Assembly: GCA_947626365.1 (NCBI GenBank) | Contig: CANQRW010000036.1 | Span: 1-33,709, forward strand | Direction: 5' to 3' | Length of the DNA: 33,709 bases | Source of the DNA: an uncultured Lachnospiraceae bacterium | GTDB lineage: Bacteria > Bacillota > Clostridia > Lachnospirales > Lachnospiraceae | Shown: positions 1 through 33,709 of the stretch, in pieces | How the letters are laid out: every line of letters starts with the position of its first letter | Numbering within the stretch: position 1 is the first letter of the stretch | Program-made: the position numbers and the translations under genes | Notes under the pieces: model-generated | The model's input: only the letters and a program-made list of their open reading frames with translations | What the model was told of the DNA's origin: nothing | Database searches by the model: none

Positions 1-9
1 AGGGATAAG

Positions 10-1096
10 ATGATTATGGGAGAACAGAACATTATGGAAAGTAAAGCACATGAAAGATATGAATATATAGATTTTTTAAAGGGCATAGCTGCGATAGGAA
101 TCATAGGAATACATACTGCTTTCTGGGGGGGGTGAATCATATGTTGCGGTTTGGTTTAAGAACATGACGCTTCTTCTGGACGTCCCGTTTTTCTTTTTTC
201 TTTCAGGCTGGGGGAGCAGCCTTCACAGAAGTAATATTGAAAGAACCTCAAAGGGATTAGGCGTTGTATGGTGTAAATGGATTTATTTTGTTTCTGCACT
301 GGCACTGTTTTGCCTGGTTTCCAGATGGTTACCTTATTCGTTTGCTGGTGTAACGTCTGTGAGGGATTTAGTAAACAACTATATGTTTAATGTGAGTTTC
401 GCAGGCTTTCCGGTAGTAAATGGCTCTATTTGGTTTTTGCCATATTATTTTATTGTCATTTTTATAAATACATTTATTATGTGCTTGATTCAGGATTGCG
501 AGGATGAAAGGCATATTCGGAAAATGTATATGATGTTTCTGGCGGTAGCTTTTATATGGATATGCTATGGTAAATATGCGTTGGGAATAGATTGGAGATA
601 TTTTTTGTTTTATAGTTTCTTCTGGATGATGGGAAGAAACCAGATGGGGACGGTTAAAACAGGGAAGCGATTTATATTCTGCGGGACGTTAGTTATTATT
701 GGAGTGCTTTTTACTTCTTATCTTCAGGAGCTTCCGGTTTATGATATACAGACGGCGAAATTTCCACCTACTGTGAAGTATGGTTTGGTTTCATTATTGA
801 GTATTCTTATAGTGAAGCATATTGAGCCATATGTCGTTCATATGAATAGATGGATTAAGCATATCGGCCGCAATGCGATTTTCTATTATTTTAGTCAGGG
901 TATAGGGAGTTCGCTGAATTATTATGTTATCCCGCTTGTTCCTACGGACAATTGGTTTTTGAAATTTTTGATTACTTTTATCGTGAATGTAGTTATTACA
1001 ACTGCAATAGCCGAATTCTTGCGAGTGACATATAATTACATTACGGTATTGATAAAGCGGTATAATAAAATAGAATCTTTTATCCAACATGGATGA
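10..1096 (+). pseudogene. Acyltransferase family 3 membrane protein, frameshifted at a G8 tract
   Basis: The first 41 codons (ATG at 10) read MIMGEQ... and then YEYIDFLKGIAAIGIIGIH, the classic N-terminal helix of acyltransferase-3 (OafA/NodX-like) proteins, which O-acylate surface glycans in the membrane. That frame stops at TGA 133-135, immediately after eight G residues at 125-132. With seven Gs the frame would run on through ESYVAVWFKNM into the 164-1096 reading frame (FFFFLSGW and about eight further hydrophobic segments, ending at 1096). The two pieces together make about 360 residues, the usual family size. The gene is AT-rich compared with the core of the window. As given it is broken. 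It could be a phase-variable gene, a real pseudogene or a homopolymer sequencing error. The family assignment is secure; the acyl acceptor is unknown. Confidence 0.8.
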
Positions 1097-1147
1097 GAAT
1101 TATAGTAAGAACCTTGTTTTTTCGAAATAAAAGAATATTGACGTGCT

Positions 1148-1182
1148 CCGGCCCCCGGATTTTTCCGGGGGCCGGGCTTTTT
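1148..1182 (+). terminator. Intrinsic terminator after the acyltransferase
   Basis: There is a perfect 12-bp stem, CCGGCCCCCGGA at 1148-1159 with its complement at 1164-1175, and a TTTT loop, followed by GCTTTTT. It ends the acyltransferase transcript. Confidence 0.9.
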
Positions 1183-1219
1183 GGGTGCCTGAATGAAGGG
1201 TGTCTTTTTGTTTGCCTGC

Positions 1220-1459
1220 CTAGTCTTCCGGTTCCAGGTCGTCGAAAAGTTCTGAATCGTAGAATTCGCGGATGGTCATTCCCAGACCCTCCACAAGTCT
1301 CTGGATGTTGACGATGCCGGGGTTCTTGCTTTTGTGATCCAGAATGCTTTTTACTGTGGACGGCGGCATTCCGCTCAGATAGATCAGGGCATACACGGTG
1401 AGGCGCTTTTGCGCACGCAGTTGCTGGATTCGTTTGACCGTTGCTTCTTGTATTTTCAT
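1220..1459 (-). CDS. Small XRE-family helix-turn-helix regulator
   Basis: This is a 79-residue protein that is almost entirely one Cro/C1-type helix-turn-helix domain. VKRIQQLRAQKRLTVYALIYLSGMPPSTVKSIL gives helices 1-3, with the S-G-x-P-P-S-T-V-K recognition region around residues 29-37, and a short acidic tail (FDDLEPED) follows. An AAAGGATGG ribosome site lies upstream of the ATG at 1459. It sits alone, transcribed away from the Wzz-like gene, so it may bind the shared 1460-1640 intergenic DNA, where CTGTTTACAG (1471-1480) has CTGT/ACAG arms. Such stand-alone proteins are DNA-binding repressors or activators. Its target cannot be read from the sequence. Confidence 0.85.
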   Translation of the reverse strand: MKIQEATVKRIQQLRAQKRLTVYALIYLSGMPPSTVKSILDHKSKNPGIVNIQRLVEGLGMTIREFYDSELFDDLEPED

Positions 1460-1639
1460 ATGACCATCCTTTCTGTTTACAGTGTATCTTAAAAAAAGAC
1501 GGTCATTAGGCGATAGAGTGGTCTTTTATATCAAAAATTTTGGCAATTTGTTCCGGGTACGCTGTGAAATGGAAATTTACCCGCAAAAAAGCGGAAATGT
1601 ATCCATAAAATGGGCGAATCGGAATATTTCAAAATGGGC

Positions 1640-1668
1640 TTGTTTTATAAATCTGCCTATGATAAAAT
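1640..1668 (+). promoter_or_regulatory. Sigma-A-type promoter of the Wzz-like gene
   Basis: TTGTTT (1640-1645), a 17-bp spacer and TAAAAT (1663-1668) lie 45 bp before the chosen ATG at 1713. The boxes are not perfect, but spacing and location fit. The DNA between 1480 and 1640 holds no convincing gene. Confidence 0.55.
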
Positions 1669-1712
1669 AAAGAACGGTAATTGCGCAAATGAAGTTTGAG
1701 GGGAGATATACC

Positions 1713-3083
1713 ATGGATGCGAATAATGCATATGAGCAGGAGATTGATTTAAAGGATTTGCTTTTTGCTGTTTTATATAAATGGCGTATGATTCTGGTGA
1801 TCGCGGTACTTTTTGCGGCGCTTCTGGGCGGCTATCGTCTGTTGAGCACATATCGTTCCCAGACCAGCCCGGCGGCCCTGGCGGAGGCGCAGAAGTCCTA
1901 CCAGAAAGAACTGGACGTCTATAACAACAGCAAGGAGATAGCGGAGCGGGATATTGATAAACTGACAGAGGACATCAATGTGCAGATGGAATATCTGGAC
2001 AATTCCATCCTTATGAATATAAGTCCGTACAGTGTGTGGGAGGCGAAGACCGCGTTTTTCGTTAAGACGGATTACAAGATTATGCCTGACATGATGTATC
2101 AGGACATCGATTATACGGATACGATTCTGCAGTCCTACGCTCTGGCTCTGTCCAGCACGGGATTTCTGAAGACCATTGCGGATGATGTGGATATCGAGCT
2201 GCGGTATCTGAGCGAGCTGATTACGATTACTTCGGATAATAAGCTGCTGACGCTGCAGGTTCATCACAATGATGAGGAGACGGTCAAAGCGATTATGAGT
2301 GATCTGGTCGATGGCGTCAAGAAGCTGGAGGGACAGCTGGGAGAAAGTATCGGGCCTCATGAGCTCAATGAAGTGAGCAGCAGCGTGGGCACGGTGGTGG
2401 ATCTTAATCTGGCGGCTTCTCAGGAGGCACAGCAGACTCATATGAATACGCTGAATGACAGTCTGGAGCAGAAGCAGGAAGAGCTGGATGCCCTGACAGA
2501 GCCGAAAAAGTCAGGCAGCCCCATGGTTTCATCTGTGAAAAACGGCATTAAGTACGGCGTTCTGGGCGGTGTTCTGGGCGCTTTCATGGTAGTGTTCTTT
2601 GTCTGCGTAGCATTTTTGATGAGCGATAAGCTGTATTCCGCGAAGCAGCTGAAATCTTACTGCAATGTGAAGATTCTGGGGGCCCTTCCCCTTCAGAACA
2701 GAAGCAAATTTGTGATTGACCGGTGGCTGAGCCGGCTGGAGGGCCGTGCGGCCTCCGGCATGGATGCTGATGAGTATGATCTGATTGCCGCCAATATTTT
2801 GAATTATGCGGAGGGTGCGAAGAATCTGATGGTTACCGGTACCGCGGAGGAGAGCGTGATTGCGGCGGCGGCCGAGCAGCTGAAGGCGCGGCTTTCCGGA
2901 ATCCAGATGGTCTGCGCAGGCAGCGTGCTGCAGAATTCGGAAGCGCTGCGGAAACTTCCGGAATGTGACGGCGTGATTCTGGTGGAACAGTGCAAGCATT
3001 CCGCATATGGAGAGATTAAGGCGGAGGTAGAGAAAGCGTCGGATTTGAAGAAGCCAGTGATTGGCTGTGTGGTATTTGAATAA
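1713..3083 (+). CDS. Wzz/YveK-like polysaccharide chain-length protein with a degenerate kinase-like C-terminus
   Basis: This is a 456-residue membrane protein. A first transmembrane segment (about residues 25-46) follows the cytoplasmic start, then a long extracytoplasmic region with coiled-coil character (about 50-265), then a second Gly-rich transmembrane segment (about 272-300). This is the polysaccharide co-polymerase layout that sets glycan chain length. The last 150 residues (LKSYCNVKILGALP onward) look like the Rossmann-type BY-kinase domain normally encoded by the partner gene. The Walker A position reads LMVTGTAEESVIAAA, without the GKS/T, and the end reads CDGVILVEQ...VIGCVVFE. It is therefore probably a non-catalytic pseudokinase module; this is inference. 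The ATG at 1713 is chosen over 1689 because AGGGGAGA lies 6-7 bases before it. Confidence 0.75.
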   Translation: MDANNAYEQEIDLKDLLFAVLYKWRMILVIAVLFAALLGGYRLLSTYRSQTSPAALAEAQKSYQKELDVYNNSKEIAERDIDKLTEDINVQMEYLDNSILMNISPYSVWEAKTAFFVKTDYKIMPDMMYQDIDYTDTILQSYALALSSTGFLKTIADDVDIELRYLSELITITSDNKLLTLQVHHNDEETVKAIMSDLVDGVKKLEGQLGESIGPHELNEVSSSVGTVVDLNLAASQEAQQTHMNTLNDSLEQKQEELDALTEPKKSGSPMVSSVKNGIKYGVLGGVLGAFMVVFFVCVAFLMSDKLYSAKQLKSYCNVKILGALPLQNRSKFVIDRWLSRLEGRAASGMDADEYDLIAANILNYAEGAKNLMVTGTAEESVIAAAAEQLKARLSGIQMVCAGSVLQNSEALRKLPECDGVILVEQCKHSAYGEIKAEVEKASDLKKPVIGCVVFE

Positions 3084-3090
3084 GATGGGT

Positions 3091-3123
3091 GGCCGGGATC
3101 CTGCGGGGTTCCGGCCTTTTTTG
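3091..3123 (+). terminator. Intrinsic terminator after the Wzz-like gene
   Basis: GGCCGG (3091-3096) pairs with CCGGCC (3111-3116), extended by A-T and G-T pairs and followed by TTTTTTG. It separates the Wzz-like gene from the ATPase cassette. Confidence 0.85.
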
Positions 3124-3189
3124 TCTGTGCAAAGGGAAATTTGGGCCAGACTTAAGTGTGGTCTCTGAAAATTTTGCGATGCAAAGAAG

Positions 3190-3218
3190 TTGTATTTTGT
3201 GTATTGCCATGATATGAT
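3190..3218 (+). promoter_or_regulatory. Sigma-A-type promoter of the ATPase cassette
   Basis: TTGTAT (3190-3195), 17 bp, then TATGAT (3213-3218). Transcription would begin near 3225, giving a leader of about 55 nt to the ATG at 3281 but only about 14 nt to the alternative ATG at 3239. Confidence 0.65.
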
Positions 3219-3280
3219 ATTTTCAGGTAAATTGGAATATGCTGCGAGGATATTGCGGCGAAGAGTTCGGAGAATGTGTG

Positions 3281-4543
3281 ATGAGACTGTCATTGGAAAA
3301 TGTTGGTAAAATTGATACGGCAGCAATTGAAATTGATGGAATTACAGTGATTGCTGGTGAGAATAATACTGGAAAAAGCACAGTTGGCCGTGCTCTTTTT
3401 GTAGTGTTCAATGGTTTTTATGACATTGAGGAGAAGATTAAAGCGGAACGTGTCAGAAGTGTGAGAGAGTTGCTGAACAGCGTTTATTATATGCGCGGGT
3501 CTTCTTATTTTGCAGAAACAGATCTTGGAAAGACAGCCGGGGAGATTGTCGATGACATAAATGTTTATAAGGGGAATTCGGATGCTGTTCAAAGAAAACT
3601 GATGAGTCTGACGGATAAACCGACTCCTAAGTCATTTGATAAAATTTGTGAAGGCATATCTGCGAGAATATCAGAGATATTATCTATTTCTGATACAGAT
3701 TTATTTGAAACGATTTTGATGAGAAGCATGAATAATGAGTTCAGTGGACAAGTAGGCAACGTGTTTCGGGAGGGTGAGAGCAAAATCTCACTTGAGATTG
3801 CAAACCAGTGTCTTGAGCTGATGATTATGAATAATGAAACGGTAAAGATAAAAAGGCCGGATGATATGAGTCTTCAGATGGAAACCGTTTATATTGACGA
3901 CCCGTTTGTGATGGATGAAGCAAGACGTATTTATAGTTTGCGGGAGGTGCCTTATCTGGATCATCGAAGCCATCTGAGAAATAAACTTTCGCATGTACGC
4001 AGGGATATAGGGATTATTGATGAGATTGTCGTGGATAAGAAACTTCGATTGATTAATGAGAAATTGTCGTCAGTCTGCAGCGGCGATATAATTTCAAACA
4101 AACGGGCGGGATTGGTGTACAAAGTCCCGAACAGCGATAAGGAACTGGAAGTAGGCAATCTTTCAACAGGCCTAAAAACATTTGCCATTTTAAAGGTTTT
4201 ATTGCAGAATGGGACCATAAGGCCGAATGGAACGATTATTTTAGATGAGCCGGAGATTCATCTGCATCCAGAGTGGCAGCTGCTGTTTGCGGAACTCATT
4301 GTACTGCTTCATAAGGAATTTAAATTGCATATCCTTTTGAACACGCATAGCCCTTATTTTTTGCGTGCGGTTCAGGTTTACTCGGCAAGATATGAGGTGG
4401 CAGACAAATGTAAGTATTACTTATCTGATGTAAAAAATGGGTGTGTGATATTTACAGACGTAACGGATGAGATTGATAAAATATATGTAAAACTTTCACG
4501 GCCATTGCAGAGATTGGAGAATGAGAGGTGGGAAGATGATTGA
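3281..4543 (+). CDS. AAA/OLD-like ATPase of a two-gene cassette
   Basis: This is a 420-residue ABC-type ATPase. It starts MRLSLENVGKI, typical of AAA_15/AAA_21 proteins. Walker A is GENNTGKST (residues 26-34), an ABC-signature-like LSTGLK lies near 290, Walker B is IILDEPEIHLHPEW near 317-330, and THSPYFLRA (H-loop) near 355. The middle part (about 60-280) is charged, helical and unrecognised. No TOPRIM or HNH domain is visible after the ATPase core, so any nuclease activity would have to come from the partner. The stop overlaps the next ATG by 8 bp. The ATG at 3281 is preferred because homologous proteins begin at this point and GGAG precedes it. Base composition is much more AT-rich than the flanks, which suggests transfer. 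Relatives include ATPases of OLD, Septu and PARIS systems; I cannot place it in one of them. Confidence 0.85.
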   Translation: MRLSLENVGKIDTAAIEIDGITVIAGENNTGKSTVGRALFVVFNGFYDIEEKIKAERVRSVRELLNSVYYMRGSSYFAETDLGKTAGEIVDDINVYKGNSDAVQRKLMSLTDKPTPKSFDKICEGISARISEILSISDTDLFETILMRSMNNEFSGQVGNVFREGESKISLEIANQCLELMIMNNETVKIKRPDDMSLQMETVYIDDPFVMDEARRIYSLREVPYLDHRSHLRNKLSHVRRDIGIIDEIVVDKKLRLINEKLSSVCSGDIISNKRAGLVYKVPNSDKELEVGNLSTGLKTFAILKVLLQNGTIRPNGTIILDEPEIHLHPEWQLLFAELIVLLHKEFKLHILLNTHSPYFLRAVQVYSARYEVADKCKYYLSDVKNGCVIFTDVTDEIDKIYVKLSRPLQRLENERWEDD

Positions 4544-5129
4544 TATTACATTGTATCCCATTTTTATGAACCATATGTCTGATTTGAAGTCAGTGTCTGT
4601 GGATAAACATGACAGTGATGATGCGGAGTATATGACGCAGTCATTGAAAGAAGTAGTTGATTTTGATGCGGTTAAGAATGAATATGTGAAAACGTTGGGC
4701 TTAAGTGAGATTCCATCGTCAAATGACGCCCTTTTCCATGGGGAAGAGGATACATTAGTGTTTGCTGAATTTAAGAATGGAAGAATTAATAAGAGGAAGA
4801 AATATTCCCTTCAAAAGAAAATATACGATAGCGTTATGATTTTTGGCGATATCACATCTGTTGGAATATCGCGCATGCGGAAAGATATAGATTATATTTT
4901 AGTATATAATGAAAAAGCAAATGTAGATGCAGAGCCGTCTGAAAATCTTCAAAGGTCTGTACAGGATTCCCCCGCATTGGATAGTATAGCGAAAACGATT
5001 GGAAATTTGGCGAAAGAAGAGCATGTTAAATTCGGGTTGGAAATGTTCCAAAATTATTGTTTTCGGAGAGTGCATACATATACGGAACAGGAATTTGAGA
5101 AATATTTACAAAAATCTGAATATAAGTAA
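4536..5129 (+). CDS. Unrecognised partner protein with an E-x-K nuclease-like motif
   Basis: This is a 197-residue soluble protein with no signal peptide or membrane segment. Its clearest feature is EDTLVFAEFKNGRINKRKK (residues 71-89): an acidic residue (D72), a hydrophobic strand, then E78-F-K80. This is the arrangement of the PD-(D/E)xK nuclease core, where the acidic residues and the Lys bind metal and act on the phosphate. A second strand-helix unit (IYDSVMIFGDI, then DIDYILVYNE, about 97-126) follows, as in that fold. It overlaps the ATPase gene by 8 bp and has GAGGTGGG just before its ATG, so the two are translationally coupled. The same AT-rich composition runs through both. No family name is claimed. 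Nuclease function is inference from one motif and context. Confidence 0.7.
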   Translation: MIDITLYPIFMNHMSDLKSVSVDKHDSDDAEYMTQSLKEVVDFDAVKNEYVKTLGLSEIPSSNDALFHGEEDTLVFAEFKNGRINKRKKYSLQKKIYDSVMIFGDITSVGISRMRKDIDYILVYNEKANVDAEPSENLQRSVQDSPALDSIAKTIGNLAKEEHVKFGLEMFQNYCFRRVHTYTEQEFEKYLQKSEYK

Positions 5130-5156
5130 AAGAATAGTGTTTGGGAGGTTCTCCTT

Positions 5157-5807
5157 ATGTATACACGTCCTTTTTATCTGCAGGATTCCTGCGCTTTGGC
5201 AGAGCAGCTTCTGGGGAAGCTGCTGGTCCATCGGGCGAAAGAAGGTCTGACAGCCGGAATGATCGTGGAGGCGGAAGCTTACGCGGGACCGGAGGACAAA
5301 GGGGCCCATTCCTACGGCGGACGGCGCAGCGAGCGGACGGAGGTTATGTTCGGGGAAGGCGGACACGCCTATGTCTATCTGATTTATGGAATGTATCACT
5401 GTTTTAATGTGGTGGCTGGTCCGGTGGGGAAGCCAGAGGCGGTGCTGATCCGGGCGCTGGAGCCTGTGGACGGAGTTGAGTTGATGCTGCGGCGGCAGGA
5501 GGAGAGAAGGAAAAAACTATCCGAAAGCCGGACGGATACGCTTTGCAGCGGTCCCGGCAAACTGTGCGTGTCCATGGGCATTACAAAGGCGGACTACGGC
5601 CGGGACCTGTGCGGAGACGTCTTATATATTGAAGATTACAAGACCATTGACCGCTCCCGGATATATGTGTCGCCGCGAATTAATATTGATTACGCGGAGG
5701 AGTACCGGGATGTGCTCTGGAGGTACTACATTAAGGATAATCCCAGTGTGTCAAAAGTGCCGAAACGGTACCGAGGGCTGCCGCTTCGCGGCGGAAGAGG
5801 CAGTTAA
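5157..5807 (+). CDS. DNA-3-methyladenine glycosylase (AAG/MPG family)
   Basis: This 216-residue enzyme removes alkylated purines (3-methyladenine, hypoxanthine) from DNA to start base-excision repair in the cytoplasm. Family hallmarks are LLGKLLVH, the catalytic-region motif IVEAEAYAGPEDKGAHSY (about residues 37-54, with the catalytic Glu), AYVYLIYGMYHCFNVV (about 75-90) and the CSGPGKLC region. The length is typical. The ATG at 5157 has GGGAGGT 8 bases upstream. It begins 27 bp after the AT-rich cassette with no terminator between, so it may be read from the cassette promoter, but its GC-rich codon use shows it belongs to the core genome. Confidence 0.93.
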   Translation: MYTRPFYLQDSCALAEQLLGKLLVHRAKEGLTAGMIVEAEAYAGPEDKGAHSYGGRRSERTEVMFGEGGHAYVYLIYGMYHCFNVVAGPVGKPEAVLIRALEPVDGVELMLRRQEERRKKLSESRTDTLCSGPGKLCVSMGITKADYGRDLCGDVLYIEDYKTIDRSRIYVSPRINIDYAEEYRDVLWRYYIKDNPSVSKVPKRYRGLPLRGGRGS

Positions 5808-5813
5808 AAGAAG

Positions 5814-5868
5814 CGGCGGAAAGGCCGGCCAGGAGCTGAAACGGCGGAAAGGCCGGCCAGGAGCTGAA
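5814..5868. repeat. Two tandem copies of a 28-bp GC-rich repeat
   Basis: A 27-base block beginning CGGCGGAAAGGCC occurs at 5814-5840 and again, identical, at 5842-5868, with the start of a third copy at 5870. It fills the gap between two convergent genes. GGCCGGCC inside each copy is palindromic. Confidence 0.85.
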
Positions 5869-5896
5869 GCGGCGGGAGAATAGCCCTCTGCCGGCC

Positions 5897-6256
5897 TCAG
5901 CTCAGGACGCCTCCGATGATTCCGCTGCCGGCGCAGAAAGCCATGGCGACAGCCAGTTCCTGGGTGGTGGCGGACAGTCCCTTGTTCAGGAGAAATGAGA
6001 CGGCCAGAAGAATGGCGAAGTACAAAAGCCCGGCCGTCAGCCCGCAGAAGAAGCGGCTTTTCTTAAGCCCTCTTCCGGCCAGAAAACCAGCCAGGGCGCA
6101 AGACAGGATATAGATCAGGTCTACAGCCATCTGTACCTGGCCTTCCTGGAGGTGAAAACGGTACAGGGCGAAGGAGACAGCGGCCAGCAGCAGGCCGGAT
6201 AATAAATAGGAGAAGAGCAGGGAGCGCAGGAAAACTCCCGGTGCGGAACGTTCCAT
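5897..6256 (-). CDS. TIGR04086-like four-helix membrane protein
   Basis: This is a 119-residue, very hydrophobic protein with four predicted membrane helices (about residues 10-30, 39-58, 66-86 and 96-118). Size and pattern (FLRSLLFSYLLSGLLLA at the start, AGSGIIGGVLS at the end) fit the TIGR04086 family of Clostridia, which I recall near SCIFF and yajC/sec genes; the function is unknown. The ATG at 6256 is chosen over the longer frame (to 6334) because AAGGAG lies 5 bases before it and the shorter form matches the family length. It is divergent from scfA. A role in SCIFF export or sec function is only a suggestion from context. Confidence 0.7.
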   Translation of the reverse strand: MERSAPGVFLRSLLFSYLLSGLLLAAVSFALYRFHLQEGQVQMAVDLIYILSCALAGFLAGRGLKKSRFFCGLTAGLLYFAILLAVSFLLNKGLSATTQELAVAMAFCAGSGIIGGVLS

Positions 6257-6328
6257 AAGAACTCCTTGATTTGCCTTGTTTGGTCTAATATATTCAAAAG
6301 AAAACATGGTTAGTACAAGAAAAACAAG

Positions 6329-6357
6329 TTGCAACCTGGGAATAGTTATGTTATCAT
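6329..6357 (+). promoter_or_regulatory. Sigma-A-type promoter of scfA
   Basis: TTGCAA (6329-6334), 17 bp, then TATCAT (6352-6357). The start would be near 6364, leaving a short leader with AGGAGGGGAG before the ATG at 6382. Confidence 0.65.
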
Positions 6358-6381
6358 ATAACGCGAGGAGGGGAGAATACC

Positions 6382-6528
6382 ATGAAGAAAGTAAAAACTT
6401 TAACCAACAGTACCCTGAAAGAATCTATGAAGAAGGGCGGCTGCGGCGAGTGCCAGACTTCCTGCCAGTCCGCATGCAAGACGTCCTGCACCGTTGGCAA
6501 TCAGAGCTGTGAGAACGCCAGCCGCTAA
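6382..6528 (+). CDS. scfA: SCIFF ribosomal peptide precursor (six cysteines in forty-five residues)
   Basis: This is a 48-residue peptide beginning MKKVKTLTNSTLKESMKK, with Cys at residues 21, 24, 28, 32, 36 and 43 (CGEC, TSC, SAC, TSC, QSC). The leader, size and Cys spacing match SCIFF, the almost universal Clostridia RiPP precursor whose maturase makes a Cys-to-Thr thioether bridge. T37, directly after C36, and T34 and T26 are the Thr residues in the Cys-rich part. An AGGAGGGGAG site lies upstream. It is followed by an attenuator hairpin and then by the maturase gene. The mature peptide's job in the cell is not established. Confidence 0.95.
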   Translation: MKKVKTLTNSTLKESMKKGGCGECQTSCQSACKTSCTVGNQSCENASR

Positions 6529-6570
6529 TCGCCAGTCAGTATCAGCCGAACATACACGAAAACGAGAGGA

Positions 6571-6604
6571 ACCCCCTACGGTCCTTGGATTGTAGGGGTG
6601 TTTT
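6571..6604 (+). terminator. Attenuator-like hairpin between scfA and scfB
   Basis: CCCCTAC (6573-6579) pairs with GTAGGGG (6592-6598), followed by TGTTTT. A partial terminator here would give more precursor than enzyme. A second 8-bp hairpin (CGGAATCC 6663-6670 with GGATTCCG 6679-6686) lies shortly before the scfB ribosome site. Confidence 0.7.
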
Positions 6605-6712
6605 GCTTGTGCTTCGGTATAATCGGAGCCTGAGCAAAACACAGTTAGCGCGCGTTGGAGCGCGGAATCCTGGGGGAAGGATTCCGATTCTTGCGCATCA
6701 AGGGGAGATTTT

Positions 6713-8110
6713 GTGATTCATCAATATAAGAATAATGGATATGATATCGTTATGGATGTCAACAGCGGCGCTGTCCATGTGGTGGATGACGTGGTGTATG
6801 ATGCCATTGCGCTTCTGAAGGAGGACATGCCCGAGACGGATAAGCCCGCAGGGATTCCTGAGGAACTGGAGAAGCGGGTACGGAATCAGTTGGCCGACGA
6901 ATACGGCTATGGCAGCCAGGACATAGAGGACGCCATGTCGGATATTCAGGAGCTGATCGGCCGGGAGGAGCTGTTTACCAGAGACGTATATCAGAACTAT
7001 GTCATAGATTTCAAGAAGAGGAAGACTGTGGTGAAAGCCCTGTGTCTTCACATTGCCCACGACTGTAATCTGGCCTGCCGGTATTGTTTCGCGGAGGAAG
7101 GCGAGTATCATGGCAGGCGGGCTCTCATGAGTTTTGAGGTGGGCAAAAAGGCCCTGGATTTCCTCATCGCCAATTCGGGAAGCCGCCGTCATCTGGAGGT
7201 GGATTTCTTCGGCGGCGAGCCGCTGATGAACTGGGAGGTCGTAAAACAGCTGGTGGAGTATGGCCGGTCCCAGGAGGAAGCTCACGACAAGAAATTCCGT
7301 TTTACGCTGACCACTAACGGCGTGCTGCTCAATGACGAGATCATGGAGTTCTGCAACCGGGAGATGAGCAACGTGGTGCTGAGCCTGGACGGGCGCAGGG
7401 AGATTAACGATAAGATGCGTCCATTCCGTAAGGGAGCGGGAAGCTACGACCTGATCGTTCCCAAGTTTCAGAAGTTTGCGGAGAGCCGGGGGCAGATGAA
7501 TTACTACGTCCGCGGAACCTTTACCAGGAATAATCTGGATTTCGCCAGCGATGTGCTGCATTTCGCGGATCTGGGATTCAAGCAGATGTCCATCGAGCCT
7601 GTAGTGGCTTCTCCGGAAGAACCCTATGCCATTCAGCCGGAGGATATTCCCCAGATTCTTCGTGAGTATGACCGGCTTGCGGTGGAGTATATTAAGAGGA
7701 AGAAAGAGGGAAGAGGTTTCAATTTCTTCCATTTCATGATCGATCTGAATCAGGGCCCCTGCGTGGCCAAACGCCTTGCCGGCTGCGGTTCCGGCACTGA
7801 GTATCTGGCTGTGACGCCCTGGGGAGATTTGTACCCCTGCCATCAATTTGTGGGGCAGGAAGAGTTCCTGCTGGGCAACGTAGATGAAGGGATCACCAAC
7901 ACGGAGCTGCGGGATCAGTTCAAGCTGGTGAATGTCTACGCCAAGGAGAAATGCAGGGACTGTTTCGCAAGATTTTACTGCAGCGGCGGATGCGCTGCCA
8001 ACGCGTTTCATTATGACGGTTCTATCACAGGCGCTTACGATATCGGATGCGAGATGCAGAAGAAGCGTATCGAATGTTCCATCATGATAAAGGCGGCGCT
8101 GGCAGAATAG
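6713..8110 (+). CDS. scfB: SCIFF radical-SAM maturase
   Basis: This 465-residue enzyme installs the thioether cross-link in ScfA. Residues 1-95 form a RiPP recognition region that binds the leader. The radical-SAM cluster motif is CNLACRYC (C118, C122, C125), followed by FFGGEPLMNW near 164 for SAM binding. The C-terminal SPASM domain carries auxiliary Fe-S ligands: CGSGTEY and LYPCHQF (about 357-378), CRDCFARFYCSGGC (about 413-427), then two Cys near the end (IGCEMQKKRIEC). Length is typical. It uses a GTG start at 6713 with AAGGGGAGA before it. The weak start, together with the upstream attenuator, suggests low expression relative to scfA. It heads the scfB-secDF-tgt-yajC order common in Clostridia. 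Confidence 0.95.
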   Translation: MIHQYKNNGYDIVMDVNSGAVHVVDDVVYDAIALLKEDMPETDKPAGIPEELEKRVRNQLADEYGYGSQDIEDAMSDIQELIGREELFTRDVYQNYVIDFKKRKTVVKALCLHIAHDCNLACRYCFAEEGEYHGRRALMSFEVGKKALDFLIANSGSRRHLEVDFFGGEPLMNWEVVKQLVEYGRSQEEAHDKKFRFTLTTNGVLLNDEIMEFCNREMSNVVLSLDGRREINDKMRPFRKGAGSYDLIVPKFQKFAESRGQMNYYVRGTFTRNNLDFASDVLHFADLGFKQMSIEPVVASPEEPYAIQPEDIPQILREYDRLAVEYIKRKKEGRGFNFFHFMIDLNQGPCVAKRLAGCGSGTEYLAVTPWGDLYPCHQFVGQEEFLLGNVDEGITNTELRDQFKLVNVYAKEKCRDCFARFYCSGGCAANAFHYDGSITGAYDIGCEMQKKRIECSIMIKAALAE

Positions 8111-8226
8111 GCAAAGCCCTGCATGATCAATAGGTAAATTGGCTGCCGGAGGCAGTGATAATAAGAAATCCATGGCTGTCTGCTGAGGATGGGCTGTGGG
8201 AAATCTAAGATAAGGAGACAAGAGAA

Positions 8227-10434
8227 ATGAAAGGTAACAAAGGAAAAGGCCTTTTAGGCCTGCTGATTCTGCTGGCCTGTATCGCGCTGTTTGGGTGGTT
8301 TGGATACGATACGGCAGACGACATTAAGCTGGGTCTGGATCTGGCCGGCGGCGTCAGCATCACGTACAGGACAGTGATCGACGATCCCTCCGCGGAGGAT
8401 ATGTCTGATACCATATACAAGCTGCAGCAGAGGGTGCAGAATTACAGCACTGAGGCTGCTGTATATCAGGAGGGCAACAACCGGATCAATATCGATATTC
8501 CCGGCGTGTCCGATGCCAATGAGATCCTGGAGGAACTGGGCAAGCCTGGAAGCCTGCAGTTCATTGACGAGGAGGGCAATGTGATCCTCACCGGCGAGCA
8601 GGTGGAGGAGGCTCAGGCCGGAATCAACGAGGATCGTACAACCGGAGCGCAGGAATACATTGTAAGCCTGAAGTTCAACGCTGAAGGCACGGAGACGTTC
8701 GCGGAGGCTACCACAGCCAATGTGGGCAAGCACATCGGCATCGTCTATGACGGAGCGATCGTTTCCTATCCGGTGGTCAATACGGCCATTACCGGCGGCG
8801 AGTGCTATATCGAGGGAATGGACAGCTACGAGGAAGCCCAGAACCTGGCGGCTACCATCCGTATCGGTTCCCTTTCCCTGGAACTGGAAGAGCTTCGTTC
8901 TCAGGTAGTAGGCGCGAGACTGGGTCAGGATGCCATCGCGACCAGCCTGAAAGCGGCCCTCATCGGCTTTGCCATTATCGCTGTTTTCATGATCGCGGTC
9001 TATCGGATTCCCGGCGTGGCTTCCGTGCTGGCTTTGGGATTGTACGTAGGCCTGGAGATGATTCTTTTGTCTGCCTTTGAAGTGACCCTGACTCTGCCGG
9101 GTATTGCAGGTATTATCCTGTCTATCGGTATGGCTGTGGACGCCAATGTCATTATCTTCACACGTATCATGGAGGAGATCGGCGTAGGAAAGACCGTCCG
9201 CTCCGCCATCAAGACCGGTTTCAGCAAGGCTACGTCCGCTATCGTGGACGGCAATATCACCACGCTGATCGCGGCGGCGGTACTGTTCCTGAGAGGTTCC
9301 GGCACGGTCAAGGGTTTTGCGACTACTCTGGCCATCGGTATTATTTTGTCCATGTTCACCGCTCTGTTTGTGACCAGAGGCGGCCTGATCGCCCTGTACA
9401 GCCTGGGATTTGAGAATCCCAAGTTCTATGGCGTCAAGAAGAACCGTACTCCCGTGGATTTCCTGGGAAAGAAGAAAATCTGTTTTGCCATTTCCATCGC
9501 GGCTATCGTGATTGGCTGGGCAGTGATGATCGGCGGCGCGGTCAGCGGAAGAGGCGCGCTGAATTACGGCATGGATTTCAAAGGCGGTACTTCCACCAAT
9601 GTCGTATTTAATGAAGATATGAGCCTGGAAGACATTGACAGCCAGGTGATTCCGGTGATTCGGGAAGCTACCGGCGTTACGGAGGTTCAGCAGCAGAAGG
9701 TTGCCGGCACCAACGAGGTGATCTTCCGTACCCAGACCCTGACCGTAGACCAGAGACAGGCCATGGAAGACGCTCTGGTGGAGAATTTTGGCGTGGATGA
9801 CGAGACCATCACGGCGGAAAGCATCTCCGGCGCGGTCAGTGATGAGATGAAGCAGGATGCCATCGTGGCAGTTATCATTTCCACCATCCTGATGCTTCTG
9901 TACATCTGGCTGCGGTTTAAGGATATCCATTTCGCCACCAGCGCGGTTGCGGCTCTGGTTCATGACGTGCTGGTTGTGCTGACCTTCTACGCGGTGGCAA
10001 GGTGGTCGGTAGGTTCTACCTTTATCGCCTGCATGCTGACCATCGTAGGTTACTCCATTAACGCAACCATTGTTATCTTCGACCGTATCCGTGAGAACCT
10101 GCGGACTAAGACCAATAAGGAGTCGCTGGCGGATCTGGTGAATAACAGTATCACGCAGACCTTTACCAGAAGCATCAACACCTCCCTGACTACCTTTGTT
10201 ATGGTGTTTGTGCTGTTCATTCTGGGCGTCAGTTCCATCCGTGAGTTTGCGCTGCCTCTGATGGTAGGTATCGTCTGCGGTACGTATTCCTCCGTGTGCA
10301 TCACAGGCGCTCTGTGGTATGTCATGACCACCCGTAAGAAGGCAGTCAAGGCAGAACCGGCGGCCAAGGCAGATACGGCTTCTGAGACGGACGGTTCGAA
10401 GAAAAAAGGAAAATCCGGCAAGAAGGCAAAATAA
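8227..10434 (+). CDS. secDF: Fused SecD-SecF protein-export subunit
   Basis: This is a 735-residue integral membrane protein with 12 expected helices that uses the proton gradient to pull secreted proteins out of the SecYEG channel. The SecD half starts with one helix (GLLGLLILLACIALFGWFGY), then LGLDLAGGVSITYR, the periplasm-type P1 region, and a five-helix bundle with GMAVDANVIIFTRI. The SecF half begins near residue 405 with a new helix and NYGMDFKGGTSTNVVF, and has VGYSINATIVIFDRIREN, the paired motif. The tail is Lys-rich. An AAGGAGACA site precedes the ATG. The single-chain form is usual in many Firmicutes. Its position 116 bp after scfB raises the question of SCIFF export through Sec; this is inference. 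Confidence 0.95.
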   Translation: MKGNKGKGLLGLLILLACIALFGWFGYDTADDIKLGLDLAGGVSITYRTVIDDPSAEDMSDTIYKLQQRVQNYSTEAAVYQEGNNRINIDIPGVSDANEILEELGKPGSLQFIDEEGNVILTGEQVEEAQAGINEDRTTGAQEYIVSLKFNAEGTETFAEATTANVGKHIGIVYDGAIVSYPVVNTAITGGECYIEGMDSYEEAQNLAATIRIGSLSLELEELRSQVVGARLGQDAIATSLKAALIGFAIIAVFMIAVYRIPGVASVLALGLYVGLEMILLSAFEVTLTLPGIAGIILSIGMAVDANVIIFTRIMEEIGVGKTVRSAIKTGFSKATSAIVDGNITTLIAAAVLFLRGSGTVKGFATTLAIGIILSMFTALFVTRGGLIALYSLGFENPKFYGVKKNRTPVDFLGKKKICFAISIAAIVIGWAVMIGGAVSGRGALNYGMDFKGGTSTNVVFNEDMSLEDIDSQVIPVIREATGVTEVQQQKVAGTNEVIFRTQTLTVDQRQAMEDALVENFGVDDETITAESISGAVSDEMKQDAIVAVIISTILMLLYIWLRFKDIHFATSAVAALVHDVLVVLTFYAVARWSVGSTFIACMLTIVGYSINATIVIFDRIRENLRTKTNKESLADLVNNSITQTFTRSINTSLTTFVMVFVLFILGVSSIREFALPLMVGIVCGTYSSVCITGALWYVMTTRKKAVKAEPAAKADTASETDGSKKKGKSGKKAK

Positions 10435-10449
10435 GCGGGAATAGATTTT

Positions 10450-11586
10450 ATGAAATATGAATTGATTACTGCGGACGGCCGCGCCAAGCGCGGGCGGTTC
10501 GCGACCGTCCACGGCACCATAGAGACGCCGGTATTCATGAATGTGGGAACGGTGGGGGCCATCAAGGGGGCCGTATCTACCGACGATCTGCGGGAGATTG
10601 GCACCCAGGTGGAGCTTTCCAACACCTACCATCTCCATGTGCGGACCGGGGACCGCCTGATCAGGCAGTTTGGCGGACTGCACAAATTTATGAACTGGGA
10701 CCGGCCCATTCTCACGGATTCCGGCGGGTTTCAGGTGTTCTCCCTGGCGGGAATGCGAAGGATCAAAGAGGAGGGAGTCTATTTCAACTCCCACATCGAC
10801 GGACGGAAGATTTTTATGGGACCGGAGGAAAGCATGCAGATTCAGTCCAATCTGGGATCCACCATCGCCATGGCTTTTGATGAATGTCCGCCGCACCCCG
10901 CGACCCGGAAATATATGCAGGATTCCGTGGACCGGACCACCAGGTGGCTTGAGCGGTGCAAGGCGGAGATGGACAGGCTCAATCGTCTGCCGGACACCAT
11001 CAATCCTCAGCAGCTTCTCTTCGGAATCAACCAGGGCGGAACCTTTGAGGACATCCGGATTGCCCAGGCAGATGCCATATCAGCCATGAACCTGGACGGC
11101 TATGCCATCGGCGGACTGGCCGTGGGAGAGAGCCATGAGGAGATGTATCACATTCTGGATGTGACGGTACCGCACCTGCCGCTGGAAAAGCCCACTTATC
11201 TGATGGGTGTAGGCACGCCGGCCAATATTCTGGAGTCGGTGGACCGGGGCGTGGACTTCTTCGACTGCGTGTATCCCACACGGAACGGCCGTCACGGCCA
11301 TGTGTATACCAATCATGGGAAACTGAACCTGTTCAATCAGAAATATGAACTGGATCCCAGACCCATTGAGGAAGGCTGCGGCTGCCCCACATGCCGTTCC
11401 TACAGCAGGGCTTATATCCGGCATCTGCTGAAGGCCAAAGAAATGCTTGGCATGCGATTATGTGTCTTGCATAATTTGTATTTTTATAATAAAATGATGG
11501 AAGAGATTCGAACAGCGATTGAAGAGCACCGCTACGCGGAGTATAAGGCCGGCAAGCTGGCCGGTATGGCGGCGGGGCAGGAATGA
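10450..11586 (+). CDS. tgt: tRNA-guanine transglycosylase
   Basis: This 378-residue TIM-barrel enzyme exchanges guanine for preQ1 at the wobble position (34) of Asp, Asn, His and Tyr tRNAs, a step in queuosine synthesis. Visible motifs are TPVFMNVGTVGAIKG, LTDSGGFQVFSL (with the catalytic-region Asp), GGLAVGE, DCVYPTRNGRHG with the nucleophilic Asp, and the zinc site CGCPTCRSY...H near residues 309-340. It starts 15 bp after secDF and is followed by yajC, a common grouping. The GTG-anticodon tRNA-His in this window is a likely substrate. Confidence 0.96.
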   Translation: MKYELITADGRAKRGRFATVHGTIETPVFMNVGTVGAIKGAVSTDDLREIGTQVELSNTYHLHVRTGDRLIRQFGGLHKFMNWDRPILTDSGGFQVFSLAGMRRIKEEGVYFNSHIDGRKIFMGPEESMQIQSNLGSTIAMAFDECPPHPATRKYMQDSVDRTTRWLERCKAEMDRLNRLPDTINPQQLLFGINQGGTFEDIRIAQADAISAMNLDGYAIGGLAVGESHEEMYHILDVTVPHLPLEKPTYLMGVGTPANILESVDRGVDFFDCVYPTRNGRHGHVYTNHGKLNLFNQKYELDPRPIEEGCGCPTCRSYSRAYIRHLLKAKEMLGMRLCVLHNLYFYNKMMEEIRTAIEEHRYAEYKAGKLAGMAAGQE

Positions 11587-11612
11587 CAGGATTGTGAAAG
11601 GAGAAAAGACTT

Positions 11613-11906
11613 ATGTTAGTAGCAACAGGCGGCGGAATTGGATTCTGGGTAGTTTATGCGGTATTTCTGATTGGCCTTATGTATTTTATCGCCATCCGTC
11701 CCCAGAATAAGGAGAAGAAGAGAATGGCGGAACTGATGGCCAGTATCGCGGTAGGGGACAATGTGCTGACCTCCAGCGGCTTCTACGGCGTGGTCATCGA
11801 CATGACTGACGATACCGTGATCATTGAGTTCGGCAGCAACAAGAACTGCCGGATTCCCATGCAGAAGACCGCCATCGTGCAGGTAGAGAAGCCGGATGCG
11901 TCATAG
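11613..11906 (+). CDS. yajC: YajC subunit of the preprotein translocase
   Basis: This is a 97-residue protein with one N-terminal membrane helix (GFWVVYAVFLIGLMYFIAIRP), then the conserved PQNKEKKRMAELMASI and GDNVLTSSGFYGVV core. YajC associates with SecDF in the inner membrane. AAAGGAGA stands before the ATG. It is the last gene of the scf-sec-tgt group. Confidence 0.93.
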   Translation: MLVATGGGIGFWVVYAVFLIGLMYFIAIRPQNKEKKRMAELMASIAVGDNVLTSSGFYGVVIDMTDDTVIIEFGSNKNCRIPMQKTAIVQVEKPDAS

Positions 11907-11949
11907 GTGTTTATATTACGTTAGAAATTGCTTAAACCTTTAACAGGCA

Positions 11950-11970
11950 GCCGTCACTATTGCAGTAGTG
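11950..11970. repeat. Orphan copy of the antitoxin terminator sequence
   Basis: A 21-bp block containing the CACTA-TTGCAG-TAGTG hairpin is identical to 12150-12170, exactly 200 bp downstream, and the preceding bases (TAACAGGC versus TAACGGGC) also match. Here it lacks the CGGC closing arm and the T-rich tail. It looks like the remnant of a second copy of the antisense RNA. Confidence 0.8.
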
Positions 11971-12047
11971 ATATAATCATATGGTTATGGTTCTGATAAG
12001 GGATTTTACTAATTTTGCCATCCCGATAAATAACATTATTTTTTCAC

Positions 12048-12076
12048 TTGTACAGATGCGTAGAATATGTTATAGT
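12048..12076 (+). promoter_or_regulatory. Promoter of the antisense RNA
   Basis: TTGTAC (12048-12053), 17 bp, then TATAGT (12071-12076). The predicted start is near 12083. Confidence 0.75.
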
Positions 12077-12082
12077 ATAGTT

Positions 12083-12185
12083 ACAAAGGGAAAGCCAGAG
12101 ACACACGGCCTACCCCAATAAGTTATAGCGTTATGACCCTAACGGGCCTGCCGTCACTATTGCAGTAGTGGCGGCTTATTTCTTT
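12083..12185 (+). ncRNA. Candidate type I antitoxin RNA, about 100 nt
   Basis: The predicted RNA runs from the promoter at 12048-12076 to a strong hairpin. GCCGTCACTA (12150-12159) pairs with TAGTGGCGGC (12166-12175, one T-G pair) around TTGCAG, followed by TTATTTCTTT. It is convergent with the small toxin gene, overlaps its last three codons and would pair with the 3' part of the toxin mRNA. No ORF with a ribosome site is seen inside. Its first bases (ACAAAGGGAAAGCCAGAG, then CGGCCTACCC at 12106-12115) nearly repeat the 5' end of the toxin mRNA. The ends are predicted, not measured. Confidence 0.75.
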
Positions 12186-12268
12186 CCCCTGAAGATTGTA
12201 TAACACAACCCCACAAGGGCAATGACAAATATACAAAACTGGAATAAATCCGAGTATGTAACATTCAT
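12176..12268 (-). CDS. Small holin-like type I toxin
   Basis: This is a 30-residue peptide, MNVTYSDLFQ followed by the hydrophobic helix FCIFVIALVGLCYTIF (residues 11-26) and a basic end RGKK. It belongs by appearance to the 'putative holin-like toxin' group (PF16935 type): a single membrane helix with a Lys-rich C-terminus that depolarises the host membrane when overproduced. An unusually strong site, AAAGGAGGG, precedes the ATG. It is controlled by a convergent antisense RNA and by leader structure (see the 12276-12349 entry). It is too short for standard gene callers and is often unannotated. Confidence 0.85.
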   Translation of the reverse strand: MNVTYSDLFQFCIFVIALVGLCYTIFRGKK

Positions 12269-12275
12269 CCGCTCG

Positions 12276-12349
12276 CCCTCCTTTCTTTCGTACCCATAGG
12301 GCATGATATCTGGAGGGTTAGCCCCTCCGAAAAAATGGAGGGTAGGCCG
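12276..12349 (-). promoter_or_regulatory. Structured 5' leader of the toxin mRNA with anti-Shine-Dalgarno elements
   Basis: Read on the minus strand, the leader has CGGCCTACCC (12349-12340), CCCTCC (12342-12337), GGAGGGG (12328-12322), a second CCCTCC (12317-12312) and the ribosome site GGAGGG (12281-12276). The first CCCTCC can form a hairpin with GGAGGGG, leaving the second CCCTCC free to pair with and hide the ribosome site. CGGCCTACCC is also an exact inverted repeat of 12106-12115, so a full-length toxin mRNA could fold 5' to 3'. Pairing is deduced from sequence only. Confidence 0.7.
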
Positions 12350-12380
12350 CCTTTATGCGCTCTGGTTTCCCATGTGTCAG

Positions 12381-12409
12381 ATTATAGCAGATTTTGAACA
12401 ATACAACAA
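12381..12409 (-). promoter_or_regulatory. Promoter of the toxin gene, and the surrounding non-coding stretch
   Basis: On the minus strand there is TTGTTG (12409-12404), 17 bp, then a perfect TATAAT (12386-12381). The start is predicted near 12374, which leaves a leader of about 105 nt. The DNA from 12410 to 12594 contains no gene or signal that I can support. Confidence 0.75.
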
Positions 12410-12594
12410 TATAAAGTTCCCGGTTCTACAAATTTTCAATCTGGTTGCTGATGGTCTTAACCATGCTGCTTATTTGTGCTGTTGTTGACGCAATTGGGAA
12501 TAATGGTGTGAAATTGGCATAAAAACGGTTCAAAAAAATTATGTAAACCAGAAAAATTCCTTGATTTTATTACGTTTGTGTGTATAGAGAACCA

Positions 12595-12629
12595 AATTCA
12601 TTGCATAACCCCAGGTTATGCAATGAATT
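12595..12629. promoter_or_regulatory. Long palindrome upstream of leuB, probable operator
   Basis: There are two perfect 16-bp arms (AATTCATTGCATAACC at 12595-12610 and its complement at 12614-12629) separated by CCA. The inner ATAACC-CCA-GGTTAT resembles sites bound by LysR-type dimers. It ends 33 bp before the -35 box of leuB, an activator-like position. It has no clean T-tract, so a terminator is less likely. The regulator is not in the window. Confidence 0.6.
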
Positions 12630-12662
12630 CCAAATAACTTTATTTATTTTTACCGGTGGATA

Positions 12663-12691
12663 TTGAAATCTTGCGATAAATGATATATTAT
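12663..12691 (+). promoter_or_regulatory. Sigma-A-type promoter of leuB-ilvD-ilvB
   Basis: TTGAAA (12663-12668), 17 bp, then TATTAT (12686-12691), 59 bp before the leuB ATG. Confidence 0.65.
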
Positions 12692-12750
12692 GGTAGGAAA
12701 CGGTGAAAAAGGCCTATTTGCAGGCATCTGTTGGAAAGAGGATAAGAGAT

Positions 12751-13836
12751 ATGAATTTGAACATAGTGACGATTCCCGGCGACGGGATCGGACCGGAGAT
12801 CGTGAGAGAGGCCTGTAAGGTCCTGGATCAGGTGGGCAGTGTTTACGGTCATACCATGAGATACACGGAAATCCTGATGGGAGGCTGTTCCATCGACAAG
12901 TATGGGGTGCCCCTGACAGAGGAGGCCCTTGCCACGGCGAAGGCCGCGGACGCGGTGCTTCTGGGGGCCGTAGGCGGCAATGTAGGCAACTCCCGGTGGT
13001 ATGATGTGGCTCCTAATCTGAGACCGGAGGCCGGTCTTCTGGCCATCCGCAAGGGCCTGAACCTGTTCGCTAACATTCGCCCGGCTTATTTATATAAGGA
13101 GCTGGCCGACGCCTGTCCCCTGAAGAAGGAGATTATCGGTGAAGGCTTTGATATGGTCATCATGCGCGAGCTGACCGGCGGCCTGTATTTCGGAGAACGG
13201 CACACGGAAGAGGTGGACGGCGTGATGACCGCCGTGGACACTCTGACCTATAATGAGAACGAGATCCGCCGCATTGCGGTGAAGGCGTTTGATATCGCCA
13301 TGAAGCGGAGGAAGAGCGTCATCAGCGTGGACAAGGCCAATGTGCTGGATTCTTCCCGCCTCTGGAGAAAAGTGGTAGAGGAAGTGGCGAAGGACTATCC
13401 GGAGGTCAGCTTAAAGCATATGCTGGTTGACAACTGCGCCATGCAGCTGGTCATGAATCCGGGCCAGTTTGATGTGATTTTGACAGAGAACATGTTCGGC
13501 GACATTCTTTCCGACGAGGCCAGCATGATCACCGGATCCATCGGTATGCTGTCTTCCGCCAGCTTAAACGAAGGAAAGTTTGGCATGTACGAGCCGAGCC
13601 ATGGTTCCGCCCCGGATATTGCCGGGATGGATATTGCCAATCCCATCGCGACCATTCTTTCAGCGGCCATGATGCTCCGCTATTCCTTTGATCTGGATCG
13701 TGAGGCGGACGCCATCGAGAAGGCGGTGCAGCAGGTTCTGACGGAGGGCTATCGGACAGGGGATATCTATTCCGAGGGCTGTAAGAAAGTGGGAACGGCG
13801 GAAATGGGAAATCTGATTGCCGAGAGGATCCGGTAG
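12751..13836 (+). CDS. leuB: 3-isopropylmalate dehydrogenase
   Basis: This 361-residue cytoplasmic enzyme oxidises and decarboxylates 3-isopropylmalate to 2-oxoisocaproate with NAD, the third step of leucine synthesis. Motifs are [11 protein letters not shown] at the start, LLGAVGG, the substrate-binding [11 protein letters not shown] (about 138-148), the Lys of [21 protein letters not shown], and the NAD site near [12 protein letters not shown] (about 274-285). The ATG at 12751 gives the normal family start [16 protein letters not shown] at 12703 would add 16 residues without support. leuA, leuC and leuD are not in the window. The gene leads a branched-chain group with ilvD and ilvB and is preceded by a promoter and palindrome. 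Confidence 0.95.
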
Positions 13837-13939
13837 ACGCCGGAGGCGGCGCTTTTGGGGCCGTCGGCGCCCTGGATAACGGATAAAAGATAAATCGGTT
13901 AGAACGATAACGATTATATTTCATGAAGGAGGAGTCGTC

Positions 13940-15598
13940 ATGAGAAGTGATAACGCAAAATCTGGTATGCAGCAGGCGCCGGCCCGCTCGCTGTTCCGGG
14001 CATTAGGGCTGACAGAGGAGGAACTGGCCCGTCCGCTGATCGGTGTGGTCAGTTCGTATAATGAGATTGTTCCGGGTCATATGCACCTGGATAAGATTGT
14101 GGAGGCGGTCAAGCAGGGTGTCGCCATGGCGGGAGGAACCCCCATCGTGTTCCCGGCCATTGCCGTCTGCGACGGAATCGCCATGGGACATGTAGGCATG
14201 AAGTATTCTCTGGTCACCAGAGATCTGATCGCTGATTCCACAGAGTGCATGGCCCTGGCCCATCAGTTTGACGGCCTGGTCATGATCCCCAACTGTGACA
14301 AAAACGTACCCGGCCTTCTGATGGCCGCGGCCCGTCTGAATATTCCCACCGTGTTCGTCAGCGGCGGTCCCATGCTGGCAGGCCATGTAAAGGGCCAGAA
14401 GAGAAGTCTTTCCAGCATGTTTGAGGCCGTAGGCGCCTATGCGGCGGGCACCATGAGCGCTGAGGATGTGGAAGATTTTGCCAATAGGGTCTGCCCCACC
14501 TGCGGTTCCTGCTCCGGCATGTATACGGCCAACAGCATGAACTGCCTGACAGAGGTTCTGGGTATGGGCCTTCAGGGCAACGGCACCATCCCGGCGGTTT
14601 ATTCCGAGCGTATCCGCCTGGCCAAGCACGCGGGCATGGCTGTGATGGATATGCTGAAGAAAAATATCTGTCCTCGCGACATCATGACGGAGGCGGCGTT
14701 CCGCAACGCCCTGACCATGGATATGGCCCTGGGCTGCAGCACCAACAGTATGCTGCATCTGCCGGCTATCGCCCACGAGGCAGGGGTAGAGATTAATGTA
14801 GACATTGCCAATGAGATCAGCGCGAAGACGCCGAACCTGTGCCATCTGGCGCCGGCGGGCCCCACTTACATGGAGGATCTGAATGAGGCAGGCGGTATCT
14901 ACGCGGTGATGAAGGAGATCAGCAAGCTGGGCCTTCTGAATCTGGACTGCATGACCGTTACCGGCAAGACCGTCGGTGAAAATATCGCCAATGCGGTGAA
15001 TAAGAATACAGATGTTATCCGCACAGTGGAGAATCCTTACTCCAGGACCGGCGGCATCGCCGTACTGAGAGGCAACCTGGCTCCCGATTCCTGCGTGGTG
15101 AAGCGTTCCGCTGTTCTTCCTGAGATGCTGAAGCATGAAGGCCCGGCCAGAGTCTTTGACTGTGAGGAGGACGCTATTGCTGCCATCAAGGGCGGAAAGA
15201 TCGTGCCCGGCGACGTGGTGGTTATCCGCTATGAAGGACCCAAGGGCGGCCCGGGTATGAGAGAGATGCTGAATCCCACTTCCGCCATCGCGGGCATGGG
15301 TCTGGGCGATTCCGTGGCGCTGATCACAGATGGACGGTTCTCCGGCGCATCCCGGGGAGCTTCTATCGGCCATGTGTGTCCGGAGGCGGCGGTAGGCGGC
15401 CCCATCGGCCTGGTTCAGGAGGGCGATATCATTTCCATCGATATCAACGCCAATACCATCAATGTGCTGGTATCCGATGAGGAGATGGCGAAGCGCCGGG
15501 AAGGCTGGACGCCGAAGATGAAGGATGTGGACGGATATCTGAAACGGTACCGCAGGCAGGTAACTTCCGCGGATAAAGGCGCGGTTTTGGCAGATTAA
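13940..15598 (+). CDS. ilvD: Dihydroxy-acid dehydratase
   Basis: This 552-residue Fe-S enzyme dehydrates 2,3-dihydroxy-3-methylbutanoate and -pentanoate to the 2-oxo acids of valine and isoleucine. Typical IlvD/Edd motifs are present: [17 protein letters not shown], the cluster Cys in [11 protein letters not shown] (about residue 119), [19 protein letters not shown] (second Cys ligands, about 188-206), and GGRFSGA-like [10 protein letters not shown] near the end. AAGGAGG precedes the ATG. It lies between leuB and ilvB in the same direction, with no terminator seen in the 100-bp gap after leuB. Confidence 0.96.
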
Positions 15599-15619
15599 TA
15601 GTAAGGAGAAGGATACTGA

Positions 15620-17296
15620 ATGAAATTAAATGGTTCGGAAATCGTAATTGCGTGTTTGAAGGAGCAGGGAGTTGACACGGTTTTTGGATATCCGGGAGGC
15701 GCGATCCTGAATATCTACGATGCTCTTTACAAGCATCAGGACGAGATCACCCATATACTGACTTCCCATGAGCAGGGAGCGGCCCATGCGGCCGACGGTT
15801 ATGCCAGAGCTACCGGCAAGGTAGGCGTCTGTCTGGCCACCTCCGGCCCGGGAGCCACCAATCTGGTCACAGGTATTGCTACCGCTTACATGGATTCCAT
15901 CCCTGTGGTGGCCATCACCTGCAACGTAGGCGTAAGCCTTCTGGGGCGCGACAGCTTCCAGGAGATCGATATCGCCGGCGTGACCATGCCTATTACCAAA
16001 TACAATTTTATTGTAAAAGATGTAACCAAGCTGGCCGACGTGATCCGCCGCGCCTTCAAGATTGCCAAGTCCGGCCGTCCCGGCCCGGTCCTTGTGGATA
16101 TCACCAAGGATGTGACGGCGGCGGAATGCGATTATGAGCCTCAGGTGCCCAGAGAGGTGCCCCGTCAGGCGGAGACCATCACGGAGAATGACATGGAGCA
16201 GGCCATCCTGATGATCAAGGCTTCAGAGAAGCCCTTTATCCTGGTAGGCGGCGGCGCCAATCTGTCCGACGCCTCGGAGGAGGTTCGCCAGTTCGCCCAC
16301 AAGATTCAGGCCCCTGTGGCCGATACCCTTATGGGCAAGGGCGCGTTTGACGGCACGGATGAGCTTTACACCGGTATGGCCGGCATGCACGGCACCAAGA
16401 CTTCTAATTTCGGGATCACCGAGTGCGATCTGCTGATCGTGATCGGCGCCCGCTTCAGCGACCGTGTAGTGGGCAACGCATCCAAATTTGCCAGCAACGC
16501 CAAGATCCTTCAGCTGGATATCGATGCGGCAGAGATCAATAAGAATGTCCGCACTCACGCCAGCATCGTGGGAGACGTGAAGATTATCCTGCGGAAACTG
16601 AACGCACGCCTGGATCCTCAGAACCATGACGAGTGGATCGCTCATATCGAGCGCCTGAAATATATGTATCCCCTTCGCTACAACAAGGACCTGCTGACAG
16701 GCCCCGGCGTGGTGGAGGATATCTATGATGTGACCGGCGGAGACGCCTTGATCGTCACAGAGGTGGGCCAGCATCAGATGTGGGCTGCCCAGTATTACAA
16801 GTATAAGAATCCGCACACCCTTCTGACCTCCGGCGGTCTGGGAACCATGGGCTACGGTCTGGGAGCCGCCATCGGAGCCAAGATGGGACGCAAGGATAAA
16901 GTAGTCATCAACATCGCGGGAGACGGCTGTTTCCGTATGAATATGAATGAGATTGCCACCGCCACCCGCTACAACATTCCTGTCATCGAGGTCGTCATTA
17001 ACAATCATGTGCTGGGCATGGTCCGCCAGTGGCAGACCCTGTTCTACGGCAAGCGGTATTCGCATACGGTGTTAAATGACCATGTGGATTTCGCCAAGGT
17101 AGCCGAGGCCATGGGAGCGAAGGCCTATCGGGTGACGAAGCGGGAGGAGTTCAAGCCGGTGCTTGAGGAGGCCATTTCTCTGAACATCCCGGTTCTCATC
17201 GACTGCCAGATTCACTGCGATGACAAGGTATTTCCAATGGTATCGCCAGGTGCGCCGATTTCGGATGCATTTGATGATAGTGATTTAAAACTTTAA
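15620..17296 (+). CDS. ilvB: Acetolactate synthase, large catalytic subunit
   Basis: This 558-residue ThDP-dependent enzyme condenses pyruvate with pyruvate or 2-oxobutyrate, the first common step to valine, leucine and isoleucine. Features are VFGYPGGAILNIYDAL, the catalytic Glu in SHEQGAAHAADGYARATGK (about 49-67), the FAD region GKGAFDG, and the ThDP/Mg site GDGCFRMNMNEIATA (about 434-448). The length is that of biosynthetic AHAS. The small regulatory subunit (ilvN) and ilvC do not follow, so they must lie elsewhere. It starts 21 bp after ilvD with AAGGAGAAGG as ribosome site, clearly co-transcribed. Confidence 0.95.
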   Translation: MKLNGSEIVIACLKEQGVDTVFGYPGGAILNIYDALYKHQDEITHILTSHEQGAAHAADGYARATGKVGVCLATSGPGATNLVTGIATAYMDSIPVVAITCNVGVSLLGRDSFQEIDIAGVTMPITKYNFIVKDVTKLADVIRRAFKIAKSGRPGPVLVDITKDVTAAECDYEPQVPREVPRQAETITENDMEQAILMIKASEKPFILVGGGANLSDASEEVRQFAHKIQAPVADTLMGKGAFDGTDELYTGMAGMHGTKTSNFGITECDLLIVIGARFSDRVVGNASKFASNAKILQLDIDAAEINKNVRTHASIVGDVKIILRKLNARLDPQNHDEWIAHIERLKYMYPLRYNKDLLTGPGVVEDIYDVTGGDALIVTEVGQHQMWAAQYYKYKNPHTLLTSGGLGTMGYGLGAAIGAKMGRKDKVVINIAGDGCFRMNMNEIATATRYNIPVIEVVINNHVLGMVRQWQTLFYGKRYSHTVLNDHVDFAKVAEAMGAKAYRVTKREEFKPVLEEAISLNIPVLIDCQIHCDDKVFPMVSPGAPISDAFDDSDLKL

Positions 17297-17297
17297 A

Positions 17298-17408
17298 ATT
17301 TGCTGCCGTCCCGCCCTATAAAATATTCCGTCTGCGCAGCGCTTTGTGAGCAAGCTCCCACGCGCCGCACAGCCAGAATATTTTGCACGTCAAGACGGCA
17401 GCGCAAAT
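17298..17408. repeat. Nested inverted repeat between ilvB and serC
   Basis: Outer arms ATTTGC-TGCCGTC (17298-17310) and GACGGCA-GC-GCAAAT (17394-17408, two-base bulge) enclose a second pair, AAAATATTC (17320-17328) and GAATATTTT (17376-17384). Inside lies GAGC-AA-GCTC. The 111-bp element could fold as one long interrupted hairpin. There is no T-tract after it, so it is not a standard terminator. Identity unknown. Confidence 0.7.
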
Positions 17409-17433
17409 CAGAGGAGAGTGGGGAGAGAAGACC

Positions 17434-18519
17434 ATGAGCAGAGTTTACAATTTCTCAGCAGGTCCGGCCGTATTGCCGGAAGAAGTATTGAAAGAAGCAG
17501 CAGCAGAGATGCTGGACTACAATGGTACCGGAATGTCAGTGATGGAGATGTCCCATCGTTCCAAGGCATTCGAGACCATCATCAACGAGGCGGAGGCGGA
17601 CCTTCGGGAACTGATGAACATCCCCGATAATTATAAAGTCCTGTTCCTCCAGGGAGGAGCCAACCTCCAGTTTGCCATGATTCCCATGAATCTGATGAAG
17701 CATGGCGTGGCAGATTACATTATCACTGGACAGTGGGCCAAGAAGGCCTGGAAGGAAGCCCAGAAGTACGGTAAGGCCAATGCCATCGCTTCCAGCGAAG
17801 ACAAGACCTTCAGCTATATTCCGGATTGCTCTGACCTGCCCATCGACGAGGACGCGGATTATGTCTATATCTGCGAGAACAACACCATTTATGGGACCAA
17901 GTATAAGACTCTTCCCAACACCAAGGGAAAGACCCTGGTGGCGGATGTGTCCTCCTGCTTCCTGTCTGAGCCGGTAGATGTGACCAAGTACGGAGTGATT
18001 TACGGCGGTGTTCAGAAGAATGTAGGGCCGGCCGGCGTGGTCATCGTAATCATCCGTGAGGATTTGGTCACAGAAGACGTATATCCGGGAACGCCAACTA
18101 TGTGCCAGTATAAGACTCATGTGGACAACAAGTCCCTGTACAATACCCCGCCCTGCTACGGTATCTACATCTGCGGCAAGGTATTCAAGTGGCTGAAGGC
18201 CATGGGCGGCCTTGAGGTCATGAAGGAGCGCAATGAGAAGAAGGCCAAGATCCTTTATGATTTCCTGGATCAGAGCAAACTGTTTAAGGGAACCGTGGTG
18301 AAGGAAGACCGTTCCATCATGAACGTGCCCTTTGTGACAGGCGACGCGGATCTGGACGCTCAGTTCATCAAAGAGGCGACAGCTGCCGGTTTCGTGAACC
18401 TGAAAGGCCACAGAACCGTGGGCGGCATGAGAGCCAGCATTTACAACGCTATGCCCATCGAAGGCGTAGAGAAGCTGGTGGAATTCATGAAGAAGTTTGA
18501 GGAGGCGCACCAGGCATGA
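17434..18519 (+). CDS. serC: Phosphoserine aminotransferase
   Basis: This 361-residue PLP enzyme converts 3-phosphohydroxypyruvate and glutamate to phosphoserine (serine and pyridoxine routes). It begins RVYNFSAGPAVLPEEVL, the family signature. FLQGGANLQFAM (about 72-83) contacts cofactor. The PLP Lys is in VIYGGVQKNVGPAGVV (about 187-202). VGGMRASIYNAM lies near the end. The ATG at 17434 gives the standard start and has GGGGAGAG before it. Its stop overlaps the serA start (ATGA), so the pair is translationally coupled. Confidence 0.96.
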   Translation: MSRVYNFSAGPAVLPEEVLKEAAAEMLDYNGTGMSVMEMSHRSKAFETIINEAEADLRELMNIPDNYKVLFLQGGANLQFAMIPMNLMKHGVADYIITGQWAKKAWKEAQKYGKANAIASSEDKTFSYIPDCSDLPIDEDADYVYICENNTIYGTKYKTLPNTKGKTLVADVSSCFLSEPVDVTKYGVIYGGVQKNVGPAGVVIVIIREDLVTEDVYPGTPTMCQYKTHVDNKSLYNTPPCYGIYICGKVFKWLKAMGGLEVMKERNEKKAKILYDFLDQSKLFKGTVVKEDRSIMNVPFVTGDADLDAQFIKEATAAGFVNLKGHRTVGGMRASIYNAMPIEGVEKLVEFMKKFEEAHQA

Positions 18520-19679
18520 GAAAGATTCATTGTTTAAACGCGATTTCCAAGTACGGCACCGATCTTCTGACGGAAGATTATGCCCTGACTGACAATATGG
18601 CGGAGGCCGACGGCGTGCTGGTTCGCAGCGCCGCCATGCATGATATGGAACTGGGCGACGGCCTGTTGGCTATCGCAAGAGCCGGAGCCGGCGTCAACAA
18701 TATTCCTCTGGAGAAATGTGCTGACAAGGGCATTGTAGTGTTCAATACGCCGGGGGCCAACGCCAACGGCGTGAAAGAGCTGGTGATCGCCGGAATGCTT
18801 CTGGCTTCCCGTGATATCGTAGGCGGGATCCAGTGGTGCAAAGACAATAAGGATGACGCCAACATCAATAAGACCGTGGAGAAGAGCAAGAAGGCATTCG
18901 CGGGCACTGAGATCCTGGGCAAGAAGCTGGGTGTCATCGGCCTGGGAGCTATCGGCGCTCAGGTGGCCAACGCGGCCGCTTCTCTGGGCATGGACGTATA
19001 CGGTTATGATCCCTTTATCTCCGTCAACGCGGCCTGGAGCCTGTCCCGTGCCGTCAAGCACATCACTTCTGCGGATACCATTTATCAGGAGTGCGATTAC
19101 ATTACCATCCATGTGCCCCTGATGGATTCCACCAAGAAGATGATCAACGCCGACGTGCTGAATCAGATGAAAGACGGCGTGGTGGTGCTGAATTTTGCCA
19201 GGGATCTGCTGGTTGACGATGACGCCATGGCGGAAGCGCTGAAGTCCGGCAAGGTGCGCAAGTACGTGTCCGACTTTCCCAACGCCAAGTCTGCCAACAT
19301 GGAAGGCGCTATCGTGATTCCTCATCTGGGAGCTTCCACCGAGGAATCCGAGGATAACTGCGCCAAGATGGCGGTTGAGGAGATCATGGATTACCTGGAG
19401 AACGGCAATATCCGCAATTCCGTCAACTATCCGGCCTGCGACATGGGCATCTGCAAGGTGGCGGGAAGACTGGCTGTGCATCACTTAAATATTCCCAACA
19501 TGATCGGTCAGGTGACCGGCGCGGTGGCCGCAGGCGGCGTGAACATTTCCGATATGACCAACAAGAGCCGCGACAAGTACGCATATACGCTTCTTGATTT
19601 GGAGAGTCCGGTGGACGACGCTACCCTGGCAAAGCTGAGAAGCATCGACGGCGTGCTGCGGGTAAGAGTGGTAAAATAA
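18516..19679 (+). CDS. serA: D-3-phosphoglycerate dehydrogenase, short form with ACT domain
   Basis: This 387-residue NAD enzyme makes 3-phosphohydroxypyruvate, the substrate of SerC. Visible are the Rossmann motif LGVIGLGAIGAQVANAA (about 139-155), the D-2-hydroxyacid signature with YITIHVPL, the catalytic Arg in NFARD (about 226-230), Glu in the following region and His in IPHLGASTEES (about 268-278). Residues about 320-387 form an ACT domain (IGQVTGAVAAGGVNISDM), so serine feedback is likely. It lacks the long intervening domain of larger SerA forms. Confidence 0.95.
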   Translation: MRKIHCLNAISKYGTDLLTEDYALTDNMAEADGVLVRSAAMHDMELGDGLLAIARAGAGVNNIPLEKCADKGIVVFNTPGANANGVKELVIAGMLLASRDIVGGIQWCKDNKDDANINKTVEKSKKAFAGTEILGKKLGVIGLGAIGAQVANAAASLGMDVYGYDPFISVNAAWSLSRAVKHITSADTIYQECDYITIHVPLMDSTKKMINADVLNQMKDGVVVLNFARDLLVDDDAMAEALKSGKVRKYVSDFPNAKSANMEGAIVIPHLGASTEESEDNCAKMAVEEIMDYLENGNIRNSVNYPACDMGICKVAGRLAVHHLNIPNMIGQVTGAVAAGGVNISDMTNKSRDKYAYTLLDLESPVDDATLAKLRSIDGVLRVRVVK

Positions 19680-19690
19680 GCGGAAAAATC

Positions 19691-19719
19691 TTGACAGGCA
19701 TTTTGGCCTGCCATATAAT
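19691..19719 (+). promoter_or_regulatory. Consensus promoter of the tandem-hairpin RNA
   Basis: Perfect TTGACA (19691-19696), 17 bp, perfect TATAAT (19714-19719), directly after serA. The predicted start is 19726. Confidence 0.9.
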
Positions 19720-19725
19720 AAAAAC

Positions 19726-19850
19726 AGAGTAGAAATACTCAAAAAGCGGTGTACCCTACCATGAGTGGGAGCGAAAAAAGCGGTGTACCCTACCAGTAAG
19801 TGGGAGCGAAAAAAGCTGAGGGTTGGGCTGCAGGGTCCAACCCTTTTGTT
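19726..19850 (+). ncRNA. Candidate structured RNA with two tandem hairpin repeats, upstream of the DUF1015 gene
   Basis: The predicted transcript begins with GAGTA-GAAA-TACTC (19727-19740), a GNRA-type hairpin. Two near-identical units follow, 19741-19773 (33 nt) and 19775-19808 (34 nt), each AAAAAGCGGTGTA, then CCC-T-AC, a loop, GTGGG and AGCG. The stem CCC(T)AC/GTGGG is identical in both. The loops differ in sequence and length (CATGA and CAGTAA). A partial third AAAAAAGC is followed by an intrinsic terminator (19819-19850). I do not recognise an Rfam family. It may be a free small RNA or a leader that controls readthrough into the DUF1015 gene. Confidence 0.7.
19819..19850 (+). terminator. 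Terminator of the tandem-hairpin RNA
   Basis: AGGGTTGG (19819-19826) pairs with CCAACCCT (19837-19844), followed by TTTGTTT. Confidence 0.9.
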
Positions 19851-19853
19851 TAC

Positions 19854-19894
19854 GTCAGTATGCAAACAAAGCGCCAGTGACGCTTTGTTTGTAT
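19854..19894. repeat. Palindromic element, copy 1
   Basis: A 30-base block starting GTCAGTATGCAAACA recurs at 32211-32240 with two differences. Here it forms an 11-bp hairpin, CAAACAAAGCG (19863-19873) with CGCTTTGTTTG (19881-19891), extendable to 14 pairs. Both copies sit immediately after an intrinsic terminator. Confidence 0.8.
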
Positions 19895-19967
19895 TCGGAG
19901 ATCTCATGGCAATATTGTCAGATCATGAAATAGAGTAAACATAGACTAGAAAAGGAGAAACAGCGAC

Positions 19968-21212
19968 ATGGCGATTGTAAAACCCTTTATCTGCGTAAGA
20001 CCGGCTGCGGCCGTTGTGGACAAGGTGGCGGCTCTGCCTTATGACGTATACAACAGGAAAGAGGCCTGTCAGGAGGTGGCGGGGAAACCTCTGTCTTTTT
20101 TGAATATCGACCGGGCGGAGACTCAGTTTCCGGATGATGTAGATACCTACGATCCCCGAGTCTATGCGAAGGCGAAGGAACTTCTGGAGAAGGAGATTGC
20201 CGACGGGACTTTTGTGACAGACGAGGAGGAGAATTACTATCTGTACCGTCTGACCATGAATAGCAGGAGCCAGACCGGAATCGTGGCCTGCTGTTCTATC
20301 GATGATTACCAAAATGGAATCATCAAGAAACATGAGAACACTAGGGAAGAGAAGGAACAGGACCGGATTCGCCATGTAGATATCACCAGCGCTCATACAG
20401 GACCGATTTTTCTTGCTTACCGGAGCGACGAGCTTCTGACAAAGATCATGCTGCATGTCAAGGAAGAGGCGCCCCTCTATCGGTTCGTGTCCGAGGACGG
20501 AGTCATTCACAGTATCTGGAAGATTAATGACCGGAGACTGGTGAAGGCGATTCAGGATACCTTTGAGAAGATTCCCTTTACTTATATTGCCGATGGGCAC
20601 CACCGGGCGGCATCAGCTGTGAAGGTGGGACTGAAGCGAAGGGCGGAACATCCGGATTATACGGGAGAAGAGCCTTTTAACTATTTCCTGGCGGTGCTGT
20701 TCCCGGAAGATCAGCTGATGATCATGCCATATAACCGGGTAGTGAAGGATCTGAATGGCCTGGACAAGGAAGGATTTCTGGCCGAAGCGGAGAAGAATTT
20801 CCTGGTGAAGAAGACGGGAAAGCAGGCATACGAGCCGAGGAAAAAAGGCACCTTCGGCATGTATCTGGATGGCGCCTGGTATGAGCTTACGGCGAAGCCG
20901 GAGGTAATGGCCGCGGTGGCAGGTGATTCGGTGAAGAGTCTGGATGTGTCTGTACTGCAGGATTATCTGTTGGGGCCGGTTCTTGGAATCGGCGATCCCA
21001 GAACGGACAAACGGATTGATTTTATCGGCGGGATCCGGGGACTGGGCGAGCTGGAGCGGAGAGTAGCCGATGATATGACGGTGGCGTTTTCTATGTATCC
21101 CACATCCATCCAGGAGCTGTTCGCCGTGGCAGATGCCGGACTTCTCATGCCGCCGAAATCCACCTGGTTCGAGCCGAAGCTGCGGAGCGGGATTTTTATT
21201 CACAGAATATAA
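19968..21212 (+). CDS. DUF1015 family protein (SerC/SerA-associated)
   Basis: This 414-residue cytoplasmic protein belongs to DUF1015. Hallmarks are KPFICVRP at the start, VAALPYDVYNRKEA (about 19-32), ENTREEKEQDRIRHVD (about 124-139) and FTYIADGHHRAASAVKV (about 203-219), which has the DGHHR motif. This family is regularly found beside serC and serA in Clostridia and is annotated as a putative ParB-like nuclease/kinase relative. Free-serine kinases of related fold use a similar DGHHR-type site, so a role in serine metabolism is plausible; this is inference. AAAGGAG lies before the ATG. The candidate structured RNA lies between it and serA. Confidence 0.85.
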   Translation: MAIVKPFICVRPAAAVVDKVAALPYDVYNRKEACQEVAGKPLSFLNIDRAETQFPDDVDTYDPRVYAKAKELLEKEIADGTFVTDEEENYYLYRLTMNSRSQTGIVACCSIDDYQNGIIKKHENTREEKEQDRIRHVDITSAHTGPIFLAYRSDELLTKIMLHVKEEAPLYRFVSEDGVIHSIWKINDRRLVKAIQDTFEKIPFTYIADGHHRAASAVKVGLKRRAEHPDYTGEEPFNYFLAVLFPEDQLMIMPYNRVVKDLNGLDKEGFLAEAEKNFLVKKTGKQAYEPRKKGTFGMYLDGAWYELTAKPEVMAAVAGDSVKSLDVSVLQDYLLGPVLGIGDPRTDKRIDFIGGIRGLGELERRVADDMTVAFSMYPTSIQELFAVADAGLLMPPKSTWFEPKLRSGIFIHRI

Positions 21213-21229
21213 GCGGCAGGCTGAGTCCC

Positions 21230-21309
21230 AGTGCGAGAGGACGCTTTATAGTGCGAAAGGATGCTTCATAGTTCGAAAGGATGTTTTATAGTGCGGAAGG
21301 ACGCTTCAT
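21230..21309. repeat. Four tandem copies of a 20-bp repeat
   Basis: Units at 21230-21249, 21250-21269, 21270-21289 and 21290-21309 follow the pattern AGTGCGAAAGGATGCTTCAT with two to four changes each; AGTTC begins a fifth. They fill the gap between convergent genes and end inside the stop codon of the GNAT gene. Confidence 0.9.
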
Positions 21310-21818
21310 AGTTCATGGTAATAGGGGCAGATATCCTCATAGTGCCCATCCTTCATTCGGAAGCCGCCGGGGATGGTGCCTAGCTGGATGAAGCCCAGCC
21401 GTTCGTAGAGATGGCGGGCGTGGATGTTGGAGGCGACCACTGCGTTAAACTGCAGTATACGGAAGCCATGGGCCCTGCCCTGAGCCAGACAGTCCTTTAC
21501 CAGCTTTTCCCCGATATGGAGCCCCCGGCTGTTCCGGCTGACAGCATAGCTGGCGTTGCAGATATGGCCGCATCTTCCAACATTGTTGGGATGGAGGATG
21601 TACAGGCCATATACTTTTTGCGTGGAGGAATCCACGGCCACAGCGGAGCAGGTTTGGGCCGCAAAAAATTCTGCTCCGGTCTCCCGATTCAGCAGGTCTT
21701 CCTGGGGAAAGGCGACGCCGTCCTCCACCACTTCATTCCAGATCCGTATCATGGCGTCCAGATCGGAATCCGCGTATTTTCTTATAACAATATTTTTGTC
21801 TGATATTTCTTTATTCAT
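21306..21818 (-). CDS. GNAT-family N-acetyltransferase
   Basis: This is a 170-residue single-domain acetyltransferase. It starts KNIVIRKYADSDLDAMIRIWNEVVEDG, similar to phosphinothricin/amino-acid acetyltransferases. The acetyl-CoA loop is seen as NSRGLHIGEKLVKDCL (about residues 93-108), and NIHARHLYERLGFIQLGTIPG (split here as NIHARHLYERLGF and IQLGTIPG) is near 130-150. The substrate is unknown. AAGGAGA lies 8 bases before the ATG, and its start overlaps the end of the upstream alkyltransferase gene by 8 bp, so the two are coupled. The 20-bp repeats reach its last codon. Confidence 0.85.
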   Translation of the reverse strand: MNKEISDKNIVIRKYADSDLDAMIRIWNEVVEDGVAFPQEDLLNRETGAEFFAAQTCSAVAVDSSTQKVYGLYILHPNNVGRCGHICNASYAVSRNSRGLHIGEKLVKDCLAQGRAHGFRILQFNAVVASNIHARHLYERLGFIQLGTIPGGFRMKDGHYEDICPYYHEL

Positions 21819-22425
21819 GGGAAAATCTCCTTGTATTTTTCGGGATGAAAAAGTCGGAAGTGTCTACTCCCTCCAGTTCCAAAAGCCGCTTTTTGACGGC
21901 GATTCCGCCGGCATAGCCGGTCAGGTTGCCGCCTGCGCCCATGACCCGGTGGCAGGGGATAATGATGGAGATGGGATTGTGTCCCACGGCTCCGCCTACA
22001 GCCTGGGCGGACACGAATTTGGTCGTGGAAGAGTTCTGGGAGGCTGTTGCTGCGTGTCCGGTTGGACCGGCCGCCATCTGTGCTGCAATCTCTTTGTAGG
22101 TAACGGTCTGTCCATAGGGAATCCGGCAGAGGATATCCCATACTCTCCTGCGGAATTTACTGCCTTCCGGCGCCAGTGGAAGTTCGGCGGGCGAAGGCTT
22201 TTCTCCGGCAAAATACCGGTCCAGCCATTGCTGCGTTCGGACAAGGACAGGACCATCCTCTGTCATGCCGCTGAAACTGTTATTTTCTGAGATCATCGTC
22301 ATTGGTTCCGTTATATTTCCGGCGAAATATTTCTGCCCTTCAATCCATAATCCGATGATATGGCCGCTTCTGCAGGCGATCGTCAGGAGGCCTGCCGGCG
22401 ACTGATATTTGACCGAATATATCAT
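21811..22425 (-). CDS. ogt: O6-alkylguanine-DNA alkyltransferase (MGMT/Ogt type)
   Basis: This 204-residue suicide repair protein takes the alkyl group from O6-alkylguanine onto its own Cys. The active site is ISIIIPCHRVMG (about residues 155-166), preceded by SAQAVGGAVGHNP and the helix-turn-helix region RRRVWDILCRIPYGQTVTYKEIA (split: RRRVWDILC and IPYGQTVTYKEIA). Between that helix and SAQAVGG is a polar stretch (MAAGPTGHAATASQNSSTTK) longer than usual. No Ada-type metal domain is present. It is the first gene of a two-gene minus-strand unit with the acetyltransferase. A second alkylation-repair gene, the AAG-type glycosylase, lies at 5157. Confidence 0.93.
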   Translation of the reverse strand: MIYSVKYQSPAGLLTIACRSGHIIGLWIEGQKYFAGNITEPMTMISENNSFSGMTEDGPVLVRTQQWLDRYFAGEKPSPAELPLAPEGSKFRRRVWDILCRIPYGQTVTYKEIAAQMAAGPTGHAATASQNSSTTKFVSAQAVGGAVGHNPISIIIPCHRVMGAGGNLTGYAGGIAVKKRLLELEGVDTSDFFIPKNTRRFSHE

Positions 22426-22598
22426 ATCAATGTCCTCACTTTTTTCACCGCGTCCCCTGCACTGATGTGTACAGTTTAACTCAGTTTATGGAAAAAGGAA
22501 AGAGAAACTTGGGTTCATATTTGAGTTTTTCAGCGCATATCCTTGGTTGACAGGATTTGCGGCCTGCAGGCCCATCGGATAAATGTCGGAGGTTTCTC

Positions 22599-23957
22599 AT
22601 GGATTTCAGCAAACGGCCGGATTTTTCACATTTAATTATCGCCCTGGAGTCAGCGGTGCTGTTGGCTTTTCTGGTGCTTTTGACGCCTTGGGGCAGCAGG
22701 ATGACTGTCGGCAGGGACACCGCAGGCGTGGAAGAGAATGCCGCAGGCTCAGAGGGAGACACCGCAGGCGTGGAAGGAAATGCCGCGGGCCCGGAGGGAG
22801 ACGCCGCAGGCGTGGAAGAGAATGCCGCAGGCCCGGAGGAGGAGACGAGGGCCGGAGGTGCGGACAGCGATGCGGATAGGGGGAGAAACCGGGAAACAGA
22901 TAAAAAAGATTACATTCACTGGGTTGATTTTCAGGTGACATCGGAGGCGCTTAACCGGGCTTTCCGCTATGATGTAAGCACCTGCCAGTCGGAGATCCAT
23001 CTGAACTGGATTGAGCTGCTGGCTTATCTGGGGGCCAGGTACGGAGGTGATTTCTCCAGGTACAGCGAAAGGGACATGGATGAGATCGCCGTGTGCCTTC
23101 GAAACGGTGAGAAGCTGGAAGAGATCACGGCGGGCATGAAATATTATCCTTATTATCTGGAAGCCTATACAGCGGTTCTGGGAGGCATGGTGGGGGAGTA
23201 TCAGATCGAGATTCCGGGAGGTCAGGCGCCGGATTTTGCGCTGCCCAAGGACAGCAGCGGCAATCCCATTCGGACGGAGGATAACGTGTGGGTTACGAAA
23301 TACGGGCTGAAGGCGTTTTCACCGATTGCGAAAAATTATCCTTACACCGATTTTGACGATTTTGGAGCTTCACGGAGCTATGGATTTAAACGCCGGCATC
23401 TGGGCCACGATATGATGGGCCAGGTGGGGACTCCTGTCATTGCCGTTGAATCCGGCTATGTGGAGGCCATGGGCTGGAACCGGTACGGCGGCTGGCGTCT
23501 GGGAATCCGCAGCTTTGACGGCCGGAGGTACTATTACTACGCCCATCTTCGGAAAAATTATCCTTACCATAAATCTCTTCAGGTGGGAAGCGTGGTTCAG
23601 GCCGGGGATGTGATCGGTTATCTGGGCCGAACCGGCTACAGTCAAACGGAAAATACCAACAATATCGACGAGGCGCACCTGCATTTCGGCCTGCAGCTGA
23701 TTTTTGACGAATCCCAGAAGGAAGGCGATAATGAAATCTGGATCGACTGCTATCAGCTGGTGAAGTTCCTTTACAACAACCGCTCGGAGACGGTTCGGGA
23801 CGCCGCCACGAAAGAGCATTACCGGGCTTATCAGATGCAGGATCCGGATATTCCTGGCGGAGCGCGGGAGCAGAAGCTTCCGGCGGAAACAGGGGGAATG
23901 CGGGAGCAGAAGCTTTCGGTGGAGACAGGGGAATACGGGAACAGAAGCTTCGGCTGA
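22599..23957 (+). CDS. Membrane-anchored M23 (LytM-type) peptidase
   Basis: This is a 452-residue protein. An N-terminal helix (LIIALESAVLLAFLVLLTPW, about residues 9-28) serves as signal or anchor. Residues about 40-82 are three tandem 14-residue repeats of the type DTAGVEENAAGSEG, a Glu/Ala/Gly-rich linker. The peptidase domain has the zinc ligands in RHLGHDMMG (H and D, about 268-276) and HLHFGLQL (about 361-368), as in lysostaphin-like endopeptidases that cut peptidoglycan cross-bridges, plus VGTPVIAVESGYV and GDVIGYLGRTG. The tail carries two REQKL repeats. The ATG at 22599 is chosen since CGGAGG lies just before it. It acts outside the membrane, perhaps in sporulation or division. Confidence 0.88.
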   Translation: MDFSKRPDFSHLIIALESAVLLAFLVLLTPWGSRMTVGRDTAGVEENAAGSEGDTAGVEGNAAGPEGDAAGVEENAAGPEEETRAGGADSDADRGRNRETDKKDYIHWVDFQVTSEALNRAFRYDVSTCQSEIHLNWIELLAYLGARYGGDFSRYSERDMDEIAVCLRNGEKLEEITAGMKYYPYYLEAYTAVLGGMVGEYQIEIPGGQAPDFALPKDSSGNPIRTEDNVWVTKYGLKAFSPIAKNYPYTDFDDFGASRSYGFKRRHLGHDMMGQVGTPVIAVESGYVEAMGWNRYGGWRLGIRSFDGRRYYYYAHLRKNYPYHKSLQVGSVVQAGDVIGYLGRTGYSQTENTNNIDEAHLHFGLQLIFDESQKEGDNEIWIDCYQLVKFLYNNRSETVRDAATKEHYRAYQMQDPDIPGGAREQKLPAETGGMREQKLSVETGEYGNRSFG

Positions 23958-24007
23958 CCGCGGATAAAAGTATACAATTCCCATCTCTTTTCATTTCAGG
24001 CATTCTG

Positions 24008-24016
24008 TGCTATACT
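24008..24016 (+). promoter_or_regulatory. Extended -10 promoter of fbp
   Basis: TGC followed by TATACT (24011-24016), with only a weak TTTTCA at 23988-23993 in the -35 position. A 6-bp hairpin (GAACCG 24041-24046, CGGTTC 24054-24059) lies in the leader. Confidence 0.55.
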
Positions 24017-24098
24017 ATCCAAAACGGCAGCTGACGCCGGGAACCGTATTCTGCGGTTCTGCGGTGTTCGGACTGTTCTAACGGGGAGGGAATTCACC

Positions 24099-26036
24099 AT
24101 GAGAGATATCGCTTATTTGAAGCTTCTGGCCAGAGAGTATCCGACGATCCGGGCGGCGTCCAGTGAGATCATCAATCTGACCGCCATCGGCGGCCTGCCT
24201 AAGGGGACGGAATATTTCTTCAGCGACCTGCACGGAGAACATGAAGCGTTTATCCATCTGGTGCGTTCCTCATCAGGAATTATCCGGGAGAAGATCAAGG
24301 AAACCTTTGGGTATGTGATTCCGGAGGAGGAGCAGGAGGAGCTTGCAAATCTGATCTACTACCCCCAGAGAGAACTGGCCCGCATGGAGCGGACCGGCAA
24401 AAACAGTGATGACTGGAGAAAGATTACCATATACCGCCTGGTGCAGATCAGCAAGGTGGTTTCCTCCAAATATACCAGGTCTAAGGTCCGCAAAAAGATG
24501 CCGGCGGATTTTGCCTACATTATCGATGAGCTGCTCCATGTGGATTACAATGATGAGAATAAGAAGGTATATTACAGCGAGATTGTCCGTACGATTATCG
24601 ATATCAATATTGCTGACAAATTCATCTGCGCTTTGTGCGAACTGATTCAGGGACTGACCATCGACAGCCTTCATATTATCGGAGATATCTTTGACAGAGG
24701 CCCCAGAGCGGATCTGATCATGGAGGAGCTGATTCATTTCCATGATGTGGACATCCAGTGGGGCAACCATGATATCGACTGGATGGGCGCCGCTACCGGC
24801 AATCTGGCCTGTATCTGCAATGTGCTGAGAATTGCCATCAGCTATAATGGATTTGATGTGCTGGAGGACGGTTATGGGATCAATCTGCGGCCGCTGTCCA
24901 TGTTTGCGGCCGCTGTTTACCGGGATGACCCCTGCGAGCGGTTTAAACCACACATTCTGGATCAGAATATCTATGATGCGGTGGATCCGGGCCTGGCGGC
25001 CAAGATGCACAAGGCAATCGCCGTAATCCAGTTTAAGGTGGAAGGCCAGATCATCAAGCGCCATCCGGAGTACGAGATGGACGAGCGCTGTCTGCTGGAG
25101 AAGATTGATTTTGAGAAGGGAACCGTGACGGTAGAGGGAAAGACATATCCCATGCTGGACATGCATTTCCCGACCATAGACCCGAAGAATCCGCTGGCCC
25201 TGTCATCGGAGGAGGAAGAACTTCTGCATACGCTGAAGCTGTCCTTCCGCCACAGTGCCCTGCTTCACAAACATGTGAAGTTCCTCTATTCCCATGGAGC
25301 CATGTATACCAGGATTAACAACAATCTGCTGTATCACGGGTGTATCCCCATGAAGGAAGACGGAAGTTTCGACACCCTTACGTTTCACGGCATCTCCTAT
25401 TCCGGGAAAGCCCTGATGGATTTTGTAGATCAGATGGTTCAGAATGCGTACTTCTTTGCCGACAGTAATCCGGATAAGGAATACGCCAGAGATTTTATGT
25501 GGTATCTGTGGTGCGGGGCCAAATCTCCGGTCTTCGGCAAGGATAAGATGACGACCTTTGAAAATTATTTTGTGGCGGATAAATCTACCCACAAGGAAAC
25601 CTTTAATCCCTACTATCAGCTGAGCGTCAGCGAAGAATACTGTGATAAGATCCTGAGGGAATTTGGTCTGCCGACAGAGGGAAGCCATATCATTAACGGC
25701 CATGTGCCGGTGAAGATTAAGGACGGCGAGACTCCCATTAAGGCCGGCGGCAAACTGTACGTCATTGACGGCGGCCTGTCCAAAGCGTACCAGAGCAAGA
25801 CGGGAATTGCAGGCTACACCCTGATCTACAATTCCAGGCACCTGGCGCTGGCGGAACACAAGCCTTTTGTGGCCGGTCAGAAGAATACGCCGAAGGTGAC
25901 GATCGTGGAGAAAATGAAGAGCCGCGTCATGGTAAGCGATACGGATCTGGGAATAGAACTGGATGCCAAGATAAGCGATCTGAAGGAACTGGTGGCCGCT
26001 TACCGGGAAGGTGTCATCAAGGAACACGTTGAATAG
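24099..26036 (+). CDS. fbp: Fructose-1,6-bisphosphatase, class III
   Basis: This 645-residue enzyme hydrolyses fructose 1,6-bisphosphate in gluconeogenesis. It is the Firmicute class III type, a calcineurin-like metallophosphoesterase: FFSDLHGEHEAF (about 47-58), LHIIGDIFDRGPRAD (about 188-202), WGNHDIDWMGA (about 221-231) and, late, IINGHVPVK (about 529-537) supply the metal ligands. The length matches the family (about 640-670). GGGGAGGG precedes the ATG. A separate promoter with extended -10 and a 140-bp leader precede it. Confidence 0.96.
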   Translation: MRDIAYLKLLAREYPTIRAASSEIINLTAIGGLPKGTEYFFSDLHGEHEAFIHLVRSSSGIIREKIKETFGYVIPEEEQEELANLIYYPQRELARMERTGKNSDDWRKITIYRLVQISKVVSSKYTRSKVRKKMPADFAYIIDELLHVDYNDENKKVYYSEIVRTIIDINIADKFICALCELIQGLTIDSLHIIGDIFDRGPRADLIMEELIHFHDVDIQWGNHDIDWMGAATGNLACICNVLRIAISYNGFDVLEDGYGINLRPLSMFAAAVYRDDPCERFKPHILDQNIYDAVDPGLAAKMHKAIAVIQFKVEGQIIKRHPEYEMDERCLLEKIDFEKGTVTVEGKTYPMLDMHFPTIDPKNPLALSSEEEELLHTLKLSFRHSALLHKHVKFLYSHGAMYTRINNNLLYHGCIPMKEDGSFDTLTFHGISYSGKALMDFVDQMVQNAYFFADSNPDKEYARDFMWYLWCGAKSPVFGKDKMTTFENYFVADKSTHKETFNPYYQLSVSEEYCDKILREFGLPTEGSHIINGHVPVKIKDGETPIKAGGKLYVIDGGLSKAYQSKTGIAGYTLIYNSRHLALAEHKPFVAGQKNTPKVTIVEKMKSRVMVSDTDLGIELDAKISDLKELVAAYREGVIKEHVE

Positions 26037-26107
26037 GACAGGCAGACAGGACCGGCAGGCAGGCGGTCCGGGATGAAACTGCTGACGATAAAATCAAGGA
26101 GATCTGC

Positions 26108-26644
26108 ATGAATAAACAGGAATTTCTTCAGGCCCTGCGCCGGGACCTGTCAGGAGATGTGCCGCCGGATGTGGTCGAGGAGAATATGAGGTACTACGAC
26201 GAATATATCAGCGGCGAAGTCGGAAAGGGGCGGACGGAAGAGGAAGTGATCGAAGAGATCGGGACGCCCAGGCTCATTGCCAAGAATATTGAAGATACTA
26301 CGGACATGCCCGACGAGGATGCGGGAAATGGTTATTATGAAAACAGCGGTTACGGCAGTGCCGGAGACGCTTATGGAGACGGCAGCTACGGGAGTACAGG
26401 GTACGGAAGTACGGGGGGAACCGGGTATGACAGCAGACGGCAGGAGCCCAGAGGGTCTTTCCATGTATTCGATTTAAGCAAATGGTATGTGAAACTGGCG
26501 ATTATAGTGATCGTGTTTCTTGTGTTGTACGCGGTATTTGTCATTGTGGGCGGAATCTTCACGCTGCTGGCGCCGGTTCTGGGGCCGATCATCATTGTCT
26601 TGCTGCTGATTCGCCTGTTTCAGGGTCCGCGACAGCGATGGTGA
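26108..26644 (+). CDS. DUF1700-type membrane protein with Gly/Ser/Tyr-rich linker
   Basis: This is a 178-residue protein. The N-terminal 60 residues (MNKQEFLQALRRDL...ENMRYYDEYI...EEEVIEEIGTPRLIAKNI) are the helical DUF1700 cytoplasmic domain, known from proteins near PadR regulators and in membrane-stress modules. Residues about 75-115 are a low-complexity linker built of YGS/GYG units (GSYGSTGYGSTGGTGY). The end holds two close hydrophobic segments (VKLAIIVIVFLVLYAVFVIV and LLAPVLGPIIIVLLLIRLF). No PadR gene accompanies it. Function unknown. AAGGAGATC lies before the ATG; a terminator follows. Confidence 0.75.
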   Translation: MNKQEFLQALRRDLSGDVPPDVVEENMRYYDEYISGEVGKGRTEEEVIEEIGTPRLIAKNIEDTTDMPDEDAGNGYYENSGYGSAGDAYGDGSYGSTGYGSTGGTGYDSRRQEPRGSFHVFDLSKWYVKLAIIVIVFLVLYAVFVIVGGIFTLLAPVLGPIIIVLLLIRLFQGPRQRW

Positions 26645-26677
26645 ATCGCGGGGCAGACAGCATATTAAGAAAATATT

Positions 26678-26720
26678 AAAAGACGCTGAAACTAATTGTA
26701 ATAGTTGAGGCGTCTTTTTT
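26678..26720 (+). terminator. Intrinsic terminator after the DUF1700 gene
   Basis: AAAAGACGC (26678-26686) pairs with GCGTCTTTT (26710-26718), with an inner AACTA/TAGTT pair, followed by a T-run. Confidence 0.85.
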
Positions 26721-26721
26721 C

Positions 26722-26750
26722 TTGACTTTTTAACAGAAACGAAATATAAT
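26722..26750 (+). promoter_or_regulatory. Promoter of the tandem NlpC/P60 genes
   Basis: TTGACT (26722-26727), 17 bp, TATAAT (26745-26750), immediately after the terminator. Confidence 0.85.
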
Positions 26751-26803
26751 TACAGAGTAGTTAACAAATTTGTAATAAATATAATAGATGGAGCCTTAAT
26801 GCA

Positions 26804-27517
26804 ATGAAAAGAAAAGCGTGGAAAGCATTTCTGGGGCTGTGTCTGGGCGTGATCTTTACAGCCACAGCACCCTCGAATGTACGCCGGATAAACGCTGCAG
26901 TAAGGTACCAGGAGGGAATTGGCGCAGAGGCTAATTCCTTCTATAAGATAAGAGCAGATGTGCCGGAGATGGCTGTCTGCAGCGACAGGAGTATACGTTC
27001 CTGCAAAGCAGCGGAACTGGTCAGAGGCCAGATCTGCAGGGCATCTTCCTGTGAGATGGGCCGGGTTTTGGCAGAGGATAAGAATATAAAAGGATACCTG
27101 AGGATGAGCGGCGGGGCAGCGCTGCTGGGAGCGAGCCGGGAGGAGACGGACCCTGAGGTATCGCTGAGAAACAATATTGTGGAATACGCTCTGCAGTTTG
27201 TGGGAAAGCCCTATGTATGGGGCGGAAGCGACCCTCATACCGGAGCGGACTGTTCCGGATTTACAGCTTATGTGATGAAACACATGGCAGGCGTGACATT
27301 AACCCACGCTTCCTGGATACAGGCGACGGAAGGGAAAAACGTAAAAAATCCCAGACCGGGCGATTTGATTTTCTACAGCAAAAATTCCCGTATCAATCAT
27401 GTGGCCATCTACATAGGCGGCGGACAGATCGTCCATGCGTCTTCCAGAAAGACAGGAATCAGAGTGTCTGCCTGGAATAACCGGACGCCGGTAAAGATTG
27501 TGGACGTGCTGTCTTAG
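26804..27517 (+). CDS. Secreted NlpC/P60 peptidoglycan endopeptidase
   Basis: This is a 237-residue protein with a signal peptide (MKRKAWKAFLGLCLGVIFTA). The middle (about 30-125) has no clear SH3 fold. The C-terminal half is the NlpC/P60 cysteine peptidase: GKPYVWGGSDPHTGADCSGF holds the catalytic Cys (about residue 148), NHVAIYIGGG the catalytic His, and QIVHAS the third polar residue. These enzymes cut D-Glu-diamino-acid bonds in stem peptides. THASWIQA replaces the usual PRSSxxQ segment after the Cys helix. A good promoter lies upstream; the next gene, a paralogue, starts 20 bp downstream. Confidence 0.9.
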   Translation: MKRKAWKAFLGLCLGVIFTATAPSNVRRINAAVRYQEGIGAEANSFYKIRADVPEMAVCSDRSIRSCKAAELVRGQICRASSCEMGRVLAEDKNIKGYLRMSGGAALLGASREETDPEVSLRNNIVEYALQFVGKPYVWGGSDPHTGADCSGFTAYVMKHMAGVTLTHASWIQATEGKNVKNPRPGDLIFYSKNSRINHVAIYIGGGQIVHASSRKTGIRVSAWNNRTPVKIVDVLS

Positions 27518-27537
27518 AAGATTGGAGAGATTGCAAA

Positions 27538-28296
27538 ATGAAGAAACAGAGGATATGGTGTGGAATCAATATGGCTGCCATAAGTATGTGTATGGCGATG
27601 ATGAACCCTGCAGATGTCTGGGCCGGTTATGAGAGTCTGGGCGGACCGGGGCTGACGGAAGGGCAGTATGTCGCGATAGCGGAAGAAGCGGCGGATATCT
27701 ATGTGTCGATGGATTCCTATGATATTTTGAGAACTGCCGCTGCAGGAGAATGTTTCCCGATTCTTCAGGATGAAGGCGGCGGATGGATGGAGGTTAAAGT
27801 AGGAGATACGGTGGGATATCTGTCTGCGGAGAAGGCAGATGTCCAGAAGACGGAGGTCTTTGAGAACTCACCGGAGGCCAAGGCGGCTGCGGAGGCAGCC
27901 GCGGCCCAGGTGCAGGCAGCAGATTCCAGCTCCCTCCGCCAGCATATTGTAGATTTTGCGAAGCAGTTTCTGGGCTGCCGGTACCGCTATGGAGGGAGCG
28001 ATCCCCGCACCGGAGTGGACTGCTCCGGGTTTGTCCGGTATGTCATGCAGAATGCGGCCGGCATAGCCATGCTGCGAAGCTCCGGAACCCAGGCCACCCA
28101 GGGGAGGGCCATAGGCGCGGACCAGATGAGACCCGGCGATCTGGTTTTCTACAGCCAGGGAGGCGGCATCAATCATGTGGCGATCTATGCGGGGGACGGA
28201 CAGATTGTCCATGCCTCTACATATAAGACCGGCGTGAAGATGTCCCCTTGGAATTACCGCCAGCCGGTCCGCATTGTCAATATGCTGGGGGACTGA
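27538..28296 (+). CDS. Secreted NlpC/P60 endopeptidase with SH3-like domain
   Basis: This is a 252-residue paralogue of the preceding gene, with a signal peptide (MKKQRIWCGINMAAISMCMA, cleavage near VWA). A bacterial SH3-like domain spans about 40-105 (VSMDSYDILRTAAAGECFPI, then GWMEVKVGDTVGYLSAE). An Ala-rich linker of about 20 residues follows, then the NlpC/P60 domain: CRYRYGGSDPRTGVDCSGF (catalytic Cys near 162), MLRSSGTQATQGR, NHVAIYAGDGQIVHAS. GGAGAG precedes the ATG. It is co-transcribed with the gene before it. Confidence 0.93.
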   Translation: MKKQRIWCGINMAAISMCMAMMNPADVWAGYESLGGPGLTEGQYVAIAEEAADIYVSMDSYDILRTAAAGECFPILQDEGGGWMEVKVGDTVGYLSAEKADVQKTEVFENSPEAKAAAEAAAAQVQAADSSSLRQHIVDFAKQFLGCRYRYGGSDPRTGVDCSGFVRYVMQNAAGIAMLRSSGTQATQGRAIGADQMRPGDLVFYSQGGGINHVAIYAGDGQIVHASTYKTGVKMSPWNYRQPVRIVNMLGD

Positions 28297-28354
28297 AAAG
28301 GCACCGGGGGTTTAACCATGCTGCGGCCTGCCGCTCATTAAAAATAAAAAAACT

Positions 28355-28383
28355 GTATAAGATTGCCGGATTCAGCCATACTA
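28355..28383 (+). promoter_or_regulatory. Sigma-G-like (forespore) promoter
   Basis: GTATA (28355-28359), a 17-bp spacer and CATACTA (28377-28383) match the known forespore sigma-G pattern (GHATR, 17-18 bp, CATWMTA). No sigma-A pair with good spacing is seen before the next gene. Confidence 0.7.
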
Positions 28384-28422
28384 TTCCTGTAACTTAAAAC
28401 ACCAATTCAGGAGGTGCCTATT

Positions 28423-28569
28423 ATGGCAAAGAACAGCTACGACAACAGTCAGAACAACAATCAGAACGGCAGTCAGAACAACAGCCAGAACAGCAATCAG
28501 AACAGCAGCAAGAACAACAGCCAGAATGGTTCAGGCAGCACCGGAAAAAATTGTGACAACAACCGCTGA
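28423..28569 (+). CDS. Small Asn/Gln/Ser-rich peptide, probable spore protein
   Basis: This is a 48-residue, very hydrophilic peptide (MAKNSYDNSQNNNQNGSQNN at the start; 18 Asn, many Gln and Ser, one Cys near the end, GKNCDNNR). Units of S/N-Q-N repeat through the chain. It has no signal peptide or helix. CAGGAGGTG, an excellent ribosome site, lies 8 bases before the ATG, and a terminator follows, so it is a true one-gene unit. The promoter looks sigma-G-dependent. Size and Asn/Gln content recall small forespore proteins, but it does not show the alpha/beta SASP signature. Exact function unknown. Confidence 0.8.
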   Translation: MAKNSYDNSQNNNQNGSQNNSQNSNQNSSKNNSQNGSGSTGKNCDNNR

Positions 28570-28589
28570 TTGAGAACAATGGCAGAGAG

Positions 28590-28622
28590 GCCGTCCCGGA
28601 TTATGGGGCGGCTTCTTTATTA
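28590..28622 (+). terminator. Intrinsic terminator after the Asn-rich peptide
   Basis: GCCGTCCC (28590-28597) pairs with GGGGCGGC (28605-28612, one G-T pair), followed by TTCTTTATTAT. Confidence 0.85.
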
Positions 28623-28636
28623 TATGTGCGCCGCGA

Positions 28637-28665
28637 TTCACAATCCACGGTCTGTCCCATATACT
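28637..28665 (+). promoter_or_regulatory. Promoter of the rhodanese gene
   Basis: TTCACA (28637-28642), 17 bp, TATACT (28660-28665). CATATACTA across the -10 also resembles a sigma-K element, but the sigma-A reading is better supported. Confidence 0.6.
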
Positions 28666-28691
28666 AATAGAAAAGGGACAGGTGAGGTCTT

Positions 28692-28997
28692 ATGCGGTAT
28701 CCGATTATCACGGTATGGGAACTGGACTGCTGGATTGAAGGAGGCAGGCAGATGTTTTTGGTGGATCTGCGGGGAAGCGAATCCTTTGCCCGAAATCATA
28801 TTAAGGGAGCAGTCAATATACCATTTGAGGAACTGGAAGAGCGGTTAGGAGAACTTCCCGTAGGAATCCCCATTGTTTTCTATTGCACAAGGGGAAGTCA
28901 GAGCATGCTGGCGTGCAATCATCTGGCAGACCGGGGATATCAGGTGGTCAATGTGGCCGGCGGCCTGACAGCCTACCGGGGAAAGTATCTGGTATAA
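28692..28997 (+). CDS. Rhodanese-like sulfurtransferase
   Basis: This is a 101-residue single rhodanese domain: FLVDLRGSESFARNHIKGAVNIP (split: FLVDLRGSESFARNHIKGA and VNIPFEEL) at about 21-48, the active-site loop VFYCTRGSQSM with the catalytic Cys (about residue 63), and NVAGGLTAYRG near the end. Such proteins carry persulfide sulfur in the cytoplasm. GGTGAGG lies before the ATG. It has its own promoter, and another promoter follows at once, so it is probably monocistronic. Confidence 0.88.
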   Translation: MRYPIITVWELDCWIEGGRQMFLVDLRGSESFARNHIKGAVNIPFEELEERLGELPVGIPIVFYCTRGSQSMLACNHLADRGYQVVNVAGGLTAYRGKYLV

Positions 28998-29008
28998 GAA
29001 ACATTTGG

Positions 29009-29036
29009 TTGACAGGAACCCTGCCGAGGCTATAAA
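29009..29036 (+). promoter_or_regulatory. Promoter of the phosphodiesterase-methyltransferase operon
   Basis: TTGACA (29009-29014), 16 bp, TATAAA (29031-29036). Confidence 0.7.
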
Positions 29037-29062
29037 ATAGTAGCCAAAAAGAGGTGACTTCT

Positions 29063-29605
29063 GTGAAATATATGTTCGCGTCCGATATCCATGGCTCGGC
29101 TTATTACTGCAGGAAAATGCTGGATGTGTTCAGAGGTTCCGGGGCGGAGCGGCTGATTCTTCTGGGGGACATCCTTTATCACGGACCCAGAAATGATCTG
29201 CCCAGAGATTATGCTCCCAAGCAGGTTCTGGCCATGCTGAATGGATATAAAGATAAAATTTACGCGGTAAGAGGCAATTGCGATACCGAGGTGGACCAGA
29301 TGGTGCTGGAGTTTCCCATGATGGCGGATTATGCCCTCCTGGTTTTCAATGGAAAGACGATCTACGCCACCCACGGACATGTATATGGTGAGGAGAAGCT
29401 GCCGCCTATGCAGCCGGGAGACGCGCTGGTTTACGGTCATATCCATCTTCCGGTGGCGGAGACCATGGGAGATAAGTTTCTGCTGAACCCGGGTTCCGTC
29501 TCTCTGCCCAAGGGAGGCAATCCGCCCAGCTACGCCATGCTGGACGGCCATACGTTTACAGTTTATGACTTTGACGGCGGCAAGATAAAAGAGATTCGGC
29601 TGTAA
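29063..29605 (+). CDS. yfcE: YfcE-type metallophosphodiesterase
   Basis: This is a 180-residue calcineurin-like phosphoesterase. It starts MKYMFASDIHGSAYYC (D-x-H metal motif), then LLGDILYHGPRND (about 37-49), VRGNCDTEVD (GN-D/H, about 74-83), ATHGHVYG and VYGHIHLP for the remaining metal ligands. E. coli YfcE is such a Mn-dependent phosphodiesterase with an unknown natural substrate. GTG at 29063 is taken as start because GAGGTGA precedes it at the right distance; a GTG at 29054 lies inside that site. First gene of an operon; a second, different member of the family lies at 31439. Confidence 0.88.
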   Translation: MKYMFASDIHGSAYYCRKMLDVFRGSGAERLILLGDILYHGPRNDLPRDYAPKQVLAMLNGYKDKIYAVRGNCDTEVDQMVLEFPMMADYALLVFNGKTIYATHGHVYGEEKLPPMQPGDALVYGHIHLPVAETMGDKFLLNPGSVSLPKGGNPPSYAMLDGHTFTVYDFDGGKIKEIRL

Positions 29606-29615
29606 GAGGTGTCCG

Positions 29616-30818
29616 GTGAAGAAACTGTACGAGATTATCGCACCCTGCCATTTCGGGCTGGAGTCGGTGCTTAAGAGAGAAATATATGATCTGGGATATG
29701 ATATATCCCTGGTGGAAGACGGCCGTGTCACGTTCCTGGGAGATGAGGAGGCTGTCTGCCGGGCCAATGTGTTTCTGCGGACGGCGGAGCGGATCCTGAT
29801 AAAAGCCGGAAGCTTCCCGGCGGAGACCTTCGAGGAGCTGTTCCAGGGAACCAGGGCGATCGCCTGGGAAGAATTTATCCCAAGGGACGGCAGATTCTGG
29901 GTAGCGAAGGCGTCTTCCATCAAGAGCAAACTGTTCAGCCCGTCGGATATCCAGAGGATCATGAAGAAAGCCATGGTGGAACGGATGAAGAAAGCCTATG
30001 GCATATCTTTGTTCCCGGAGACCGGCAGCAGCTATCCTTTGAGAGTGTTCCTCTACAAGGATCAGGTGACCATCGGGATTGACACCACTGGAGAGTCTCT
30101 CCACAAGAGGGGCTACCGGCCTGCGGCAGGCAAGGCGCCGATTTCCGAGACTTTGGCGTCGGCTCTGATCATGCTGACTCCCTGGAGAGGAGACCGGATC
30201 CTGGTGGATCCCTTCTGCGGAAGCGGCACATTTCCCATAGAGGCCGCGATGATGGCGGCCAACATCGCGCCTGGTATGAACCGGTCTTTCCTGGCGGAGA
30301 ACTGGAAGAATCTGATTCCGGAGAGATGCTGGTATGAGGCGGCGGATGAGGCCCGGGATCTGATCGATGAGTCGGCGGAGACCGATATCCAGGGCTATGA
30401 TATTGACGGCGAAGTGATCAAGGTGGCCAGGGCCAATGCGGAGAGGGCCGGCGTGGGCAGCATGATTCATTTTCAGCAGAGGCCTTTGAGTGCCCTGAGC
30501 CATCCGAAGAAATACGGCTTTCTGATCACCAACCCGCCTTACGGGGAGAGACTGGAGGATAAGAAGGATCTGCCTCAGCTGTATCAGGAGCTGGGAGAGC
30601 GGTACCGCGCCCTGGACAGCTGGTCGGCCTATATCATCACGGCTTACGAGGATGCGGAGCGGTATCTGGGGAGAAAAGCCGACCGAAACCGGAAGATTTA
30701 CAATGGAATGATAAAAACCTATTTCTATCAGTATTTGGGACCGAAGCCGCCGGCCAGAAAACGGTCGGGATCATTTGGGGAAAAGATACCAACGACAGCC
30801 GCAGGGCGCACTGTATGA
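29616..30818 (+). CDS. THUMP-domain 23S rRNA guanine-N2 methyltransferase (RlmL/YpsC type)
   Basis: This is a 400-residue SAM enzyme. An N-terminal ferredoxin-like and THUMP RNA-binding region (about 1-160) is followed by a class I methyltransferase domain: LVDPFCGSGTFPIEAA (SAM site, about 197-212), GYDIDGEV (about 259-266) and the catalytic TNPPYGERL (about 307-315). Members methylate a guanine N2 in 23S rRNA. GTG start, 10 bp after the phosphodiesterase stop, with GAGGTG as ribosome site. The RlmK-type fusion domain is absent. The exact target base is not certain. Confidence 0.9.
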   Translation: MKKLYEIIAPCHFGLESVLKREIYDLGYDISLVEDGRVTFLGDEEAVCRANVFLRTAERILIKAGSFPAETFEELFQGTRAIAWEEFIPRDGRFWVAKASSIKSKLFSPSDIQRIMKKAMVERMKKAYGISLFPETGSSYPLRVFLYKDQVTIGIDTTGESLHKRGYRPAAGKAPISETLASALIMLTPWRGDRILVDPFCGSGTFPIEAAMMAANIAPGMNRSFLAENWKNLIPERCWYEAADEARDLIDESAETDIQGYDIDGEVIKVARANAERAGVGSMIHFQQRPLSALSHPKKYGFLITNPPYGERLEDKKDLPQLYQELGERYRALDSWSAYIITAYEDAERYLGRKADRNRKIYNGMIKTYFYQYLGPKPPARKRSGSFGEKIPTTAAGRTV

Positions 30819-30830
30819 GAGGAAACAAAT

Positions 30831-31442
30831 ATGAAACATAAGATTATCGTGGCCACGGGAAACGCCGGAAAGATGCGGGAATTTCGCATGATTCTGGAGG
30901 ATTTGGGCCTGGAGATCATCTCCATGAAGGAAGCCGGCGTCGATCCGGATATTGTGGAGGACGGTACTACCTTTGCGGAGAATGCTGAAATTAAAGCCAG
31001 GGCCGTCTGGGCTCTGACCGGGGATATTGTGCTGGCTGATGATTCCGGCCTGGTTGTGGATTATCTGAACGGAGAGCCCGGCATCTATTCCGCCCGGTAT
31101 ATGGGAGAGGATACTTCCTATAAGATTAAGAATCAGGTGATTATAGATCGGGTTGCCGCTGCCCCGGAAGAGGAGCGCACGGCCAGGTTCGTCTGCGCCA
31201 TTGCCGCTGTGCTGCCGGATGGAAGCGTGCTTCACACAGAGGGAGCCGTAGAGGGCATGATCGCGCATGAGCCGGCCGGGAGCAATGGTTTTGGATACGA
31301 TCCTATTTTCTATCTGCCGGAATATGGCATGACTTCGGCCGAGATTCCCCTGGATCGGAAGAATGAGATCAGTCACAGAGGAAAGGCTCTGGAAGCTATG
31401 AAGCTGCGTCTCAGGGAAATCATCGGGAGGGAAGATGGATGA
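30831..31442 (+). CDS. rdgB: XTP/dITP diphosphatase (RdgB/HAM1 family)
   Basis: This 203-residue enzyme hydrolyses ITP, dITP and XTP to monophosphates, keeping deaminated purines out of nucleic acids. Family motifs are IVATGNAGKMREFR (about 5-18), EDGTTFAENAEIKARA (about 43-58), LADDSGLVVDYLNGEPGIYSARY (split: LADDSGLVVDYLN and GEPGIYSARY, about 67-90), GFGYDPIFYLPE (about 149-160) and NEISHRGKAL. It starts 13 bp after the methyltransferase and overlaps the next gene by 4 bp. Confidence 0.96.
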   Translation: MKHKIIVATGNAGKMREFRMILEDLGLEIISMKEAGVDPDIVEDGTTFAENAEIKARAVWALTGDIVLADDSGLVVDYLNGEPGIYSARYMGEDTSYKIKNQVIIDRVAAAPEEERTARFVCAIAAVLPDGSVLHTEGAVEGMIAHEPAGSNGFGYDPIFYLPEYGMTSAEIPLDRKNEISHRGKALEAMKLRLREIIGREDG

Positions 31443-31924
31443 AGATACTGATCATCAGCGACACCCATCGGAAGGACGAGAACATGAAGACTGTCATCGC
31501 CCAGGAGAAGCCTGTTGATATGCTGATTCACCTGGGAGATGCGGAAGGCAGCGAGCATTATATTCCCGACTGGGTCAATCCGGAGTGCAGGATGGAGATG
31601 GTCATGGGCAACAACGATTTTTTCTCCATGCTGGACAAAGAACGGGAGATTCGGCTGGGAAAATATAAGGTGCTTCTGACTCACGGACATTATTACGGAG
31701 TGTCCATGGGAGTGGAAGGCCTGGCGGACGAAGCGAAGAGCAGAGACTGTGATATTGTCATGTTCGGTCATACCCATAAGCCGCTTTTGACGAAAATGGA
31801 TGGCGTGGTCCTGGTGAATCCGGGAAGTCTGTCCTATCCCAGGCAGGAGGGCAGGCGTCCCTCCTATATTGTGGCGGAACTGGATCAGAACGGGGAACTG
31901 TCTTTTAAGCAGAAGTTTCTTTAA
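31439..31924 (+). CDS. Second YfcE/MJ0936-type metallophosphoesterase
   Basis: This is a 161-residue calcineurin-like phosphoesterase: MKILIISDTHRKDENM, IHLGDAEGSEHYI (about 30-42), VMGNNDFF, LLTHGHYYGV and MFGHTHKPLL give all metal-binding positions, and VNPGSLSYPRQ is the usual ending. It overlaps rdgB (ATGA), which is a common pairing in Clostridia, so it is translationally coupled. The natural substrate is unknown. Confidence 0.93.
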   Translation: MKILIISDTHRKDENMKTVIAQEKPVDMLIHLGDAEGSEHYIPDWVNPECRMEMVMGNNDFFSMLDKEREIRLGKYKVLLTHGHYYGVSMGVEGLADEAKSRDCDIVMFGHTHKPLLTKMDGVVLVNPGSLSYPRQEGRRPSYIVAELDQNGELSFKQKFL

Positions 31925-31930
31925 AAACAG

Positions 31931-31959
31931 TTGACAATAAAAAATCTATCGTTTATAAT
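31931..31959 (+). promoter_or_regulatory. Consensus promoter of tRNA-Pro and tRNA-Gly
   Basis: Perfect TTGACA (31931-31936), 17 bp, perfect TATAAT (31954-31959). Confidence 0.92.
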
Positions 31960-31990
31960 AACAGTTGCGTCTGAGGGCGCAGGTGCATAC

Positions 31991-32065
31991 CGGGGTGTGG
32001 CTCAGTTTGGCTAGAGCGCCTGGTTTGGGACCAGGAAGCCGCAGGTTCGAATCCTGTCACCCCGA
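31991..32065 (+). tRNA. tRNA-Pro (TGG)
   Basis: 75-nt cloverleaf: acceptor CGGGGTG/CACCCCG with discriminator A, anticodon stem CCTGG/CCAGG around TTTGGGA (anticodon TGG), T-loop GTTCGAATC. No CCA is encoded. Confidence 0.95.
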
Positions 32066-32089
32066 GATTTTTACAGAATAATATGATAT

Positions 32090-32160
32090 GCAGGCGTGGT
32101 TCAATGGTAGAACACTAGCCTTCCAAGCTGGATACGTGGGTTCGATTCCCATCGCCTGCT
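32090..32160 (+). tRNA. tRNA-Gly (TCC)
   Basis: 71-nt cloverleaf: acceptor GCAGGCG/CGCCTGC with discriminator T, anticodon loop CTTCCAA (TCC), T-loop GTTCGATTC. It shares the promoter at 31931. Confidence 0.95.
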
Positions 32161-32174
32161 CTCACGATTTAGGT

Positions 32175-32208
32175 GGGAGGTCCCTGATTTTGCGGGCCTC
32201 CCCATTTT
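32175..32208 (+). terminator. Terminator of the Pro-Gly tRNA unit
   Basis: GGGAGG-T-CCC (32175-32184) pairs with GGG-CCTCCC (32194-32202) with one bulged T, followed by CATTTTAT. Confidence 0.75.
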
Positions 32209-32210
32209 AT

Positions 32211-32240
32211 GTCAGTATGCAAACAGAGCGCCAGCGACGC
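32211..32240. repeat. Palindromic element, copy 2
   Basis: 28 of 30 bases match 19854-19883. Here the right arm has diverged (CGCGTTTTTGG), so the long hairpin is weaker. As with copy 1, it directly follows a terminator. Confidence 0.75.
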
Positions 32241-32323
32241 GTTTTTGGTATTTTATGTATCGCGCAGGCAGGAAGAGAGACAGCAGATATAGCGAAGCCT
32301 GCCATCTCAGGCCTAAAAAATAC

Positions 32324-32356
32324 TCTCCCCGGGTTCCGGGGAGAGTAAGTGTCAGA
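32324..32356 (-). terminator. Terminator of the minus-strand NlpC/P60 gene
   Basis: Perfect 11-bp stem ACTCTCCCCGG (32332-32342) with 32346-32356. Reading the minus strand, the hairpin is followed by ATTTTTTAGG. It ends 7 bases from the stop codon. Confidence 0.9.
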
Positions 32357-32362
32357 GAAAAG

Positions 32363-33148
32363 TCAGTTCTGATCGCCTAAGATATTGACGATTCGGAATG
32401 GGGCATCCTGCCGCATGGAATAGGGGTCTACGCAGACGCCGTTGCCGGTATTCTTGGAATGAATCACCATGCCGCCGCCGATGTACATAGCCACATGATT
32501 GACGGAATCCTCTGCCGCGCCGTAGAAGATCAGGTCTCCGGGGCGAATCTGAGATACGTCAATGGCAGTCCCCTGCTTAACCTGTTCCTTGGTGCTGCGG
32601 GGAATAGAAACGCCGATGCTGTTATAGCAGGTCATGACAAAACCGGAGCAGTCAAATCCGCTTGCTCCGTCAGAACCGCCGAAAGTATACAGGGAACCCA
32701 GATAGCTGATCGCGTTGGTGACCAGTTTGGCACGGATGTCCAGGCCCTGGGGCAGTTTGATGGTGTTGGTCAGATATCCGGCTGTCTTGGGGATATACAC
32801 GTCTCTGTTATCCTTCCTGACATGGTAGGTGTTGGCGTCCAGATCGTCTATGTAGCGGTACATCTGGTTAGGCATGGTTCCCAGATCCGTCTTCTCGGTG
32901 ATAGGGCCGGGATCGGAGATGCCGCAGTAATCCACGGTATAGAGAACCGTAAACGGAAGCTGATACTCCACCGTGTTGGTGTCTGCCGGGGGCTGCGGAT
33001 TGGCAGGCTGCTGATAATAGCCGAAGCCGTCGCTGATATAGGATCCGCCGAAAGAAGCGCCGGGACCGTAGGGATCGGCAAACGCCGCCATAGTAGGAAC
33101 GAGACACAGAGATGCGCTGCACAGAGCAATCCATAATGCTTTCTTCAT
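32363..33148 (-). CDS. Secreted NlpC/P60 peptidoglycan hydrolase
   Basis: This is a 261-residue protein with a signal peptide (MKKALWIALCSASLCLVPTM, cut near AFA). A Gly/Pro/Tyr-rich segment follows (about 25-58), then a region of unknown fold (about 60-140), then the NlpC/P60 domain: FGGSDGASGFDCSGF with the catalytic Cys (about residue 168), SIPRSTKEQVKQG, NHVAMYIGGG with the catalytic His, and VIHSKNTG. It is the third family member in the window and differs from the tandem pair in its N-terminal part. GGGAGGAAAT precedes the ATG. It is placed between two tRNA units. Confidence 0.9.
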   Translation of the reverse strand: MKKALWIALCSASLCLVPTMAAFADPYGPGASFGGSYISDGFGYYQQPANPQPPADTNTVEYQLPFTVLYTVDYCGISDPGPITEKTDLGTMPNQMYRYIDDLDANTYHVRKDNRDVYIPKTAGYLTNTIKLPQGLDIRAKLVTNAISYLGSLYTFGGSDGASGFDCSGFVMTCYNSIGVSIPRSTKEQVKQGTAIDVSQIRPGDLIFYGAAEDSVNHVAMYIGGGMVIHSKNTGNGVCVDPYSMRQDAPFRIVNILGDQN

Positions 33149-33190
33149 GTTATTTCCTCCCTCTTTGGTGTTAGTTCGTTAATTAATTTA

Positions 33191-33219
33191 AATATAGCAT
33201 GAAATTCGGCTTGTTTCAA
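33191..33219 (-). promoter_or_regulatory. Promoter of the minus-strand NlpC/P60 gene
   Basis: On the minus strand: TTGAAA (33219-33214), 17 bp with TG at the extended -10 position, TATATT (33196-33191). Confidence 0.75.
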
Positions 33220-33252
33220 CATTTTTCGACAAGCGCGGAGAAATTTATAGAA

Positions 33253-33281
33253 TCATGAAATGGTCATGAAAGGTCATGAAA
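33253..33281. repeat. Three direct repeats of TCATGAAA
   Basis: TCATGAAA at 33253-33260, 33264-33271 and 33274-33281 (steps 11 and 10, about one helix turn), the last two preceded by GG. They end 14 bp before the -35 box of the tRNA-Arg promoter. TCATGA is itself palindromic. Confidence 0.75.
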
Positions 33282-33295
33282 TGAGAAAAATGTGC

Positions 33296-33324
33296 TTGAC
33301 ACAAAAGCCTTTTTGGGATATACT
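33296..33324 (+). promoter_or_regulatory. Promoter of tRNA-Arg and tRNA-His
   Basis: Perfect TTGACA (33296-33301), 17 bp, TATACT (33319-33324). Confidence 0.9.
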
Positions 33325-33359
33325 AACCTTTGCTTGTTAGGCAACTAACAGCGTAATAT

Positions 33360-33433
<74 letters not shown>

Positions 33434-33438
33434 TATAT

Positions 33439-33513
33439 GGTGGGTATAGCGCAGTTGGTTAGCGCGCCAGATTGTGGCTCTGGAGGCCCAGGGTTCGAGT
33501 CCCTGTATCCACC
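33439..33513 (+). tRNA. tRNA-His (GTG)
   Basis: Cloverleaf with the extra 5' G (G-1 at 33439) opposite C73, acceptor GTGGGTA/TATCCAC, anticodon loop TTGTGGC (GTG) on CCAGA/TCTGG. Confidence 0.95.
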
Positions 33514-33543
33514 CGATGAAGAAACCGCCGAAACCCGAAGGGG

Positions 33544-33606
33544 TCAAGGGCACTGAAAAAGTCTGATTCTTTGAAGAAAGAATTAGGCTTTTTTCAGTGC
33601 CCTTGA
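33544..33606 (+). repeat. Long hairpin between convergent tRNA units
   Basis: The arms are 33544-33572 and 33577-33606 around GAAG. The outer 17 bp are perfect; the inner 12 pair completely if two G-U pairs are allowed in the plus-strand RNA, with one bulged T at 33589. TTTTCC and TTGCTTTTTT follow. It may act as a terminator for tRNA-His and for the opposing tRNA-Leu, but it is far longer than needed. Confidence 0.85.
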
Positions 33607-33632
33607 TTTTCCTTGCTTTTTTCGCGTTTCAG

Positions 33633-33709
33633 TGCGGCTAACAGGACTTGAACCTGCACGGTCTCCCACCAGAACCTAAATCTGGCGCGTCTGCCAATTC
33701 CGCCATAGC
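33633..33709 (-). tRNA. tRNA-Leu (TAG), 5' end cut off by the window
   Basis: Minus strand: the gene starts inside the acceptor (GCTATGGCGG; by its 3' arm TAGCCGC about three bases are missing), anticodon loop TTTAGGT (TAG) on CCAGA/TCTGG, a long variable arm and T-loop GTTCAAGTC. The discriminator A is at 33633. Confidence 0.93.

Follow-up and report, generated by a model that had tools for sequence, protein, structure and literature searches.

Does a pair of overlapping, AT-rich genes in the genome of an uncultured Lachnospiraceae bacterium encode an anti-phage system and, if so, is that system of a new or a known kind? We analyzed a stretch of 33,709 nucleotides (hereafter, the window) in which an initial annotation, made from the sequence alone, had singled out an ATPase gene (P1) and a downstream gene for a small protein with an E-x-K motif (P2) as a candidate undescribed defense pair.

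A two-gene unit of low GC content

Both ORFs were confirmed in the window, including the 8-bp overlap and the 197-residue length of the second protein given by the initial annotation (Table 1). The most likely start of P1 is position 3281, which is common to its relatives, and a longer ORF opening at 3239 is less likely. The two genes are also poorer in GC than their surroundings, as had been claimed: the GC content was 0.397 for P1 and 0.350 for P2 versus a mean of 0.531 (standard deviation, 0.039) for the 27 other genes of the window, which were delimited by hand, and the corresponding GC3 z scores were −3.7 and −4.4, respectively. One other gene in the window is AT-rich (positions 164–1096; GC, 0.364); it encodes an acyltransferase-like membrane protein and precedes a Wzz-like gene, and together the two probably represent the end of a surface-polysaccharide locus. 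The promoter that had been ascribed to the pair was not recovered, as a scan of positions 3050–5900 returned 6 sigma-70-like sites versus a mean of 6.0 in shuffled sequences, i.e., no excess over chance. Separate transcription of P1–P2 is plausible given the good terminator of the upstream gene.

Table 1. Positions of the features discussed in the text (window coordinates)
Feature	Position	Strand	Basis or remarks
Segment absent in six congeneric genomes (ATPase, nuclease, and glycosylase genes)	3087..5891	.	blastn of flanks
Left boundary of the unit: intrinsic terminator behind the preceding Wzz-like gene	3091..3116	+	11-pair stem, 8 G-C, T run
P1, OLD/AAA_21-type ABC ATPase, 420 aa	3281..4543	+	Pfam, PADLOC, and PHROGs profiles
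Walker A, GENNTGKST (P1 26-34)	3356..3382	+	G26, N28, G31, and K32 invariant (n = 23)
ABC-signature-like motif, NLSTGLK (P1 293-299)	4157..4177	+	G297 and K299 invariant (n = 23)
Walker B, ILDEPE (P1 320-325)	4238..4255	+	D322, E323, P324, and E325 invariant (n = 23)
H-loop histidine, H356	4346..4348	+	kept in at least 90% of 23 sequences
P2, predicted PD-(D/E)xK-like nuclease, 197 aa, 8-bp overlap with P1	4536..5129	+	ORF, triad, and predicted fold
Putative catalytic Asp, D64 (SNDALF)	4725..4727	+	28/28 in A3; 70/70 aligned
Putative catalytic E78-F-K80	4767..4775	+	E and K 28/28 in A3; E 70/70 and K 69/70 aligned
3-Methyladenine DNA glycosylase (Mpg)-like gene	5157..5807	+	name by reading; GC 0.559

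Motifs and profile matches of the two proteins

Judged by its sequence, P1 is an ATPase of the ABC type whose motifs are intact and conserved. The three motifs reported initially (GENNTGKST, ILDEPEIHLHPEW, and THSP) are all present, and the Walker A, signature, Walker B, and H-loop elements are all conserved in a 23-sequence alignment (A6), from which L018 and truncated, split, or redundant ATPases were left out; residues 293–299 and H356 are what we take to be the ABC signature and the H-loop, respectively. Profile searches of both proteins, as proposed with the initial annotation, placed P1 in known ATPase families, with Pfam matches to AAA_21 (1.2e-20) and AAA_15 (2e-17), PD-T4-4_A (2.5e-23), AriA, and HEC-02A as the nearest PADLOC profiles, and a nearly full-length match to the phage protein family phrog_14430 of PHROGs (1.3e-36).

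In contrast, the same searches found no convincing family for P2. The best matches were 0.1 in Pfam and 0.099 in PHROGs, there were none in NCBIfam, and in PADLOC HEC-01B (5.2e-4) and REase_II (0.0083) came closest, with no effector profile matching well; a P2 profile compared with the sequences of solved structures yielded nothing meaningful (best, 0.17). No TOPRIM, HNH, PtuB, or AriB family was among the Pfam, PADLOC, NCBIfam, or PHROGs matches, in keeping with the earlier statement that neither a TOPRIM nor an HNH effector is present. HEC-01B was rejected as a relative, as two HEC-01B proteins (L046 and L047) have no comparable motif by eye and their scores against the P2 profile did not exceed those of unrelated ORFs.

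The predicted structure of P2 was confident (pLDDT 90) and resembles nucleases of the restriction-endonuclease fold, so that the check for a nuclease core proposed at the outset did not refute the idea. Several type II restriction enzymes rank among the best fold matches, and repair nucleases also appear among the fold neighbors; the match scores are middling, and both the triad and the topology agree with PD-(D/E)xK. The D...E-x-K motif originally described was right in part: E78 and K80, which lie within EFKNG (residues 78–82), are conserved, but D72 is conserved in only 10 of 71 sequences, and the conserved Asp is D64. The signature D64...E78-x-K80 is invariant in P2 and 27 relatives (alignment A3, which left out L018 and fragments such as L014, L030, L032, L034, L035, L042, and L043), and a second set, overlapping A3, retained D64 and E78 throughout and K80 in all but one sequence. 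By this motif and the predicted fold, P2 is very probably a PD-(D/E)xK-like nuclease and the effector of the pair. Since no PADLOC effector profile fits it well, it would be a new member or subfamily of a known kind.

Conservation and distribution of the pair

The two genes were found together whichever of them was used for the search. In the A1 set, a P1-type gene lies upstream of the P2 relative in 12/12 relatives, with that of L005 cut by the contig end. A search with P2 led to 35 places besides its own, of which 30 were examined with wide flanks (excluding G007, G022, G609:C220, G720, and G774), and both genes are side by side in 28 of these 30 loci; the exceptions are L078, which has ATPase fragments, and L085, which has a P2 fragment without an ATPase, and the P2 frame is short in L086 and L088. 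Conversely, an ATPase profile, which was built from P2-linked ATPases, was searched against the genome collection, and 75 of 80 loci (the best 80 of 303) were followed, no more than 700 bases beyond the ATPase end, by a P2-type frame in the same orientation, several of these 75 partner frames being fragments or cut by a contig end. Two of the five loci without a partner (L133 and L180) end within 170 bases, and three (L121, L122, and L193) have none. Seven of the 80 loci also belong to the set found with P2, and two pairs of these 80 loci have sequence in common. These proportions indicate that the pairing is more than chance and bear out the co-occurrence that the initial annotation had proposed as a check. 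Pairwise distances of P1-type and P2-type proteins also correlated across 65 pairs (Spearman, 0.54; a value reached in none of 999 permutations), partly owing to shared species history. The ATPase–nuclease pair is thus real and widely conserved.

Within the Lachnospiraceae sample, a P2 search (E ≤ 0.01) identified 17 of 397 genomes (about 4%), although two of these, L016 and L017, look spurious, consisting of weak pieces in 751- and 634-aa frames, and were dropped. The profile search gave 14/392 genomes in the order and 9/398 in the phylum; the three samples overlap, and the genome of the window is counted in each. The plasmid collection contained no P2 match at E ≤ 1, and scanning the genome-contig and viral-contig collections with P2 alone found no relative. 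The titles of the best 80 of 303 ATPase loci include Lachnospiraceae, other Bacillota, Spirochaetales, Fibrobacter, Helicobacter, Desulfovibrio, Leptotrichia, Collinsella, Planctomycetaceae, Mucispirillum, and methanogen-type archaea.

Insertion site and signs of mobility

The stretch from 1689 to 8110 was matched by blastn in each of the 21 genus-sample genomes, including that of the window. In 6 of the 20 congeners (L059–L064), the flanks lie together, with 18–321 bp between the flank matches, and the segment listed in Table 1 is missing; these six are the congeners, among the 20, whose sites were followed up. The Mpg-like gene at the end of the segment occurs in 1 of the 21 genus-sample genomes, its own. 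It is not AT-rich, unlike P1 and P2, so a separate history is possible; the gene is probably not part of the P1–P2 system and was perhaps acquired separately at the same site. No direct repeat of ≥8 bp is shared between 3084–3290 and either 5126–5160 or 5805–5900.

Our reading of the ORFs around relatives indicates that some of them are carried in phage or mobilizable elements. By eye, the pair precedes terminase, portal, and capsid genes in L097, has repressor/ImmA-like genes on one side and a serine recombinase on the other in L096, and follows ParB-like and relaxase-like genes in L018 (MT835532.1), a record labeled as a bacteriophage that may be a mobilizable element, given these two kinds of genes beside the pair. 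However, a short form of the pair, with an ATPase of 318–322 aa, is found in four species of one genus (L090–L093) between purH-like and ylxM-ffh-rpsP-rimM-trmD genes (by reading), and such a constant housekeeping site counts against mobility. The H-loop region of L091 reads NTCS versus NTHS in P1. At another locus (L029/L085), a 5′-truncated P2 relative without an ATPase is adjacent to a possible inserted element.

Genomic neighborhood

The survey of defense islands suggested with the initial annotation gave weak support at best, as several defense names occur near the pair but the control set also gave eight and the neighbors are mostly ordinary. We compared 89 neighboring proteins from 25 loci with a control of 89 (of 124) proteins taken from elsewhere in these genomes. 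Set A4 left out L078, L085, the redundant L090, L092, and L093, and the viral L095–L097; set A7 left out three HsdS-like proteins on purpose as well as proteins shorter than 80 aa or containing N. The 89 neighbors matched 121 Pfam families, and nearly all of the 25 listed were housekeeping or metabolic. Among the PADLOC matches listed, the neighbors gave six names (RmrA, PD-Lambda-1, type I specificity with mad5, PDC-S03, and IetA) versus eight in the control, namely PDC-S72 (a strong match, 3.4e-93), PDC-S04, mad3, LmuA, RTasMBL, pVip, Avs1a, and PDC-M48B. A further 129 neighbors, some from the same loci as the 89, gave mad3, mad2, SIR2/pAgo-related, PDC-S65, type IIG, AriAB, DrmMI, HEC-02B, RdrB, and capP among the matches listed. 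Strong names near the pair include PD-Lambda-1, a type I specificity subunit, type IIG, AriAB, DrmMI, and HEC-02B, among others. The lists stop at 25 families per scan, so these names do not amount to enrichment around the pair.

HsdS-like genes lie at most two genes upstream in 5/111 loci (104 distinct) versus 0.16–0.26 expected from the density of such genes in 96 genomes of the order, in a test chosen after the cluster had been seen; one of the five was called by profile and four by BLAST clustering, and two come from Oscillibacter. In L065 and L123, the HsdS-like gene is followed by a small ImmA/IrrE-like metallopeptidase gene (by reading), directly before the ATPase.

Comparison with known systems

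One of the closest known counterparts is WonAB, from the Vibrio cholerae WASA-1 prophage. In WonAB, an OLD-ABC ATPase and a predicted PD-(D/E)xK nuclease are encoded in a two-gene operon; the system aborts phage infection and arrests translation, and active-site variants of either protein lose protection (PMC12137116). Overproduced WonB is described there as toxic only with WonA present, which its authors read as excluding simple sequestration, and its toxicity leaves genomic DNA intact while translation stops (PMC12137116). The homologues of WonAB are reported to come mainly from Gram-negative bacteria (PMC12137116), which sets them apart from P1–P2. Its authors consider WonAB close to the 'OLD-ABC ATPase + Novel REase' operon (0.96% of genomes) and near PD-T4-4 (PMC12137116), and the first of these links is repeated in a later review (PMC12409358). 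As far as these descriptions go, P1–P2 and WonAB share a two-gene operon, an OLD-type ABC ATPase, a small PD-(D/E)xK nuclease (predicted for P2), and prophage carriage. WonA residues E300 and H333, which we take to be the Walker B glutamate and the H-loop histidine, are 33 residues apart, as are E323 and H356 of P1. WonB (16.1 kDa) differs in size from P2 (197 aa), the two being compared by description.

The 'OLD-ABC ATPase + Novel REase' operon, from the survey by Krishnan et al. as relayed by citing papers, has the same architecture by description. Its modeled example is from Anaerovibrio lipolyticus, and a pair of the P1–P2 type occurs in an Acidaminococcaceae genome (L150) of the same class. 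PD-T4-4 of Escherichia coli likewise combines an ATPase with a PD-(D/E)xK nuclease and is listed under both domains (PMC10952713). The accessions given for the effectors of these three systems are AWB73976.1 (WonB), SHI83462.1 (Novel REase), and RCO57988.1 (PD-T4-4_B). P1 fits PD-T4-4_A, which all 14 members of ATPase set A2 match at 1e-15, and PD-T4-4_B was matched by none of 13 A1 members (E ≤ 0.1) and none of 8 P2 relatives (one in both sets). A search for PDLC04034 found none in the genome of the window and none in 14 control genomes either, so this search alone shows little. HEC-02, a PADLOC candidate (the HEC candidates are explained in PMC12988326), also has a small protein encoded directly after its ATPase, and in L044 and L045 a D...ExK-like motif can be read in it by eye. 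HEC-02A was matched by 14/14 P1 relatives (A2); the HEC-02B models did not match P2 itself, one of them matched 3/13 A1 members, and the best value for any was a weak 7.6e-6, while hhalign of HEC-02B against the P2 family gave a probability of 68% and, as a single pair, an E-value of 4.7e-5.

Septu (PtuAB) and PARIS (AriAB) have ATPases related to P1, and their effectors differ from the PD-(D/E)xK-like fold predicted for P2, being an HNH protein (PtuB) in Septu and a TOPRIM protein (AriB) in PARIS. The source for the PARIS effector also notes OLD-ABC ATPases paired with PD-(D/E)xK enzymes around BREX (PMC12839542). P2 has neither an HNH or PtuB family nor a TOPRIM or AriB family among its profile matches. 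The difference in effector was the reason for rejecting Septu, PARIS, and OLD proper.

Like the systems of the WonAB kind, P1 carries ABC motifs and is adjacent to a small predicted nuclease with a PD-(D/E)xK fold and triad. Among the papers listed by literature searches that extended neither to bioRxiv nor to most subscription journals, we recognized none on the exact P1–P2 family. Since WonAB, which has been demonstrated experimentally, 'OLD-ABC ATPase + Novel REase', and PD-T4-4 share this architecture by description, the kind is already in print, and 'undescribed' was too strong a word for the pair. The view of the E-x-K protein as the effector of a distinct module keeps its first half, in view of the predicted nuclease fold, the triad, and the near-constant partner, and its second half is refuted in part.

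Proposed mechanism and alternatives

We consider it probable that P1–P2 is a horizontally moving anti-phage system of the OLD-ABC-ATPase plus PD-(D/E)xK-nuclease kind, in which P1 gates P2 and the infected cell is stopped; by analogy, it most likely works by abortive infection and belongs to the WonAB kind rather than to a new kind. What was computed here extends to the existence and conservation of the pair, the triad and predicted fold of P2, and the empty sites. In the proposed mechanism, P1 would dimerize in the manner of ABC proteins and act as sensor and gate, keeping P2 inactive in a complex until an infection cue, through ATP binding or hydrolysis by P1, switches P2 on. P2 would then cut nucleic acid at a metal site formed by D64, E78, and K80, and the infected cell would be stopped before phage mature. 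The analogy with WonAB suggests that P2 may act on tRNA or rRNA and not on genomic DNA. A bolder version, which we regard as possible but doubtful, is that P2 represents an effector family of its own, apart from WonB, PD-T4-4_B, and HEC-02B. The pair would then be a distinct system of abortive infection by an ATPase-gated PD-(D/E)xK nuclease, found most often in anaerobes in our samples, with members in several phyla and archaea and a substrate such as tRNA or rRNA; if true, such a substrate would be unusual for this fold.

The predicted fold matches to type II restriction enzymes and the nearby HsdS-like genes would also suit a restriction-like system, in which incoming phage DNA is cut directly and the host survives. 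We think this unlikely, as our reading of the window found no methylase or specificity gene beside the pair and WonB toxicity spared genomic DNA and stopped translation (PMC12137116). Still less probable is an addiction pair resembling toxin–antitoxin modules, with P2 as nuclease toxin and P1 as neutralizer, that maintains a mobile element and has no phage role: overlapping genes, a small nuclease, insertion, and mobile carriage speak for it, but P1 is large and has kept its ATPase motifs, and WonB of the architecturally equal WonAB is reported to be toxic only with WonA (PMC12137116). An equally low probability attaches to a housekeeping role in DNA repair or in chromosome or cell-cycle work with no part in defense. 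The short form at its constant site in four species, the repair nucleases among the predicted fold neighbors, and an archaeal OLD-family ATPase reportedly involved in cell-cycle progression (PMC12796447) point toward such a role, whereas the low frequency in the family, the empty sites in congeners, carriage in phage genomes, and the spread over phyla and archaea point away from it.

An anti-phage role for P1–P2 would extend ATPase-gated nuclease defense, a class demonstrated only recently, to Lachnospiraceae and other anaerobes, with an effector family that went unrecognized by the profiles tried here from PADLOC, Pfam, NCBIfam, and PHROGs and a putative active site corrected to D64, E78, and K80. 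The pair would thus offer a Gram-positive counterpart in which to study the cues that OLD-ABC sensors respond to and the targets of their small nucleases.
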